Positions 1 through 64,000 of a stretch of 64,000 nt of DNA are shown one piece after another. Below the pieces are notes generated by a model that made no database searches, was not told the DNA's origin, and saw only the letters and a list, made by a program, of their open reading frames with translations. The DNA lies in the NCBI RefSeq assembly GCF_000427365.1, contig NZ_KE386488.1, positions 1,054,001-1,118,000 on the forward strand, in the 5' to 3' direction. A program made the translations under genes and the position numbers. Numbering within the stretch: the first letter of the stretch is position 1; every line of letters starts with the position of its first letter. This stretch comes from Rikenella microfusus DSM 15922. Lineage in GTDB: Bacteria > Bacteroidota > Bacteroidia > Bacteroidales > Rikenellaceae.

Positions 1-1
1 C

Positions 2-391
2 TTCACCCGTTCGATCAACCACGGAGACCCGCAGAATTGGGCCGACGAGTCGATCGGCAAACAATTAGTCTATATCCCCGTCTATTCGGCCTCGGCGACG
101 GGAACGCTTTCGTGGCGGTCGTGGACGCTGCTTTACAAATGGAACTGGTACAGCGAACGCTATACGACTTCGAGCAATGAAACGGCCACCCGGTTCGGCG
201 TACTGGCTCCATATTTCATGAACGACGTTTCGCTCGAAAAACGCTTTTCGTTCCGTTGGGCGCGGCTTTCCGTCAAAGCGACCGTCAATAACCTGTTCAA
301 CGAAGAGTATGAATCGGTGCTCTCCCGCCCCATGGCCCGGCGCAATTACGGCTTCTTTATCGGTTTCTCGCCGCGCTGGGGCGACCGCTGA
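2..391 (+). CDS. TonB-dependent receptor, C-terminal part (cut by window edge)
   Basis: An open frame enters from the left edge and stops with TGA at 389-391, giving the last 129 residues of a protein. The segment is rich in alternating aromatic/polar strands and ends with NNLFNEEYES, the typical last-strands motif of TonB-dependent outer-membrane receptors, followed by a short aromatic C-terminal strand (GFFIGFSPRWGDR). This is the end of a 22-strand beta-barrel that imports a bound ligand using TonB energy. The barrel end resembles classical siderophore/vitamin-type receptors more than SusC, but the ligand cannot be told from this fragment. The energy transducer gene near 3.4 kb could serve it. 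Confidence 0.85.
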   Translation, partial: FTRSINHGDPQNWADESIGKQLVYIPVYSASATGTLSWRSWTLLYKWNWYSERYTTSSNETATRFGVLAPYFMNDVSLEKRFSFRWARLSVKATVNNLFNEEYESVLSRPMARRNYGFFIGFSPRWGDR

Positions 392-519
392 GCCACCTCT
401 TTTTCCCGCTTACGGTCTTGTCTGCCTACGGAAAACGAGCGCCTTTTCGCTTTCTCCGGCCCGTTTCCGTCCGGATCGGGAAAACTGCTGAAAATCAAAT
501 ATGCAGGTAATGCCTCAAC

Positions 520-715
520 GTAAAGTCGGGCATATACTGCTTATTTGATCCTTCGTTCGGAGCGGTCCCTTCGGGTCTTTTGCCCGGGTTTGCACCGCCT
601 CGCGCCGGACTCTATATCGACAAAAAGAACTCCCGGTCGGAGTGCCCGGCGGCACCGCAGAGCCGATAGCGGAAAATTACCGCCGAACATGTTCGGTGTA
701 TCAAAGTATATAATC
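520..715 (-). repeat. Intergenic repeat, KA family (inverted copy)
   Basis: Read on the minus strand, it starts with GATTATATACTTTGATACAC, continues with a GTTCGGCGG segment and the GCCGGG-type GC-rich core, then GGGAGTTCTTTTTGTCG and TCCGGCGCGAGGCGGTGCAAACC, and ends near CGACTTTAC. The same block order is found on the plus strand at about 35983-36254 and 40891-41074, and in decayed form at 25911-26010. Confidence 0.75.
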
Positions 716-860
716 AGGACGGGAATTATCCTTTTCGTGTTGTTCGCTCTTCGGGGTGTCCCGAAGAGCGTCGGCCTGCATCCGCCCCGGTGCAGAATGC
801 CGCAGAATCAATCGCTCGCACGATTGCGGCGTTCCCCGCAGGCCGAGGTTTCATAAAGGA

Positions 861-1103
861 AAACCGTAGGTTTAAATGTATGTCTGCCGCCGACGGGCGT
901 TTGTTTTTTCTTCGCCCGCTCATGCCGCGGAGGCACTTTCTTTCTTGCGCGACCAAGAAAGAAAGCAAAGAAGTCGCCGGGAATGCGATTCCCCGCTCCC
1001 GACTCCCGTCGGATCGGGAAATCGCACATTCCCGGGCCAACAGTCTCCGCCCCTGTTTCGATACCAATATAAAAAGCCGGAAGTATTTTTAAATCTACGG
1101 TTT
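861..1103. repeat. MITE-like element with AAACCGTAGGTTTAAA terminal inverted repeats
   Basis: The left end AAACCGTAGGTTTAAA (861-876) and the reverse complement of the right end (1088-1103) match at 15 of 16 positions. The interior is non-coding, with CGGGAATGCGATTCCCCG and TCGCACATTCCCGGGCCA segments. A longer copy in the opposite orientation lies at about 8842-9262. No target-site duplication is obvious. Confidence 0.8.
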
Positions 1104-1123
1104 ATTACAATGTTCTCCTTTAG

Positions 1124-1196
1124 TCAGGCCGGAGCCAGCGGAGGCCCAACGAGCTTTGCAAGTTGCAGGCCTTCGCCGGGGGTGGCTCCGGCCTGA
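1124..1196. repeat. Palindrome-ended repeat (TCAGGCCGGAGCCA family), copy 1
   Basis: TCAGGCCGGAGCCA at 1124-1137 is matched by its exact reverse complement at 1183-1196. The interior contains GTTGCAGGCC. Related copies are at 8656-8728 and 50729-50796, and half copies near 9272-9295 and 50885-50920. Confidence 0.8.
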
Positions 1197-1272
1197 CCGC
1201 TAACGCGGAAATTTATTCTTAACCGTACATTAAAATCGCAACGTTTATATTAGCCTGCGGCCCATTACAAAG

Positions 1273-1362
1273 AAACGTAGGGTTAAACTTTATGTTTGCA
1301 AAGGGCTGGGGTCCACGCGACTAAGGATCGCAGAATTTTTACTTTACACGAACCCTACGGTT
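1273..1362. repeat. Short MITE-like element with AACCGTAGGGTT-type ends
   Basis: AAACGTAGGGTT at the left and the reverse complement AACCGTAGGGTT at the right differ at one of 12 positions. The interior (CGCGACTAAGGATCGCAGAATTT) matches 8597-8620. The ends resemble those of the 861-1103 element although the interior differs. Confidence 0.65.
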
Positions 1363-1581
1363 AAAATGCTTTTCTCAAAACAGCTTTGGATAAGTATATA
1401 GTTACCCGATAGATAATCGGGTACAGTTTTATATACCCTGCCATACCGAATGTGTCAGTAAACGGAACATTGCCCGATCGGCTCCAACCTTGCAGCCTGA
1501 GGCGGTGCAAGGCCCGGATCATCCGGCGCGAGCCGAAAAAGCGTCGGCTAAAAAACGGCAGGCATATCAAAGCCTATATGT

Positions 1582-2619
1582 TTAGCGACGGTTATGGGAC
1601 TGGGTAGAGAGCAGGCCGCAGGCCGCCAGAATATCTTCGCCCCGCGAAGAACGTGTCGTGGTAGTGATACCCGCCGCGTTCAACGCCCCGTTCATCCAGC
1701 GTATCCGTTCCGGCGAAGCCCCTTTCAGCGGGCTGTCCGGTATGGCATGGAAGCGGATCAGGTTGATCCGGCAGTCCAGTCCTTTCAGCAGGCGAACCAG
1801 CCCCTCCACATGGCGCGGGGAGTCGTTCACCCCTCCGAAGACGATATATTCGAAGCTTAGCCGCCGCTGGTGCGAGAAATCGAAATTCCGCAAGGCGGCC
1901 GTCACTTCGCGTATCGGATATTTGTTCTGTACCGGCATCAGCTCGCGCCGCTCCTCGTCGAAAGGGTCGTGCAGGCTGACCGCCAAATGCACTTTCGTTT
2001 CGCGCAGCAGCCGTTCCATGGCCGGTATCACGCCGATCGTCGATACCGTGATGCGGGTCGGACTCCAGCCCAACCCCCAGTCCGAAGTCAGGATATCCAC
2101 CGCCCGCAGCACATTTTCGAGATTGTCCATCGGTTCGCCCATCCCCATGAAGACGATATTCGTGAGCCGTTCCGACTCCGGAACGGCCAATACCTGATTG
2201 ACGATTTCGCCCGCCGTCAGGTGGTGCTGGAGCCCCTGCCGTCCCGTCATGCAGAAACGGCAGCCCATCCGGCAACCAGCCTGGGACGACACGCAGAGCG
2301 TCGCCCGTTCTCCGTCCGGAATGTAAACCGATTCGATGTACCGCCCGCCGAGGGTGGCGAACAAGTATTTTTTCGTGCCGTCTTTCGATACCTGCACCTC
2401 GCACGGTTCGATCCGCCCCGCCGTATAGCCCAATTCGTCCAATCGTCGCCGCGCGGCGAGCGAAAGATTGGTCATCGCCGCGATGTCGGCCGCCCGTTTT
2501 TTATAGAGCCAGTCGGCTATCTGCCGCGCGGCGAAAGGACGGAGTCCGGCATCTGCGGCGACGGTTCCCAATTCGGCGGGCGACATGCCCGAAAGCCACT
2601 TTTTCGCATCGATGTCCAT
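1582..2619 (-). CDS. rlmN: Dual-specificity rRNA/tRNA adenine C2-methyltransferase RlmN
   Basis: A radical-SAM enzyme that methylates C2 of A2503 in 23S rRNA and of A37 in a set of tRNAs, using two SAM molecules. The 345-residue protein has the expected length. The CxxxCxxC iron-sulfur motif is C116-C120-C123 (CRMGCRFC), preceded by the family's RATLCVSSQAGC block; GMGEPMDN follows at about residue 160. A cysteine near the C-terminus (ILAACGLLS) fits the conserved methyl-carrying residue of RlmN. The start gives MDIDAKKWLSG, in line with the short helical N-terminal domain. It is monocistronic between two repeat-rich gaps. Confidence 0.96.
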   Translation of the reverse strand: MDIDAKKWLSGMSPAELGTVAADAGLRPFAARQIADWLYKKRAADIAAMTNLSLAARRRLDELGYTAGRIEPCEVQVSKDGTKKYLFATLGGRYIESVYIPDGERATLCVSSQAGCRMGCRFCMTGRQGLQHHLTAGEIVNQVLAVPESERLTNIVFMGMGEPMDNLENVLRAVDILTSDWGLGWSPTRITVSTIGVIPAMERLLRETKVHLAVSLHDPFDEERRELMPVQNKYPIREVTAALRNFDFSHQRRLSFEYIVFGGVNDSPRHVEGLVRLLKGLDCRINLIRFHAIPDSPLKGASPERIRWMNGALNAAGITTTTRSSRGEDILAACGLLSTQSHNRR

Positions 2620-3124
2620 ACCGGATGTAAAGGTATGATTAAAAAATAAGTTTTGCGTTAGTGGACACAGCCCGGACGCGGAACTTGAATTTTATCGGTT
2701 CGCCGGGGGGTGGGTTGCCGTTCCGGCTTCCTCCTGGCGCCTCGGCCATACGAACAAGTTCGATGGCGTTCGGCTGCTGCGTCGGTTCGGGCTGGTCGCT
2801 ACACGGACGATTCATCCTATGTATGATTGATTCGTCAGAATGAAAAAGTCGATTTCCGTCCGGCGTTTTATTTTTCCTGCCTGTCCACGCCGCGGCCCCT
2901 GTAAAGCATTGCCGGCAACGAACGCAGCACTGATTCCTGCAAAGCGTCGCGAGGCGCGTATCGACAGGAAGACAGGTCGATCGAGCCGGTTTTCCGGCTC
3001 TCTTTCAGGCGATACGGCCGTCGGCAGAGGTTTCCGCGCCGCTTTCCGAATCCTGGATATCCGACCGCAAACGATCCGGAAGTACCCGAATCGGCAGCCC
3101 CGGTATAGGATCGGGACCGTCCAT
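2620..3124. other. Gene-free stretch upstream of rlmN
   Basis: About 500 bp without a gene. It contains an intergenic repeat at 2704-2815 and, further right, GC-rich sequence with a GTCGCGAGGCGCGTATCGACAG segment that weakly resembles the KA repeat core. Open frames covering 2840-3260 on both strands overlap the tRNA gene and are not credible. Confidence 0.65.
2704..2815 (+). repeat. Intergenic repeat (GGTTGCCGTTCCGGC family), copy 1
   Basis: The block GGTTGCCGTTCCGGC, then GGCGCCTCGG, CGGCTGCTGCGTCGGTTCGG, GGTCGCTA and CGGACGATT occurs in the same order at 50481-50587, and pieces occur inverted inside 9001-9140. It is non-coding and shows no terminal inverted repeat that I can see. Confidence 0.75.
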
Positions 3125-3157
3125 AAAAAAAGCCTTGCCTGAACCAGGTAAGGCTTT
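3125..3157 (-). terminator. Terminator of tRNA-Ala
   Basis: A 13-bp stem (3129-3141 with 3145-3157, one G-T pair) with a 3-nt loop. On the minus strand it is followed by six T residues (the A run at 3125-3130), which gives a standard intrinsic terminator 23 bp downstream of the tRNA. Confidence 0.85.
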
Positions 3158-3179
3158 TGCCCGCAACGGGCGGATCGTG

Positions 3180-3253
<74 letters not shown>

Positions 3254-3313
3254 GTTTTGCACGACAAATATACGGATTTTTTTTAATCCGCCAAATATCG
3301 CGTTCGCTCAGTG

Positions 3314-3344
3314 TTGCATTTTCCAAATAAAACGCATAGCTTTG
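3314..3344 (+). promoter_or_regulatory. Bacteroidetes-type promoter of the TonB-like gene
   Basis: TTG at 3314-3316 and TAGCTTTG at 3337-3344 are 20 bp apart, matching the known Bacteroidetes consensus TTTG-N19-21-TAnnTTTG. It lies 47 bp upstream of the start codon at 3392. Confidence 0.8.
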
Positions 3345-3391
3345 TATCGGTAATCATAGCCCCCGGTAACGCATAAACCACTACTAACCAT

Positions 3392-4093
3392 ATGGAACTC
3401 AAAAAATCGCCGAAAGCCGATCTGGAGAACAAGAAAAGTTATTTTCTGGAGATCGGTATCATCGTGGCCCTGGCCGCATGTATCGCCTTGTTCAGCTGGA
3501 GCCAGAAAGAACGGGTCATCGAAGTCGTCGAACAGGAACCCGTAATGGCCGTTGAAACCGAAATGACGGAAGTAACGGTTCAGGAGGACAAGCGTCCGCC
3601 GGCGCCGATGAAAACCCAGGCCGTCGTACTCTCCGACCTGCTCAACGTGGTGAAGAACGATGCCAAGATCGAGCAGACTGTCAATATCCTCGACCTGGAC
3701 GTTACCCAAGACCTGGCCGTGGACGTTACCCGCTTCGGGGGTACTTACACCGGTGAAGGCGAAATCGAAGAAGAAGAACCGGTGATTATCGCCGAAACCA
3801 TGCCGACTTTCCAGGGAGGGGATGTCAATGCGTTCGCGCAGTGGTGCGGCAAACACATCGTCTATCCGCCGGCAGCCATCGATAACGGTTCGCAGGGTAA
3901 AGTAACCGTGCAATTCGTCGTGGAACGCGACGGTTCGATCAGCCATGTGACCATCCTGCGCGGGGTCGATAAACTGATCGACGAAGAGGCGATCCGTGTC
4001 GTACAGAGCGCTCCGAAGTGGAAACCCGGTGAAAACCGCGGTAAGCCGGTGCGCGTATATGTTCAGGTGCCGATCAACTTCGTCCTTCAATAA
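3392..4093 (+). CDS. TonB-family energy transducer
   Basis: A 233-residue inner-membrane protein expected to pass proton-motive force to TonB-dependent outer-membrane receptors with ExbB/ExbD (not in this window). It has a short cytoplasmic N-terminus (MELKKSPKADLENKK), one membrane segment at about residues 20-37 (EIGIIVALAACIALFSW), an acidic/proline periplasmic linker with a Glu-rich stretch near 125, and a C-terminal TonB domain at about 150-233 with the pattern YPPAAIDNGSQGKVTVQF and a WKPG block. The cytoplasmic start and single anchor are typical of Bacteroidetes TonB proteins. It has its own promoter and a downstream terminator. Confidence 0.9.
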   Translation: MELKKSPKADLENKKSYFLEIGIIVALAACIALFSWSQKERVIEVVEQEPVMAVETEMTEVTVQEDKRPPAPMKTQAVVLSDLLNVVKNDAKIEQTVNILDLDVTQDLAVDVTRFGGTYTGEGEIEEEEPVIIAETMPTFQGGDVNAFAQWCGKHIVYPPAAIDNGSQGKVTVQFVVERDGSISHVTILRGVDKLIDEEAIRVVQSAPKWKPGENRGKPVRVYVQVPINFVLQ

Positions 4094-4145
4094 TCCGGGA
4101 GGGAGCAGACGGCGGGGGGGATAGATAGTATTTACGGCGCCCCCT

Positions 4146-4241
4146 ATAAGAGAATAAGAGAATAAGAGAATAAGAGAATAAGAGAATAAGAGAATAAGAG
4201 AATAAGAGAATAAGAGAATAAGAGAATAAGAGAATAAGAGA
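4146..4241. repeat. Perfect tandem repeat, 12 x 8 bp (ATAAGAGA)
   Basis: Twelve uninterrupted, identical copies of ATAAGAGA run from 4146 to 4241. They lie between the TonB-like stop codon (4091-4093) and its terminator stem (4249), so they are part of the mRNA 3' untranslated region. There are no spacers, so it is not a CRISPR array. Perfect short repeats like this usually vary in copy number by slippage. Confidence 0.97.
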
Positions 4242-4248
4242 ATTAAGA

Positions 4249-4286
4249 AGAGCGTTGAGTTTATACGAACTCAACGCTCTTTTTTG
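4249..4286 (+). terminator. Terminator after the TonB-like gene
   Basis: AGAGCGTTGAGT (4249-4260) pairs perfectly with ACTCAACGCTCT (4269-4280), with an 8-nt loop and a T run through 4286. It is a strong intrinsic terminator on the plus strand. Confidence 0.9.
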
Positions 4287-4708
4287 TACCCCAGTCGGAC
4301 ATCCTCAATAATATGCCAGAAAAAAGAGAGGGTAAGTCGTGCAACTTGCTTTCTTCTGAATAAAGAGCTTTAAATGTTGTTGCATGGCCCCCTATCCATT
4401 ACAGAATAAATCGTCAAAGGAAAGATCCCCGGCAAGTTCGGGAAATGCAACAGCATCCCAGAAAATCCTGCCCCGCTTTCTTCTTTAGTATCCCGGCCGT
4501 CAGAACAGCTACGGGCCGATTCGGGAGTCGGACGGCTCCGCCGGCTTTCCGATCCCCTCTGTTCATGACCGAGACGCAAAGAGAAAACCCTCAGGCAATC
4601 CGGAGACAAAACGAGCGCCGCGATGTTAAAAAGAACAGTACTCTGCCGGACAAACGAACGTTATCACGGAGCAGGATAGAGGTTTCGGGCGGAAACGGGG
4701 AAAATGCC
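4287..4708. other. Gene-free stretch upstream of the YidE-like gene
   Basis: About 420 bp with lower GC content than the neighbours in its first half. I see no coding frame with domain signal, no copy of the repeat families found elsewhere, and no RNA gene I recognise. Confidence 0.55.
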
Positions 4709-4716
4709 TATCTTTG
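4709..4716 (+). promoter_or_regulatory. Promoter -7 box of the YidE-like gene
   Basis: TATCTTTG at 4709-4716 matches the Bacteroidetes -7 box exactly. It lies inside the first codons of the longest open frame (ATG 4704), so translation should begin at ATG 4734 instead. The 5' leader would be very short. Confidence 0.7.
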
Positions 4717-4733
4717 CGGAAAATAGCCAACCG

Positions 4734-6329
4734 ATGATCAGCTCCCTGCTCAGCTCCACCATTTTCGTTCTTTTCGTGATCATCGCCCTCGGATTTATCG
4801 TCGGGCGTATCAGCATCAAAGGGATCACCCTCGACGTATCCGCCGTGATCTTCGTGGCATTGCTGTTCGGACATTTCGGCATCGTAGTGCCCGCCGAGCT
4901 GGGAAACTTCGGAATGACCCTGTTCATTTTCGCTATCGGAATACAGGCCGGTCCAGGCTTTTTCAGCACCTTCAAGAGCAAAGGCAAGACCCTGGCCGGC
5001 ATCGCCTCCGTGTTGGTGCTGACCGCCGCCGTGACCGCACTGGCCGTGAAATATATCTTCGATCTGGACGCTTCCGATACCGCCGGCCTGCTCGCCGGGG
5101 CCCTGACCAGTACACCCGGTCTGGCCACCGCCCGCGAAATCACCGGAGACAATGCCGCCATATCCTACGGTATCGCCTATCCGTTCGGCGTAATCGGCGT
5201 GATCCTGTTCGTGAAACTTCTGCCCCGCCTCCTGAAGATCAACATAAAGGACGAGGAGGCTAAGCTGGCGGCAGACCAGAAAGAACTCTATCCGGATATT
5301 GTGGCCCACGCGTACCGCGTGACCAATCCGTTGATTGTCGGGCGCGAATTGCAGGACATCAAGCTGCGCCTCCATACCGGAGCCGTGATTTCCCGTATCC
5401 AGCGGGGCGAAGAGTCGATCCTGCCGAAAGCGCATACGGTATTGCAGGAGGGCGACCTGCTGAAAGCGGTGGGGACGCCGCTGTCGCACGATAAAGTGCG
5501 GGAGTTCGTCGGCGAACGGCTGGAGGGCGAACTGCCTTTCGGCGACAACGTCGAATTGCAGACCGGGCTGGTGACAGCGAAAGCGTTGGTGAACCGGACG
5601 CTGGGCAGCCTGAACCTGCAACAGAATTTCCATTGCGTGGTGACGCGGGTCCGCCGGGCGGGAATCGACCTTTCGCCGTCGCCGTCGCTGGCGCTCAAAT
5701 TCGGAGACAAACTGACGCTGGTGGGGAGCAAGGATACGATGGACGAAGTGCTCCGGCTAATCGGCAACGAGGGCAAACGGATTTCGGATACGGATTTCCT
5801 GCCTATTGCGCTGGGTATCGCCCTGGGGGTGATCGTGGGAAAAATATCGCTCTCTTTTTCCAACAGTTTCACATTCTCGTTCGGTCTGACGGGAGGGGTA
5901 TTGCTGACGGCGTTGGTCCTGAGCGCGGTCGGGAAAACGGGACCGGTGATCTGGACGATGTCCGGTTCGGCGAACCAGTTGCTGCGCCAGTTAGGACTGC
6001 TGCTGTTCCTGGCCAATGTAGGGACGGCGGCGGGTCGGGGACTGGTCGCTACGTTTATGGACAGCGGCTGGTCGCTCTTTATCGGCGGATTTTTTATTAC
6101 GTTGCTGCCGATGGTGGTGGCTACGCTGGTAACACGGTATTTTTTCCGGGTCAATATATTGGATCTGCTGGGAACGCTGACAGGGGGGATGACGAGCACG
6201 CCGGGACTGGCGGCGGCGGATTCGATGTCGGACAGCAGCGCGGTGAGCGTAGCCTATGCGACGGTCTATCCGGTGGCGATGGTGTTGCTGATTATCTGTA
6301 TCCAAATCGTTTCCATGGTCATCGGATAA
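4734..6329 (+). CDS. YidE/AspT-type duplicated membrane transporter
   Basis: A 531-residue putative anion antiporter of the AspT/YidE/YbjL family. The two halves are homologous membrane domains, each carrying the family signature: GALTSTPGLATA near residue 130 and GGMTSTPGLAAA near 490. Two soluble TrkA-C (RCK-C) domains lie between them at about 190-350 (GRELQDIKLR..VLQEGDLLKAVG and GSLNLQQNFHC..LKFGDKLTLVG). The start at 4734 (MISSLLSSTIFVLFVI) is chosen because the promoter box overlaps the upstream ATG and the first membrane helix begins there. Substrate is unknown; AspT exchanges aspartate for alanine. recO starts 21 bp downstream and is probably cotranscribed. Confidence 0.9.
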   Translation: MISSLLSSTIFVLFVIIALGFIVGRISIKGITLDVSAVIFVALLFGHFGIVVPAELGNFGMTLFIFAIGIQAGPGFFSTFKSKGKTLAGIASVLVLTAAVTALAVKYIFDLDASDTAGLLAGALTSTPGLATAREITGDNAAISYGIAYPFGVIGVILFVKLLPRLLKINIKDEEAKLAADQKELYPDIVAHAYRVTNPLIVGRELQDIKLRLHTGAVISRIQRGEESILPKAHTVLQEGDLLKAVGTPLSHDKVREFVGERLEGELPFGDNVELQTGLVTAKALVNRTLGSLNLQQNFHCVVTRVRRAGIDLSPSPSLALKFGDKLTLVGSKDTMDEVLRLIGNEGKRISDTDFLPIALGIALGVIVGKISLSFSNSFTFSFGLTGGVLLTALVLSAVGKTGPVIWTMSGSANQLLRQLGLLLFLANVGTAAGRGLVATFMDSGWSLFIGGFFITLLPMVVATLVTRYFFRVNILDLLGTLTGGMTSTPGLAAADSMSDSSAVSVAYATVYPVAMVLLIICIQIVSMVIG

Positions 6330-6350
6330 ACGAACGAACGGCAGAACGCA

Positions 6351-7139
6351 ATGTCAGATTACAGTGCATTTCCGGCCGGCGTGCCCGCGGCCGCTCCTCC
6401 CCGCAAAGGGCAGAAAGCAGCCACGCCCCGCGGTCGGTATAAAGCCAGAGGTATCGTACTGCACTCCATGAAATACGGCGAGCGGAAACTCATCGTCCAT
6501 ATTTTCACCGCACCGTACGGCCGTCGCAGTTACATCGCCAAAATCAGCGCCGGCAACAGCGGCCGCGGGCTCTACCAGCCCCTGTTCATCCTCGACTTCG
6601 ACGCATGGGCCGGACGAGGCGAGCTGCACAATATCGACCAACCCCAGATGGCCTTCTGCCTCTCCGACATGCCGTTCAACATCGTCAAGAGCACCATCGC
6701 CCTGTTCCTCTCGGAACTGCTTTACCGACTGATTAAAGAAGGAGAGCCCGATCCCGGATTATACCGTTTCGTCGAAGAATCCGTCGCCGAACTGGACGGT
6801 ATGGGCGAAGGCGTCGCCAACTTCCACCTCTGGTTCCTGGTTCGACTCACGGAATACATGGGCTACGCCCCCCGGGACAACTACGAACCCGGCCGCTCGC
6901 TGGACTATCGCAACGGTATCTATACGGCGACCCCTCCCGCCCATACGCTGGTCATGCCTCCGGCCGAAGCCACCCTGTTCCATACCCTCAACGGCTGTAC
7001 CGCGGACGCACTGTCCGCCATAGGCCTCGCACGCGAGCAACGCGTGTCGATGCTGGAAAGACTGACCGACCTCTACGGTTTCCATACCGACGCGATCTAT
7101 AACGTCAATTCCCTGCGTATCCTTTCCGAAATTTTTTGA
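6351..7139 (+). CDS. recO: DNA repair protein RecO
   Basis: RecO helps load RecA on SSB-coated single-stranded DNA (RecFOR pathway). In this 262-residue protein the OB-fold begins at about residue 30 with YKARGIVLHSMKYGERKLIV and continues with PYGRRSYIAK; the helical C-terminal half contains FHLWFLVRLTEYMGYAP, a recognisable RecO segment. The first roughly 28 residues (Pro/Ala/Gly-rich) are an extension beyond the OB-fold; ATG 6351 is the first in-frame start after the upstream stop region, but a shorter product cannot be excluded. The family's zinc cysteines are not evident. The gene lies 21 bp after the transporter and converges on the sensor kinase. Confidence 0.85.
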   Translation: MSDYSAFPAGVPAAAPPRKGQKAATPRGRYKARGIVLHSMKYGERKLIVHIFTAPYGRRSYIAKISAGNSGRGLYQPLFILDFDAWAGRGELHNIDQPQMAFCLSDMPFNIVKSTIALFLSELLYRLIKEGEPDPGLYRFVEESVAELDGMGEGVANFHLWFLVRLTEYMGYAPRDNYEPGRSLDYRNGIYTATPPAHTLVMPPAEATLFHTLNGCTADALSAIGLAREQRVSMLERLTDLYGFHTDAIYNVNSLRILSEIF

Positions 7140-7174
7140 CCGGAAATCGTCTGCCGGCCTCTTCCGCCGGAGAG

Positions 7175-8344
7175 TTACAGTTTGCGTACCATGATCCGCA
7201 TGGTCGTCCCCTTGTCGATCTCCGAATCGAGCACGAAAATACGCCCGTGGTGATACTCCTCCACGATCCGTTTGCTGAGCGACAGCCCCAGCCCCCAGCC
7301 TCGCGTCTTGGTAGTGAAACCCGGCTGGAAAATACGTTTGAAGTTGGCTTTCGGCATCCCTTTGCCCGTATCCCGCACGTCGATGCATATCCATTTGTCG
7401 TCGCGCAGGGAGAGCTGGACGATGATCGCCCCCCGGCCCTGCAAGGCATCCAGCGCGTTCTTGAGCAGGTTCTCCACCACCCATTCGAACAGCGCGTCAT
7501 TGACCATCCCCTGCATCGGTTCGGAGGTGCACTGCGCGAAATTCAACGTCACGTTTTTCGGAATCCGTGTCCGGAAATAAGATACGGCACCGGCGACCAG
7601 TTCGTAGATATTCCTCGGCGCCAGGTTGGTCGTGGCGCCGATCTTCGAAAAGCGGTCCACGACCTTCAGCAGGCGCGTCAGGTCTTTGTTCATCTCGTCC
7701 ACCACGAACGGTTCGACTCCTTCCTGGCTCCGCAGGTATTCGAGCCAGCCCAGCAGGGAGCTGGTGGGGGTGCCGAGCTGGTGGGCGGTCTCTTTGGCCA
7801 TCCCGATCCAGACGCGGTTCTGCTCGCTGTGTTTGGAGGAACGGAAAGCGATAAAGGCGAAACCGATGAACACGGCGAATACGCTGAGTTGTACCCAGGG
7901 AAAATATTGCAGGGACTTGAGCAACGGCGATTCGTCGTAAAAGACGCGGATAATGCTCCCTTGTGCGGTGGGGATTTCGATCGGGTCGCGACCGCCGGAA
8001 CGCATGCTTTCGAGCTTGTCGGCCAATTGTTCGGGATCGGCCATGACGGCGGGATCGATCAAGCGGTTCTGAATGACGCGCAGGTTATCGTCGCAGACGA
8101 TAACGGGGATGTCTTCGGAAAAATCGATGATGCGGGCGAGTATCTCGGCCTGATGCCGGTTGCCGCTGCTGGCTGCCTTGACGGTCTCGCCGACGGCGAA
8201 CGACCACAGGTGTATCTCGTGCCGTTCTTTGTCGCGCAGTTTCCCGACGAGGTAGTTGGAATAGACGAGCGAGGTCACGCCGATGGCGAACCCGACGATG
8301 ATAAAAAGCATCTTCCCGTGATACCCGATCGAAAATTTACGCAT
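7175..8344 (-). CDS. Orphan membrane sensor histidine kinase
   Basis: A 389-residue two-component sensor kinase. It has a membrane segment at about residues 11-31, an extracytoplasmic sensor region of about 110 residues, and a second membrane segment at about 150-167. The H-box is MAKETAHQLGTP with phospho-acceptor His188. The ATPase domain carries the N box (NLLKNALDAL, about 292-301), G1 (DTGKGMP, 325-331), F box (FQPGFTTKT) and G2 (GWGLGLSLSKRIVE). All catalytic motifs look intact. No response regulator is next to it, so its partner is unknown. It converges with recO at its 3' end. Confidence 0.93.
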   Translation of the reverse strand: MRKFSIGYHGKMLFIIVGFAIGVTSLVYSNYLVGKLRDKERHEIHLWSFAVGETVKAASSGNRHQAEILARIIDFSEDIPVIVCDDNLRVIQNRLIDPAVMADPEQLADKLESMRSGGRDPIEIPTAQGSIIRVFYDESPLLKSLQYFPWVQLSVFAVFIGFAFIAFRSSKHSEQNRVWIGMAKETAHQLGTPTSSLLGWLEYLRSQEGVEPFVVDEMNKDLTRLLKVVDRFSKIGATTNLAPRNIYELVAGAVSYFRTRIPKNVTLNFAQCTSEPMQGMVNDALFEWVVENLLKNALDALQGRGAIIVQLSLRDDKWICIDVRDTGKGMPKANFKRIFQPGFTTKTRGWGLGLSLSKRIVEEYHHGRIFVLDSEIDKGTTMRIMVRKL

Positions 8345-8655
8345 CCTGATGAAACGAGTTATATGATTATTCCCGCAAGTTGCCCCCGGCGCAAAACCGA
8401 CGGGCTTTCACCGCCTCGTCCGCCGGGTATTGATCCGGCATGACTGTCTCCGCTATGCGCTACCGAATCCCGAACAGGCACTCCCGCATCTGCCGCCCCG
8501 GCCTGTATCCAAAGGCAATCAACCGGAACAGCGGCGCAATTTAATCCTGCGTTTCTTTGTTACAGGGCCATAGACTGCGGCCCGCGCGACCTAAAGATCG
8601 CAAATTATTGCCCTGCCTGTTAAATCGTACGATTTTATATAAAGGTCTCTGGATG

Positions 8656-8728
8656 TCAGGCCGGAGCCATCCCCGGCGTAGGCCTGCAACTGCGCGGTGC
8701 TTGTTGCGGCCCCGCTGGCTCCGGCCAT
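8656..8728. repeat. Palindrome-ended repeat (TCAGGCCGGAGCCA family), copy 2
   Basis: TCAGGCCGGAGCCA at 8656-8669 faces TGGCTCCGGCC at 8716-8726, with GGCCTGCAACTGCG in between. Both the ends and this internal segment are shared with 50729-50796. Confidence 0.8.
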
Positions 8729-8763
8729 CCTATTTAATCGTACGGTTAAAATACCTCATTTAT

Positions 8764-8833
8764 CGGCTTTGCGCCCACCCCCCGAAGCCGCAAAGCGGCT
8801 TGGGCGCGAAAGCCGGCGATTCTGAAGAATCGC
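8764..8833 (+). repeat. Repeat (GCGCCCACCCC / GCTTGGGCGC family), copy 1
   Basis: The block GCTTTGCGCCCACC, then CGGCTTGGGCGCGAAAGCCGGCGATTCT, is found in inverted orientation at 50602-50676. A related GCGCCCACCCC...CGCTTGGGCGC block occurs inside the element at 32242-32385. Confidence 0.75.
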
Positions 8834-8841
8834 ATTAATAA

Positions 8842-9262
8842 AAATCGTAGGCTTAAATAAATACTTTTTCCGGCTTCTTACAATTGATGTTGAAGTCGAG
8901 CAGAGATTGCTGGCCCGGGAATGTGCGATTTTCCGGGCCGACGTGAGTCGGGAACGGGGAATCGCATTCCCGGCAACTTCTTTGCTTACTTTTGGTCGCG
9001 CAACCGACGCAGCAGCCGAGAGCCGTCGGGGTTGGCTTCGCCTTCCTCCTCGCCGTTCGGCAGTGCTTAAGCCGGCTTGCACTGCTCTCACCGGCAGCGT
9101 CGGGTGCACGAATGGCCGAGGCGCCAGGAGGAAACCGCAAGTAAAAAAGTAAGTGCCCGCCGGCATGAGGCGTCCGGCACAGCCGAAGCCCTGCGGCATA
9201 AGCGGACAGAAAAGAACAAACGCCCGTCGGCGAAAGACATGACTATTAAACCTAAGTTTAAA
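8842..9262 (-). repeat. Long copy of the AAACCGTAGGTTTAAA MITE with an internal insertion
   Basis: The left end AAATCGTAGGCTTAAA (8842-8857) and the right end near 9246-9261 correspond to the terminal repeats of 861-1103, with more divergence. The shared interior is in inverse orientation (CTGGCCCGGGAATGTGCGA, GGGGAATCGCATTCCCGG). Compared with the short copy it carries about 175 bp extra, including an inverted copy of the GGTTGCCGTTCCGGC family at about 9001-9140. Confidence 0.75.
9001..9140 (-). repeat. Inverted copy of the GGTTGCCGTTCCGGC repeat nested in a MITE
   Basis: The reverse complement of this stretch contains CGGTTTCCTCCTGGCGCCTCGG and TCGGCTGCTGCGTCGG in the order seen at 2704-2815. 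It splits sequence that is contiguous in the element at 861-1103. Confidence 0.6.
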
Positions 9263-9350
9263 TAGGAGGCCTACGCCGGGGGTGGCTCCGGCCACTCTAT
9301 TTAATCGTATGATTTCCCGAACCGTTGCCCATGTTAGCCGGACCTCTATT

Positions 9351-10388
9351 TCAGAATACCGGAGTGAACTGGCGGAGGAAGCGCAGGTCGTTTTCGAAAT
9401 AGAGGCGCAAGTCCTTGACCCCGTATTTCAGCATCGCGATCCGTTCGACTCCCATACCGAACGCGAAACCCGTATATTTGCGGCTGTCGATTCCGCATGC
9501 CTCCAGCACATTGGGGTCCACCATTCCGGCGCCCATGATTTCGAGCCACCCCGTATATTTACAAACCGGACACCCTTTGCCTCCGCACAGGTTGCACGAT
9601 ACGTCCACTTCCGTAGAAGGCTCTGTGAACGGGAAATACGAAGGCCGCATCCGGATTTCCGATTTCTCGCCGAACATCTCTTTCGCGAAATAGAGAATGG
9701 TCTGCTTGAGGTCGGCGAAAGAAACGTTGTCGTCGATATACAGCCCCTCGGCCTGGTGGAAGATGCAGTGCGCACGGTAGGAAATCGCTTCGTTACGGAA
9801 TACGCGGCCCGGGCAGATCACCCGGATCGGAGGTTTCTGGGTCTGCATCACCCGCACTTGAATCGACGACGTATGGGTCCGTAACAGGATATCGGGGTCT
9901 TTTTCTATGAAGAATGTATCCTGCATATCCCGGGCGGGGTGTTCCGGCGGGAAGTTCAGGGCGGTGAACACGTGCCAGTCGTCTTCGATCTCGGGGCCTT
10001 CGGCGGGTACGAAACCGATACGCTGGAAAATGTCCAGAATCTGGTTGCGCACCAACGAGATCGGATGACGGGTCCCCACTTTGTCGGCTCCGGCAGGACG
10101 GGTCATGTCCAAGGCCAGCGAAGAGGCGTCCACCGAAGCGAATGCCAGCTCTTCGAGCTTCGCTTTCAGTTCGTTGACTTTATCTATCGCCGCTGTCTTG
10201 AGACGGTTCATCGCCTGACCCAACGATTTTTTCTGATCGGACGGGGCGGCTTTGAATTCTTCGAACAAGGCCGTAACGGTCCCTTTCTTTCCCAAAAGCC
10301 GAATACGGAATTCCTCTACTTCGGCGAGGGTCTTCGGCGCAAAAGATTCCACTTCGGCCAGCAATGCTTCTATCTTCTGTATCATCAT
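9351..10388 (-). CDS. pheS: Phenylalanine-tRNA ligase alpha subunit
   Basis: Catalytic alpha chain of the alpha2-beta2 phenylalanyl-tRNA synthetase (class II). The 345-residue length is normal. The N-terminal coiled-coil (residues about 1-85) is followed by a class II core with the motif 2 region (GRVFRNEAISYRAHCIFHQAEGLYID) and a motif 3 region (GMGVERIAMLKYGVKDLRLY) near the C-terminus. A CNLCGGKGCPVCK insertion with four cysteines around residue 270 may bind zinc, as seen in some bacterial PheS. The start is one of two tandem ATGs. pheT is not adjacent, so the subunits are encoded separately. Confidence 0.96.
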   Translation of the reverse strand: MMIQKIEALLAEVESFAPKTLAEVEEFRIRLLGKKGTVTALFEEFKAAPSDQKKSLGQAMNRLKTAAIDKVNELKAKLEELAFASVDASSLALDMTRPAGADKVGTRHPISLVRNQILDIFQRIGFVPAEGPEIEDDWHVFTALNFPPEHPARDMQDTFFIEKDPDILLRTHTSSIQVRVMQTQKPPIRVICPGRVFRNEAISYRAHCIFHQAEGLYIDDNVSFADLKQTILYFAKEMFGEKSEIRMRPSYFPFTEPSTEVDVSCNLCGGKGCPVCKYTGWLEIMGAGMVDPNVLEACGIDSRKYTGFAFGMGVERIAMLKYGVKDLRLYFENDLRFLRQFTPVF

Positions 10389-10718
10389 CGTATATTAAAT
10401 CCTTCGTTTATTCGCACTGTTTAGGTTTGAGGCGACTGTTCTCTTTGTGAACAAAGAGAACCAGAAAAACTTTTTGAGATGCTAGTGCATCTCCTGAGCC
10501 TGTCGGATGACTTATCCTTTGACGATTTGTTTTGTAAGGACAGGGGGCTGTTTCTGTATTTGCATGAATGCCCCCTGTCCTTACAAAACAAAAAACACAG
10601 TGCAAAGGGGCATCGACAAACTGAGGCGCTGCAAACCTGCTCGAAAGTTTCTTTGGTTCTTTCTTTTCAAAGAAAGAACAGTGGACTCTACCCGCAATGT
10701 ACGGATAAACGAACGGAA
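10389..10718. other. Gene-free stretch between the cyclophilin gene and pheS
   Basis: About 330 bp, mostly occupied by one large inverted-repeat element (10435-10682). Short plus-strand frames across it are judged spurious because they read through both arms of the inverted repeat. Confidence 0.8.
10435..10682. repeat. Giant imperfect hairpin element with a 23-bp perfect centre
   Basis: The centre is a perfect 23-bp inverted repeat (10526-10548 with 10570-10592) around a 21-nt loop. The flanks are also inverted copies of each other: ACTGTTCTCTTTG at 10435 mirrors ACTGTTCTTTCTTTG from 10682 inwards, and matching GAGAACCAGAAAAACTTT / AAGAACCAAAGAAACTTT, CTGTCGGATG / TTGTCGATG and CCTTTG segments follow. 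Each arm starts with its own small hairpin (10438-10461; 10656-10679). Related half elements are at 25301-25468 and 13861-13915. Confidence 0.85.
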
Positions 10719-11483
10719 TTATTTATCGCGTTTGCGGTCTTTGACCGTTTTGATTTTCACATTTTTGATATAGACATCCTCCCCTTTGGGCCGGTCCTGC
10801 GAATCCGTCGGAAGTTTCGAAATTTTCATTACCGTTCCCATGCCCGACACCACTTCGCCGAAAATCGTGTAGCTGCCATCCAGATGAGGTGCTCCGCCCA
10901 CCGTGCGGTACACCTTTTCGCGTTCGGCCGTAATCTGTGCCCCCTCCGGATCCGCCGCCCGTTCCGCGATCTTGTTCCGGGCCGCCGTCAGCGTACTGTC
11001 GTTCTGCACCCGGCCCGTCACGATATAGAACTGCGAACTCGACGACTGCCGCGACGGATTCGCCTCGTCGCCCTCACGCGCCGCAGCCACCGCCCCCCGC
11101 TTATGGTAATAACGCGGCACGATCTCCGCGTCGAGCTTATAGCCCGCATCCGCATTGCCGTACACCTTCACCTGCGAAGCCTCGACGCTCTCCGGATCGC
11201 CCGCCTGGATCATGAAATCGCGGATCACGCGGTGGAACAGCACATTGTCGTAGAAGCCGCGTTCCGCCAGTTTGACGAAATTATCCCTGTGCTTCGGCGT
11301 ATCGTTGAAAAGCCGGAAACGGATACTCCCTTCCGAAGTTTTCATCGCCACCTCGTAATGAGCCCCCTGCCCCGCAACGAGCGTCTTCTTTTTGGCCGTC
11401 CCGGGCAAAGCCAGCAAACAACAAGATACCGCAGCAAGCAAACAGCGGATTTTTTGTCCTAATTTCACGTTTTGTTCTACCAT
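10719..11483 (-). CDS. Exported cyclophilin-type peptidyl-prolyl isomerase
   Basis: Catalyses cis-trans isomerisation of Xaa-Pro bonds, here most likely in the periplasm. The protein begins with a signal-like segment (KIRCLLAAVSCCLLALPGTA). The cyclophilin domain spans about residues 40-225 with hallmarks FHRVIRDFMIQAGDP and SSSQFYIVTG, and FGEVVSGMGTVMKIS near the end. An insertion of about 40 residues between these (RQSSSSQ..ITAEREKVYRTVGG) is common in Bacteroidetes members. The C-terminus is basic (KTVKDRKRDK). ATG 11483 is preferred; GTG 11489 just upstream is possible. It is divergent from the patatin gene, 62 bp apart. Confidence 0.93.
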   Translation of the reverse strand: MVEQNVKLGQKIRCLLAAVSCCLLALPGTAKKKTLVAGQGAHYEVAMKTSEGSIRFRLFNDTPKHRDNFVKLAERGFYDNVLFHRVIRDFMIQAGDPESVEASQVKVYGNADAGYKLDAEIVPRYYHKRGAVAAAREGDEANPSRQSSSSQFYIVTGRVQNDSTLTAARNKIAERAADPEGAQITAEREKVYRTVGGAPHLDGSYTIFGEVVSGMGTVMKISKLPTDSQDRPKGEDVYIKNVKIKTVKDRKRDK

Positions 11484-11545
11484 CGGCACGGAATATGATT
11501 TTTAAAAAGCAAATTTATTAAATTTCGGGCAAAATGCAGGCAACC

Positions 11546-13837
11546 ATGAAGCGAATTCTCACACTTATGCTGATTCTTCTGCTGGCCGGCGGCGCACGGG
11601 GGCAGCGTGTGGGCGTCGTCTTCAGCGGCGGCGGGGCCAAGGGCCTCTACCACGTCGGTATTCTCAAGGCACTGGAAGAAAACAACATACCGATCGACTA
11701 CGTCTCCGGAGCCTCGATGGGTGCCATCGTGGCGGGCATGTATGCGGCCGGATACTCGCCCGACGAAATGATCCGGTTCTTCATCACGGATACCGTGCAG
11801 CACTGGCTGTCGGCCAAAAGCTCGGACCTGGACAACAATTACTATTTCAAGAAATTCGAACCGTCCCCGACCATGGTTTCGGTCAAAATCGACCCCAAAG
11901 CGGTCAAATCGTCGGCCATACAGCTCCCGACCAACATCGTCTCGCCCTACCAGCTCGACCTGGCCTTCGTGCGGATGCTTTTTCCGGCTTCGGCCGCCGC
12001 GGGAAACGACTTCGACAGCCTGATGGTGCCTTTCCGCTGCAACGCTTCGGACGTTTACAACAAAGAGACGGTCGTATTCGACCGCGGAAGCCTGCCGTTC
12101 GCCATCCGGGCCTCGATGACGATCCCGCTGGTTTTCAAGCCCCTCACGCAGGATACCGTCGTGTTGTTCGACGGCGGCCTGTACGACAATTTCCCCTGGC
12201 AGCCGCTCGACACCGCGTTCCGTCCCGACATCCTGATCGGAGGCATCTGCGCATCGAACTACGAAAACCCTTCGGCCGACAACATCGTACAGCAAGTCAG
12301 CGTAATGGCCACCAGCAAAACGGACTACGAACTGCCGGACAGCCTCGACGTGGAAATCCGGCGCAGATTCAAGGAAGTCGGGGTGCTGGACTACGACAAG
12401 GCCAGCTATATCATCGCCCGGGGATACGAAGACGCCATGCGGCAGATGCCCCTTATCAGGGAGCGCATCGCCCGGCGCGTCTCCGACGACGAGATAACGG
12501 CCAAACGGGAAGCCTTCAAAAAGAAGATCGAACCGCTGGTCTTCGAACAGATCGACGTCGAAGGGCTGACCCCGAAGCAGACGGCATACGTTTACCGCCA
12601 GCTGGGACTCAAGCCGAGGCAGTTGTTCGACATGGAATATTTCGAACGGAAATATATGCAGGTATTGGCCGGGGGAGTATTCACCGGCGAATTTCCGGAG
12701 GTGACCTACAACCCGGAGACGGGCTTTTTCCGCCTGAAACTGACCATGCACACCCAGGCGAGCATGCAATTCTCGCTGGGCGGCAACATTTCGTCCACCG
12801 CGCTGAACCAGGGCTACGCGGCGCTCAGCTACCGCACCGTAGGGCGCAACGTATCGACCTATGCGGTGCAGGGCTTTTTCGGAACGTTCTACAATTCGGT
12901 AAAGGTCGGCGGGCGCCACGACATCTATACGAATTTTCCGTTCTATGTCGATTACAGCTACACGTACGACAACTACGACTACCAGGCCAACCACATGAAC
13001 CGGTATTACCGGGGCAAGGACTGGCGTTACCGGACCCGGAACGAAAACACGCTGACCTCTTCGATCGCGATCCCGGTGCTGGAAAACGCCGCGTTCCGCG
13101 GCCGCCTGACGCTGGGAGTGACGGACGATTATTATTTCCGAAGCCAGTTCACCTCGGCCGACAAGCCGGACCGCAGCAGTTTCACGTATGCCAGCCTGTC
13201 GGCCGAAGTACAGAAACAATCCCTGAACTATACGCTTTACCCGAACCTGGGAACGGAGCATATCCTTCAGGTGCGGTTCACGGAAGGGTTGGAAAGTTAT
13301 TACCCGGGAACGCTGGCCGGGGCTTCGCCTATGTTCAGGACACGGAACCGGAACTGGTTCGAAGTACGGTACCGGTACGAGCGGTACCTGCCTGTTTCGA
13401 AGTGGTTCACATTCGGTTTCCTGGGAGAGGCGACGGTGACGAACCATCCGGATTTCGACAATCCGTTAGCGACGGCGATGTCGTTGCCGGCCTTTCAGCC
13501 GATCCCGCTGATGCGGACGATGTTCATGCCGGAATTCCGGTCGCGGTCGTATGCCGCGGCGGGCGTGATCCCGGTGTTCAACATCATCAATAATTTCTAC
13601 CTGAAATCGTACGCCTACGCGTTCGTCCCGCAGGAGGTGGTCTACGATCACGGCTGGCAGGGGGACATCTGGAACCGGCTGCGCAGACGCACGCAGTTCG
13701 TATTCGGGGGATCGCTGGTCTACCAGACGTTCATCGGGCCGGCATCGCTGACGCTCAACAAGTTCAGTTCAGGCAGATCGGACTGGCAGGTAGTCTTCAA
13801 TTTCGGCTACACGCTCTTCTCTTCCCGCCGGTTCTAA
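11546..13837 (+). CDS. Patatin-like phospholipase with POTRA and outer-membrane beta-barrel
   Basis: A 763-residue secreted protein of the PlpD/patatin-BamA type. A signal peptide (MKRILTLMLILLLAGGARG) is followed by a patatin domain with the oxyanion loop GGGAKG (28-33), nucleophile elbow GASMG with Ser57, and catalytic Asp209 in FDGG, so the Ser-Asp dyad is intact. A POTRA-like segment (IDVEGLTPKQTAYVYRQLGL) begins near residue 335, and the last about 360 residues form repeated aromatic beta-strands ending in a terminal Phe (LFSSRRF), typical of Omp85-type barrels. By analogy it would sit in the outer membrane and hydrolyse phospholipids. ATG 11546 is chosen over 11534 because the signal peptide begins there. 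Confidence 0.9.
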   Translation: MKRILTLMLILLLAGGARGQRVGVVFSGGGAKGLYHVGILKALEENNIPIDYVSGASMGAIVAGMYAAGYSPDEMIRFFITDTVQHWLSAKSSDLDNNYYFKKFEPSPTMVSVKIDPKAVKSSAIQLPTNIVSPYQLDLAFVRMLFPASAAAGNDFDSLMVPFRCNASDVYNKETVVFDRGSLPFAIRASMTIPLVFKPLTQDTVVLFDGGLYDNFPWQPLDTAFRPDILIGGICASNYENPSADNIVQQVSVMATSKTDYELPDSLDVEIRRRFKEVGVLDYDKASYIIARGYEDAMRQMPLIRERIARRVSDDEITAKREAFKKKIEPLVFEQIDVEGLTPKQTAYVYRQLGLKPRQLFDMEYFERKYMQVLAGGVFTGEFPEVTYNPETGFFRLKLTMHTQASMQFSLGGNISSTALNQGYAALSYRTVGRNVSTYAVQGFFGTFYNSVKVGGRHDIYTNFPFYVDYSYTYDNYDYQANHMNRYYRGKDWRYRTRNENTLTSSIAIPVLENAAFRGRLTLGVTDDYYFRSQFTSADKPDRSSFTYASLSAEVQKQSLNYTLYPNLGTEHILQVRFTEGLESYYPGTLAGASPMFRTRNRNWFEVRYRYERYLPVSKWFTFGFLGEATVTNHPDFDNPLATAMSLPAFQPIPLMRTMFMPEFRSRSYAAAGVIPVFNIINNFYLKSYAYAFVPQEVVYDHGWQGDIWNRLRRRTQFVFGGSLVYQTFIGPASLTLNKFSSGRSDWQVVFNFGYTLFSSRRF

Positions 13838-13860
13838 CGTAACCGTTCGTTTCTCGCTAC

Positions 13861-13915
13861 CCGCACCGCGCTGCCGCTTTTTGTAAAAAGCGGCTACCTC
13901 CTCGACACCCGTGCG
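13861..13915. repeat. Half copy of the giant-hairpin repeat family
   Basis: ACCCGCACCG..CTGCCGCTTTTTGTAAAAAGCGGC resembles ACCCGCACCGAACTGTCGCTTTTCTTCAGAAAAGC at 25290-25325, the left arm of the element there. It sits just after the patatin stop. Confidence 0.5.
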
Positions 13916-13944
13916 GAGTCAACCGCACGAGGCCGGAAACATGA

Positions 13945-13976
13945 CCGGCGGCATACCATTCACGGTATGCCGCCGG
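13945..13976. terminator. Bidirectional hairpin between convergent genes
   Basis: CCGGCGGCATACC pairs perfectly with GGTATGCCGCCGG (13 bp, 6-nt loop) between the convergent patatin and DUF4838 genes. It has no T run, so efficiency as a terminator is uncertain. Confidence 0.55.
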
Positions 13977-14069
13977 CCAACCGACGAATTTACCTTTCAC
14001 TCAGCTCAAGGCTGTTATACTCGGCGAAAACCCCAGCGAGGCCGCCGCAGCAGGCATTCCCTTCCGAAT

Positions 14070-16322
14070 CTATTCCACGACGATTTCGTCCATAAAGGCG
14101 AACGCCTTGCCTCCCGCCCCCAGATGCCACGGCGGACACGTCCCCACTCCGTCCGTTACCACCTTGACATAACGGGCCTTACGCCCCACCGCACTCGAAA
14201 ACGCGCGGGAACCTACCGCCACGGCCCGATTCACCTCCGGCTGCGCCTCCATGCCCGTCTGCACATAATCTTTTCCGTCCGCCGAGACATAGAACGTAAC
14301 CTGTTTCGGGAAGAAAATCCAGTCCGTAAGCGCCTGGAAATAGGTCGCCGTCACCCGTGCGATCTCCTGTTCCGAACCGAGGTCCACAACCGCTTCGAAA
14401 CGCGGCACGTCCCAGCCCAGCCACTGGATCTTGTAATCGTTGCTGCCGCGGATGCCGTTCGTCAGAATCTTGTCCGCATCCCGTCCGTACTTCGGGTGAG
14501 GCGCCGGGGAGAGCGTCACCGGCTTCTCGAAGCTCAGGTTGCCCTCCTGCCGCACGACCGAGATTCGGCTCATCATCTCCAGATACTCGTCCGGCGTAGT
14601 GTGCCATTCCGACAGCCGGGTAACCCCCTCCTCTTTGCACAGGGCTACGAAATCCTCCAGTTTTTTCGTGTACTCCGGATTGGTTTTCCACGTCCCGTCC
14701 TCAGCCTTCACATAGATACCGTGCGGCCCGTAGGGGTCGAGCTTCGTCTGCTCCAGCTCCGCGTAGCGCAGCGGCTGGCGGGCGATCCGCACCCGCTTCA
14801 GATACTCCGGCCGGTCTGCGACCGCAGCCTCGGCACGGTCGAAACACGCTTCGTAAACCGCCAGATTTTCGGGCGAGAGGTAACTGTCCGCCCCGTCTGT
14901 CGGAGCGCCGAAAATCGAAAGCGGTTTCCCGCTCCGAATCAGGTTATCGGTAATCCGGTCGATGTATTCCTTGATATGGCCTCCCGCAGGACCGTAATAA
15001 CCGTCCAGAAAATCGTTCATCAGCGAGTCGGCATCGGCCGCCGGATTCCACATCAGTTTGGAGACCAGATAGGCACGCAGGTCGGCGAACTCGCCGCCTA
15101 CCTCGCGGTTCCCCTGTTCGAACATCGCCACCACATGGTTATCCACGAAATAACGGATATTCGGCTGCAAAGTGTGGAAATTCGGGAACGGACTGACCAG
15201 GTTTTTGAACTGGATCACATAGTCCCAGACCAGGATATTGTCCGTCAGAGCGGCCCACTCCTCCATGTCGCGGCGGAACGAGGCGCTGGTCGAATCCGTG
15301 GCGATCGGCTGGCTGCGGTTGCACTCGATGTTGCAGAACATGATATTGACATTTTCCAGCGGCCGGGTCACCTTCGGCGCAGCACGGGTATATTGGTAGG
15401 CCAGCGTCGAGATCACCTTGTCGGGGAACCGTTCGGCTACTTGATTGACGAAACGGATCACGGAACCGGTCGCCGAACCCTCGATCGAATCGACCTCGGC
15501 GCACAGCGGACACTGGCAGTAGCCGAAGTTATCGTTCGTGCTGACCGACCAGTAACGGGCCTCCGGTTTTTCGGCCATCGCTGCGGCCAGGTTGTCGCAC
15601 ACGATTTCCAGCACCGCCGGATTCGACAGACAGGGCTGCGTCGCGGCCCGGCTGCCGCCCACCAGCGCGAAGTATTCCGGATGGGTACCGAAATATTCGT
15701 CGGCCGGAAGCAACTGGCCGAAACTGTGGCACCAGAAACCCCAGTCGGGTTTTCCGCCCGTCGTGTCGTGACTCAGTTTGTGCCAGTCGATGTAGCCCTG
15801 GTCGTTCGTACCGCGGTAATGGACGTCCCGGAAAACGATGACCGGTACCTGACGGTCGTAGATGCGTCCCGGCAGGGCCACCTCTTCCCGTTGCGGAATC
15901 ACCTCCGCTTCGGCCGAATATTTCCGGCAGCCGAGGTAATTTTCCAACAGGGTGTACATGCCGTTCAGCGTTCCGCGGGAGGTGTTTCCCGTCACATGAA
16001 GCGCCGGGCCGTCGGTGTAAATCACGAAACCGTCCGCGCCGAGCGTCTCCGTTTCGAACGTATCCCCGGCTGTCCGGTTCGTCGGGCCGAAAACGATTTC
16101 GCGGGGCACGGCCGCCTCGGCATCGGTCACCACCGGCAAATCGGCCTGCGAAATACGAAGGAAATAAGTTCGGAAACGTTCTGCCGCCAGCCGCGTGAGG
16201 CTGTCGGCGTCGGAAGCCACCACGATGCGGTAGTCGCTGCGGCCGCGGTCGGCCAGGCGGATCGTGCCGCCGCACGAACAGAGCAGCAATGCTGCCCCCA
16301 ACAGGACGGAAAAGGTTTTCAT
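14070..16322 (-). CDS. Secreted DUF4838-type glycosidase-like lipoprotein
   Basis: A 750-residue protein recognised as the DUF4838 architecture. It has a lipoprotein-like signal (MKTFSVLLGAALLLCSCGG); an N-terminal domain resembling the non-catalytic GH20/GH67 N-domain (residues about 30-140, with LTRLAAERFRTYFLRIS and GTLNGMYTLLENYLGCRKY); a TIM-barrel-like middle with YWSVSTNDNFGYCQCPLC and NVNIMFCNIECNRSQP; and a C-terminal discoidin-like (F5/8 type C) domain from about 610 (ILTNGIRGSNDYKIQWLGW..FEAVVDLGSEQEI). Enzymatic activity of this family is not established as far as I know; context suggests glycan processing at the cell surface. The start at 16322 is chosen because the signal begins there, 15 codons into the longest frame. 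Confidence 0.8.
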   Translation of the reverse strand: MKTFSVLLGAALLLCSCGGTIRLADRGRSDYRIVVASDADSLTRLAAERFRTYFLRISQADLPVVTDAEAAVPREIVFGPTNRTAGDTFETETLGADGFVIYTDGPALHVTGNTSRGTLNGMYTLLENYLGCRKYSAEAEVIPQREEVALPGRIYDRQVPVIVFRDVHYRGTNDQGYIDWHKLSHDTTGGKPDWGFWCHSFGQLLPADEYFGTHPEYFALVGGSRAATQPCLSNPAVLEIVCDNLAAAMAEKPEARYWSVSTNDNFGYCQCPLCAEVDSIEGSATGSVIRFVNQVAERFPDKVISTLAYQYTRAAPKVTRPLENVNIMFCNIECNRSQPIATDSTSASFRRDMEEWAALTDNILVWDYVIQFKNLVSPFPNFHTLQPNIRYFVDNHVVAMFEQGNREVGGEFADLRAYLVSKLMWNPAADADSLMNDFLDGYYGPAGGHIKEYIDRITDNLIRSGKPLSIFGAPTDGADSYLSPENLAVYEACFDRAEAAVADRPEYLKRVRIARQPLRYAELEQTKLDPYGPHGIYVKAEDGTWKTNPEYTKKLEDFVALCKEEGVTRLSEWHTTPDEYLEMMSRISVVRQEGNLSFEKPVTLSPAPHPKYGRDADKILTNGIRGSNDYKIQWLGWDVPRFEAVVDLGSEQEIARVTATYFQALTDWIFFPKQVTFYVSADGKDYVQTGMEAQPEVNRAVAVGSRAFSSAVGRKARYVKVVTDGVGTCPPWHLGAGGKAFAFMDEIVVE

Positions 16323-16595
16323 CGGTTCGGGTCGGTTTAGGTTAATTATTCGGGTAAGCGTATCCATACGCCGGGGTCAATATATGCGGTTTTATCCAAT
16401 CGGGGATAACGGTAGAAGAAGCCCCCTTTCGCGCCGCGCCGAAAGGTGACCGGCCGTCGGGAGGGGATGCGGGCCATCATTCGGGGCGAAGTCCGATTAC
16501 CCGCTGCGCCGGTTATTCCATAAAGCCGGATTTATCAAGCGGCGTAAAGCCGCAGAAAACGGACCGCCGGCTGTCTCTCCGCCGGCCGCGCTTTT

Positions 16596-17186
16596 TTACA
16601 AAGCCGACAGGAATTCGATCAGTTTCGCCGTGGCCCGTCCCCGGTGGCTGATGCTGTTTTTCAGTTCCAGCGGCATTTCGGCGAACGTTTCGGCATAGCC
16701 GTCCGGACGGAACACCGGATCGTAGCCGAACCCCTCCGCTCCGCTGCGTTCCTCGGTGATTTCGCCGTTCACGATCCCTTCGAAAAGATACTCCCTGCCC
16801 TCCAGGATCAGCGCGATGACCGTTCGGAACCGTGCCCGGCGGTTCGCCGCGCCCCGGAGGCGTTCCAGCAGCAGCGCCATGTTGTCCGCCGACGAATGTC
16901 CCTCTCCCGCGCCGTTCACCGCCGCGTAACGCGCCGAATAAACGCCCGGTTCGCCGTCCAGTGCCTCCACCTCCAGCCCCGTATCGTCCGCGAAACAATT
17001 CAAACCTGTCTTTTCATAGATATAACGCGCCTTTTGCAACGCATTTCCCTCCAGCGTGGGGCGGTCTTCCGGAATATCCTCCGTAATGCCGTGGTCGGCC
17101 GGCGTCGAAAGTTCGGCGCGGCTGCCGATCAGTGCCTGTATCTCTTTCAGCTTATTGCGGTTGCCCGTGGCGAAAACGATTTTCAT
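16596..17186 (-). CDS. rdgB: Non-canonical purine NTP pyrophosphatase (RdgB/HAM1)
   Basis: Hydrolyses ITP, dITP and XTP to monophosphates and keeps deaminated purines out of nucleic acids. The 196-residue protein starts with the family signature (MKIVFATGNRNKLKEI) and contains FADDTGLEVEALDGEPGVYSARYA and GFGYDPVF..ETFAEM, and SHRGRA near the C-terminus, all standard active-site blocks. The longer open frame extends 98 codons upstream, but the family start at ATG 17186 is clear. It is divergent from the sulfatase gene with 127 bp between the start codons. Confidence 0.96.
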   Translation of the reverse strand: MKIVFATGNRNKLKEIQALIGSRAELSTPADHGITEDIPEDRPTLEGNALQKARYIYEKTGLNCFADDTGLEVEALDGEPGVYSARYAAVNGAGEGHSSADNMALLLERLRGAANRRARFRTVIALILEGREYLFEGIVNGEITEERSGAEGFGYDPVFRPDGYAETFAEMPLELKNSISHRGRATAKLIEFLSAL

Positions 17187-17313
17187 ATGCTCTCGGTATG
17201 GATTTCGGACAAAGTTAGTGAAAAAGAGACGCGATCGTCGCCAAAACGCCCCCGACCGTCCCGATGTTCTCACAAATTCGTTATCTTGCGGATTAAAAAC
17301 AATCCGGATCTTC

Positions 17314-18756
17314 ATGAAACACATTCCAGAATGGGCCGCCCTGACGGCAGTGGCGGCCGCCCTGCCCCTCTCCGCGGCCGGCAAAGGCCGGAAAGCCGCT
17401 CCCGCGCCGGTCGATACCGCAGCCCGAAATCTCCCGAACATCGTATTCGTGCTGACCGACGACCTCGGTATCGGCGACATCGGCGCCTACGGCCAACGGA
17501 CCATTCCGACCCCGAATATCGACTCGCTGGCCCGCGCCGGCATGCAATTCATGCAACACTACTCCGGCTCCACCGTTTCGGCCCCCAGCCGCGCCGTGCT
17601 GCTCACCGGCAAACACACCGGCCATGCGGGTGTGCGCGGCAACGACAGCCGCACGCTGGAAGACGGCACCGTCTACGACTATTCGCTGCCGGCCGAAGAG
17701 ACGACCGTGGCCGAGATTCTTCGTTCGAAAGGCTACGCCACCGGCATCACCGGCAAATGGGGCCTCGGCGGGTATCCGGAAGAAGGAGGGGTAGGAAACC
17801 AGGGCTTCGACTACTTTTTCGGCCATCAGGCGCAGGTCGATGCGCATCACTATTATCCGAAGAAACTTTACGAAAACGGTACGAAAATCGAACTGGACGG
17901 CACGCAGTATTCCGACGAGCTGACCACGCAGAAAGCGCTGGCTTTCATAGACCGTAGCGTCGCCGCCGGCAAGCCGTTCTTCCTCGAATTCGCCACCACC
18001 CTGCCCCATGCCGAACTGGTGCTGCCCGAAGAGGAGATGAAGCCCTTCGAAGGCAAATTCCTCGAAACGCCGTTCGAAGGGGGCTGGTACGGCGCACAAC
18101 CGCAGCCGCGGGCCGCTTTCGCCGCCATGGTGAAACGCATCGACGACAACGTCGGACGGCTGACGGCCAAACTGCGCGAAACGGGACAGCTGGAAAACAC
18201 GATTTTCATCTTCAGCTCGGACAACGGCACCCACGTCGAAGGCGGCCACGACCCCAACTATTTCAACAGCAGCGCCTTGTTCCGCGGCACCAAACGCGAC
18301 ATGTACGAAGGGGGCATCCGCACGCCGTTCATCGTAGCATGGCCGGGTCATATCGAGCCGGGCAGCGTGAGCTATCATGTGTCGGCGTTCTGGGACTTTC
18401 TCCCTACCGTGTGCGACATCGTCGGGGCCGACGTGCCGGAAGGCGTGGACGGCATCTCGATGCTGCCGGAATGGACGGGAGAGGGCGAACAGCCGAAACA
18501 CGACTACCTCTATTTCGAATTCCACGAGGAGGGAGGCAAACAGGCCGTGATCCGCGACAATTGGAAACTGATCCGGCTGAATGCCAAACAACTTTCGAAA
18601 GACCCGTCGAAGGTGAAATACGAACTTTACAACCTCTCGCGCGACCCGAAGGAGCTGCGCGACGTGGCATCGAAATACCCGGGCAAAGTCACCGAACTGA
18701 AAGCGATCATGGACCGTTCGCGCACCGTGTCGGAAAATTCGGCCTGGAACTTCTAA
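17314..18756 (+). CDS. Exported serine-type sulfatase
   Basis: A 480-residue alkaline-phosphatase-superfamily sulfatase with an N-terminal export segment (ALTAVAAALPLSAAG). Metal-binding D49-D50 lie in FVLTDDLG. The signature TVSAPSRAVLLTG places the residue to be converted to formylglycine at Ser89, so this is a serine-type enzyme that requires an anaerobic sulfatase-maturating enzyme (anSME), not present here. GITGKWGLGG and FSSDNGTHVEGGHDPNYF supply further active-site residues. It would remove sulfate esters from glycans such as mucin or glycosaminoglycans; the exact substrate cannot be told. The WbqC-like gene starts 4 bp after the stop, suggesting translational coupling. Confidence 0.93.
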   Translation: MKHIPEWAALTAVAAALPLSAAGKGRKAAPAPVDTAARNLPNIVFVLTDDLGIGDIGAYGQRTIPTPNIDSLARAGMQFMQHYSGSTVSAPSRAVLLTGKHTGHAGVRGNDSRTLEDGTVYDYSLPAEETTVAEILRSKGYATGITGKWGLGGYPEEGGVGNQGFDYFFGHQAQVDAHHYYPKKLYENGTKIELDGTQYSDELTTQKALAFIDRSVAAGKPFFLEFATTLPHAELVLPEEEMKPFEGKFLETPFEGGWYGAQPQPRAAFAAMVKRIDDNVGRLTAKLRETGQLENTIFIFSSDNGTHVEGGHDPNYFNSSALFRGTKRDMYEGGIRTPFIVAWPGHIEPGSVSYHVSAFWDFLPTVCDIVGADVPEGVDGISMLPEWTGEGEQPKHDYLYFEFHEEGGKQAVIRDNWKLIRLNAKQLSKDPSKVKYELYNLSRDPKELRDVASKYPGKVTELKAIMDRSRTVSENSAWNF

Positions 18757-18760
18757 ACCG

Positions 18761-19417
18761 TTGCAGACTGTGTTGGTTACGACCGCTTATTTAGGCAACA
18801 TACAGTATTTCGGCAAGCTGGCGGCGGGGGCGAGGATCGAAGCGTACGAAAATTTCCAGAAGCAGACCTACCGCAACCGGGCCGAAGTGATGACGGCGGC
18901 CGGGGTACGCACCCTGAGCGTGCCGGTGGAGTGGGACCACCGGGCCAAGATGCCGATCCGCGCGGTGCGGATCGATTACAAACTGCCCTGGCAGCGGGAA
19001 CATTGGCGGACTTTGCAGGCCGCCTATTCGGCGGCCCCCTATTTCGACCACTACGCCGAAAAGCTGGCGCCCTTCTACGACAGCGCGTACCGGCCGCAGA
19101 CATTGTGGCAACTGAACGAAGCGCTGACGCGGTTGCTGCTGGAGTTGTTCGGCCTGCCGGACACGCTGCGGTTCACGGAAGCCTACCGGCCGCCCGTGCC
19201 GCCGGACGAAGCGGTACGGGCGGGCGACTTCCGGGAGGTGATCTCGCACAAACCGCGGCTGAAAAGGCCCGACCCGACGTTCTCGGCTCCGGAATATTAC
19301 CAGGTCTTCGCCGACCGCATCCCTTTCGCGCCGAACCTTTCGGCCGTCGATCTGCTTTTCTGCGAAGGCCCCGGCGCGGGGCGGATCATTCGGGAGAGCG
19401 TCGCGGCACGGGAATAA
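18761..19417 (+). CDS. WbqC-like family protein
   Basis: A 218-residue protein starting with VLVTTAYLGNIQYFGKL, the N-terminal block of the WbqC-like family, and containing SVPVEWDHRAKMPIRAVRIDYKLPWQREHWRTL. The family occurs in O-antigen and glycolipid loci of some bacteria, but its biochemical role is not settled. The start codon appears to be TTG at 18761; GTG at 18770 is a close alternative. The stop of the sulfatase lies 4 bp upstream, so expression is probably coupled to it. No other surface-polysaccharide genes are adjacent. Confidence 0.85.
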   Translation: MQTVLVTTAYLGNIQYFGKLAAGARIEAYENFQKQTYRNRAEVMTAAGVRTLSVPVEWDHRAKMPIRAVRIDYKLPWQREHWRTLQAAYSAAPYFDHYAEKLAPFYDSAYRPQTLWQLNEALTRLLLELFGLPDTLRFTEAYRPPVPPDEAVRAGDFREVISHKPRLKRPDPTFSAPEYYQVFADRIPFAPNLSAVDLLFCEGPGAGRIIRESVAARE

Positions 19418-19494
19418 TCCCCCCTCGACCTCCCCCGTGTGCGCCCTTCGCGAGCACCCCTGAAGATGTGGCGCTTAACAAGAACACCCGTTTT

Positions 19495-20886
19495 ATGGCA
19501 AAACTGAAAAAAAGCTATTTCTGTACCGCCTGCGGCAACGAATCCCCCAAGTGGGTCGGCAAATGCCCCGCCTGCGGAGCCTGGAACACCTATACCGAAG
19601 AGATCGTCGCCGCCAAGAGCAGCCCCCTGACGACCAACAACTTCTTCAGCGCTTCGGCCTCCTCCGGCGAACGCAACCGCCCCATACCGGTGCACCGGGT
19701 CGAACGCAGCGCCCTGCAACGCATCGACCTGCTCAACCACGAAGCGAACCGTGTGCTCGGCGGCGGACTGGTGCCCGGATCGCTCGTGCTGCTGGGCGGC
19801 GAACCCGGTATCGGAAAATCGACCCTCGCCCTGCAAATCGCCGTGCGGATGGCCGATACGCCGATCCTTTACGTGTCGGGCGAAGAGAGTCCCGAACAGA
19901 TCAAAATGCGGGCCGACCGCATCGGCGTGAGCAACGAGCAATGCCTGCTGCTGAGCGAGACTTCGCTCGAAAATATCATCACGCAGCTGACCGAAACCGC
20001 ACCGGAACTGGTGGTGATCGACTCTATCCAGACGCTGTATTCCGAACGGGTCGAATCCTCGCCGGGCAGCGTCAGCCAGGTACGCGAGTGCGCCGCCATG
20101 CTGCTCAAATACGCCAAAGAGACGCGGGTGCCCGTGCTGATGATCGGGCACATCACCAAGGAAGGTTCCATCGCGGGGCCGAAAATCCTGGAACATATCG
20201 TGGACGTGGTGCTCCAGTTCGAAGGCGACAGCAACAACGCTTACCGTATCCTGCGCAGCATCAAGAACCGTTTCGGGGCCACGAACGAGATCGGGGTGTT
20301 CGAAATGCTGAACGACGGTTTGCGCGAGGTGGACAATCCGTCGGAGATACTGGTCTCGCATTACGACGAGCCGCTCAGCGGCATCGCCATCGGGGCGACG
20401 ATCGAAGGCGTGCGGCCTTTCCTGCTCGAAACGCAGGCGCTGGTGAGCACGTCGGCCTACGGCACGCCGCAGCGGTCGGCCACCGGCGTGGATTACAAAC
20501 GGCTCAACATGCTGCTGGCGGTGCTCGAAAAACGGCTGGGATTCAAATTGGGGACCAAAGACGTGTTCCTGAACCTCGCGGGCGGTTTCCGGGCGGCCGA
20601 CACGGGGCTGGATCTGGCCATTATCGCGGCGATCATCTCGTCGGGGCTGGACATCGCCCTCGACCCGGACATCTGTTTCGCAGGCGAGGTCGGGCTGTCG
20701 GGCGAAGTGCGTCCGGCGTCGCGGACGGAACAACGCGTTTCGGAGGCGGCCCGGTTGGGATTCAGGACCGTCGTGGTTTCGGGCTACGCCCGCAAAGCGC
20801 TGAACCATGCGCCAAAAGGGATCGAAATCATCTATGTGAACCGGGTGGACGAGCTGGCCCGGCGGGTGTTCGGCAATCGCCCGTAA
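19495..20886 (+). CDS. radA: DNA repair protein RadA
   Basis: RadA is a RecA-like DnaB-type helicase that processes recombination intermediates. The 463-residue protein has the N-terminal zinc finger C10-x2-C13..C24-x2-C27 (CTACGNESPKWVGKCPAC), Walker A at about 102-110 (GEPGIGKST), Walker B in LVVIDSIQT, the RadA-specific KNRFG motif near residue 257, and a Lon-like C-terminal domain. The longest frame begins 188 codons upstream inside the WbqC-like gene, but ATG 19495 gives the canonical MAKLKKSYFCTACG start. Confidence 0.97.
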   Translation: MAKLKKSYFCTACGNESPKWVGKCPACGAWNTYTEEIVAAKSSPLTTNNFFSASASSGERNRPIPVHRVERSALQRIDLLNHEANRVLGGGLVPGSLVLLGGEPGIGKSTLALQIAVRMADTPILYVSGEESPEQIKMRADRIGVSNEQCLLLSETSLENIITQLTETAPELVVIDSIQTLYSERVESSPGSVSQVRECAAMLLKYAKETRVPVLMIGHITKEGSIAGPKILEHIVDVVLQFEGDSNNAYRILRSIKNRFGATNEIGVFEMLNDGLREVDNPSEILVSHYDEPLSGIAIGATIEGVRPFLLETQALVSTSAYGTPQRSATGVDYKRLNMLLAVLEKRLGFKLGTKDVFLNLAGGFRAADTGLDLAIIAAIISSGLDIALDPDICFAGEVGLSGEVRPASRTEQRVSEAARLGFRTVVVSGYARKALNHAPKGIEIIYVNRVDELARRVFGNRP

Positions 20887-21190
20887 AGACGAACAGCGAA
20901 AACCGAAAGGAGAGGATTCCCGCTATGACTGTGGGAGACAATTGTTTAGAGTCATCGTCTTCCCGGCCTTGGCGTAGTTCTCCCTGATCGGCCCTGCGGT
21001 GCCGGGCGGCACCGCAGGGCCGGGACTCCGCACCAATCGAGGGGGCGGCGCGGGCCGAAAAACCATCGGCCAAAACTACCGGTAGTTCCCATGTACATAA
21101 TCGGGGCGTCGAGAATCAGGCATGGGCATAAACCGGGGTAATTCCTATGGAATATAGCTGTCTGTGCCCGGGATCGTCTTCTGTTCGGAA
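20887..21190. other. Gene-free stretch between radA and the dsbD-like gene
   Basis: About 300 bp without a gene. A perfect 14-bp GC-rich inverted repeat (GGCCCTGCGGTGCC, 20990-21003 with 21008-21021) matches the core seen in elements near 655, 31045, 36335 and 41300. The adjoining GCCGAAAAACC / CTACCGGTAGTT segments and TACATAATCGGGG resemble, in inverse orientation, the element at 41091-41238. I read it as a decayed repeat. Confidence 0.6.
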
Positions 21191-21221
21191 AAAGGAAAAG
21201 GCGTCCTTTGCGGGACGCCTT
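21191..21221 (-). terminator. Terminator of the dsbD-like gene
   Basis: AAGGCGTCC (21198-21206) pairs with GGACGCCTT (21213-21221). On the minus strand the stem is followed by TTTCCTTTTT, giving a terminator 45 bp after the stop codon. Confidence 0.8.
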
Positions 21222-21265
21222 CGGTATTCGGGAAAAGCCGGAACTGTAACGGTCGGGCAGGTTCG

Positions 21266-23443
21266 TTATCTGGCCGACCGGGGCAGGGCTTCGTAGGCTT
21301 TCAGGCCCGACTCCAGGAAATTGATGAAACCGTTCACATTCAGGTCGTACGACCGCGGCGTCACCAGCGGCCGCCCCTCGTTGTCCAACAGCACGTAGTA
21401 CGGCTGCGCGTTGATCCCGAACCGTTCGATCTGGAACGACGCGTTGATTTTGCCCAGCGTCTTGCGCACCTTGCCGTCCGGCGTGGTCACCCACTCCTCT
21501 TCGGGCAGCTGTTTCTTGTCGTCCACATACAGCGCGACGATGACGTAGTTGTCCCGCAGCAGTTTCTGCACCGTCGCATCGCTCCATACGTTCGCCTCCA
21601 TTTCGCGGCAGTTCACGCAGCCGTGGCCCGTGAAATCGAGGAACACCGGCTTGCCCACCGCCTTGGCGTATTCCATCCCCTGCTCGTAGTCGAAGAAACC
21701 TTCCAGGCCGTGCGGCAGATGGAGGAAATCGCTGTACTTGGGCGCGCCGCCTTCGATTTTCGAACGGTCGAGCGACGACACGGCACCTGCGCCGGATCCA
21801 GACACACCATCCGCTGAAGATGCGGAAAGATTGAAGTCCATCGTGGAGAGCGGCGGCAGGTAGCCGCTCAGCGCCTTGAGCGGTGCGCCGAACATGCCCG
21901 GAATCAGATAGACCACGAACGCGAAGGTGACGATCGACAGGAACAGCCGTTTCACGCTCACGTATTTCGTGTCGCTGTCGTGCGCGAACTTGATTTTGCC
22001 CAGCAGGTAGAAACCGAGCAGGGTGAAGATCACCACCCACAGCGCGATATAGACCTCTCGGTCGAGCAGCCCCCAGTGGTAAGTCTGGTCGGCCACCGAG
22101 AGGAATTTCAGCCCCAGGGCCAGTTCGATGAAGCCCAGCACCACTTTGACCGAGTTGAGCCAGCCTCCGGATTTGGGCAGATTCCTGAGCAGCGACGGGA
22201 AAAAGGCGAAAATGGTGAACGGCAGCGCGAAAGCCGCCGAGAAAGCCAGCATCGTGAAGATCGGCTCCCAGATGGCCCCCTGGGTCGATTTCACCAGGAC
22301 TGTTCCCACGATCGGCCCAGTGCAGGAGAACGACACCAGCACAAGGGTCAGGGCCATGAAGAAGACCCCGACCAGACCGCCCTTGTCGGCCTTCGAATCG
22401 CTCTTATTGACCAGTTTCGAGGGCATCGTGATCTCGAACGCTCCGAAGAACGAAGCGGCGAAAATCATGAATATCAGGAAGAAAAGCACGTTGGGCAGCC
22501 AGTGCGTGGCCAGCCAGTTGAAAATATCAGCCGTTACCGAATCCCCGCCCACGAAGTAGGTGATGAGGATAATGGCCGCGATGGGCAGTGTATAAAGGGC
22601 TACGATGGAAATCCCGTAAAACGAGGCCATCATGCGCCCTTTGGCCTTGTTGTCGCTCCCTTTCATGAAGAAGCTGACGGTCATCGGTACCATCGGGAAG
22701 ACGCACGGGGTCAGCAGAGCCGCGAATCCCCACAGGATGGCTTCGATGATGATGCTCCAGAAGCTCTTGTTTTCGTTCTGCTGCAAGCCTTCGAACGATG
22801 CCTCGCCGGGTGCGGCCGGAGCGGCTGTCGTTACGGCTGCGGACGAATCGGGGGTTACCGCCATCGCGTCGTCGTTCACCATCCGTCCCGTCGGATCCGG
22901 GGTGGCCGGAGCGTTCGGATCGGCATTACCGGTCGTTGCGGGAGTGTCGGCGACCGGTGCGGTCTCGGCGGCGGTCGCCGTCGGGACGATCGTCACCGTA
23001 AAGTCTTCATCGGTCGGCGGCAGGCAGCTTTGGTCGTCGCAGGCCTGCCACTCGACATTCCCTTTGATCGCGATGGGTTTCCCGGCGGCGGCGAGCTGCG
23101 GCGAAACGTTGAATTTCTGCACGAACCGGGCGGATTTGGCGAAGTAGCCGATCTCCATGCCGAAGATCTCGTCCTGCACGCGAGTCGGCCGGGTTACCTG
23201 GACGATCCCGCCGTCGAGGGTTACGCCCTCCGGCAGTTCGAACGTGAAAGTCGTGGCGTTCGGCCCTCCGTCGTAGGGGCCCATGTCGTACATATGCCAC
23301 TCGCCGCTGATCGTGGCGGTTATTTCCGCCTGTTGTCCCGAAGCGGAGAACTTCCAGCTCACCGGGTTTTCGACCTGCGCCGCAGCGGTCGCCGTGCCGA
23401 AGATACCCAGCAGCAGGGAGGCGATCAGATTTCTGAATTTCAT
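21266..23443 (-). CDS. dsbD: DsbD-like thiol:disulfide interchange protein
   Basis: Carries electrons from cytoplasmic thioredoxin across the inner membrane to periplasmic thiol proteins. The 725-residue protein has a signal peptide (LIASLLLGIFGTATAAAQ); an N-terminal DsbD-alpha-like domain with a cysteine pair in EWQACDDQSCLPP; an Ala/Pro/Thr-rich linker at about 175-220; a membrane domain of about eight helices from about 230 to 520 with paired cysteines (TPCVFPM and SFSCTGP); and a C-terminal thioredoxin domain with GHGCVNCREME near 606. All three redox centres appear present. It precedes glnS in reverse order on the same strand with a 127-bp gap. Confidence 0.93.
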   Translation of the reverse strand: MKFRNLIASLLLGIFGTATAAAQVENPVSWKFSASGQQAEITATISGEWHMYDMGPYDGGPNATTFTFELPEGVTLDGGIVQVTRPTRVQDEIFGMEIGYFAKSARFVQKFNVSPQLAAAGKPIAIKGNVEWQACDDQSCLPPTDEDFTVTIVPTATAAETAPVADTPATTGNADPNAPATPDPTGRMVNDDAMAVTPDSSAAVTTAAPAAPGEASFEGLQQNENKSFWSIIIEAILWGFAALLTPCVFPMVPMTVSFFMKGSDNKAKGRMMASFYGISIVALYTLPIAAIILITYFVGGDSVTADIFNWLATHWLPNVLFFLIFMIFAASFFGAFEITMPSKLVNKSDSKADKGGLVGVFFMALTLVLVSFSCTGPIVGTVLVKSTQGAIWEPIFTMLAFSAAFALPFTIFAFFPSLLRNLPKSGGWLNSVKVVLGFIELALGLKFLSVADQTYHWGLLDREVYIALWVVIFTLLGFYLLGKIKFAHDSDTKYVSVKRLFLSIVTFAFVVYLIPGMFGAPLKALSGYLPPLSTMDFNLSASSADGVSGSGAGAVSSLDRSKIEGGAPKYSDFLHLPHGLEGFFDYEQGMEYAKAVGKPVFLDFTGHGCVNCREMEANVWSDATVQKLLRDNYVIVALYVDDKKQLPEEEWVTTPDGKVRKTLGKINASFQIERFGINAQPYYVLLDNEGRPLVTPRSYDLNVNGFINFLESGLKAYEALPRSAR

Positions 23444-23570
23444 AATGTTACTTAGTGTATGTGAAACAAGGTAAGGCGCGGGGATATTCGGGCCGGTCGT
23501 TCTGCACGGCGCTCCCCGCTGGCGCGGGTCTTAAGTTTTAACCGTTCGGACGAGCGTCGGGCAGCAGTTT

Positions 23571-25238
23571 TTATTTCGCTGCGATTTTGGCCCACGAGTC
23601 TTTGAGGGTCGCCGTTCGGTTGAACACCGGCACGCAGCCCGCCGAAGAGGGGGCGGTGTCGGCGCAGAAGTAACCCAGCCGTTCGAACTGGAACTTTTCG
23701 CCGGGTTGCGCTTCGCCCAGGGCCGGTTCGCACCACGCACGCACCGTTTTCAGCGAATCGGGGTTCAGGTTGTCGAGGAACGTGCCGCCTTCGGCCGTTT
23801 CGTCCGGATTCTCGGCGGCGAACAGGCGGTCGAACAGCATCACCTCCGCCGGTACGGCGTGCGGGGCCGACACCCAGTGGATGATGCCCTTGACCTTGCG
23901 TCCGTCGGACGAACCGCCGCCCAGCGAAAGCGGGTCGTAGGTACAACGCAGTTCGACGACCTCGCCCGATGCGTCTTTAATCACTTCGTCGCACCGGATG
24001 ATATAGCCGTAGCGCAGGCGCACTTCGCCGCCCGGCCGCAGGCGGAAGAATTTCTTCGGCGGTTCTTCCATAAAGTCGTCGCGCTCGATATAGACTTCGC
24101 GGCTGAACGGCACTTTGCGCCGCCCGGCTTCGGGATCTTCGGGATTATTGACGCATTCGACATACTCGGTCTGCCCTTCGGGGTAGTTGGCGATGACCAC
24201 TTTCAGAGGATTGAGCACGGCCATGCGCCGCAGGGCGGTCTTATTCAGGTCTTCGCGCACGCACCATTCGAGCAGCCCCAGGTCGATGATGTTGTCGCGT
24301 TTGGCGACGCCTACCTTTTCGGCGAACATGCGGATCGATTCCGGCGTGTAACCCCGTCGCCGCAGACCGCTGATGGTAGGCATCCGCGGGTCGTCCCAGC
24401 CGCTGACGTAGCCCTCTTTGACCAACTGGAGCAGCTTGCGCTTGCTCATCACTGTGTAAGTCAGGTTCAGCCGCGCGAATTCATACTGGCGGCTGGGGAA
24501 AATACCGAGTTTTTCGATAAACCAGTCGTAGAGCGGCCGGTGCACGTCGAATTCGAGGGTGCAGACGGAGTGCGTTATCTTCTCGATGGAATCGCTCTCG
24601 CCGTGGGCGTAGTCGTACATCGGGTAGATGCACCATTTGTCGCCCGTGCGGTGGTGGTGCGAGTGGATGATGCGGTACATCAGCGGGTCGCGCAGGAGCA
24701 TGTTCGGGTGGGCCATGTCGATTTTGGCCCGCAGCACTTTTTCGCCGTCCTTGTATTTGCCTTCGCGCATTTCGGCGAACAGGCGCAGGTTCTCTTCCAC
24801 GCTGCGGTCGCGCCACGGGCTGTTCACGCCGGGCCGGGTAACGGTCCCGCGGCCGATGCGGATCTCTTCCTGCGTCTGGTCGTCCACATAGGCGAGACCT
24901 TTCCGGATGAGTTCCACGGCCCATTCGTAAAGCTGTTCGAAATAATCCGAGGCGTAATGTTCTTCGGCCCACTCGAAACCGAGCCACCGGATGTCTTCCT
25001 TGATCGAATCGACATATTCCACGTCTTCCTTGACGGGATTGGTATCGTCGAAACGGAGGTTGCATTTCCCGCCGTATTTCTTAGCCAGACCGAAATTGAG
25101 GCAGATGGACTTGGCGTGCCCGATATGCAGGTAACCGTTGGGTTCCGGCGGGAAGCGGGTGTGTACCCGCGGTTCGCCGTCGGCGATGGATTTTTCGATG
25201 ATCTCTTCTATGAAGTTCAGCTTTTCGGGGCTTTCCAT
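23571..25238 (-). CDS. glnS: Glutamine-tRNA ligase
   Basis: Class I aminoacyl-tRNA synthetase charging tRNA-Gln directly. The 555-residue length matches bacterial GlnRS. HIGH is at residues 38-41 in [14 protein letters not shown], the KMSKS-equivalent is VMSKRKL, and RFDDTNP is the GlnRS/GluRS motif. The C-terminal anticodon-binding beta-barrel domain includes YIERDDF. Presence of GlnRS suggests direct glutaminylation rather than sole reliance on the GatCAB route. Confidence 0.96.
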
Positions 25239-25497
25239 ACGTTTAAGTTTTTATATATCGTACAAATATACGGCTTTTTATATGTATGTACCCGCACCGA
25301 ACTGTCGCTTTTCTTCAGAAAAGCTCCGCAAAAGACTTTCGCGGATGCTAACGCATCCGGAATCCGCCGGGGGCGGGTTTTGCGGGCCGGAGGCCAGACA
25401 CGCCCGGACCGGGGTAGTTACAGCCCGGAAAGCCCCTCTGGGGCCTCTTTTTTCAAAAAGAGAACGGTTCCCTCCGGCACAATGCAAACAAAAGCCG
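25239..25497. other. Intergenic region with inverted-repeat element upstream of folB
   Basis: Divergent gap between glnS and folB. Positions about 25301-25468 form a repeat whose left end (ACTGTCGCTTTTCTTCAGAAAAGC) and inverted right end (ACCGTTCTCTTTTTGAAAAAAGAG) resemble each other and the arms of the element at 10435-10682, including GCGGATGCTAACGCATCCG versus GAGATGCTAGTGCATCTC. A GGGGTAGTTACAGCCCGG segment recurs near 50850. Confidence 0.65.
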
Positions 25498-25505
25498 TAG
25501 CTTTG
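25498..25505 (+). promoter_or_regulatory. Promoter -7 box of folB
   Basis: TAGCTTTG at 25498-25505, 21 bp upstream of ATG 25527, matches the TAnnTTTG consensus. No clear -33 TTG is visible; the upstream sequence is the end of a repeat element. Confidence 0.65.
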
Positions 25506-25526
25506 CAATCGAAAAACGACCGAGAA

Positions 25527-25892
25527 ATGAAAAAAACGACCATCGAACTGGAAAACATGGAATTCTACGCCTTCCACGGCCACTATGAAGAAGAACAGGT
25601 CGTCGGCAACCGTTTCCGCGTAGACCTCTCTTTCGACGTGGACGGCGAACGGGCGGCCCTGACCGACGAACTCGAAACGACCGTCAGCTACCTCGACGTA
25701 TACCAGTGCGTCCGCGAACAGATGGAGATTCCGTCTCACCTGCTGGAACACGTCTCGCGACGCATCGCGGAGACGCTCCGGGAACGTTTCCCCGCCATAT
25801 CGTCCCTGCGGCTGAAGGTCTCCAAAATGGCTCCCCCGCTGGGCGGTCCGGTGGAGAAAGTCAGCGTCTCGACCGAATGGCAAAACAGGTAA
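25527..25892 (+). CDS. folB: Dihydroneopterin aldolase
   Basis: Converts 7,8-dihydroneopterin to 6-hydroxymethyl-dihydropterin and glycolaldehyde in folate synthesis. The 121-residue protein has normal length and family blocks: LENMEFYAFHGHYEEEQVVGNRFRVDLSF, with the conserved FYAxHG segment and glutamate, and SYLDVYQCVREQM, LLEHVSRRIAE and KVSKMAPPLGGPVEKVSV. ATG 25527 is chosen from the family alignment and the promoter; the much longer open frame upstream is antisense to glnS. Confidence 0.95.
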   Translation: MKKTTIELENMEFYAFHGHYEEEQVVGNRFRVDLSFDVDGERAALTDELETTVSYLDVYQCVREQMEIPSHLLEHVSRRIAETLRERFPAISSLRLKVSKMAPPLGGPVEKVSVSTEWQNR

Positions 25893-25910
25893 CTATTTCA
25901 GGCAATCCGG

Positions 25911-26010
25911 TAGTATACCGAACCTGTTCGGCGGCGATTTTCCGCTATCGGCCCAGCGGCGCCGGCCGGTTGAGAGGAATCATTGCCCGGTTTCGGATAA
26001 AAGTCGCAGC
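25911..26010 (+). repeat. Decayed KA-family repeat between folB and the reductase gene
   Basis: TACCGAACCTGTTCGGCGG followed by ATTTTCCGCTATCGGC matches the minus-strand reading of 660-700. The right part GAATCATTGCCCGGTTTCGG matches the right part of the element at 36234-36402. The terminal repeat is only weakly preserved (AAAAGTCGCAGCG). Confidence 0.65.
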
Positions 26011-26096
26011 GCATCCGGCAACGCTCATAAATACAATGTATTAACTAAATGTTAATAAGTTTTTCGGGCAAGCGGCCCCGGCTCCGGAAAAGGGGC

Positions 26097-26104
26097 TATC
26101 TTTG
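26097..26104 (+). promoter_or_regulatory. Promoter -7 box of the ribonucleotide reductase gene
   Basis: TATCTTTG at 26097-26104, 36 bp upstream of ATG 26140. No -33 TTG stands out. I looked for cobalamin-riboswitch features in the 247-bp gap and did not recognise any. Confidence 0.65.
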
Positions 26105-26139
26105 CATACAATATCGAAAATATATAGTTTAAATACACC

Positions 26140-28668
26140 ATGCAGGAACTCAAACAATACACCTATGAAGAGGCCGTGGCCGGCGCCCGCGACTACTTCA
26201 AGGGCGACGAGCTTGCGGCTACCGTATGGGTCACCAAGTATGCGCTGAAGGACTCTTTCGGTAAAATCTACGAATGTTCGCCCGACCAGATGCACGAGCG
26301 CATCGCCTCCGAGCTGGAGCGGATCGAGAAGAAGTACCCGAACCCGATGACCAAGGCCGAAATCCGCGAACTGCTCGACGGATTCCGGTACGCCGTGCCG
26401 CAGGGCGGCCCGATGACCGGGATCGGAAACGACTTGCAGATCGCCTCGATCTCGAACTGTTTCGTGATCGGGCACGAAAAACCGGCCGACTCCTACGGCG
26501 GCATCATCCGTATCGACGAGGAGCAGGTGCAGCTGATGAAACGGCGCGGCGGCGTGGGGCACGACCTCTCGCACATCCGGCCGACGGGAAGTCCCGTGCT
26601 CAACTCCGCGCTCACCAGCACGGGTATCGTGCCGTTCATGGAACGGTACTCCAACTCCACGCGCGAAGTGGCCCAGGACGGCCGGCGCGGGGCGTTGATG
26701 CTCTCGCTCTCGATCAAGCATCCCGACGCCGAACGCTTTATCGACGCCAAGCTCGAACAGGGCAAAGTCACCGGAGCCAACGTTTCGATCAAGGTGGACG
26801 ACGAGTTCATGCAGGCGGCCATCGACGGCAAACCGTACAAACAGCAATTTCCGATCACGGGCGACAAACCGATGGTATCGGGCGAGATCGATGCGGCGGC
26901 GCTTTGGAAAAAGATCGTGCACAACGCCTGGAAATCGGCCGAGCCGGGCGTCCTGTTCTGGGATACCATCATCCGCGAATCGGTGCCGGACTGCTATGCC
27001 GACCTCGGTTTCCGCACCGTTTCGACCAACCCGTGCGGCGAAATTCCGCTCTGCCCGTACGACAGCTGCCGCCTGCTGGCGCTGAACCTGTACAGCTATG
27101 TGGACAAGCCTTTCACGAAAGAGGCGAAATTCGACACGGCCAAGTTCAAGAAGCATGTGCGCAAGGCGATGCGCATGATGGACGACATCATCGACATCGA
27201 ACTGGAGAAAGTCGAGGCCATCATCAGTAAAATCGACAAAGACCCGGAAGACAAGGATATCCGCCGCGTAGAACGCGAACTGTGGGAGAAAATCCGCCGC
27301 AAAGCTCTGATGGGGCGCCGTACCGGGCTGGGAATCACCGCCGAGGGCGACATGCTGGCCGCCCTGGGCCTGCGCTACGGATCGGACGAGGCGATCGAAT
27401 TCGCCGCGGACCTTCAAAAGACGCTGGCTGTCGAGGCTTACCGCGCGTCGGTGGAAATGGCCGGCGAACGCGGCGCGTTCGAGATGTACGACCCCAAACG
27501 CGAAGAACGGAATCCGATGATCCTGCGCATCAAGGAGGCCGATCCGAAACTCTACGACCTGATGGTGAAACAGGGGCGCCGCAACGTGGCGATGCTGACC
27601 ATCGCCCCGACCGGGACCACTTCGCTGATGACCCAGACCACGAGCGGCATCGAGCCGGTGTTCCTGCCGGTCTATAAACGCCGCCGCAAGGTCAATCCGA
27701 GCGACAAGAACGTGAATATCACTTTCGTGGACGACGTGGGCGATTCGTGGGAGGAATATAATGTCTATCACCATCACTTCCTGACGTGGATCAAAGTGAA
27801 CAAAGGGCTGACCGACGAACAGATCAAAAAATTGTCGGACAAGGAGGTGGACAAGCTGGTCGCCGAATCGCCGTACCACAACGCCACATCGAACGACATC
27901 GACTGGGTAGCCAAGGTCAAGATGCAGGGGGCCATGCAGAAGTGGGTGGACCACTCGATTTCGGTGACGGTGAACCTGCCGAACGACGTGACCGAAGCGC
28001 TCGTGGACGAAGTCTATAAGACGGCCTGGAAGTCGGGCTGCAAGGGAGTGACGGTCTATCGCGACGGCAGCCGCGCCGGCGTGCTGGTCAAGAAAGACAA
28101 GAAGAAAGAGGAGGAGGGGGTTCCAACCAGTCGTCCCGTATCGCTCGAAGCGGATGTCATCCGGTTCAAAAACGGCGCGGAAGACTGGATCGCGTTCGTC
28201 GGCCTCTACAACCACAAGCCGTACGAGATTTTTACCGGTAAGGTGGACGAAGACGCGCTCTACTTCCCGAAAACCGTCAAGAAAGGCAATATCATCAAGG
28301 TGATCGAAAAGGACGGCGTCAAACGTTACGATTTCCAATACAAGGACAAGTACGGGTATGTGAATACCGTAGGGGGCATCTCGCGCTTGTTCGACAAAGA
28401 ACTCTGGAACTATGCGAAGCTGATTTCGGGCGTGCTGCGCACGGGTATGCCTCCGATCGACGTGGTGAACCTCGTTTCGTCGCTACGGCTGGACAGCGAC
28501 ACGATCAATACGTGGAAAAACGGGGTGGCGCGCGCGCTGCACAAATATATCCCGAACGGGACGAAGCCCAAGGGCGGCAAGAAATGCCCGGAATGCGGAC
28601 AAGAGAGCCTGGTTTACCAGGAGGGCTGCCTGGTCTGCACCAACTGCGGGCACTCCAAATGCGGTTAG
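26140..28668 (+). CDS. nrdJ: Adenosylcobalamin-dependent ribonucleoside-diphosphate reductase (class II)
   Basis: Reduces ribonucleotides to deoxyribonucleotides with a B12-generated thiyl radical, independent of oxygen. The 842-residue protein has the N-terminal substrate-site segment SISNCFVIGHEKPADSYGGI, the finger-loop block STNPCGEIPLCPYDSC with the predicted thiyl Cys299, and PTGTTSLMTQTTSGIEPVF, typical of class II enzymes. No small-subunit gene follows, as expected. A C-terminal zinc-ribbon (CPECGQESLVYQEGCLVCTNCG) carries the cysteine pairs that re-reduce the active site or bind zinc. It is monocistronic with its own promoter and terminator. Confidence 0.94.
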   Translation: MQELKQYTYEEAVAGARDYFKGDELAATVWVTKYALKDSFGKIYECSPDQMHERIASELERIEKKYPNPMTKAEIRELLDGFRYAVPQGGPMTGIGNDLQIASISNCFVIGHEKPADSYGGIIRIDEEQVQLMKRRGGVGHDLSHIRPTGSPVLNSALTSTGIVPFMERYSNSTREVAQDGRRGALMLSLSIKHPDAERFIDAKLEQGKVTGANVSIKVDDEFMQAAIDGKPYKQQFPITGDKPMVSGEIDAAALWKKIVHNAWKSAEPGVLFWDTIIRESVPDCYADLGFRTVSTNPCGEIPLCPYDSCRLLALNLYSYVDKPFTKEAKFDTAKFKKHVRKAMRMMDDIIDIELEKVEAIISKIDKDPEDKDIRRVERELWEKIRRKALMGRRTGLGITAEGDMLAALGLRYGSDEAIEFAADLQKTLAVEAYRASVEMAGERGAFEMYDPKREERNPMILRIKEADPKLYDLMVKQGRRNVAMLTIAPTGTTSLMTQTTSGIEPVFLPVYKRRRKVNPSDKNVNITFVDDVGDSWEEYNVYHHHFLTWIKVNKGLTDEQIKKLSDKEVDKLVAESPYHNATSNDIDWVAKVKMQGAMQKWVDHSISVTVNLPNDVTEALVDEVYKTAWKSGCKGVTVYRDGSRAGVLVKKDKKKEEEGVPTSRPVSLEADVIRFKNGAEDWIAFVGLYNHKPYEIFTGKVDEDALYFPKTVKKGNIIKVIEKDGVKRYDFQYKDKYGYVNTVGGISRLFDKELWNYAKLISGVLRTGMPPIDVVNLVSSLRLDSDTINTWKNGVARALHKYIPNGTKPKGGKKCPECGQESLVYQEGCLVCTNCGHSKCG

Positions 28669-28690
28669 CCTTTCCGCGGCGCTAATCTAT

Positions 28691-28722
28691 AAAGTCCGGA
28701 CGGTCGTCGTCCGGACTTTTTG
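28691..28722 (+). terminator. Terminator of the ribonucleotide reductase gene
   Basis: AAAGTCCGGAC (28691-28701) pairs perfectly with GTCCGGACTTT (28709-28719), followed by TTTTTG. It lies 22 bp after the stop codon. Confidence 0.9.
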
Positions 28723-28738
28723 TTTCATGCGGTTTCAA

Positions 28739-28945
28739 TTACTCCCAATCCTCATGTTCCAAAAAGAAGAGACTCTCCAGCCTCTGCCCGAAAACCGCCG
28801 CAATCTTCAACGCGACAATAACCGAGGGGACGTAACGTTGCGTCTCAATGTAGTTGATCGTTTGACGCGAAACACCCGCTTTGTCCGCAAGTTCCTGTTG
28901 AGTCATATGGCTCCTGGCCCGCTCAGTCTTAATCGCATTTTTCAC
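28739..28945 (-). CDS. Small XRE-type HTH regulator
   Basis: A 68-residue DNA-binding protein. Residues about 5-60 form an XRE/Cro helix-turn-helix (MTQQELADKAGVSRQTINYIE) followed by PSVIVALKIAAVFGQRLESLF, the YozG/short-XRE form. The start is GTG at 28945, because an in-frame TAA lies just upstream; an ATG 13 codons in would cut into the HTH. It overlaps the end of the upstream membrane-protein gene by 17 bp, so the two are very probably cotranscribed and the regulator likely controls this pair. Confidence 0.9.
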   Translation of the reverse strand: MKNAIKTERARSHMTQQELADKAGVSRQTINYIETQRYVPSVIVALKIAAVFGQRLESLFFLEHEDWE

Positions 28946-29321
28946 GTTTCGATTGTATTAGAAACCAATAAAAATTAACGATATAAATACACAGAACCGC
29001 CAACGCAAGCTCCTGCACACCCACCGCCAAGGGAGATTTCATCCAAAGCATAAGCGGAGGCAGGACAATGGCAATGAAAACCCCGACCACCAACGCATGC
29101 ATCACGGATACGTACCTGGCACGGACAATCATCTCATCCTCGCGCTTCTCCTTGGCCAGAACGAATAACAACAAGCCCAGAATAAATACTGAAAGCAAGG
29201 TTCGGGGCATGAGCGGATTCATGTCCAATACAACCGAAGCGATTGCCGCGACTGCCGCAATAATTAACCCTACCGCCTTGAAGCAGTTGGGCAAGATGAA
29301 CAGATAGTGATAGTCTTTCAT
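28929..29321 (-). CDS. Small four-helix membrane protein paired with an HTH regulator
   Basis: A 130-residue protein with four hydrophobic stretches (about residues 12-30, 38-52, 75-95, 101-121) and a short basic loop (KEKREDEMIVRARY) between helices 2 and 3. The motif resembles small membrane proteins found beside XRE regulators in Bacteroidetes and Firmicutes, where EDERI/DEMI-type loops recur; function is unknown. ATG 29321 gives MKDYHYLFILP. The gene ends inside the HTH gene (17-bp overlap). Local GC is lower than for neighbouring genes, compatible with acquisition from elsewhere. Confidence 0.75.
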   Translation of the reverse strand: MKDYHYLFILPNCFKAVGLIIAAVAAIASVVLDMNPLMPRTLLSVFILGLLLFVLAKEKREDEMIVRARYVSVMHALVVGVFIAIVLPPLMLWMKSPLAVGVQELALAVLCIYIVNFYWFLIQSKREKCD

Positions 29322-29469
29322 AGCGAGCCGACAATTTAGCGGTTTATCGAATGTCAAATGTATTTGACATTCCTCGGCTTTGCAACAACCCGTCCGATTT
29401 TTCTATGAAACAGACGATTACAACCGTATCTTCAGGCAAGGCGTCTCACAACCCGAAACCGTTGTACCG

Positions 29470-30882
29470 TTAGCCGTTCCGTCTGAGTTCCAGCCGGCGG
29501 CCGATGCATGACGGCAGGTCGGTTTCGTAGTGCGAGACATAGATCAGCGACTTGCCCGGCCGGGCGCAGAAAGCGTCGATAATCGCCCTCACCCGCTCTT
29601 TGTTCGCCGCGTCCAGCCCGTTGAGCGGTTCGTCCAGAATCAACAGGTCGGGGTCTTTCACGAACGCGCGGGCCAGCAGCACCAGCCGCTGTTCGCCGCT
29701 CGACAACCGCAGGAAAGAACGGCCGGCCGAACCGCCGATCCCGAACGTCTCCAGCCAGGCGCCGGCCGAAGCCAGCTGCGCCGCCGTCGGCGTCTCGTAC
29801 AGGCCCAGCGAATCGAAGTAACCCGAAGCGACCATCCGCACGGCCGGAATCTCTTTCAGGAACGAACGGTGCATTTCGGAACTCACGTAACCGATATGCC
29901 GTTTGATCTCCCAGATGCTCTCGCCCGTCCCGCGCTGACGGCCGAACAGGACGATGTCCTGCGCGTACGCCTGCGGATTGTCGGCGCTGATCAGGCTCAG
30001 CAGGGTCGATTTCCCCGAACCGTTCGGCCCGGCGAGCGCCCATTTCTCGCCGCTGCGCATCGTCCAGTCCAGCGAATCCAGTATCGTCCGGTCGCCGTAA
30101 CGGATCGTTACCCCCCTAAGGCGCACCGTTTCGGTACAGCGCAGCGGTTCGTTCTCCGCCGGAGGCAGAACGACCGCCGGAGGCGCCGGAACCGGTCGGG
30201 GCCGGAAGGCGGCCCTCGGAGTTTTCGGCCCCACTTTCCGGTTTTCGAGCCGATAGACATGGGTAATGAAAGGCGGGATGTCCTCCTCCGACGACAGGAC
30301 GAGGATCAGTTGCAGTCCGGTCATGCCGGCGAGCCGCCGCAGCAGTTCGTTCAGCAGCCCGCGGGCCGCCGTGTCCAGGCCGATGAACGGATTGTCCACG
30401 ATCAGCACTTCGGCCCGCGTCAGCAGCATGCGGACGATCTGGAATTTGCGCAGTTCGCCGCTGGAAAGCAGAATGACGGGTTTGTCCAGCATGGGACGGA
30501 TAGCCAGCAGGTCGTACAGCTCGTCCCGCAGGCCGGCATCGCTTTCCAGCAGGCCCAGCAGTTCGCCGACGCGAGGAGCGTTCTCGTTGTCGCAGGAGTT
30601 CCAGCGTTGCTGGTAGTAATATTCGCCGTCTTCGGCGCGGTTGTAGGTCTCGTGGAAAGCGATATAACGGATGTTTCCGCCGGGAACGCCGTACCGCAGC
30701 CGTCCGCCGCACAGGGCACGGCGGCCCAGCAGGGTCTCGACGAGCGTGGTTTTGCCGCTGCCGTTGGGTCCGGTAACGGCGATGTGCTCGCCGGGTTCCA
30801 TCCGGAAATCGGCAGGTTCGGCAAATCGGAAAGCGGCTTCGCTCAGAAGCCCGTTTTCGAGGGTGATGACGGAGTCCGGCAT
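29470..30882 (-). CDS. ABC protein with two fused ATPase domains (ModF-like)
   Basis: A 470-residue cytoplasmic protein made of two nucleotide-binding domains. Domain 1 has Walker A GPNGSGKTT (38-46) and signature LSSGELRK; domain 2 has Walker A GPNGSGKST, signature LSSGEQRLV and Walker B LLILDEP followed by NGLDAANK. It has no membrane segment, and no permease is adjacent. The layout matches PhrA/ModF-type ATPases. Domain 1 has LIVDNP in place of a standard Walker B LxLDEP, so it may be catalytically weaker. ATG 30882 is preferred over the upstream in-frame start because the domain begins there. Confidence 0.88.
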   Translation of the reverse strand: MPDSVITLENGLLSEAAFRFAEPADFRMEPGEHIAVTGPNGSGKTTLVETLLGRRALCGGRLRYGVPGGNIRYIAFHETYNRAEDGEYYYQQRWNSCDNENAPRVGELLGLLESDAGLRDELYDLLAIRPMLDKPVILLSSGELRKFQIVRMLLTRAEVLIVDNPFIGLDTAARGLLNELLRRLAGMTGLQLILVLSSEEDIPPFITHVYRLENRKVGPKTPRAAFRPRPVPAPPAVVLPPAENEPLRCTETVRLRGVTIRYGDRTILDSLDWTMRSGEKWALAGPNGSGKSTLLSLISADNPQAYAQDIVLFGRQRGTGESIWEIKRHIGYVSSEMHRSFLKEIPAVRMVASGYFDSLGLYETPTAAQLASAGAWLETFGIGGSAGRSFLRLSSGEQRLVLLARAFVKDPDLLILDEPLNGLDAANKERVRAIIDAFCARPGKSLIYVSHYETDLPSCIGRRLELRRNG

Positions 30883-31192
30883 GGCTTTTGACAGATTGAA
30901 AAACGGCCCGAAGTTAGGCAAAATGACGGAGGTTATCCTTAAATTTGCCTCGAAACGGATCGGCCGGACCTGCAAAAGCAGGCCGGAATCTTCCCGCGAG
31001 AGCAGTGCCCGGTTCGCAGGCCGGCCTGCGAACCGGGCCGTGTGCCGAGCGGCACCGGGCCTCCGCTATGGAAGGCTCCGGGCTGACCGCTGACCCGGGA
31101 ACTCTTGGCTTTTTTAACCCCAACTGCTGCGGGGTACTCCGAGGAGCAAGCCCCTCTTGCGATAACACGAAAAGGGATAATTCCTTAATTTT
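30883..31192. other. Gene-free stretch with repeat fragments
   Basis: A 310-bp divergent gap between the ABC gene and the MscS gene. It contains GC-rich inverted repeats (GGTTCGCAGGCCGGCC / GGCCGGCCTGCGAACC around 31012-31040) and GTGCCGAGCGGCACCGGGC, which recurs near 50870, followed by CGGGCTGACCGCTGACCCGG, similar to 1190-1210. No gene seen. Confidence 0.6.
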
Positions 31193-32119
31193 ATGGTTAT
31201 GTTTTCTTTTTTAACCCAATTGAAACCCGACCCCGCCGTGATCGAGAAGGCCGACAGCGTCAAAACGACCTTTGCCGAGAAACTGGCGGTTCTGTCCCAC
31301 ATGTCGGGAGAAGATCTGATCAAGACCGTGACCAGCGGAGTCGTCAATATCGCCCTGAAAATCCTCATCGCGCTGGTAATCTTCTGGATCGGCCGCTGGC
31401 TGATCCGGCGCGTGCGCAAGATCATGAACCGGATCATGACCAAACGCGAAGTGGACGTCTCGCTCCGGGCGTTTCTGATGAGCCTGGTGAACATCACGCT
31501 GATGCTGTTCCTGATCATCATCATTATCGGGATCCTCGGCATCGACACCACGTCGTTCATCGCCCTTTTCGCTTCGGCCGGTCTGGCTATCGGGATGGCG
31601 TTGAGCGGCACATTGCAGAACTTCGCGGGCGGGGTGATGATTCTCTTGTTCCGTCCGTTCCGCGTGGGCGATTATATCGAAGCCCAGGGGCAGGCCGGTA
31701 CGGTCAAAGAGATACAATTGATCCATACGGTGCTGAATACGGTGGACAATAAGACGATCCTGCTGCCCAACGGCCCGGTCTCGACAGGGATTATCAACAA
31801 TTATTCCCGCGAACCCCGGCGGCGGGTGGATTGGACGTTCGGAATCGCCTACGGCGACGATTACGACCTGGCCAGGGCGACGATCGCGGAGCTGCTGGCG
31901 GCCGACGAGCGGGTGGCCCGGGAGCCAGCGCCGTTTATCGCCCTGACGGCGCTGGCGGACAGTTCGGTGAATATCGTGGTACGGGCCTGGGTCGATTCGT
32001 CGGAATATTGGAATGTCTTTTTCGACATGAATGAAAAAGTGTACAAGACATTCTCGCAGAAAGGGCTGAACATTCCCTTCCCGCAGATGGACGTGCATCT
32101 GTATAAAGGGAACGAATGA
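31193..32119 (+). CDS. Small-conductance mechanosensitive channel (MscS family)
   Basis: Releases osmolytes during hypo-osmotic shock. The 308-residue protein has an N-terminal helix, membrane helices at about residues 45-70 and 90-115, and the pore helix TM3 FIALFASAGLAIGMALSGTLQNFAGGVMILLFRPF with the Ala/Gly packing pattern of MscS. The cytoplasmic vestibule begins with RVGDYIEAQGQAGTVKEI. MscS length is typical (286 in E. coli). ATG 31199 is an alternative start two codons later. Confidence 0.93.
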   Translation: MVMFSFLTQLKPDPAVIEKADSVKTTFAEKLAVLSHMSGEDLIKTVTSGVVNIALKILIALVIFWIGRWLIRRVRKIMNRIMTKREVDVSLRAFLMSLVNITLMLFLIIIIIGILGIDTTSFIALFASAGLAIGMALSGTLQNFAGGVMILLFRPFRVGDYIEAQGQAGTVKEIQLIHTVLNTVDNKTILLPNGPVSTGIINNYSREPRRRVDWTFGIAYGDDYDLARATIAELLAADERVAREPAPFIALTALADSSVNIVVRAWVDSSEYWNVFFDMNEKVYKTFSQKGLNIPFPQMDVHLYKGNE

Positions 32120-32142
32120 CGGATATCCCTTTTTCCGGTCGG

Positions 32143-32181
32143 CGGCGGATTCCGGTTTCGTACCGGATCCGCCGTTTTATT
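32143..32181 (+). terminator. Terminator of the MscS gene
   Basis: CGGCGGATTCCGGT pairs with ACCGGATCCGCCG (32162-32174, one bulged base), followed by TTTTATTT. It lies 24 bp past the stop. Confidence 0.85.
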
Positions 32182-32241
32182 TGGAGATCTGTTCCGAACG
32201 GACTTCCGGAGAGGCGCAGCCGACGTTGTTTTCCCGGAAAG

Positions 32242-32385
32242 GTAAGTATATACGACCTTACTTTGTTTTATTCGTATGTCTGGTTTTCAGCTATTTTCGG
32301 CCTGCGCCCACCCCTGAAGCGGCAGACCGCTTGGGCGCAGGGTCGTTGGGGGAGATCATAGCATGACTTTGGATAATTACCCCCG
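32242..32385 (+). repeat. MITE-like repeat, KB family (right end decayed)
   Basis: The left end GGTAAGTATATACGACCTTAC is the terminal sequence of the KB family (41243-41412). The interior CTGGTTTTCAG..TCGGCCTGCGCCCACCCC matches 41430-41470, and GGGGAGATCATAGCATGACTTTGG corresponds to the right part of 41510-41545. The promoter of the following GH97 gene begins right after it. Confidence 0.75.
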
Positions 32386-32399
32386 GAAATACGGTGCCG

Positions 32400-32429
32400 T
32401 TGCATTTTTTCGGCGAATCCTTATCTTTG
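32400..32429 (+). promoter_or_regulatory. Promoter of the first GH97 gene
   Basis: TTG at 32400-32402 and TATCTTTG at 32422-32429, 19 bp apart, match the Bacteroidetes consensus. It lies 30 bp upstream of ATG 32460. Confidence 0.8.
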
Positions 32430-32459
32430 TAAGCGACTCGAACCCAAACCTTTTCCCGT

Positions 32460-34385
32460 ATGAAAACTTATCGGTCGGCGGCACGGACGTGCGCCGCTCT
32501 GTTTGCATTGGCCCCTGCGCTCCTATGGGCGCAAAAAGCCGAACTGAACCTGAATGTCGTCGAAGGGCGCCTGTGTTACGATGTCGAATATCAAGGCAGG
32601 ACCGTCGTCTCTTCCTCCCCGCTGGGGCTGAATGTAGACCGTAACCCGCTCGGCGAGGAGGCCCGGATCGTTGCGACGGATTCGACCGGCAAGGGCGTGA
32701 CTTACACCATCGAGCGTACCGACGGACAGACCTACTTCGTCGATACCCGCCGGTTCGACGACGGCGTCGCCCTGCGTTACCGGATTCCCGCCGACGGCCC
32801 CCGCTGCATATACGGCGAACAGACGGCCTGCACGTTCCCGGCCGGAACCCGCGTCTGGTATGCCAGCGGCCCGTTCCAGTACGGGTGGATACAAGCCTAC
32901 CAGGAACGCGGTATCGACGCCGTGGACGGTGAGCTGCTCGCTCCGCCGGCCACTTTCCGACTTCCCGACGGCACTTATGCCGCCCTTACCGAAGCCAACC
33001 TGTTCCACTACCACGGCGCCGTGCTTTACGGCCGCACGGGGAACCGCGTGCAGTGGGGTTATGTGGAGAACAAAGGGCATCTGGAGACCGGCGTGGTTAC
33101 CGGGTTGCCGCCCGCGAAATATTGGCACGAAGAGGTACGCGACTGGCCCTGGATCGCCACTCCTCGCGAAGGGGCGGACGAGATCGTGACGCCGTGGCGC
33201 ATCGTGATGCTGGCCGAAGATCTGGACGGGCTAGTGAATAACGGAATCATCGCGGCGGTTTCCGACCGTCCCGACCCGGCGCTTTTCCCACAGGGGAAAG
33301 ATACGGAATGGATCCGCCCCGGTCGTTCGGTTTTCACCTGGCTGACCGAAGGCCCGGACCGGCTCAGCGTGGCGAACCACAAAAAATATGTGGACGGAGC
33401 GGCCGAATTGGGTTTGCAGTCCGTCGTCGTGGACGACGGGTGGGAACTCTGGCCCGAAACCGAGAGGGATGCCGGCGGCCGTTCCAAATGGGACATGCTG
33501 AAAGAACTGGTCGATTACGCCGCGGCCAAAGGGATCGATATCTGGGTTTGGAGGCCCTCTTCGCCGCGGGCCGGAAACCGAACGGACATCGGACTGGCGG
33601 ATGCCGACGAGCGAGCCGGTTTTATGAAAAAATGCAGCGAAATCGGCGTCAAAGGATTGAAAATCGACTTTTTCCACACCGAGAACCTGTTTACGGTCGA
33701 TCTGATGGAGGCGATTCTGAAAGAGGCGGCCGCTAATCGGCTGATGGTCATCTTCCACGGTGTGAACAAACCGACCGGCGACAATCATACGTATCCGAAC
33801 CTGCTGGCCAAAGAGGCCGTCCGGGGACTGGAGTCTGTCGGCGGCGAAGACACCTGGGCGCCTGGTCCGCCGTGGCCGTACCACAATACGGTGCTGCCCT
33901 TCACCCGCTGGCTGGCCGGCCCGGCCGACTATACGCCGCTGAACTTCCGCGGATTCTGCCCGCCTTCGGTGACTTTCGCCCACCAGTTGGCTTCTATCTA
34001 TATGTTTACCTCGCCGATGCTGATTCTGGCGGCCGATATGGAAGACATGCTGGCGTGTCCGGGGCGCCGGTTCATCGAGGAAGTGCCGGTCGAGTGGGAC
34101 GAAACGCGGGTCCTCGCCGAGAGCCGGATCGGGGAGCTGGCGGCTGTCGCGCGGCGCAAAGGCGATGTCTGGTACCTGGCGGTGCTGAACGGCGAAAAAC
34201 CGTTCTCCGGCGACCTGTCGCTGGATTTCCTGCCTGCAGGCCGCTACCGGACGACGACCGCTGCGGACGCTACGGACGACCGCAGACGGATCGTCGTAAG
34301 CACGGCCGATACGAAACCGGGCCGGAAACTGGAGCTCGATTTGCCGTCGGGCGGCGGTTACCTGATCAAATTCGAACGTCGCTGA
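32460..34385 (+). CDS. GH97 glycosidase, retaining type (alpha-galactosidase-like)
   Basis: A 641-residue exported enzyme (signal MKTYRSAARTCAALFALAPALLWAQ split by its n-region) with GH97 architecture: N-terminal beta-sandwich (about 28-280), (beta/alpha)8 barrel (about 290-560) and a small C-terminal beta domain. The barrel contains VVDDGWELWPE, WVWRPS, and GLKIDFFHTENLF with Asp403. In GH97 an Asp at this place is the nucleophile of the retaining alpha-galactosidase branch, whereas the inverting alpha-glucosidases have Gly. The downstream KPTGDNHTYPNLLAKEAVRGLE matches the family's catalytic loop. It is expected in the periplasm. Substrate is inferred from subfamily, not proven. Confidence 0.9.
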   Translation: MKTYRSAARTCAALFALAPALLWAQKAELNLNVVEGRLCYDVEYQGRTVVSSSPLGLNVDRNPLGEEARIVATDSTGKGVTYTIERTDGQTYFVDTRRFDDGVALRYRIPADGPRCIYGEQTACTFPAGTRVWYASGPFQYGWIQAYQERGIDAVDGELLAPPATFRLPDGTYAALTEANLFHYHGAVLYGRTGNRVQWGYVENKGHLETGVVTGLPPAKYWHEEVRDWPWIATPREGADEIVTPWRIVMLAEDLDGLVNNGIIAAVSDRPDPALFPQGKDTEWIRPGRSVFTWLTEGPDRLSVANHKKYVDGAAELGLQSVVVDDGWELWPETERDAGGRSKWDMLKELVDYAAAKGIDIWVWRPSSPRAGNRTDIGLADADERAGFMKKCSEIGVKGLKIDFFHTENLFTVDLMEAILKEAAANRLMVIFHGVNKPTGDNHTYPNLLAKEAVRGLESVGGEDTWAPGPPWPYHNTVLPFTRWLAGPADYTPLNFRGFCPPSVTFAHQLASIYMFTSPMLILAADMEDMLACPGRRFIEEVPVEWDETRVLAESRIGELAAVARRKGDVWYLAVLNGEKPFSGDLSLDFLPAGRYRTTTAADATDDRRRIVVSTADTKPGRKLELDLPSGGGYLIKFERR

Positions 34386-34532
34386 TTGTCCGGGAATCGG
34401 GAAACGGGCGACGGATGATTTTCCGACAGGAGAGCCGCTGCCGGATAGCAGCGGATACGTCCGAAATCCCGCCGTAAACGGCGATAAGAAGAGGTAATGG
34501 CCCCCGGATGTAATAATATCCAAAAATATCCA

Positions 34533-34540
34533 TATCTTTG
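34533..34540 (+). promoter_or_regulatory. Promoter -7 box of pgk
   Basis: TATCTTTG at 34533-34540 gives a leader of about 65 nt before ATG 34608. The -33 TTG is not obvious. Confidence 0.7.
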
Positions 34541-34607
34541 TAGCTGTGAATCAACTAACAATCATTCACGCAACCAACTGAAAAAGAACATTCCTAAAAC
34601 AACCATC

Positions 34608-35867
34608 ATGCAGCAATCAATCGACACCTACAATTTCGCAGGCAAACGGGCGATTATCCGCGTTGACTTCAATGTACCGTTGGACGCATCGTTCAACGTA
34701 ACCGACGATACCCGTATCCGGGCGGCCATTCCGACCATCAAGAAAGTGCTGGCCGGCGGCGGATCGGCGATCCTGATGTCGCACCTGGGACGTCCGAAGG
34801 GACCGGAAGACAAGTTCTCGCTCAAACACATCATCCCGATCATCGAAAAACTGCTCGGCCAGAAAATCGACTTCGCCGGAGACTGCATGGGTGCCGAAGC
34901 TGCCGAAAAATCGGCCGCTCTGAAACCGGGACAGGTACTGCTGCTCGAAAACCTCCGCTTCTATGCCGAAGAGGAGGGCAAACCGCGCGGGCTGAAAGAA
35001 GACGCTACGGACGAAGAAAAGAAAGCCGCCAAAGCCCAGGTGAAAGAGGCTCAGAAAGAGTTTACCAAGAAGCTGGCTTCGTATGCGGACTGCTATATCA
35101 ACGACGCGTTCGGCACGGCTCACCGCGCACACGCATCGACGGCCCTGATCGCCGAATTCTTCCCGAACGACAAGATGTTCGGCTACATTATGGAAGGCGA
35201 GCTGAAAGCGATCGACGGCGTGCTGGAAGCCCCGAAAAAACCGTTCACGGCGATCCTCGGCGGTTCGAAGGTATCGACCAAGATCACCATCATCGAATCG
35301 CTGATGGAGAAAGTGGATAACCTGATCCTCGGCGGCGGCATGACCTATACTTTCATGGCCGCACAAGGCGGCAAGATCGGGAACTCGATCTGCGAAAAAG
35401 ACCAGTTCGACACCGCGCTGGCGATCGTCGAAAAGGCCAAAAAACTCGGCGTGAACCTCGTGCTGGCCGAGGATGCCAAATGCGGCGACGCTTTCAGCAA
35501 CGACGCGAATACCAAGATATGCCCGGCCAACGACATTCCGGACGGCTGGGAAGGGATGGACATCGGCCCGAAAACCGCCGAAAAATTCCGGAAAGTTATC
35601 GAAGAATCGAAAACCATCCTGTGGAACGGCCCGGTAGGGGTGTTCGAGTTCGACACTTTCGCCGACGGTTCGAAAGCGATCGCCGAAGCGATCGTGGAAG
35701 CTACGGCGAAGGGCGCCTATTCGCTGATCGGCGGCGGCGACTCGGTAGCTTGCATCAACAAGTTCGGCATGGCCGACAAGGTGAGCTACGTATCGACCGG
35801 CGGCGGCGCGTTGCTGGAATACATGGAAGGCAAAGAGCTGCCGGGCGTTGCGGCGATCCGCAAATAA
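34608..35867 (+). CDS. pgk: Phosphoglycerate kinase
   Basis: Glycolytic enzyme that makes ATP and 3-phosphoglycerate from 1,3-bisphosphoglycerate. The 419-residue protein has normal length. It begins with [15 protein letters not shown], contains [55 protein letters not shown] and GGGDSVACI, all PGK hallmarks. An insertion [14 protein letters not shown] near residue 130 is typical of Bacteroidetes PGK. It is a lone housekeeping gene within the glycosidase region, with its own promoter and terminator. Confidence 0.97.
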
Positions 35868-35892
35868 TTCCCCGGCACTTCCGGATATCGGG

Positions 35893-35930
35893 CGAGGGCG
35901 TTTCCCGTACGGGAAACGCCCTCGTTGTTT
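35893..35930 (+). terminator. Terminator of pgk
   Basis: A perfect 15-bp stem (35893-35907 with 35910-35924) followed by TTGTTTT, 25 bp after the stop. Confidence 0.88.
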
Positions 35931-35982
35931 TCTGAGCGCCCGATTCCCGACGGGGCAAGCCTGAAACGGGATCCGGCAACCC

Positions 35983-36254
35983 GATTGTATATTACCGAAT
36001 ACAGGGGCGGCGACCATTTTCCTCTATCGGCTCTGCGGTGCCGCCTGAATCGAGTATGGCATACCCATGCAAAAGACCCGACGGGATCGCTCCGGCCGGG
36101 AGTTCTTTTTATCGAAAAAATCCGGCACGAGGCGATGCGAACCCCGGGCACAAAGCCCGGAGCCACTCCGGACGGCGGCCGGCAACGGTGCCCGCCTGTT
36201 TGGGTTCTGCCGGCTCCGGCTTTAATATCTGAATAAGTATATACGAAATTTACC
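35983..36254 (+). repeat. KA-family repeat upstream of the GH20 gene
   Basis: It begins GATTGTATATTACCGAATA and contains the shared CTATCGGCTCTGCGGTGCCGCC, GCAAAAGACCC, CCGGGAGTTCTTTTTATCG and CCGGCACGAGGCGATGC segments found at 520-715 and 40891-41074. A piece of the CCGGAGCCA palindrome family follows (36160-36220). It ends in AAGTATATACGA, which is also the left end of the next element. Confidence 0.75.
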
Positions 36255-36402
36255 CTTACAGCATATTCGATGCTCATCGTACTTCGGGTTCGTACCGCCC
36301 TCTTACGACAAAGAAAACTCCCGATTCCCTATGCCGAACGGCACTGCGGTGCCGTTCGGGGCAATCATTACCCGGTTTTGGGTCAAGTCGTATATATTTA
36401 CC
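36234..36402 (+). repeat. MITE-like element, KB family, upstream of GH20
   Basis: AAGTATATACGAAATTTACCC at the left and the reverse complement of the right end, AAATATATACGACTTGACCC, form imperfect terminal inverted repeats. The interior has GAACGGCACTGCGGTGCCGTTC (22-bp palindrome at about 36333-36354) and CAATCATTACCCGGTTTTGGG, a segment shared with 25975-25997 and 41522-41544. The GH20 -7 box lies 24 bp beyond the right end. Confidence 0.8.
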
Positions 36403-36425
36403 TTTATCTTTATACAAAAATTCGT

Positions 36426-36433
36426 TAGCTTTG
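36426..36433 (+). promoter_or_regulatory. Promoter -7 box of the GH20 gene
   Basis: TAGCTTTG at 36426-36433, 75 bp upstream of ATG 36509. The expected -33 region (about 36400-36406) falls at the right end of the MITE-like element, so the element may contribute to this promoter. Confidence 0.65.
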
Positions 36434-36508
36434 TAAAATGGCTGGGTATGCCCCGCCTTCCCGTAATGACAATCCGTAGAAATTACTAACCGAAAACATC
36501 CATACCGA

Positions 36509-38839
36509 ATGAAAACCATCCACCGACTACTGGGAACGGCCCTTGCGACAGGCATGCTGGCCTCCTGCTCCGGAGGTTCCGTTCAGCAGGCCGATTACCA
36601 GGTCATCCCGCTGCCGCAGCAAATCGAAGAGGCGCAGGAACCCGGTTTCCGCCTGAGCGAAAACACCCAAATCGTCTATCCCGAAGGGAACGAACAAATG
36701 CAAAAAAACGCCGCGTTCCTGGCCGGTTATATCGGCCAGATGACCGGCCTGAAACTCCAGATGACCCACGGCGGCCTTTCGGATGCCGAAGGCAACATCG
36801 TCCTGACGCTGGGTCTCGACCCACAGCAGCCGGAAGCCTACCGGCTGACGGTGGGCAAGGGCGGCGTGACCATCGCCGGAGCGTCGGAAGCCGGGGTTTT
36901 CTACGGGATCCAGACCCTGCGTAAGTCGTTGCCCGTCGGTCGGGGCGACGTGCTGCTGCCCGCCGTGAAAATCGACGACTGGCCCCGGTTCGCCTACCGC
37001 GGGGCGCATTTCGACGTGAGCCGCCACTTCACCGGCGTCGATTCCGTCAAACGGTTCATCGACATGCTGGCCCTGCACAACATGAACCGCTTCCACTGGC
37101 ACCTGACCGACGATCAGGGTTGGCGCATCGAAATCAAAAAACGGCCGGAACTGACCGAAAAAGGGTCTGTTCGCAAAGCGACCGTTATCGGCCACAACAG
37201 CGGCGAGTACGACAGCATCCCCTACGGCGGGTTCTATACCCAGGACGAGGCCCGCGAGATCGTGGCCTACGCCGCCGAACGGTATATCACCGTGATCCCG
37301 GAAATCGACCTGCCGGGCCACATGCAGGCCGCGCTGACCGCCTACCCGGAACTGGGCTGCACCGGCGGCCCGTACGAAGTCTGGGGACAGTGGGGCATCT
37401 CGGACGATGTGCTCTGTGCCGGCAACGACCAGACCCTGCAATTCATCGACGACGTGCTGGGCGAGATCATCGAAATCTTCCCGAGCGAATACATCCACGT
37501 GGGCGGCGACGAATGCCCGAAAGTACGCTGGGAAAAATGCCCGAAATGCCAAGCCCGGATCGCGGCCCTGGGTATCGAACCTGACGGCAAACACAGCCCG
37601 GAACAACAGCTCCAGAGCTTCGTCATCGGCCACGCCGAGAAATTCCTGAACGACCACGGCCGGCAGATCATCGGCTGGGACGAAATCATGGAGGGGGGCC
37701 TCGCTCCGAACGCCACCGTCATGGCCTGGCGCAGCGCAGCCGAAGGCGTGAAAGCGGCCAAAATGGGACACGACGCCATCATGACCCCGTCGTCGCACCT
37801 CTACTTCGACTATTACCAGAGCCAGGACACCGAAAAGGAACCGATCGCCATCGGCGGTTACATCCCGCTCGAATCGGTTTACGGCTACGAACCGGTGCCG
37901 GAATCGCTGACCCCGGAAGAGGCCGTTCACATCATCGGCGTGCAGGCCAACCTGTGGACCGAATATATCCCGAATTTCCGGCAGGTGGAATATATGGAAC
38001 TGCCGCGCATGGCGGCGTTGGCCGAGGTGCAGTGGACCGATCCGAGCCTGAAGGAATACGACTCGTTCCTCGCGCGGCTGCCGCAACTGGTGCGCCTCTA
38101 CGACCTCGAAGGGTACAACTACGCCAAACACGTCTTCGACGTGAACGTCTCTTTCCTGCCGAATCCGGCGGAAGGGGCGCTGGACGTAACCCTGCTGGCC
38201 ATCGACAGCGCGGACATCCATTATACGCTGGACGGCACCGACCCCACGGCCGCGTCGCCGAAATATACGGATACGCTGAAAATCAAGGAACCCTGCACGC
38301 TGAAAGCCGTGGTCGTGCGGCCGAACGGCAACAGCCGCGTATTCTCGGAAGAAATCTTCTTCAACAAGGCCAGCATGAAGCCGATTACGATGCTCCAGCC
38401 GATCAACAAACAATATGAATATAAAGGAGCCGCGACGCTGACGGACGGCCTCAAAGGGAACGACAACTACAAGACGGGACGCTGGATCGCTTTCTGGCAG
38501 AACGACATGGAAGCGGTGATCGACCTGCTGGAACCGACCGAAATTTCGCAGGCGCAGATCGAGACCTGCGTGGCCAAAGGCGACTGGGTTTTCGACGCCC
38601 GCTATTTCGGCGTGGCGGTTTCGGACGACGGGAAGACATTCCGCACGGTGGCCGAAGCCGACTATCCGGCCATGGGCGAACAGGACCGCAACGGGGTCTA
38701 TGAACATGCCCTGACTTTCGATCCGGTCAAGACCCGCTATGTGAAAATCATCGTCAAGCCGGAACACAGCATGCCGGCCTGGCACGGAGGCAAAGGCAGC
38801 CCGGCGTTCGTATTTATCGACGAAATCAGCCTGAACTAA
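36509..38839 (+). CDS. GH20 beta-N-acetylhexosaminidase lipoprotein
   Basis: Removes terminal GlcNAc or GalNAc from host or microbial glycans. The 776-residue protein has a lipobox (MLASC, Cys20); a GH20b domain (about 30-155); the GH20 barrel (about 160-500) with the catalytic pair Asp334-Glu335 in HVGGDECPK, and HWHLTDDQGWRIEI, PEIDLPGHMQAAL and VQANLWTEY; a chitobiase C-terminal-like domain (VNVSFLPNPAEGALDVTLLA..IHYTLDGTDPT) at about 545-625; and a discoidin-like C-terminal domain (about 640-776). All expected catalytic residues are seen. It is followed after 127 bp by the GH123-like gene on the same strand. Confidence 0.96.
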   Translation: MKTIHRLLGTALATGMLASCSGGSVQQADYQVIPLPQQIEEAQEPGFRLSENTQIVYPEGNEQMQKNAAFLAGYIGQMTGLKLQMTHGGLSDAEGNIVLTLGLDPQQPEAYRLTVGKGGVTIAGASEAGVFYGIQTLRKSLPVGRGDVLLPAVKIDDWPRFAYRGAHFDVSRHFTGVDSVKRFIDMLALHNMNRFHWHLTDDQGWRIEIKKRPELTEKGSVRKATVIGHNSGEYDSIPYGGFYTQDEAREIVAYAAERYITVIPEIDLPGHMQAALTAYPELGCTGGPYEVWGQWGISDDVLCAGNDQTLQFIDDVLGEIIEIFPSEYIHVGGDECPKVRWEKCPKCQARIAALGIEPDGKHSPEQQLQSFVIGHAEKFLNDHGRQIIGWDEIMEGGLAPNATVMAWRSAAEGVKAAKMGHDAIMTPSSHLYFDYYQSQDTEKEPIAIGGYIPLESVYGYEPVPESLTPEEAVHIIGVQANLWTEYIPNFRQVEYMELPRMAALAEVQWTDPSLKEYDSFLARLPQLVRLYDLEGYNYAKHVFDVNVSFLPNPAEGALDVTLLAIDSADIHYTLDGTDPTAASPKYTDTLKIKEPCTLKAVVVRPNGNSRVFSEEIFFNKASMKPITMLQPINKQYEYKGAATLTDGLKGNDNYKTGRWIAFWQNDMEAVIDLLEPTEISQAQIETCVAKGDWVFDARYFGVAVSDDGKTFRTVAEADYPAMGEQDRNGVYEHALTFDPVKTRYVKIIVKPEHSMPAWHGGKGSPAFVFIDEISLN

Positions 38840-38966
38840 ACGCTGACGGTTGCGACCCCACAGGCCGCAACCGTCCCGGGCGGAGGACTGCAACCCGCGG
38901 TGCCCGTTTTGCCCCGCCGGCTACGGCCAGCCCGCAAGTATTCAAATCAACCATTCGACGATCAAG

Positions 38967-40757
38967 ATGAAATATACGCTGATGTTATGCGCCCTCCTTT
39001 TCGGGGGACCTTTATGCGTCTCGGCGCAGACCGCCGCCATGGCGGAGAAATACCCGCTGGGGGACTACGAAGAACTGACCGACACCAAACCCCACGACGG
39101 GGCGGAGGTATGGAACGCGCTCAAGAAACCGGTCGGCCTGAGCTGGGGCGACACCGATACCCGCTATAAGAAGCTGGATGTCCCGAAGGTCGAAAACAAC
39201 ACCCTGTGGCGCGCCAAAGCCTGGAAAGGGGAACGGGTGAACGGCCAGGCCGTGCTGTGGACCGCCGAAGCGTTGGACGACGTGACCGTTACGGTCAGCG
39301 ACCTGCGCGGCAGCGGCCGGGTGACGATCCCCGCTTCGGCCGTGGAAGCCAGCTTCGTGCGTTACGTAATGACCGACGAGCTGAACAAAGGCGGCGGGGG
39401 CGGCTGCGGCCACCGGCCGAACAAAGCGGACTGGGATTCCTCCGTCGTGGCCGACGTGCTGGATACGGTGAGCGTCCGCGACCTGAAACCCTGCTCGGCC
39501 CAGCCGATCTGGGTGAACGTCCGGGTGCCGCAGGATGCCGCGCCCGGCACCTATAAAGGGACGCTGACGGTTTCGGGCAAAAACCTGAAGCCGATGAAAC
39601 TCCGGATGGAGATCGGCGTGGTGAACCGCACGCTGCCGGAACCGGCCGACTGGAAATTCCACCTCGACCTGTGGCAAAACCCCTACTCCGTAGCCCGTTA
39701 CCACCAGGTGCCGCTGTGGAGCCGCGAACACTTCGACGCCATGCTGCCGCTGATGAAAAGGCTGGCCGCCGCCGGACAAAAGGTCGTGACGGCCTCCATC
39801 ATGCACAAACCCTGGGCCGGACAGACCGAAGACCATTTCGACAGCATGATCGGCAAGACGCGGAAAATAGACGGCTCGTGGAAGTACGACTACACCGTGT
39901 TCGACAAATGGGTCGATTTCATGCTGAACGAAGCGGGCATAGACGGACAGATCAACTGCTACACCATGATCCCGTGGGCGCTGAGCTTCGACTATTTCGA
40001 CCAGGCCACCAGCCGCGTGCAGTTCGTGAACGCCGAACCGGGCGACAGCGCCTATGCCGCTTACTGGCTGCCGTTCCTCAAAGACTTCTCGCGCCACCTG
40101 CGCGGGAAAGGGTGGTTCGAAAAGACCGCCATCTCGATGGACGAACGTCCGATGAAAGCGATGCAGGAGGCGATCAAGCTTATCCGGAAAGCCGATCCGG
40201 AATTCAAGATCACGCTGGCCGGGAACTACCACGACGAAATCCAGGCCGACCTGTACGACCTCAGTATCCCCTACACGCACAAATTCCCGGAAGCAGTCAA
40301 GGCCCAGCGGGAGAAAAACGGTCAGATCAGCACCGTTTATATCTGCTGCACGGAGGCTTTCCCCAACACGTTCACCTTCTCGAACCCGGCCGAAGCCGCG
40401 TGGCTGCCGGTACACGCCGTAGCCGGCGATTACGACGGCGTGCTGCGCTGGACATACAACAGCTGGACGGCCGATCCGCTGCGCGACTCCCGATTCCGCA
40501 CCTGGGCCGCGGGCGACTGCTACATCGTCTATCCGGGCAACCGGAGCAGCATCCGCTTCGAACGGCTGATCGAGGGAATCCAGAACGCCGAAAAAATCCG
40601 CCTGCTGCGCGGCGAACTGAAAGCGAACGGGAACGATGCCGGGCTGAAAGAGCTGGATGAAACGGTAGCCCTCTTCACGCCGGAAGGGCTGAAGAAATCG
40701 CAGATGGAACCGGAGGCGATGCTGGTACAACTGCAAGAGCTGCTCAACACGCTCTGA
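38967..40757 (+). CDS. GH123-like beta-N-acetylgalactosaminidase
   Basis: A 596-residue exported protein (signal MKYTLMLCALLFGGPLCVSAQ). An N-terminal beta-sandwich (about 80-220, with NVRVPQDAAPGTYKGTLTV) is followed by a TIM barrel with FHLDLWQNPYSVARYHQVPLWS and the catalytic pair Asp392-Glu393 in AISMDERP. Adjacent Asp-Glu and this architecture match GH123 (formerly DUF4091), whose characterised members release GalNAc from glycosphingolipid-type chains by substrate-assisted catalysis. RWTYNSWTADPL and GDCYIVYPG are further family blocks. The start at 38967 is at the signal peptide, 39 codons into the longest frame. Confidence 0.93.
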   Translation: MKYTLMLCALLFGGPLCVSAQTAAMAEKYPLGDYEELTDTKPHDGAEVWNALKKPVGLSWGDTDTRYKKLDVPKVENNTLWRAKAWKGERVNGQAVLWTAEALDDVTVTVSDLRGSGRVTIPASAVEASFVRYVMTDELNKGGGGGCGHRPNKADWDSSVVADVLDTVSVRDLKPCSAQPIWVNVRVPQDAAPGTYKGTLTVSGKNLKPMKLRMEIGVVNRTLPEPADWKFHLDLWQNPYSVARYHQVPLWSREHFDAMLPLMKRLAAAGQKVVTASIMHKPWAGQTEDHFDSMIGKTRKIDGSWKYDYTVFDKWVDFMLNEAGIDGQINCYTMIPWALSFDYFDQATSRVQFVNAEPGDSAYAAYWLPFLKDFSRHLRGKGWFEKTAISMDERPMKAMQEAIKLIRKADPEFKITLAGNYHDEIQADLYDLSIPYTHKFPEAVKAQREKNGQISTVYICCTEAFPNTFTFSNPAEAAWLPVHAVAGDYDGVLRWTYNSWTADPLRDSRFRTWAAGDCYIVYPGNRSSIRFERLIEGIQNAEKIRLLRGELKANGNDAGLKELDETVALFTPEGLKKSQMEPEAMLVQLQELLNTL

Positions 40758-40773
40758 CCCGAGAACGGATACC

Positions 40774-40817
40774 GAGCGGGGCGGGGAAGAAGGTTTCTTC
40801 CCCGCCCCGCTCTTTTA
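40774..40817 (+). terminator. Terminator after the GH20-GH123 pair
   Basis: A perfect 18-bp GC-rich stem (40774-40791 with 40795-40812), 3-nt loop, then TTTTA. It lies 16 bp past the stop. Confidence 0.9.
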
Positions 40818-40890
40818 CCGCGCTCTCCGACATCCCTCCCCGGAACCGGCTGCCATACCCCGCGCTCGCCCGGAATAAAAAGGAGGTTCC

Positions 40891-41074
40891 CTACTTTCAT
40901 GTACCCAATTGGTCGGAGAATCTCCCCATTCGGCCTTGCGCCGCCGGGTACTCCGGCCGGGAGTTCTTTTTGTCGAAAAGGTCCGGCACGAGGCGATGCA
41001 AACCCGCGCAAAAGACCCGGAGGATCCGGCGCGAATCGAAAAATCAGTCGGGGGCATAGTATATACGACTTTAC
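40891..41074 (+). repeat. KA-family repeat, first of three abutting elements
   Basis: It starts CTACTTTCATGTACCCAATTGG, resembling the start of the next element (ACTTTGATATACCAATTGG). It contains GGGAGTTCTTTTTGTCG and GTCCGGCACGAGGCGATGCA, shared with 520-715 and 36100-36140. It ends with AGTATATACGACTTTACC, a KB-type end. Confidence 0.75.
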
Positions 41075-41090
41075 CTTATTCGATTCGCCC

Positions 41091-41238
41091 GATTATATAC
41101 TTTGATATACCAATTGGTTTTCGTCGATACTTTTTCGGCTCGCGCCGCCTCCCCCTCCGAGGGCTGAAAGCCGTCCGGCGCGAAGCCGATGGAGGGGAAT
41201 TGCCCCCGAATAGGTTTGGTAGACCAAAGTATATAATC
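41091..41238 (+). repeat. MITE-like element with GATTATATACTTTG terminal inverted repeats
   Basis: Positions 41091-41111 and 41218-41238 are inverted repeats with 19 of 21 positions matching; the outer 14 bases (GATTATATACTTTG) are identical. The interior is GC-rich with TTTTTCGGCTCGCGCCGCC, also near 21050 and 1520 in inverse orientation, and an AGGGCTGAAAGCCGTCC segment. Element length 148 bp; no open frame. Confidence 0.85.
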
Positions 41239-41242
41239 GCTG

Positions 41243-41412
41243 GTAAGTATATACGACATTACCCAAAATCGGGCAAGGATCTCTCTAAACGGCCCTGCGG
41301 TGCCGCTCGGCACAGGGGACCGGGGCTTTCTCTGCTTAAGGGGGTGGGCGCGGACCGAAATATCCTGAAAATCAAGCGTGCAATGATATAGGGTAAAGTC
41401 GTATATACTTAC
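41243..41412 (+). repeat. MITE-like element with GTAAGTATATACGAC terminal inverted repeats
   Basis: Positions 41243-41264 and 41391-41412 are inverted repeats with 21 of 22 positions matching. This is the best preserved KB-family copy (170 bp). It starts 4 bp after the preceding element ends. The interior has GGCCCTGCGGTGCCGCTCGG and GGGGGTGGGCGCGGACCGAAA. Confidence 0.88.
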
Positions 41413-41560
41413 TTAATCGGTTTTATTTGTATGACTGGTTTTCAGATGTTCTCGACCTGCGCCCGCCCCTTGGCAAAGTCCCGGGCCCCTGCGCCGAACG
41501 ACGCCGCCGGACCGATTAGGGAAATCATCGCACGGTTTTGGGTTAAGTTATACTTGCCTA
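41401..41560 (+). repeat. KB-related repeat sharing an end with its neighbour
   Basis: The sequence after the 41391-41412 end (CTTACTTAATCGGTTTTATTTGTATGACTGGTTTTCAG) parallels 32255-32292, and GGGAAATCATCGCACGGTTTTGGGTTAAG parallels 36359-36385. It ends with TTATACTTGCC. It therefore appears to share its left terminal repeat with the preceding element. Confidence 0.7.
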
Positions 41561-41814
41561 AATTGTAACAATCGCCGTCGTTTTTTGATCCGGGACAACT
41601 CTTTTATCGGCCGCAGCCTCTACTTTTGGAACCGGACACGGAAACGGCGCCCGCCCCGAAGACCGAACGCGCCGCGACGGCAACCGCTCCGTTCCGCACG
41701 AATTCGACGGCAGCCGAAGCGTAAACCGAATTAAAATGTTATCTTGGCGAAAACAAAGCGCCGCCGGGCACAGAAACCGGCGGCATAATAACCATAACCA
41801 TATACCGTTCGACA
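41561..41814. other. Leader region of the GH84 gene
   Basis: About 250 bp without a gene. TTATCTTGGCG near 41740 is a weak match to the -7 box. A GCCGCCGGGCACAGAAACCGGCGGC inverted repeat (41760-41785) lies just upstream of the start codon. No repeat-family sequence seen. Confidence 0.5.
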
Positions 41815-44388
41815 ATGGCACAAAAGAGCATCCTGCTGACCGCCCTGGCATCCTGTCTGCTGGTTTGCGGTCCCCTTTCGGCACAGGAAAACGACGGATT
41901 CGACCTCTCCTCGCAGCGATCGGAATCGCAGCACGTGCTGATGGTCCCCGGACAGAAACTGGACCACAAAGGCCTTATTATCAATCCCACGCCGCACAGC
42001 CTGACCCTCGATCCCGACGGCACGCTCGACTTCTCCGGCGGGATACGCCTGACGGAGAAACAGGGAAAATTCGCCGAAGAGATCGGCCGAATCCTGCCCA
42101 CCGGTCAGAAAGGGGTTAAACTCACCACAGACTTCGGCCCGGAAGCGGCCGCCGAAGCCGGCGTCAAAGCCGTGTCGGGAGCCTATGCGCTGAATATCGG
42201 CAAAAAAGGAATCGCCATCACCGGATACGACGAGCGGGGCGTTTTCTATGGAATCCAGACCCTGCGGCAGATCGCCGAAAGCCCGATTGTCCGGACGGAC
42301 AGAGGACGGCGCCTGCCCTACCTGAAGATCAACGACTATCCCGACCTGCCGCTGCGCGGCGTGGTCGAAGGGTTTTACGGCACGCCCTGGCCCCACGCAG
42401 TGCGGCTCTCGCTCATCGACTTCTACGGCCGGTTCAAGATGAACAGCTATCTCTACGGCCCCAAAGACGACCCCTACCACAGCAGCCCGAACTGGCGGCA
42501 GCCCTACCCGGAAAAAGAGGCGCAGAACATCCGCGAGCTGGTGGAAGCCTGCAACCGCAACTACGTCGATTTCGTCTGGGCGATCCACCCCGGCCAGGAC
42601 ATCAAGTGGAACGAAGAGGACTACGGCAACCTGGTCCATAAGTTCCAACTGATGTACGACCTCGGCGTACGCTCGTTCGCTATTTTCTTCGACGACATTT
42701 CCGGCGAAGGGACGAACCCCGTGAAGCAGGTGGAGCTGCTCAACCGCCTCAACCGCGAATTCGTACAGGCCAAGGGCGACGTCTCCCCGCTGGTGGTCTG
42801 CCCCACCGACTATTCCAAGCTCTGGGCCAACCCGACGCCGCAAGGCAGCCTGAGCATATACGGACAGACGCTCGACCCGTCGGTCGCCGTCTTCTGGACC
42901 GGCGACGCCGTGTGCAGCGACCTCACTCCCGAGACCATGGAATGGCTCAACAGCCGCATCCGGCGGCCGGGCTATTACTGGTGGAACTACCCCGTTACCG
43001 ACTACGTGCGCCACATCATCATGCAAGGGCCGGTTTACGGGCTGGACACCACCCTCACGGCCGACGAAGTGTGCGGTTTCGCCAGCAATCCGATGGAGCA
43101 CGGCGAAGCGTCGAAACTGGCGCTCTACGGCGTGGCTGACTACACCTGGAACATCGCGGCCTACAACCCCATCGACAACTGGGAGCGGGGCATCGCGGAA
43201 CTGGTTCCCGAAGCGAAAGAGGCTTACCGGACGTTCGCCATCCATTCGTGCGACACCGAAACGGGCTACCGCCGCGCAGAATCGTGGGAGACCGAAACGT
43301 TCCGCATCGGCGACTATACTCCGGAGCAGTACGACGCCCTGCTGAAAGAGTTCGAAAAGATCGAACGGGTTCCCGCCGAGATGGAAGCGAAATGCGCCAA
43401 CGCCGAGCTGCTCCGGGAGCTGCGCCCGTGGCTCGCGGAGTTCGGTAAACTGGGCACGCGGGGCCGGAAAGCCTTGGAACTCGTCAAACTTTACGAAGCG
43501 GGCGACGATGCGGCGCTCTGGTCGGCCTACGTGCAAAACCTGATGAGCGACGAGGACCGCAAAGCGTACAACGCCCATAAGTCCGGCACCATGAAACTCC
43601 AGCCCTTCTACGAACTGACGATGGACGACATCCGAGACGCGCTCTACGCGAAGATCGCCGGGAAAAAACCGGCCGCATACAAAGCCGTCGGTACGTTCCC
43701 CAATCTGCAAACCGTACTGGGCAAGCTGATGTTCGACAACGACTCGACGACGTTCTATACTTCCGGCGTATCGCAAAAGGCGGGCAGCTGGATCGGAGCC
43801 GACCTCGGCGATGTGCGCGAAGTGTCCGAAATCGACATCCTCCAGGGACGCAACTCGACAGACGACGTGGATTACTTCGACCATGCCATCCTCGAATACT
43901 CGGAAGACGGCCGGACATGGCTGCCGCTGACGGACAGCCTGCATAAGCAGTATATCGTCCGCTGGAACGGAGAACCGGTAAAAGCCCGGTACGTGCGGCT
44001 CCGTCGGCTCGAATCCTCCAAGACCAACTGGGCGGCCGTCCGTTCGTTCGAGGTCAATCCCATCCGGGCCGACCGGCTCGGTTTCCGCATCGAAACGGCG
44101 GATTCGCTGGCTGCGAAAGCGCTCTATGCGTTCGACGAACATCCGGGGACTTCCGTCGTCAGCAGCGGAACCTTCGGGTTCGGCATTCCGGCGAACGTTT
44201 CCGGCTACACCCTGTTGCTGAAACCCGGCCCGCAGGGAACGCCGAAACTCCGGCAGACAGACGCCGAAGGTGCCGTCCTGTCGGAAACGGCGATCGACGC
44301 TCCCCTCTTCCGGGTCAAGGTCGCTCCCGGAGCCACGAAGATCGAATTGCTGGGAGATATGGAAATCTTCGAGATCATCCCGGAATAG
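41815..44388 (+). CDS. GH84 beta-N-acetylglucosaminidase (O-GlcNAcase/hyaluronidase-like)
   Basis: Cleaves terminal beta-GlcNAc by substrate-assisted catalysis. The 857-residue exported protein has an N-terminal GH20b-like domain (about 45-165), a GH84 barrel (about 175-480) beginning RGVVEGFYGTPWPHAVRL and carrying the catalytic pair Asp293-Asp294 in FFDDISGEG, a helical post-catalytic region (about 490-630) and a C-terminal discoidin-like domain (about 640-760, YVRLRRLESSKTNWAAVRSFEV) followed by a short beta domain. WWNYPVTDY and NPMEHGEASK are typical of the Bacteroides enzyme. The architecture matches the gut GH84 enzymes acting on mucin-like or O-GlcNAc substrates. Confidence 0.95.
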   Translation: MAQKSILLTALASCLLVCGPLSAQENDGFDLSSQRSESQHVLMVPGQKLDHKGLIINPTPHSLTLDPDGTLDFSGGIRLTEKQGKFAEEIGRILPTGQKGVKLTTDFGPEAAAEAGVKAVSGAYALNIGKKGIAITGYDERGVFYGIQTLRQIAESPIVRTDRGRRLPYLKINDYPDLPLRGVVEGFYGTPWPHAVRLSLIDFYGRFKMNSYLYGPKDDPYHSSPNWRQPYPEKEAQNIRELVEACNRNYVDFVWAIHPGQDIKWNEEDYGNLVHKFQLMYDLGVRSFAIFFDDISGEGTNPVKQVELLNRLNREFVQAKGDVSPLVVCPTDYSKLWANPTPQGSLSIYGQTLDPSVAVFWTGDAVCSDLTPETMEWLNSRIRRPGYYWWNYPVTDYVRHIIMQGPVYGLDTTLTADEVCGFASNPMEHGEASKLALYGVADYTWNIAAYNPIDNWERGIAELVPEAKEAYRTFAIHSCDTETGYRRAESWETETFRIGDYTPEQYDALLKEFEKIERVPAEMEAKCANAELLRELRPWLAEFGKLGTRGRKALELVKLYEAGDDAALWSAYVQNLMSDEDRKAYNAHKSGTMKLQPFYELTMDDIRDALYAKIAGKKPAAYKAVGTFPNLQTVLGKLMFDNDSTTFYTSGVSQKAGSWIGADLGDVREVSEIDILQGRNSTDDVDYFDHAILEYSEDGRTWLPLTDSLHKQYIVRWNGEPVKARYVRLRRLESSKTNWAAVRSFEVNPIRADRLGFRIETADSLAAKALYAFDEHPGTSVVSSGTFGFGIPANVSGYTLLLKPGPQGTPKLRQTDAEGAVLSETAIDAPLFRVKVAPGATKIELLGDMEIFEIIPE

Positions 44389-44414
44389 ACAGCAGACTGA
44401 TGAATCGTATTTTC

Positions 44415-44448
44415 CCGGCCCGGAACCCGTATTCCGGGCCGGTTTTTT
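44415..44448 (+). terminator. Terminator of the GH84 gene
   Basis: CCGGCCCGGAA (44415-44425) pairs perfectly with TTCCGGGCCGG (44432-44442), followed by six T residues. Confidence 0.9.
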
Positions 44449-44575
44449 ATGCCCTCCCCATTTGCATTCGGCCTCAAACGAGGTATCCGGCCGATACGAT
44501 TCCGTTTGGATTTTACCGGAATATGGCTTTCTTTGCTCGGGGAAAAATACACGACGCGCTAAACACAGGATTTAT

Positions 44576-47044
44576 ATGAAAACCGCATTCGCACTGCTCG
44601 GCTGGCTCTGCCTCCTGCCGGCGGTACCGGTTCACGGCCAGAACGCAACGGCAGGAAAAGACGGCCGGAGCGTCATCGTCGAAGAAAACGGAACACGGCT
44701 GACGATCACCTGCCTCGACCCGCGTATCGTCCATATCGAAGCCCGCCCGGAAACGGCGTCCGACGTGCGGAAATCGCTCGTGGTGGACGACCGCGATTTC
44801 CCGTTCGACGGCTTCCGGGTCAAACGGAGCCGGAATAAAATCGTCGTCCGGACCTCCCGGCTCGCCGTGGAATACGACCGGATATCGAAACGGATCCTCT
44901 TCAGGGACCGAACGACAGGCGACACGATATTGGCGGAACATTCGCGGGCTGTCGTCGCCGGAGGGCCGGACGGCGGGTACCGCATCGTCCAGCGTTTCGC
45001 CCTGACCCCCGACGAAGCCATATACGGACTGGGGCAGTACCAGGACGGCGCGTTCGACTACCGGGGACGTACCGTAAACCTCGTACAGGCCAACCGCGAA
45101 ATCGCCAGTCCCGTACTGCTCTCGACCCGCCGTTACGCCCTCTATTGGGACAACTACTCCAAAACGACCTTTACGGAAAAGGGAGGCGTCGCCGCGTTCG
45201 ACTCGGAAATCGGCGACGGTGCGGACTACTATTTCATCTACGGCAGCGACATGAACGATGCGGTGGCGGGAGTGCGCCACCTGACCGGAGAGGTGCCCAT
45301 GCAGCCCAAATCGGCATTCGGGTTCTGGATGTCGAAAGAGCGCTACCGGTCGTTCGACGAACTGACCGGGGTCGTGGCCGAATACCGCAAACGGGGCATC
45401 CCGCTGGACAATATCGTCCAGGACTGGCAGTATTGGGGCGAAGATATGGACTCGTGGAACGGCATGGTTTTCGACACGACACGATTCCCGCGGCCCGAAG
45501 AGGCGATCGACCGTCTCCATCGGGAATACCGGGTCAAACTGACCGTGTCCGTATGGCCGGGAGTCGGTAAAAAGACAGCCGTCTACCGGGCGATGGACTC
45601 CGTCGGCGCATTGTTCGACGTGCCGACCTGGGCGGGCTACAAAGTCATTGATATTTACGATACCGCGGCGCAGAAGCTGTTTTGGCGCTATCTGGACAAC
45701 GGCCTCCGTTCGAAAGGGGTGGACGCCTGGTGGATGGACGCCACCGAACCTTCGTTCCGCGACGGGCTGTACCAGGACAGACAGGAATACTGGTCGAAAT
45801 CGGCCGGCATGACCGCCATCGGCCCGTTCGCCCGTTACCTGAACACCTATTCGCTGGTCTTGTCGCGGATGATGTACGAACGACTGAGGGAACAGAGCGA
45901 CAAAAGAGTATCGGTACTGACCCGCTCGGCTTTCGCCGGACAACAGAAATACGGCACTTCCACCTGGTCGGGGGATATTTACGCCTCGTGGGACGTATTC
46001 CGCAAACAGATTCCGGCGGGACTCAACCTGTGCATGACCGGCTTCCCGTACTGGACGACCGACATCGGCGGTTTCCGCGTCGTCAGCCGGGAGACGGGCG
46101 GCAAAGCCGGAGCCGGGGAGATCGGCGATTACAGGAATGCGGAGGCGACCTCCGACGGAGGATACGAAAAAGGGCTTCAGGATTCCGCATACTTAGAGTT
46201 ATACACGCGCTGGTTCCAGTTCGGGGCTTTCTGTCCGTTGTTCCGCGCCCACGGGACGGAAGTCCCGCGCGAAATCTGGCATTTCGGCGAACCGGGAGGC
46301 CGGTATTACGATGCGCAGCTGCAAATGATCGCCCTGCGGTACAGCCTGCTGCCGTACATCTATTCCGCAGCCTGGCAGGTAACCGCCGCCGGAGGAACGA
46401 TGATGCGGCCGCTGGTCATGGACTTCACGGACGATCCCCGCACATTCGCAGAGGCGGGAAGCTACCTGTTCGGCGAATCGCTGCTGGTCCATCCGGTCAC
46501 GCGCCCCATGTTCCACGACCGGAACGGCCGGATCGGCACCCCCGACACGACCGTCCCGGTCTATCTGCCCCGGCATGCCGGCGGGTACTGGTTCGACCTG
46601 CAATCGGACGCCTGCTATCCGGCGGGGGATACCGTCCGTTACGAAGCTCCGCTGCATACGATCCCGGTGTTCGTGCGGGGCGGCGCGATCGTCCCGCGCA
46701 GCGAACCGGCGCAGGATGCGAATACGGCGGATAACCGGGAGCTGGAAATCTCGGTTTACACGGGCGCCGACGCCCGCTTCACCCTGTACGAAGATGACAA
46801 CGAGACCTACGATTACGAAAACGGGATTTACCGGGCCGTCGATCTGACCTGGAACGAACGGTCAGGCACCCTGACCGTCTCGGACGCGCAAGGCTCGTTC
46901 CGACCGGCTTACGACCGACAGACCTTCACGATCCGGGTCGTCTCACCCGGCCCGGACGGAAAGGCCGAAATCATGCGCCGTAAAGTGGATTATACCGGAA
47001 AAGAACTGAAAATCAAGTTCAGAAAACCCGATTATATCCGTTAA
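44576..47044 (+). CDS. GH31 glycosidase (alpha-xylosidase/alpha-glucosidase type)
   Basis: An 822-residue exported enzyme (signal MKTAFALLGWLCLLPAVPVHG). Layout: N-terminal beta-sandwich (about 25-240), GH31 barrel (about 245-560), proximal and distal C-terminal beta domains. The nucleophile is Asp388 in AWWMDATEP and the acid/base Asp467 in STWSGDIYASW; both are intact. The MDATEP form occurs in many Bacteroidetes GH31 alpha-xylosidases, but sequence alone does not separate xylosidase from glucosidase. RFALTPDEAIYGLGQYQDG is the GH31 N-domain signature. Longest frame begins 102 codons earlier inside the GH84 gene; ATG 44576 is chosen at the signal peptide. Confidence 0.93.
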   Translation: MKTAFALLGWLCLLPAVPVHGQNATAGKDGRSVIVEENGTRLTITCLDPRIVHIEARPETASDVRKSLVVDDRDFPFDGFRVKRSRNKIVVRTSRLAVEYDRISKRILFRDRTTGDTILAEHSRAVVAGGPDGGYRIVQRFALTPDEAIYGLGQYQDGAFDYRGRTVNLVQANREIASPVLLSTRRYALYWDNYSKTTFTEKGGVAAFDSEIGDGADYYFIYGSDMNDAVAGVRHLTGEVPMQPKSAFGFWMSKERYRSFDELTGVVAEYRKRGIPLDNIVQDWQYWGEDMDSWNGMVFDTTRFPRPEEAIDRLHREYRVKLTVSVWPGVGKKTAVYRAMDSVGALFDVPTWAGYKVIDIYDTAAQKLFWRYLDNGLRSKGVDAWWMDATEPSFRDGLYQDRQEYWSKSAGMTAIGPFARYLNTYSLVLSRMMYERLREQSDKRVSVLTRSAFAGQQKYGTSTWSGDIYASWDVFRKQIPAGLNLCMTGFPYWTTDIGGFRVVSRETGGKAGAGEIGDYRNAEATSDGGYEKGLQDSAYLELYTRWFQFGAFCPLFRAHGTEVPREIWHFGEPGGRYYDAQLQMIALRYSLLPYIYSAAWQVTAAGGTMMRPLVMDFTDDPRTFAEAGSYLFGESLLVHPVTRPMFHDRNGRIGTPDTTVPVYLPRHAGGYWFDLQSDACYPAGDTVRYEAPLHTIPVFVRGGAIVPRSEPAQDANTADNRELEISVYTGADARFTLYEDDNETYDYENGIYRAVDLTWNERSGTLTVSDAQGSFRPAYDRQTFTIRVVSPGPDGKAEIMRRKVDYTGKELKIKFRKPDYIR

Positions 47045-47362
47045 TGAACCCGACCTGTCCGGAGGCAACGTCCTATGTTCGGCTCCGATCCGGACCTTCC
47101 TATGCTTTTTGACGAGATTCGTATCGCCGTACCCGGTAAGATGGTGAGCCGGAACCGGTTTCCGGGCCTTCAACTTCCTGTCGAGTAAAGTCCCGCACCG
47201 TATCGGTGCCACCGGAAACTCCGGCCGGAGTTTCCCGATTTCGGTTTCCGACCAGATACAATAACCCGGTGGCGGCTACGGGCTGATAATCAGTCCGTAG
47301 CTGTTTTATTACGCAGAAACACATCATGTATAAAATACAGTAACAAAATTTTTAATTATCTG
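47045..47362. other. Gene-free stretch upstream of the Nudix regulator
   Basis: About 320 bp. It includes a perfect 22-bp palindrome centred at 47224/47225 (GGAAACTCCGG and its complement) and a hairpin at 47275-47301 (GCTACGG..CCGTAGC with an inner CTGAT/ATCAG). Either may terminate GH31 transcription, although neither is followed by a long T run. The last 60 bp are strongly AT-rich. Confidence 0.6.
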
Positions 47363-47398
47363 TTGTATAGCATTTTACACTACAAAAAATTATATTTG
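47363..47398 (+). promoter_or_regulatory. Promoter and possible operator of the Nudix-type regulator
   Basis: TATATTTG at 47391-47398 matches the -7 box. Immediately upstream, TTGTA (47363-47367) and TACAA (47381-47385) form a spaced inverted repeat (TTGTATAG-N10-CACTACAA, 6 of 8 arm positions matching). Nudix-type sugar regulators bind palindromes of this size near promoters, so autoregulation is plausible. The operator call is inference. Confidence 0.5.
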
Positions 47399-47430
47399 CA
47401 GTAACCCGAACCAATCCGACCGATCCGATC

Positions 47431-48141
47431 ATGGAACCATCTCAGGAATACATGTACGCCCATGTATCGATCGACTGTGCGATATTCGGTTTCGATGGGA
47501 ACGAACTGAATATCCTCCTGATCGAAAAAGAGGGCACCGCCGCCCAGAAACTGCCCGGCAGCCTGATCTACCAGATGGAAGACACCGACAGCGCCGCGGG
47601 ACGCGTGCTCTGCGAACTGACGGGCATCCGTAAAATGAGCCTCAGGCAATTCCGGTGCTTCAGCTCGCCCGACCGGGCGATGGACCCGGACGACGTAGCA
47701 TGGCTCGAGAAAACCTACGGCCGGCCCGTGGGACGCCTGATTACCATCGCATACCTTTCGTTGTGCAGGATCAACCGCACGCTGAGCGCGGCAGCCCGAC
47801 GCAAAGCCGCGCACTGGTGCCCGGTCAGCGACCTGCCGGCCATGCCGTTCGACCACAACCGAATCGCAGAAGAAGCGCTTTGCGAAATCCGCCAATGGAC
47901 GGAAAGCGAACCCGCCATGCTGTTCGAACTGCTGCCCGTCAAATTCACCATGGCCGAATTGCGGGCGCTGTACGAGGCCATCTACCTAAGACGGTTCGAC
48001 ATCCGCAATTTCTGCAAAAAAATCGCCCGGATACCTTACATCGTACGGCTCGACGAGAAACAGACCGACGTGGCCCACCGCGCGGCGCACTATTACAAAT
48101 TCGACCGGATCGCCTACAATCAGCTCCGGCAATCCATGTGA
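47431..48141 (+). CDS. Nudix-domain transcriptional regulator (AraR/NrtR type)
   Basis: A 236-residue protein with an N-terminal Nudix-like domain (residues about 8-150) and a C-terminal winged helix (about 155-232, with LPVKFTMAELRALYEAIYLRRFDIRNFCKKI). In the Nudix box alignment, Arg and one Glu remain (GRVLCELTGI) but two of the catalytic glutamates of REUxEE are replaced by Val and Leu, so it is unlikely to hydrolyse nucleotides and probably senses a ligand. Bacteroides AraR, which responds to arabinose, has this architecture. It lies 27 bp upstream of the GH3 start codon and is probably cotranscribed with GH3. Confidence 0.88.
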   Translation: MEPSQEYMYAHVSIDCAIFGFDGNELNILLIEKEGTAAQKLPGSLIYQMEDTDSAAGRVLCELTGIRKMSLRQFRCFSSPDRAMDPDDVAWLEKTYGRPVGRLITIAYLSLCRINRTLSAAARRKAAHWCPVSDLPAMPFDHNRIAEEALCEIRQWTESEPAMLFELLPVKFTMAELRALYEAIYLRRFDIRNFCKKIARIPYIVRLDEKQTDVAHRAAHYYKFDRIAYNQLRQSM

Positions 48142-48168
48142 TCCATTCCCGACTTATTGCTACAAACC

Positions 48169-50391
48169 ATGAAAACCCTGTTCGCAGCCCTGACCGCCAT
48201 CCTGCTCGTTCCGTCGCAAGCGACGGCCGGCGACCCGCGACTGACGGTCGCTCCGCAGGTCGATTCGCTGATCGCCCGCATGACCCTCGAAGAGAAAATC
48301 TCGCAAATGATGCACGCCAGTCCGGCCGTCCCCCGGCTCGGAATCCCGGCCTACAACTGGTGGAACGAATGCCTGCACGGCGTAGGACGATCGGGCGATA
48401 AAGTCACGGTCTTTCCCCAGGCCATCGGACTCGCCGCCACATTCAACCCTCCGGCCCTGGAAAAGACGGCGCGGATCATTTCGGACGAAGCGCGGGCCAT
48501 CTACAACGCCGCCAAAGGGACGCCCGACGAAGGAAAACAATACAAAGGACTGACCTTCTGGACGCCGAATATCAACATTTTCCGCGACCCCCGCTGGGGA
48601 CGCGGACAGGAAACTTACGGCGAAGATCCCTACCTGACGGCCCGGATGGGCGCCGCCATGGTTCGCGGTCTCCAGGGCGACGACCCGCGCTACCTCAAAA
48701 CTTCGGCCTGCGCCAAACATTACGCCGTACACAGCGGACCGGAACCCGAACGCCACTCGTTCGACGTAACGGCGAGCGCCTACGACCTGTGGGACACCTA
48801 TCTGCCGGCTTTCCGGACCCTTGTGCGCGAAGCCGGCGTGTCGGGCGTCATGTGCGCCTACAACCGTTACGAAGGGCAGCCCTGCTGCGGCAGCGATAAA
48901 CTGCTGCGACAGATCCTGACCTACGAATGGGATTTTCAGGGCTATGTCACTTCCGACTGCTGGGGCGTAAACGATTTCCATAAATTCCACAAGACGCACC
49001 CCGACGCGGCGACCGCGTCGGCCGATGCGGTGCTGCACGGTACCGACCTGGAATGCGGCAACGATTACGCTTCGCTGGCGGAAGCCGTCCGCCGCGGTCT
49101 CATTACGGAAGAGCAGATCGACCTGTCGCTGCGGCGGCTCTTCATGATCCGGTTCCGGCTGGGACAGTTCGAGCCTGAGGGCAGCGTGCCTTACGATACG
49201 ATCCCCTACTCGGTAGTCTCGTCGCCGGCACATAAGAAACAGGCCTTGGAAATGGCCCGGCAGTCGATGGTGCTGCTCAAAAACGACGGCGTGCTTCCGC
49301 TAAAACCCGGGCGCGTGAAGACCGTCGCCCTGCTCGGCCCGAATGCCGACAACGGAACTACCCAGCTGGGCAACTACAACGGCTTCCCGGTCGAAAACAC
49401 GACCTTGAAAATGGCCCTGGAACGGGAGCCGGGTCTGCGCGTGATCTACTATCCCGCTACGGGCATCACCGGGCCGCTGGCCGACGGGCCGGATACGGAC
49501 GAGGTGCTGAAAGCCATCGCGAAAGCCGACCTGATTATTTTTGCCGGAGGCATCTCGCCGCTGCTCGAAGGCGAAGCCGGCGACGCGGGGAACGACGACA
49601 TCAAAGGGTTCCTCGGCGGCGACCGCAACACGATCGAACTGCCGGAAGTACAGACCGAATGGATGAAAAAGCTCGAAGCGACGGGCAAGCCGCTGGTATT
49701 CATCAATATGTCCGGCAGCGCCGTGGCTTTCCGGTGGGAAGCGGCCCATGCCGATGCCGTCATCCAGGCCTGGTACGGGGGACAGGAGACCGGCAACGCG
49801 CTGGCCGACATCCTGTTCGGCCGCTATAATCCCGCCGGCCGACTGCCCGTAACGTTCTACAATTCGACTGCCGACCTGCCCGATTTCCGCGATTATAACA
49901 TGCAGGGACGTACCTATCGTTATTTCGACGGCGAGGTACTCTACCCGTTCGGTTACGGCCTGAGCTACAACACCTATGCCTATTCCGACCTGCAACTGCC
50001 CGATACCGCCGCCGTCGGCGACTCCGTCCGGGTGAGCGTCGAGGTGCGGAACCGGGGCCGCCGGGCGGGAGACGAAGTCGTGCAACTTTACGTCTCGCGG
50101 CGCGGGACGGTCGGAGGCGAGACGCCGATATGCGCCCTGGCCGGTATCCGACGGATGCACTTCGCCCCGGGCGAAAAGCGCGTGGTGACTTTCACCGTAT
50201 CTCCGGAACAATTGGGGCGCACCGATGAAAACGGGGAAACGGTCGTAGAACCGGGCCGCGTGCGGATCTGGGCCGGCGGCCGGATGCCCCATGCGGGCGA
50301 ACGGTTCGGGGCCAATACCGTCGCTGACGAAATGATACTTACCGGGGTGCCTATCGTATTCAACCACGCCGGAATTTTAACCGGCCAATAA
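48169..50391 (+). CDS. GH3 glycosidase (beta-xylosidase type)
   Basis: A 740-residue exported enzyme (signal MKTLFAALTAILLVPSQATA). The N-terminal barrel includes MTLEEKISQM, YNWWNECLHGVG, PNINIFRDPRWGRGQETYGEDP, KHYAVHSGPE and the nucleophile region VTSDCWGVNDF with Asp263. An (alpha/beta)6 sandwich and a C-terminal FnIII-like domain (VSVEVRNRGRRAGDEVVQLYV) follow. The WNECLHG and RWGRGQETYGEDP pattern resembles the beta-xylosidase/alpha-arabinofuranosidase branch of GH3 more than beta-glucosidases. ATG 48169 is chosen at the signal peptide. Context with a Nudix AraR-type regulator supports a pentose substrate. Confidence 0.93.
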   Translation: MKTLFAALTAILLVPSQATAGDPRLTVAPQVDSLIARMTLEEKISQMMHASPAVPRLGIPAYNWWNECLHGVGRSGDKVTVFPQAIGLAATFNPPALEKTARIISDEARAIYNAAKGTPDEGKQYKGLTFWTPNINIFRDPRWGRGQETYGEDPYLTARMGAAMVRGLQGDDPRYLKTSACAKHYAVHSGPEPERHSFDVTASAYDLWDTYLPAFRTLVREAGVSGVMCAYNRYEGQPCCGSDKLLRQILTYEWDFQGYVTSDCWGVNDFHKFHKTHPDAATASADAVLHGTDLECGNDYASLAEAVRRGLITEEQIDLSLRRLFMIRFRLGQFEPEGSVPYDTIPYSVVSSPAHKKQALEMARQSMVLLKNDGVLPLKPGRVKTVALLGPNADNGTTQLGNYNGFPVENTTLKMALEREPGLRVIYYPATGITGPLADGPDTDEVLKAIAKADLIIFAGGISPLLEGEAGDAGNDDIKGFLGGDRNTIELPEVQTEWMKKLEATGKPLVFINMSGSAVAFRWEAAHADAVIQAWYGGQETGNALADILFGRYNPAGRLPVTFYNSTADLPDFRDYNMQGRTYRYFDGEVLYPFGYGLSYNTYAYSDLQLPDTAAVGDSVRVSVEVRNRGRRAGDEVVQLYVSRRGTVGGETPICALAGIRRMHFAPGEKRVVTFTVSPEQLGRTDENGETVVEPGRVRIWAGGRMPHAGERFGANTVADEMILTGVPIVFNHAGILTGQ

Positions 50392-50480
50392 TGTGCGGAT
50401 ATGGTTTTCCCGGTCCGGAGCCAGCGAGGTCAGGAGTAGTTACAGGCCGGTTCGAGTGCCGAGCGGCACCAGCCCTGCTC

Positions 50481-50587
50481 CCGGGGGTAGGTTGCCGTTC
50501 CGGCTGCTTTCCGGCGCCTCGGCTATCCGAACTCGCTCGGCTGCTGCGTCGGTTCGGCACGGTCGCTATGCCGGACGATTAACCATA
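50481..50587 (+). repeat. Intergenic repeat (GGTTGCCGTTCCGGC family), copy 2
   Basis: Colinear with 2704-2815: GGTTGCCGTTCCGGC, GGCGCCTCGGC, CGGCTGCTGCGTCGGTTCGG, GGTCGCTA, CGGACGATT. Confidence 0.75.
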
Positions 50588-50601
50588 GTTTTTTAGTTTG
50601 T

Positions 50602-50676
50602 GCGATTCATAAGAATCGCCGGCTTTCGCGCCCAAGCGGCTCTGACGCTTCGGGAGGTGGGCGCAAAGCCGAATGG
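50602..50676 (-). repeat. Repeat (GCGCCCACCCC / GCTTGGGCGC family), copy 2, inverted
   Basis: Reverse-complement match to 8764-8833: GCGATTC..GAATCGCCGGCTTTCGCGCCCAAGC here against GCTTGGGCGCGAAAGCCGGCGATTC there, ending at GGTGGGCGCAAAGCCGA. Confidence 0.75.
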
Positions 50677-50728
50677 ATAAGGCATTTCAATCGTAGGGTT
50701 ATTCGTAAAAGTACCGCGATAGCGGGCG

Positions 50729-50796
50729 GGCCGGAGCCACCCCGGGCGGCGGCCTGCAACTGCGTTGCGCTTGTTTCGCCTCCGCTGGCTCCGGCC
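50729..50796. repeat. Palindrome-ended repeat (TCAGGCCGGAGCCA family), copy 3
   Basis: GGCCGGAGCCA at 50729-50739 faces TGGCTCCGGCC at 50786-50796, with GGCGGCCTGCAACTGCG inside, as in 8656-8728. Confidence 0.8.
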
Positions 50797-50953
50797 ATAA
50801 AATTAACTGTACGGTTTCTTGCATAGGGCCGCGGCTTGCGGAGAGCGGGGTAGTTACAGCCCGGATCGAGCGCCGAGCGGCACCGGGCTGCAACCATTCC
50901 CGCCCTCGCCGGCTCCGGCCTTGAGTATCAGAAACCAGACCTACGAATAAATC

Positions 50954-50975
50954 GGCGTAAAGCCGTATATACTTG
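50954..50975 (+). promoter_or_regulatory. Solo KB-type repeat end in front of the second GH97 gene
   Basis: GGCGTAAAGCCGTATATACTTG resembles the right-hand end of the KB family (GTAAAGTCGTATATACTTAC). Its TATACTTG is one base from the TAnnTTTG box and lies 21 bp upstream of ATG 50997. No better promoter is visible. Use as promoter is inference. Confidence 0.45.
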
Positions 50976-50996
50976 TTTTTGCTAAGATCTCATTTC

Positions 50997-52886
50997 ATGA
51001 ATATCCGCCACATCGTCCTGTTAGCCGCAGGCATCCTCGCCCTTACCACCGCAAAGGCCTTGGAGCTGGCGCGAATCGAATCGCCCGGCGGCCGGCTGCG
51101 GTTCGTCCTCCTCGCCGCCGATACCACAGGCGAAGGTTCGCCGCTGCTCTACTCCGTATTGTCCGGCAACGACACAGTCGTCGAACCGTCGGCGCTGAAC
51201 CTCCGCTTCGACGACCGCAACGGTACCGGGTCGTGGAAAGCCATTCCGAATATCGGGAAAATCGAACTCTCCGCGATCGCCCTCCACGACACCGTCTGGC
51301 GTCCCCCTTACGGCGAACAGGCGGAATACCGCGACCGCTACAATCAGTTCCGAGTCTCTTTTCCTGAATCCGACGTCCGGCTCTGCGTGCGAGCTTACGA
51401 CGAAGGGATCGCCTTCCGCTACGAGATGCCCGCCGAAGACCTGATCCTGAAGATCGGCGGCGAACTGACCGAATTCAACTTTCCCGACAGCACGAAAGGA
51501 TGGGTCAATACCCATCCGCAGGCCGTCTGCGAACGGAGGACGCTCGAAAAACTGCAAACGGAACTGCCCCTCACGACCGAACTGCCGAACGGCCTGTACG
51601 CCGCCGTTCTGGAAGCCGGACTGACCAACTACGCACGGGGACGGTTGCGTGCGGAGGACAAAGCCGGAAAATTACGCCTCGTATTGGACTCTCCGGTCGT
51701 AACCGGTTCTCCCGCCCGCTCCCCGTGGCGCGTGGTAATGGTCGCCCGGCGGCCGGCCGAACTGTTGCAGAACAACGGCATCGTCCTGAACCTGAACGAA
51801 CCGTGCGCCCTGGCCTCGACCGACTGGATCCGTCCAGGCAAAGCGATCCGCGAAATGACACTCAGCACGGAAACAGCCAAAAAGTGCGTCGATTTCGCCG
51901 CCGAACGGGGCCTCGACTATATCCATTTCGACGCCGGCTGGTACGGCCATGAATACGTACAGGCATCGGACGCCACGACGGTGGACGTGGACCCCGACCG
52001 GAACCCGGTCAATGACCTGAACCTGCTGGAGGTCATCCGGTACGCCAGGACGAAACATATCGGCGTGCTGCTTTACGTCAATAGACGCCAACTGGAGAAA
52101 AACATGGACATCCTCTTTCCGCTCTACCGGAGCTGGGGCGTCGCAGGCGTCAAATTCGGCTTCGTCAATACCGGAACCCACCGCTGGGTCGAATGGGTGA
52201 ACGAAGCGGTCCGGAAAGCAGCCGGATACGGGCTGCTGGTCAATATCCACGACGAATACCGCCCCACGGGGCTGAGCCGCACCTGGCCGAACCTGCTCAC
52301 GCAGGAAGGCATCCGCGGCAACGAAGAGATGCCCGACGCCGACCACAATACGGCCCTGCCCTTCACCCGCTACCTGAGCGGCGCGGGAGACTATACCTAT
52401 TGTTACTACTACCGCAAAGAGTTCGGCCACGAGAAACGCCATGTGCAGAATACGCCGGCGCACCAGCTGGCCCTGCCGGTGGTCTTTTACAGTCCGTTGC
52501 AGTACCTCTATTGGTACGACAGCCCGGCGGATTACGGCGGGGAACCCGAACTGGAACTTTGGAAAATCATGCCGACCGTATGGAACAAAACCGTCGTGCT
52601 GGACGGCGAGATCGGCGGCTACGCCAGCGTGGCCCGGCAAGCCGCGACTGGCGACTGGTTCGTCGGCACCGTCACCGACACGACGGGACGGACACTGACC
52701 CTGACGTTGGATTTTTTGGCCAAAGGCCGCCAATACCGCCTCACGCGTTATGCCGACGGCCCGGAATCGCTGCCGACCCGCACGAAAGTGGCCGTAACGA
52801 CGCAGACCGTCCGGGCCGGAGACAAGATTAGGGTAACGCTCAAGCCGTCGGGAGGCGAAGCCTGGCACATCGTGCCCATGGACTGA
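50997..52886 (+). CDS. GH97 glycosidase, inverting type (SusB-like)
   Basis: A 629-residue exported enzyme (signal MNIRHIVLLAAGILALTTAKA). It has the GH97 three-domain layout. In the barrel, YIHFDAGWYGHEY and GVKFGFVNTGTHRWVEW are seen; Gly388 replaces the Asp that is nucleophile in the retaining branch. The following NIHDEYRPTGLSRTWPNLLTQEGIRGNEE has the glutamates and loop pattern of inverting alpha-glucosidase-type GH97 enzymes such as SusB. The substrate is inferred to be an alpha-linked glucoside or related sugar. It probably forms a transcription unit with the lipoprotein gene that follows after 95 bp. Confidence 0.9.
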   Translation: MNIRHIVLLAAGILALTTAKALELARIESPGGRLRFVLLAADTTGEGSPLLYSVLSGNDTVVEPSALNLRFDDRNGTGSWKAIPNIGKIELSAIALHDTVWRPPYGEQAEYRDRYNQFRVSFPESDVRLCVRAYDEGIAFRYEMPAEDLILKIGGELTEFNFPDSTKGWVNTHPQAVCERRTLEKLQTELPLTTELPNGLYAAVLEAGLTNYARGRLRAEDKAGKLRLVLDSPVVTGSPARSPWRVVMVARRPAELLQNNGIVLNLNEPCALASTDWIRPGKAIREMTLSTETAKKCVDFAAERGLDYIHFDAGWYGHEYVQASDATTVDVDPDRNPVNDLNLLEVIRYARTKHIGVLLYVNRRQLEKNMDILFPLYRSWGVAGVKFGFVNTGTHRWVEWVNEAVRKAAGYGLLVNIHDEYRPTGLSRTWPNLLTQEGIRGNEEMPDADHNTALPFTRYLSGAGDYTYCYYYRKEFGHEKRHVQNTPAHQLALPVVFYSPLQYLYWYDSPADYGGEPELELWKIMPTVWNKTVVLDGEIGGYASVARQAATGDWFVGTVTDTTGRTLTLTLDFLAKGRQYRLTRYADGPESLPTRTKVAVTTQTVRAGDKIRVTLKPSGGEAWHIVPMD

Positions 52887-52981
52887 TGATCGGGAGCCGG
52901 AAATGCCAACCGCATGTCCGACAGAAATCGCAAAAACGGTTATAGCCGAAAAATCCAGATCGAACACAAAAAATCTACCGT

Positions 52982-55135
52982 ATGAGGACTACATGGTTTT
53001 CCCGGGTTCCCGGTCGGTACGGACAAGCGTTCGCAGCGGGCCTGCTGTCGCTGGCCACGGCGTGCGGTACGAAACCTTACGAGTTGCAAAACAGGTTTCC
53101 GGAGTCGGCGACGATCGATTATGCCGAAACGGAATTGGGTCGGTGGCTCGACTCCCTGAGTCGGATCACCCCTTTGCCCGACAAGCCTTCGTTCGTATTC
53201 CGGTGCGACTCGGCTTATGAAAAGAGCGGGAAATTCGGTTATATGTGCGACGATCGGGGCGAAGTCGTCTTCACCGCCGGCGACCCGATCGGCATCCTGC
53301 ATGCGGTCTATACCTATTTCGAAGATTTGGGTATCCTGTTCGATATGACCGGAGCGACCTTGCCTACGTCGGTGGCATGGAACCGCCCGCGCGGTTCGGC
53401 GCACGAGATAACGCCCCGCGCGCGGTGGCGCGGCATTCGTCAGCACGTCAATTTCCCGATGGACATCTCCTCCTATCCGCCCGATCAGGCGGCCGAATAC
53501 CTTCGGAGCCTAGTGCGGATGCGTTTCAATAAACTGGTCGTGCACAGTTATCCGTTCCAATGGTATGAAGACGACGTGTCGTCCGATACGACCGGGTGGG
53601 CAGGAGAGTTCTTCTACGGCAACACGCACAACTTTTCCCGCTCGCCCCTGTTGAAGAAGATCGCTACGCTGAACGATTCGATCTTCTGCATTCCGGCAGC
53701 CGAGCCAGTGTACGACGACCGGCCGCAGCGGAGCCGGGCGGCCGTCGCATGGATGGGACAATTGCTCGCCGAAGCCGAACGGCTGGGATTGCGCGTGCAG
53801 TTCTCGTTCGAACCGCGCGGATTCACCGTCGGCCAGACGGTACGCATGGCCCGCAAGATCGTCGATACCTATCCGCAGATCGACGATCTGGAACTGATTA
53901 CCGAAGAGACCGGCGGATGGGGCGCCGGGTGTACCGGCGAAGAGGTGCGGCAGACCCTGAACCGATGGTTCGCCCCGGAAATCGCTTCCGACAGCCTGGT
54001 CGTCGGCTGCATCGCCGACCGGCAGAGCGATCTGGAATACCTTTACCGGCAAATCGGCACCATCAGCCGGGCGATCGGCGAACTGGACCGCGATTCGGCT
54101 TTCCGGCAACGGATCGACGGATTGAAAGTCGGTATCTATTGCAGCGTCGGACGGTTCATGGGGCCGGCTTTCCGGCTGGCACGGCTCGCCGCGGCGGGCC
54201 ATCCCGTCGCGATCATGCCATCGCACGGCAGCGAAGGTACCGCCGACGCCTTTCCTTCGGTTGTCCGCACGGCCGGCGACCTGGCGCATACGGAACTCTA
54301 TTCCTGGATCGAATTCGACGGTTTGATGTATCTGCAACAGAACGCCATCGACGGAATCGGTCGGCTGCTCCGCGAAATGGATACCTTAGCCGCAGGCAAA
54401 CAGTTGAATTCGGTTTGCTTCAACCATTGGCGCACGGCCGAGAACCGGACGACGTTCCGTTATGCCGCCGAAGCAGCGCTGGGAATCGCCGACCGGCCCG
54501 AAACATTCTACGCCGCCTATGCCGCCCGGCTGGGCATTCCCGATACGGCCGCTTACCAGCGGGCCATGCGCCTGATCGGCGAAGCGGATCGCTATTCCAC
54601 GGCCAATCTGGGCAATATCGGTTTCTGCTGGGTCGGCGCATGGCGCGGCGGCGGACCTTTCCTCTGGATGGGGCCGCAACAAATCGACCGTGCCGATTCG
54701 CTCTATCTGGAAGCCGGACGGGCCGTCGCATCGCTCTACGACGGCAGCAGCCGGCCCGCCGCCCGGAAATACCTGATGCTGCTGGGCAACCGGCTTTCGG
54801 CTACGGTACAATACCTGCAAGCGTTCCGAACGGCTACGGAACTGCGTACCATCCGGCGGAACGCGGACGGCACGGTACCCGAAACGGAACGGAAACGGGC
54901 GGTGGACATCTGCGACCGGGCATTGGCCGGATTCGAGAGCTATATGACCGGTTATGCGCGGCTGATGCCCGACCGGGGAGCCGAAGGAACGGTGATGAGC
55001 GTCTGGTTTTCGCCGATGCAGGGGCTACGCGCATTGCGCAGTTCGCTGAGCGGGTCGGCTCCCGACGAACCGCTGAAGGACGATATACCACGCGACGAAC
55101 CGCCGCTGCCGATTTTTGAAAAACAGACGCGATAA
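52982..55135 (+). CDS. Lipoprotein with glycosidase-like architecture, family not recognised
   Basis: A 717-residue protein with a lipobox (LATAC, Cys28). Residues about 40-140 look like the small alpha/beta domain found N-terminal to GH20, GH67 and DUF4838 barrels (AGDPIGILHAVYTYFEDLGILF). A barrel-like region follows (RWRGIRQHVNFPMD, FNKLVVHSYPFQWYEDD, RVQFSFEPRGFTVGQTV, LELITEETGGWGAGCTGEEV, FNHWRTAENRTTFRYAAEAALG). Glu pairs in ITEETGGWG and FEPRG are candidate acids. The C-terminal 200 residues are helical. I cannot assign a CAZy family; position between GH97 and GH43-like genes suggests a glycan-active, surface- or periplasm-anchored enzyme. Confidence 0.7.
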   Translation: MRTTWFSRVPGRYGQAFAAGLLSLATACGTKPYELQNRFPESATIDYAETELGRWLDSLSRITPLPDKPSFVFRCDSAYEKSGKFGYMCDDRGEVVFTAGDPIGILHAVYTYFEDLGILFDMTGATLPTSVAWNRPRGSAHEITPRARWRGIRQHVNFPMDISSYPPDQAAEYLRSLVRMRFNKLVVHSYPFQWYEDDVSSDTTGWAGEFFYGNTHNFSRSPLLKKIATLNDSIFCIPAAEPVYDDRPQRSRAAVAWMGQLLAEAERLGLRVQFSFEPRGFTVGQTVRMARKIVDTYPQIDDLELITEETGGWGAGCTGEEVRQTLNRWFAPEIASDSLVVGCIADRQSDLEYLYRQIGTISRAIGELDRDSAFRQRIDGLKVGIYCSVGRFMGPAFRLARLAAAGHPVAIMPSHGSEGTADAFPSVVRTAGDLAHTELYSWIEFDGLMYLQQNAIDGIGRLLREMDTLAAGKQLNSVCFNHWRTAENRTTFRYAAEAALGIADRPETFYAAYAARLGIPDTAAYQRAMRLIGEADRYSTANLGNIGFCWVGAWRGGGPFLWMGPQQIDRADSLYLEAGRAVASLYDGSSRPAARKYLMLLGNRLSATVQYLQAFRTATELRTIRRNADGTVPETERKRAVDICDRALAGFESYMTGYARLMPDRGAEGTVMSVWFSPMQGLRALRSSLSGSAPDEPLKDDIPRDEPPLPIFEKQTR

Positions 55136-55191
55136 AAGCAGCTCCGTTCTATCGCGGGTTACCGGAATTACCGGCCAATCGTCCCGCCTGC

Positions 55192-56922
55192 TCACCGTGC
55201 GGCGACGGGCTTTCCCCGCACCGTGCCGCTGCCGTTGAAAACGTCCGCGGCGAACCAATACGGAACCCCGCTGTTCAGTCCCGTCATCTCCCACCCGTCG
55301 GCCCGTCCGTCCGGGATGCGGATACTGCCGTAAAGTTTGTCCGGCGCGATACCGTAACGGACGACATAACCGTCGGCCCCCGGTACCGGACTCCAACGCA
55401 ACGCCGCCCGACAGTCGTCCTCCCTGTCCCGCACAACGGCCAGGTCATCGACCGCCCCGGGCGCTTTGCCCCGGCGGAAACCGAACACACGCAAATCCCT
55501 CAACGAGAAACAGGGAGACACCGTATATTTCACGTTCCGTATCCGCAGGTACCGGGCACGGAACGGTTTGCGGAACTCGATATAATCGTGCGGAGTATCG
55601 GTCGTCTTTTCGCTGTTGTCCGCTACCGTGTACCACCGCTGCCCGTCGTGCGAGGCCTCCAATACGTAACTTTGCCGCGGACGCGCATCCCGCGCGGTCA
55701 GCGCCGAGCCGAACTCGCCGAAATTGACCTGCACCGCCGCCACCCGGCAGCCCGGCCCCAAATCGATTTCCAGCCATTCGTCCGCGCCGGCACTGCGGGC
55801 CGCCCATTCCGTCCGCACATTCTCATCCGCAGCCAGCATTCCTCCATGCCCGTCCCATGCCGACGACACCCGTACCGGCCGGTGCAACGACAGCAGCTCC
55901 CACCGCGGCCCGGCTGTACCGTCGGGCGAACCGCCCGGCAGCCACATCGGATAATCCCCCCGATAGGTGTCCGTCCACAGATACCCGTCCGCATCGAAAC
56001 CCGACGGATAGAACGACACCCTCCGCTCGAACATATGTTTGACCGAAATCGAATTGGTGGCCGCTTTCCACCACCGGCCTTCCACCTCGAACAGACACCC
56101 GTGCCCGGCCCCGCCGATGAATCCGCCCTCCTTGGCCGAAGTCGGGCTGTTCGGCATATACCGCCAGGGGCCGACAGGCGAATCGCCCAAATAAACCCCG
56201 TCGGCATAAGTATCCCACTCCGTACCCGGGCCGGCATATTGCAGGTAGTATTTCCCACCGTATTTCGTCATCCAGGCGCCTTCGATATAAGGACGTCGTT
56301 TTAGTTCGTGCCGGGCGCCGGGCCTCTCCCAACCGTGGACGGACGTATCGCTGTCGAAACAGTCCTGCGGAGCGGCTTTCGGCCGGAAAGTGTTCGCATC
56401 CAGCGTTACCATTCGGATCGGATCGACCGGCGAACTGCCGTAATAGACATAAAGGTCGTCTCCCTCGACCCAGAAAGCGGGATCCCAACGGGACGGAATC
56501 CGGGCCACCGGTTCCCATTCGCCGCGTTCCGGCGCTTTCGACCGGTAGAGCATGGCGTCGCCGGGCACGGAACCGGCATAATAGAGCCATCCGCCTCGCT
56601 CGAAAAGGGCCGGGGCATAATCCTCGATCGGGAGCACGCTGTCCGGAACCGGGACGTAAGTCCATTGCGCGAAGTCGGCGGTATGCCAGCATCCGCCCGA
56701 CTTGGAGGCGAACAGGTAATAACGCCCCCCGAACGGAACGACCACGGGGTCGGCCGCCTCCCGCGCGCCTTTCCCCTCCGGGATCAGCATGAAACGATAC
56801 GGCAGATCGACCGGATTACAGAATGTGCGCGGCTGCCGGGCGACCTCCGCCCGGATTTTCCCTGCACCGTGCGCCGCCGTACAGAAACACACTGCCCATA
56901 ACCACAAACCGATTTTTTTCAT
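55192..56922 (-). CDS. GH43-like beta-propeller enzyme with discoidin and FnIII-like domains
   Basis: A 576-residue exported protein (signal MKKIGLWLWAVCFCTAAHGA). Residues about 40-360 form a five-bladed propeller pattern with acidic residues spaced as in GH43: Asp58 in EAADPVVVPFGGRYYLF, Asp147 in SRWDPAFWVEGDDLYVYYG and Glu214 in PYIEGAWMTKYGGKYYLQYAG. A discoidin-like carbohydrate-binding domain (about 375-490) and an FnIII-like domain (about 495-576) follow. GH43 enzymes act on arabinan, xylan or galactan side chains; related families (GH117, GH32-clan) cannot be ruled out. It ends an operon with the beta-helix gene 31 bp upstream. Confidence 0.82.
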   Translation of the reverse strand: MKKIGLWLWAVCFCTAAHGAGKIRAEVARQPRTFCNPVDLPYRFMLIPEGKGAREAADPVVVPFGGRYYLFASKSGGCWHTADFAQWTYVPVPDSVLPIEDYAPALFERGGWLYYAGSVPGDAMLYRSKAPERGEWEPVARIPSRWDPAFWVEGDDLYVYYGSSPVDPIRMVTLDANTFRPKAAPQDCFDSDTSVHGWERPGARHELKRRPYIEGAWMTKYGGKYYLQYAGPGTEWDTYADGVYLGDSPVGPWRYMPNSPTSAKEGGFIGGAGHGCLFEVEGRWWKAATNSISVKHMFERRVSFYPSGFDADGYLWTDTYRGDYPMWLPGGSPDGTAGPRWELLSLHRPVRVSSAWDGHGGMLAADENVRTEWAARSAGADEWLEIDLGPGCRVAAVQVNFGEFGSALTARDARPRQSYVLEASHDGQRWYTVADNSEKTTDTPHDYIEFRKPFRARYLRIRNVKYTVSPCFSLRDLRVFGFRRGKAPGAVDDLAVVRDREDDCRAALRWSPVPGADGYVVRYGIAPDKLYGSIRIPDGRADGWEMTGLNSGVPYWFAADVFNGSGTVRGKPVAAR

Positions 56923-56953
56923 CTTCCGATTTTTTATCGTTCTCTGCACCGGT

Positions 56954-59116
56954 TTACTGCTCGCTTCGCTGAGGCGCTCCGGCCTTGTAATGCGCTTCGC
57001 GCGTTTCCACCGCCACGGCGAACGCCCCGGTAACGGTCTCATCCAACCGGGCGCGTTCTTTCCATTCCGCAGAACCGTACACGCCTGCCTGCGTATAGTC
57101 GAACGGGACGAAACCGATCCTGCGGGCCGTCTTCAGGCTGCGGAAAGTGAAATCGCCGGCCTCCGGATCGCGGAACATCGGGTCGGCCACCACCGACCGG
57201 GCGTCTTTGATCCGCCTCCACTCCCGGAACGGCAGACCGCAGAAACGCAGGGCCGTGTCCGCCCTGAGGTCCCAATAGTCGTTACGGTCCATCGCGATAT
57301 CCGCTTCGCGCCAGGGACCCGACAGCAGCACGCCGCGGTCCGAAAGAACGATATTCCGCTCGAACGCGAACGAACGATGCGGCTCGACCCGCGTGAACTG
57401 CAACTGATTCTGGTAAGCCAGCGCGAAGATGTTGTTACGGATGACGTTCTCTTTACCGTAGTGCTGGTGGAAGCCGCCGCTTTTGCAGCGATAGACAAGG
57501 TTGTTCTCCATCACGATCCCCGTCGAACCTTCGTCCGTATAGAGGCCCCACCCGCCGTAATCGTAAGAGTAAATATCATGGATCACGTTATTCGACACCA
57601 CCGTTCCCGGCGATTCGCCCAACGTGTAGACGGCGCCCATGTCCGACAGTTCGGCCCATCCGATATGGTGCACATGGTTGAATTCGATCCGGTTGCCGAC
57701 GGCGGGACTTCCGGCCAGCACCTCCGCGTATTGCATCGTACCGTCTTCCGCCATACGGGTGATCCAGGTCTTTTGGTCGTTGTAACCCCATTTCCAGCCG
57801 ACCGAAATACCCGAATAGCGCATGTCGGCGATCTCGTTGTGCGTTATCCGGTTGTCGGCCGCCTGGAAAACCGCCACGCCGACGGCACAGGGAAACCAAT
57901 AACCGCCGTGCCGGATAATGTTGTTGTCCACTGTATTGCGTGCCGTTACCGGCCTGCCGTCCATCCGTATCTCCGTCTCGCCGATTTTGATGCCGCCTGC
58001 CCCCAGATCTTCGATCAGGCAACGTTCGATACGGTTGTCGAAACATTCGCGCCGCAACCAGAAGGCGTAACCGCCCGTCTGCGTCACCTCGCAATCCGCG
58101 AAAACCAGCCTCGAAGCATAGTCGGCTTCGATGGCGGCCGGGACTTCCGCTGCCGCCTGCATCGGTTCGTTGCCTTTCAGCGGCATCGTATAGGCGGAAG
58201 TACGGAACGCGATATTGCGGAATTCCTTGCCAGCGACGGGACGGTCGGGCGATCCGGCGAAGACGAGCAACCGCGAAAGCGTCGGCGCGTAACATTCGGC
58301 CGCAGCCATCGATTCGTCCTCGCGCGGCATGTAATAGAGCCAGCCGTCGGGCGAAAGGTACCATTCGCCCGGCGAATCCAGGGCGCCGAGATAGTTGTCC
58401 AGCACGTAACGCGAACCGTCCGTAATCGGATTCCAGGGTTTCATCCCTTCGCCGGAGATGAAAAACCAACCCGAATCGGGTACGGCATGGTCGATCGGTT
58501 TGCGGGTTACGTCCCATTTGTGATAAAACAGCGCCGTCGCGTGCCGGAGTTCCTCGCGGGACATCCGCCGGAGCGGAGACAATTCGTCCGGTTCCACGGC
58601 GATCCGCTGCACGGCATATTGCGGCGCGCGGCCCGTTCCACGGTCGAGCACCGTTTCCCGACTGCCTTTTACATAGTACCAGCCGATATCCGGCGTCCGG
58701 GCGCGGACAGCCCTCCGGCCGTTCACATAGAACTGTTCGAAATGCAACGTTTCCGGCAGCCGTGTCCGCCAGATGCCGTTCCGCCACGGCGTCCAGCCCG
58801 TCACCTCGATACCGCCCGAGAATATCGGCTTTTCCGCCGTCCGACTGCGGAAAACGACGGGACGGACATCGTTACCGTCCAAAATCAGGGGTTCGGTCAT
58901 CCGGTACGTTCCGGGAGCGATCCAGACCGTTACCGTATCGCCACCGGCCGGCAGCCGCCGGATCAGGTCGCGGGCCGCCGTCAGCGAATAAAGCGGTTCG
59001 GCCTCGGTGCCTGAACCGGCATCGTCGCCGTCCGGAGAGAGATAGACCTGCTGCGCCGGCAGCGTTTGCACAGCGGCTGCGGCAAGCGCTAAGAGTGAAA
59101 ACAACGGTTTGAACAT
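56954..59116 (-). CDS. Secreted right-handed parallel beta-helix protein
   Basis: A 720-residue exported protein (signal MFKPLFSLLALAAAAVQTLPAQ) that starts with YLSPDGDDAGSGTEAEPL, the entry motif of many parallel beta-helix polysaccharide-active proteins. Residues about 290-580 carry successive beta-helix rungs with Asn/His turns (NRIEFNHVHHIGW, NNVIHDIYSYDYGG, NNLVYRCKSGGFHQHYG, NVIRNNIFALAYQNQ). A beta-sandwich insertion occurs near 100-290. The architecture resembles GH120 and GH141-type proteins, but I cannot fix the family. Likely periplasmic, acting on the same glycan as the GH43-like protein it is cotranscribed with. Confidence 0.75.
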   Translation of the reverse strand: MFKPLFSLLALAAAAVQTLPAQQVYLSPDGDDAGSGTEAEPLYSLTAARDLIRRLPAGGDTVTVWIAPGTYRMTEPLILDGNDVRPVVFRSRTAEKPIFSGGIEVTGWTPWRNGIWRTRLPETLHFEQFYVNGRRAVRARTPDIGWYYVKGSRETVLDRGTGRAPQYAVQRIAVEPDELSPLRRMSREELRHATALFYHKWDVTRKPIDHAVPDSGWFFISGEGMKPWNPITDGSRYVLDNYLGALDSPGEWYLSPDGWLYYMPREDESMAAAECYAPTLSRLLVFAGSPDRPVAGKEFRNIAFRTSAYTMPLKGNEPMQAAAEVPAAIEADYASRLVFADCEVTQTGGYAFWLRRECFDNRIERCLIEDLGAGGIKIGETEIRMDGRPVTARNTVDNNIIRHGGYWFPCAVGVAVFQAADNRITHNEIADMRYSGISVGWKWGYNDQKTWITRMAEDGTMQYAEVLAGSPAVGNRIEFNHVHHIGWAELSDMGAVYTLGESPGTVVSNNVIHDIYSYDYGGWGLYTDEGSTGIVMENNLVYRCKSGGFHQHYGKENVIRNNIFALAYQNQLQFTRVEPHRSFAFERNIVLSDRGVLLSGPWREADIAMDRNDYWDLRADTALRFCGLPFREWRRIKDARSVVADPMFRDPEAGDFTFRSLKTARRIGFVPFDYTQAGVYGSAEWKERARLDETVTGAFAVAVETREAHYKAGAPQRSEQ

Positions 59117-59487
59117 ATGCAGAAAGTTTGAGTTAATTCATATCGATTCTTGGGACAAACGAAGGACTTGTTTTTTGGATATTTCTGCCGGAACGCACCG
59201 GTCGTTCTTTCCGGGGATACGTTTCGATTTCCAGGCTTGTTACGGCGTGGACGAAATCCGGAAAATCCGGGCTTTCCCCGACAAATATAACATACCCGAC
59301 CGATCTTTCAACCCCCTGATAATAAACAGAATCGAAGGTTACAAAACCGTTATTGTCATTTTTACATTATGAAGAAATCCGGACTTGTCCGTAAAATCCC
59401 TTATCGTTCAGCCACATACCGGCTTACTGTCCCGGATACTATTTGTAAATCCACGCCTTAATGACTGATTATTAATTCATTATAAAA
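59117..59487. other. Divergent intergenic region, no gene seen
   Basis: About 370 bp between the beta-helix gene and the next plus-strand gene. It lacks the repeat families found in other long gaps and becomes AT-rich toward 59460. Control sequences for the divergent operons are expected here, but I see no convincing operator. Confidence 0.55.
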
Positions 59488-59518
59488 TTGCAAAATATAG
59501 CTCCACCCATTATATTTG
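59488..59518 (+). promoter_or_regulatory. Promoter of the large secreted two-gene operon
   Basis: TTG at 59488-59490 and TATATTTG at 59511-59518 are 20 bp apart, a full match to the Bacteroidetes consensus. ATG 59543 is 24 bp downstream. The longest frame starts at 59516 within the promoter, so that upstream start is rejected. Confidence 0.8.
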
Positions 59519-59542
59519 TTTTTGGACTCATTTATCGCCGCT

Positions 59543-62497
59543 ATGAAAAGAACCGCATTGGCCTTTCTGCTTCTGAGCCTGTCCCGTCTGGTGGCACAGG
59601 CCGAAATCAAGCCGGTCGTACATTACAATTTCGGGAAAGCCGGAAACGTCACTTATGCCGCGACGCCCGCCGTATTGCATCCCGCCGTCGGCCGCGGCGA
59701 ACTCCGCTCCGCGGGACAACCCGTGTTCTATGCCGACGCGCCGGCCGACAGGAAACTGAAGGGCGAAGGCAGCATCCTCTTCGACGGCCGGCAGGACGGC
59801 TACCGTCAGGAACAGGCGCTCGGTACCGCCGACGGGAACCGGGTACTGGAAATCTGGGTCAAAGCGGCCGGTCCCGACACCCTCGCCCGGCAAACGGTCG
59901 TATCCCACGGCACGGCGGCAAACGGTTACGCGGTCGTCCGGCACGAAGGGCAGTGGCGGCTGCTCTGCGCCGGCCAGGAGACCGAGATCGGAGCGGTCAT
60001 CCCGGGCCACTGGACGCATCTGGCCGTCGCTATCGACCAGGGGAAAGGCACCCTCTGGTACGACGGCCGCAAAAGCGGCGAATTTCTGCCGTCCGCCTCC
60101 CTTGCCCCGAACTTTTCGGTGGCTGTGTCCGAAAGCGGTACGGAGGCTTTCCGCGGAAGCATTTACGAAATCCGGTACAGCGCTTTCGCCGACGGCGCTT
60201 TCCGTCCCGAAGCCGACCTGTTGCTGTACGGCACGCGAACCGCCGGTCGGCCGACCGGAGATTCCGTATTCCGGTCAGCCCTGCTCGAACAATTGGAGGC
60301 GCCGGGTTACGGCAAGTCCGTCGTCCGCTCATTGCCCGACGAACATCCGACGGACGACTGGCTGATCCGCCCCGTTCGACAACAAAGCCGCCTGTACGTA
60401 CAACGTCCGGACCAAGGCGGGAACGTCCGGTTCCGGTTGAGCAACGGCCTGGTTTCCCGCACGTTCTATCTGGGCGACAACCTCGCCTGCATCAGTTACC
60501 GCAACCTCTCCGACGGGGCCGAATACCTGCGGGCCGTCAAACCCGAAGCCCGTATCCGTATCGACAGCATCTGGTACGACATCGGCGGGCTGACCGGACA
60601 GCCCGAACTCTCCTACCTGCTGGAAGAGTGGCTTCCGCAGATGAAAACGTCGCCGCGGGCTTTCTCGCTGGAAGGGATCGAGACCGGCGCGCCGGAACCG
60701 CGTTACCCCTGGACGCCGCAGTTCCACGCGGCACCGGCCGACTGGCCCCCGAAAGGCTTGCGGCTGACGATGACCTTTACCCCGACCGGGGCGGTGCCGG
60801 AGGCGAGCGGCCTGCGCGTACGGGTCCATTACGAAATCTACGACGGGATTCCCGTGATCGCCAAATGGATCGAAGTGGAGAACGGCCGGAAACGCGCCGT
60901 CCTGCTCCGCGACATGGAGTGCGAAGTGCTGGCCGTCAATCAGGATCAGGTTTCCCGGCTGCATGTCGAAAGCGACTATTCGTTCGCGCTGGTCAATGCC
61001 GACCTGCGCGGCAGCGCCCTGATGCATTACGCCGGCACGCCGAAAGCGTACCATGTGGGCGGCTCGACCACCCGGTGGATTCCCGATCCCGACTACAACA
61101 CGTGGGCCAGTCATAATCAGGCCGAAGACAAATTCCTCGGGTTCCCCCACCACAACCTGTTGGTGAGCAAACTGCCGATGGGGCCCTGCACCCGAATCGC
61201 TCCCGATTCGGCATTCCGTTCCTACGTCACCTTCGAACTGCTCCACGACAGCGACGACCGCGAACGCCAGTCGTTGGCCCACCGGCGGATGTACCGGAAA
61301 CTGGCCCCGCAGGTAACGGAATCGCTGATCGCCGCCGGAATCACCTCCCACGATTCGATCCGCCTGACGGCCCTTATCGACCAAATGGACAGCCTGGGCT
61401 TCGAACAACTCGACATTCAGGCATGGCCGGGCGTGAGCCATGACAATCTCGACTCGGCCTATGTCCGTCACTGGCGAGGAATCGCCGCCTACGCGGCCTC
61501 GAAAGGGATCGTCATAGGCGGATACGAATTGCAGATCGCTTCGCGCGGACGAGGCGACTCGGTGGATTGCGTACACCCCGAAACGGGACGGCCCGGCAGC
61601 CTTTTCGGGCAGAGCGTCTGCGTGGCGAGCCGGTGGCAGGACGACTATTTCCCGAAAATGTGGGAATTTTTCGACCGCACGGGATTCCGGACCTACAACA
61701 TGGACGGCCCCTACCACGGCGACCCCTGCGCCTCGACCGCCCATCCCCACCACGACGGCCTCGAAGATTCGCAGTGGCGGCAATGGTCGGCCCAGGTCGC
61801 CGTACTCCGCGAACTGCGGCGGCGCGGGGTCTATATCCCCATTCCCGACTGGTATTTCCTGAACGGCCAGAATGCCACCGGCATGGGCTACCGCGAAGCC
61901 AGCGCCAACCTGCCCCCGCAGCAGCAACTGCTGCTCGGCCGCCAGTATATCTACGACGGAACCTGGCACAAACTGCCGACCATGGGCTGGATGACCCTCC
62001 AGCTGGTCGGATTCTATACCGACGACCCCCGCGTAGGGTTGGAGCCGCTGTGCGAAAACCTCGAACGCTACGAAGCGCAGCTGTTCCAGTACCTGGCCAG
62101 CGGCTGCCACCTCACCGTCCGAGGAAACCGGCTGTACGATACGCCGCAGACCCGGGAAATGGTACAACGGCACCTGGACTGGTTCCGCAAATACCGGGAC
62201 ATCCTGACTTCCGAGATCATCCATGTGAGCCGGCCCACCGGCCGCGACCTCGATTGCATGATGCACGTCAATCCGTTCATCCGCCACAAGGGGATGGTCA
62301 TCGTCTTCAATCCGACCGGCAGGAAGATCGAGAAGACCCTCCGCCTGCCGCTCTATTACACCGGATTGCAACGTAAAGTCCGCGTTTCGGGAGCCGACGG
62401 AAAAACCGTCGTCCACCCGCTGAACGACCGGCAGGAGCTGTCGCTGCCGGTCGGCATCGAAGCCGGCGGCCACGCCTGGTTCCTGCTCGAAGAATAA
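59543..62497 (+). CDS. Large secreted protein with LamG-like domain and glycosidase-like barrel
   Basis: A 984-residue exported protein (signal MKRTALAFLLLSLSRLVAQA). Residues about 20-220 form a concanavalin/LamG-like lectin domain (GEGSILFDGRQDGYR, RVLEIWVKA, HWTHLAVAIDQGKGTLWYDGR). A large beta-sandwich (about 265-570) resembles those preceding clan GH-D barrels. The barrel-like part (about 600-880) includes FEQLDIQAWPGVSHDN, GIVIGGYELQI and TYNMDGPYHGDPC with Asp721 at the place where GH36-like enzymes have their nucleophile. A C-terminal beta domain follows. Overall it looks like an alpha-galactosidase-type hydrolase, but I cannot name the family. Confidence 0.72.
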   Translation: MKRTALAFLLLSLSRLVAQAEIKPVVHYNFGKAGNVTYAATPAVLHPAVGRGELRSAGQPVFYADAPADRKLKGEGSILFDGRQDGYRQEQALGTADGNRVLEIWVKAAGPDTLARQTVVSHGTAANGYAVVRHEGQWRLLCAGQETEIGAVIPGHWTHLAVAIDQGKGTLWYDGRKSGEFLPSASLAPNFSVAVSESGTEAFRGSIYEIRYSAFADGAFRPEADLLLYGTRTAGRPTGDSVFRSALLEQLEAPGYGKSVVRSLPDEHPTDDWLIRPVRQQSRLYVQRPDQGGNVRFRLSNGLVSRTFYLGDNLACISYRNLSDGAEYLRAVKPEARIRIDSIWYDIGGLTGQPELSYLLEEWLPQMKTSPRAFSLEGIETGAPEPRYPWTPQFHAAPADWPPKGLRLTMTFTPTGAVPEASGLRVRVHYEIYDGIPVIAKWIEVENGRKRAVLLRDMECEVLAVNQDQVSRLHVESDYSFALVNADLRGSALMHYAGTPKAYHVGGSTTRWIPDPDYNTWASHNQAEDKFLGFPHHNLLVSKLPMGPCTRIAPDSAFRSYVTFELLHDSDDRERQSLAHRRMYRKLAPQVTESLIAAGITSHDSIRLTALIDQMDSLGFEQLDIQAWPGVSHDNLDSAYVRHWRGIAAYAASKGIVIGGYELQIASRGRGDSVDCVHPETGRPGSLFGQSVCVASRWQDDYFPKMWEFFDRTGFRTYNMDGPYHGDPCASTAHPHHDGLEDSQWRQWSAQVAVLRELRRRGVYIPIPDWYFLNGQNATGMGYREASANLPPQQQLLLGRQYIYDGTWHKLPTMGWMTLQLVGFYTDDPRVGLEPLCENLERYEAQLFQYLASGCHLTVRGNRLYDTPQTREMVQRHLDWFRKYRDILTSEIIHVSRPTGRDLDCMMHVNPFIRHKGMVIVFNPTGRKIEKTLRLPLYYTGLQRKVRVSGADGKTVVHPLNDRQELSLPVGIEAGGHAWFLLEE

Positions 62498-62531
62498 CCC
62501 TTGCTCAGAAAACTAACCCAACTTTCAAACC

Positions 62532-64000
62532 ATGTTCAAATACGTGATCGCCGGTATTCTGGTTCTCGGCCTGTCGGCGGGCGGCACACGCGCCGCCGAC
62601 ATCGAACTACGCACCCGGTATCTGTCCGTCGGCATCGACGGCCGGGGCTGCATCGAAACTCTCCGGGACGTACGCACGGGCAGGGACTACGCTCCCGAAG
62701 GCCATGCTTCGGCCTTGCTGAGCCTGTGGCGGGATTCGACCGTTTTCGCGCCGGTGCGTGCCTGCTACCGGCCCGACTCGGACGAAATCAGCCTTTTTTA
62801 CGACAATGGTTCCGAAGCGGTGCTCAAGGCCGAAGCGAAAGGAGAATACCTGCGGCTGGAATTACAGTCGCTGACCCCGCGGAACGGAGTGGACAACATC
62901 GCGTGGGGTCCCTACAACACGACCATTTCCAAATACATCGGCGACGTCTTCTCCGTCGTGCGCGACGACGAATTCGCCATCGGTCTGGTCGCCCTCGACG
63001 ACAATACCACCAGCGGCCCGCCCTGCGACGGGGAGATGGCGCAAGCCAGTTATATCATCCACTCGCCCGATCCGGAACGGTTCCCGGTGCCCGATTCGCT
63101 GCGGGAAGGGCAGCGGTTCCGGATCGGAGGGGACGGGATCAACGACGTGGCCTTCTTCTCGCGTCCCGAAGCGTATTACCGTTACCTGCTCGGCAACGGC
63201 GCCAAACTGGAACCGGCTTTCGGTTCGTCGATCACGCTCCATTCCCGCGACCGATCGCTGCCGAAAACGATCTTTTTCCCCGAATTCAACGATTTCCCGT
63301 CCGTCAAAGCCCCCCGGCACATGGAGCTGGAGACGGTGCCGGGCGAAGATTACATCGGGTCGGCCGTCGCCCTCTACGGCTGCCCGGACAGCGAAGGATT
63401 GAAGACGATCGAACGGATCGTGCTGGCCGAAGGACTGCCCTATGTGACGCGCGACGGCATCTGGATACGCGACCCGCGGTCGTTCTGCGCCGACATCGCC
63501 TGGTACGGGCCGCAGGACAGCCTGATTTCGTATGCCCGGCAGTTGCACGTGCGCGGCGTACAGGACGAAGGCATGGGCGAATACTATGTCGATCCGGCCG
63601 ACCGCTGGGGCGGGAAACAAATCACATACGGCGGCCGACGGATCCCTATCAGCGAATATACCCGTATGGTCCGTGCCGCCGGAATCGACTACGGGCTGCA
63701 CACGCTGACCGAATTCGTACAGCCCCGCAGCAGCGACGTGCATCCGATCCCGAACCGGGGCCTCTGCACCGTGCTACGTACCGCGCTGACGGAAAGCGCC
63801 GGCCCCGCCGATACGTCGCTCTGCGTGGCCGACACGAGCTGGCTGAACGAATCCGGAGGCTGGGACGACAACCGTACCAACGTGCTGCGTATCGGCGACG
63901 AACTGCTCGTTTACGAAGGGGTAACGCCGACGAAACCCTACACGCTGCGGGGCGTGAAACGCGGCGCCTACGGTACCGAAGCTACGTCCCATCCGGCGGG
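62532..64000 (+). CDS. Secreted glycosidase-like protein, C-terminus beyond the window
   Basis: Starts at ATG 62532, 34 bp after the previous stop, and stays open to the window edge (489 codons visible). It has a signal peptide (MFKYVIAGILVLGLSAGGTRA). The first about 280 residues form a beta-rich domain (ELRTRYLSVGIDGRGCIETLRDVRTGRDYAPEG, FSVVRDDEFAIGLVALDDN), and a barrel-like part begins near 300 (IWIRDPRSFCADIAWYG..HVRGVQDEGMGEYYVDPADRWGG, GIDYGLHTLTEFVQP). The layout resembles polysaccharide-locus hydrolases of unassigned family. Almost certainly an operon partner of the preceding gene; the catalytic residues cannot be assigned from the visible part. Confidence 0.7.
   Translation, partial: MFKYVIAGILVLGLSAGGTRAADIELRTRYLSVGIDGRGCIETLRDVRTGRDYAPEGHASALLSLWRDSTVFAPVRACYRPDSDEISLFYDNGSEAVLKAEAKGEYLRLELQSLTPRNGVDNIAWGPYNTTISKYIGDVFSVVRDDEFAIGLVALDDNTTSGPPCDGEMAQASYIIHSPDPERFPVPDSLREGQRFRIGGDGINDVAFFSRPEAYYRYLLGNGAKLEPAFGSSITLHSRDRSLPKTIFFPEFNDFPSVKAPRHMELETVPGEDYIGSAVALYGCPDSEGLKTIERIVLAEGLPYVTRDGIWIRDPRSFCADIAWYGPQDSLISYARQLHVRGVQDEGMGEYYVDPADRWGGKQITYGGRRIPISEYTRMVRAAGIDYGLHTLTEFVQPRSSDVHPIPNRGLCTVLRTALTESAGPADTSLCVADTSWLNESGGWDDNRTNVLRIGDELLVYEGVTPTKPYTLRGVKRGAYGTEATSHPA

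Follow-up and report, generated by a model that had tools for sequence, protein, structure and literature searches.

Short intergenic repeats of bacteria differ in the marks they leave in the DNA that receives them. Correia elements duplicate the dinucleotide TA, and REPs are not known to have such duplications. A duplication of fixed length combined with a preference for palindromic targets is the mark left by DDE transposases; insertion sequence families with duplications of about 8 bp include IS66, IS1595, ISL3, IS6 and IS1, and some families with duplications of this length have ends that start GG or GTAA. The closest described systems are the MITEs of Porphyromonas gingivalis, for which the part of the published account used here names BrickBuilt, MITE239, MITE700 and PgRS/464 (PMC4596501). 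Like the elements analysed here, these lack a transposase, have inverted ends and lie between the genes of a Bacteroidales genome (in the same part of PMC4596501).

The stretch of DNA that was analysed (the window) comprises 64,000 nucleotides, C2:1054001-1118000 of the two-contig, 2.88 Mb genome of Rikenella microfusus. A tandem array of about a dozen copies of the 8-base unit ATAAGAGA lies at 4146-4249 of the window, and a GC-rich interspersed repeat (GGCCGGAGCCA...TGGCTCCGGCCAT) lies at 8659-8728 and 50729-50798 in copies 86% identical, and was also seen by eye near C2:1031319. The spacer described here is flanked by genes named GH123 and GH84 in an earlier, sequence-only reading that assigned the names from the letters alone; the nearest GH84 relatives found were in Rikenella or Rikenellaceae MAGs, at 77-81% identity. 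Four elements, E1 to E4, occupy the spacer (Table 1). We read the region as nested MITEs (non-autonomous DNA transposons) that belong to two families, A and B, and were laid down in successive insertions, and put the probability of this reading at about 0.88.

Table 1. Elements and flanking repeats in the spacer between GH123 and GH84 (window positions).
Feature	Position	Strand	Description
E1	40891..41052	.	Decayed B-type element (KA repeat of the sequence-only reading); truncated at the left tip and degenerate at the right; approximate limits
E4, left part	41053..41087	.	Decayed A-type element, interrupted by E2; 35 bp
Putative left target duplication of E2, TCGATTCG	41080..41087	.	5/8 positions match 41422-41429
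E2	41088..41241	.	B-type element, inserted in E4
Left target duplication of E3, TAATCGCT	41234..41241	.	Part of the right tip of E2; 7/8 match 41414-41421
E3	41242..41413	.	A-type element, 172 bp, inserted in the right tip of E2
Right target duplication of E3, TAATCGGT	41414..41421	.	7/8 against TAATCGCT
Putative right target duplication of E2, TTTATTTG	41422..41429	.	Weak, 5/8 against TCGATTCG
E4, right part	41430..41558	.	Remainder of the decayed A-type element; 129 bp

Terminal inverted repeats are present in both families. A-type ends are near GGTAASTATATACGACTTTACCC and B-type ends near CCCGATTATATACTTTGRTATACC, aligned copies having the edges GGTAAG...CTTACC (A) and CCCGATT...AATCGGG (B); a TATATAC block is common to the two kinds of end, which otherwise differ. 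The genome-wide search for these ends that had been proposed with the sequence-only reading found 145 A-type and 63 B-type ends at up to 3 mismatches, and 118 A-type ends with a narrower pattern, while the reversed-pattern controls gave 0 in each case. Matches in the genome number at least 51 for E2 (best 40 of 138 candidates) and at least 56 for E3 (best 40 of 191 candidates), short self-inverted end matches being included in both counts, and the core of E1 recurs in at least 44 matches (best 40 of 163 candidates scored). E3-like copies show identities of up to 95%. Within the E3 class the median nearest-neighbour identity is 91% and the best pair reaches 97.7%, so that most copies of this class do not look very recent.

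At the loci examined, paired A elements measure 121-211 bp and paired B elements 84-212 bp, leaving no room for a transposase gene. The paired A elements at these loci are of several length classes, and many of them have cores with little resemblance to that of E3, which indicates that several cores share one kind of end. The examined loci were centred on matches, and local densities taken from them are biased as a result. At position 6 of the A end, 26 of 34 elements have the same base at both ends (G/G in 17, C/C in 9), which suggests two subfamilies or end-recognition variants. Possible ends of a third type, GGTAATTATATACT, were noticed by eye near E2-like matches at C2 ~2303 kb and ~431 kb, with ACACTGYATGA standing further in. 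The A and B elements are new MITE families of an already known kind of element.

In both families there are members with 8-bp direct repeats on either side, and the targets are AT-rich and palindromic. Of the 97 pairs of opposed ends, 24 had flanks that repeat exactly over 8 bp and 5 had flanks that do so over 4, 5 or 7 bp; in the other 68 the flanks share no exact repeat between 4 and 12 bp long. If a single mismatch and a shift of at most 2 bp were tolerated, 50 of 100 pairs had an 8-bp repeat at 7/8 or better and 50 failed; swapped flanks of different elements reached 7/8 in 145 of 9,900 pairings (1.5%). The pair lists behind these counts include some overlapping pairs with a common end (e.g. 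at 566, 576, 583 and 1351 kb). Target octamers are 80% AT, against 45% in their local surroundings, and follow the pattern TWWNNWWA. The earlier description of the repeats as MITE-like and multicopy is borne out by the copy number, the 8-bp target duplications and the differing sites in congeners.

Sharp edges with 8-bp target repeats also speak against the repeats being immobile sequences kept as structured RNA or regulatory hairpins, an explanation that we consider highly improbable. The cores do self-pair, and a consensus fold of 34 A copies, calculated without a shuffle control, has an energy of -18.7 kcal/mol, but only three core pairs have changes on both sides (in 6, 1 and 1 of the 34 sequences). 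Rfam gave no match near the gathering score; the matches near the site were far below their gathering scores and lay at 40757-40832, outside the elements. The elements might nonetheless have a secondary regulatory role.

The sequence-only reading had placed the inverted-repeat elements of the spacer nearly exactly. The arms of E2 (41090-41113 and 41216-41239) are 92% complementary and those of E3 (41243-41270 and 41385-41412) 89%, and the chance matches expected in the window for patterns made from the ends of these elements are 0.01 and 0.00. E2 carries B ends at 41088-41111 (0 mismatches) and 41218-41241 (3 mismatches), and its best other copy, at C2:446713, aligned with a score of 230 (best of 300 shuffles 41). 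Both edges of E3 are A ends with 1 mismatch each. E1 aligned to the B-type element C2:1302351-1302562 (reverse) with a score of 149 (best of 300 shuffles 41); in this and all the other alignments of the spacer elements the shuffles preserve base composition only. The KA repeat that had been given as 40891-41074 is real and corresponds to E1, except that its last ~22 bp (41053-41074) belong to E4.

E4, which had been taken for a fourth element with its right end in common with the third, is a separate, older A-type element with sequence on either side of E2 and E3. Its left part carries an A end at 41054-41076 (4 mismatches) and on its own scored 40 against the A consensus (best of 300 shuffles 26), and the right part alone scored 119 (39). 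Joined, the halves are colinear with the A consensus at a score of 151 (34), and removal of E2 and E3 thus leaves a single colinear A-type element. E3 sits between TAATCGCT and TAATCGGT, and the right tip of E2 serves as its flanking octamer. E3 therefore lies within the tip of E2, and E4 is split by E2. The case for the insertion of E2 is made by the colinearity of E4, as the repeat TCGATTCG/TTTATTTG matches at only 5/8 and is weak alone. E1 adjoins the left tip of E4, and no target repeat for E4 or E1 is readable at the spacer. From this arrangement we infer that E1 and E4 were in place before E2, and that E3 came last. What had been described as head-to-tail packing is nesting, E3 in E2 and E2 in E4. 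Since the halves of E4 join colinearly, the reported separations of 4-16 bp are target duplications and pieces of the host element.

Nesting of this kind raises the question of whether new copies seek out old ones, as the sequence-only reading had proposed. Seven of the 50 insertions that show a good repeat overlap an A or B end other than their own, and 6 further insertions lie within 40 bp of one; the cleanest nest elsewhere, C2:1046010-1046164, has a perfect TATCGAAG repeat and interrupts a B end. For 49 of the 50 insertions (1 was left out for unread bases), uniform local choice predicts just 2.1 overlaps where 7 were seen, and a choice of AT-weighted targets within 300 bp predicts 4.2 +/- 1.7, with weights learned from the same insertions that were tested. 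AT preference thus explains most of the effect, and special targeting is not required. Insertion actively directed to the ends of existing copies, for example via a transposase bound there, would account for the overlaps, for the neighbours within 40 bp and for the shortfall under uniform choice. It is unlikely, given the AT-weighted prediction and given that only 4 of the 7 overlapped ends have 3 or fewer mismatches (the others have 5, 5 and 6). A mild extra preference for element ends, beyond AT content, may still be at work.

The other process that had been put forward, a replication-like amplification, finds no evidence here, where the arrangement is one of successive insertions. That the copies multiplied in place through replication slippage or recombination is barely credible to us, as the four elements belong by turns to two unrelated families and differ in how far they have decayed, a separate target repeat flanks E3, and the two halves of E4 are colinear across the split. 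Recombination between copies does take place, however. C2:438156-438520 and C2:566539-566902 have about 300 bp in common that are near-identical (3 substitutions and one 1-base gap), and the tract covers an A element in part and, beyond a 21-bp gap, a B element. Since the 3 substitutions fall in the right part of the B element, this near-identity is probably the product of gene conversion. Transposition of the 438-kb composite (A left, B right; outer flanks 6/8 alike at a 1-base shift) as a unit was also considered, and was dropped in favour of gene conversion. Eight mixed pairs were found (five A-left/B-right, three B-left/A-right), some of them nesting artefacts; the 50 pairs that have a good repeat include no mixed pair, and an exchange of ends between the families is therefore not supported. 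At C2:180651-180806 and C2:182736-182909, 2 kb from each other, the same ~100 bp of left flank runs into the start of an A element; the right flanks differ, and the arrangement looks like a local duplication.

Mobility of the elements is also what the related genomes point to. E3 has matches in at least 5 of 31 genomes, this one included, all of the same genus, several of the matches being short core pieces. The A end occurs in 4 of the 8 genomes of the genus, some of which are incomplete drafts, with 145 copies here and then 3, 2 and 1, that is, in 3 of 7 congeners with few copies each. In the congener G002 an A-type element next to a gene read by eye as ilvC is flanked on both sides by TAAAAAAA, a perfect 8-bp repeat although a low-complexity octamer. 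Another G002 junction spans ~700 bp and includes an A-type remnant; the corresponding junction in this genome is ~45 bp long and free of elements. The presence of elements at junctions thus differs between species, as mobility predicts. The comparison of occupied and empty sites that had been recommended succeeded in so far as this G002 junction differs; an empty form of the present spacer was not found among four loci (L101-L104), in which nothing to the left of window position 41723 is matched at the nucleotide level. With up to 4 mismatches allowed, 80 GH84 loci (922,116 bases, mostly of other genera) contained neither A nor B ends. The B end had no match in viral contigs and E3 none in plasmid and phage records. 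Four viral contigs matched 18 bases of the A end; they are alike around the match and have a single end and no element, and this was judged to be chance.

In the mechanism we propose, a DDE-type transposase supplied in trans would bind the inverted ends, and the elements would be inserted through 8-bp staggered cuts. Copies would cluster because their own ends are AT-rich targets amid GC-rich surroundings and because such spacers tolerate insertions. A genome-encoded transposase with matching ends, which the sequence-only reading had suggested looking for, was not found by profile searches with five domains and inspection of some loci by eye. PF12762 (IS1595), PF01609 (DDE_Tnp_1) and PF00872 (IS256) had no match in this genome, and PF03050 (IS66) and PF01610 (ISL3) had none in the 8 genomes of the genus, this genome included; in 14 control genomes the five profiles matched 1, 9, 6, 4 and 4, respectively. 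The sequence-only reading had noted that the window has no transposase, and the whole genome, of which the window is a part, gave none of these five domains. The negative result holds for these five domains, and a mobiliser of another family may still be encoded in the genome. No transposase was recognised by eye beside eight unpaired A ends, in the open frames at 564.9-567.3 kb, or among the four longest open frames at eight congener loci. Opposed A ends separated by 1-3 kb (180.6-182.9, 984.9-987.1 and 565.1-567.1 kb) were considered as an autonomous partner and proved to be separate short elements; this inspection was made among the A ends listed, which leave out ~45 of the 145. It is conceivable, but quite improbable, that one undescribed or very diverged transposase moved both families, which have the TATATAC block of their ends and the 8-bp duplications in common, and is hidden in the genome or has been lost, leaving a large population of masterless MITEs.

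What looks like head-to-tail packing of bacterial repeats can thus be read as successive, datable insertions, for which the choice of AT-rich targets is most of the explanation. The families have expanded in one Rikenella genome, against few copies in congeners and with no matching transposase found so far, so that what moved these elements can be tested directly.

Among the papers searched, none was found on miniature inverted elements in Rikenella microfusus, nor one on inverted-repeat transposable elements in Rikenellaceae. Correia elements and REP/BIME sequences are, like the present elements, short, abundant, intergenic and often clustered, but differ from them in the duplication, 8-bp repeats being seen here. 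The length of the duplication is like that of IS66, IS1595, ISL3, IS6 and IS1; an origin from IS66, IS1595 or ISL3 is not supported, the transposase domains of these having no match in this genome. Compared with the MITEs of P. gingivalis, as far as the part of the account used here describes them (PMC4596501), the Rikenella elements are more numerous (~10-20 copies in P. gingivalis) and have duplications of 8 bp instead of 4 bp; the P. gingivalis ends resemble ISPg1/ISPg9 or ISPg3, and the Rikenella ends differ from these. The nesting of one MITE inside another is common to both, as MITE239_11 lies within BrickBuilt_18 in P. gingivalis (same part of PMC4596501).
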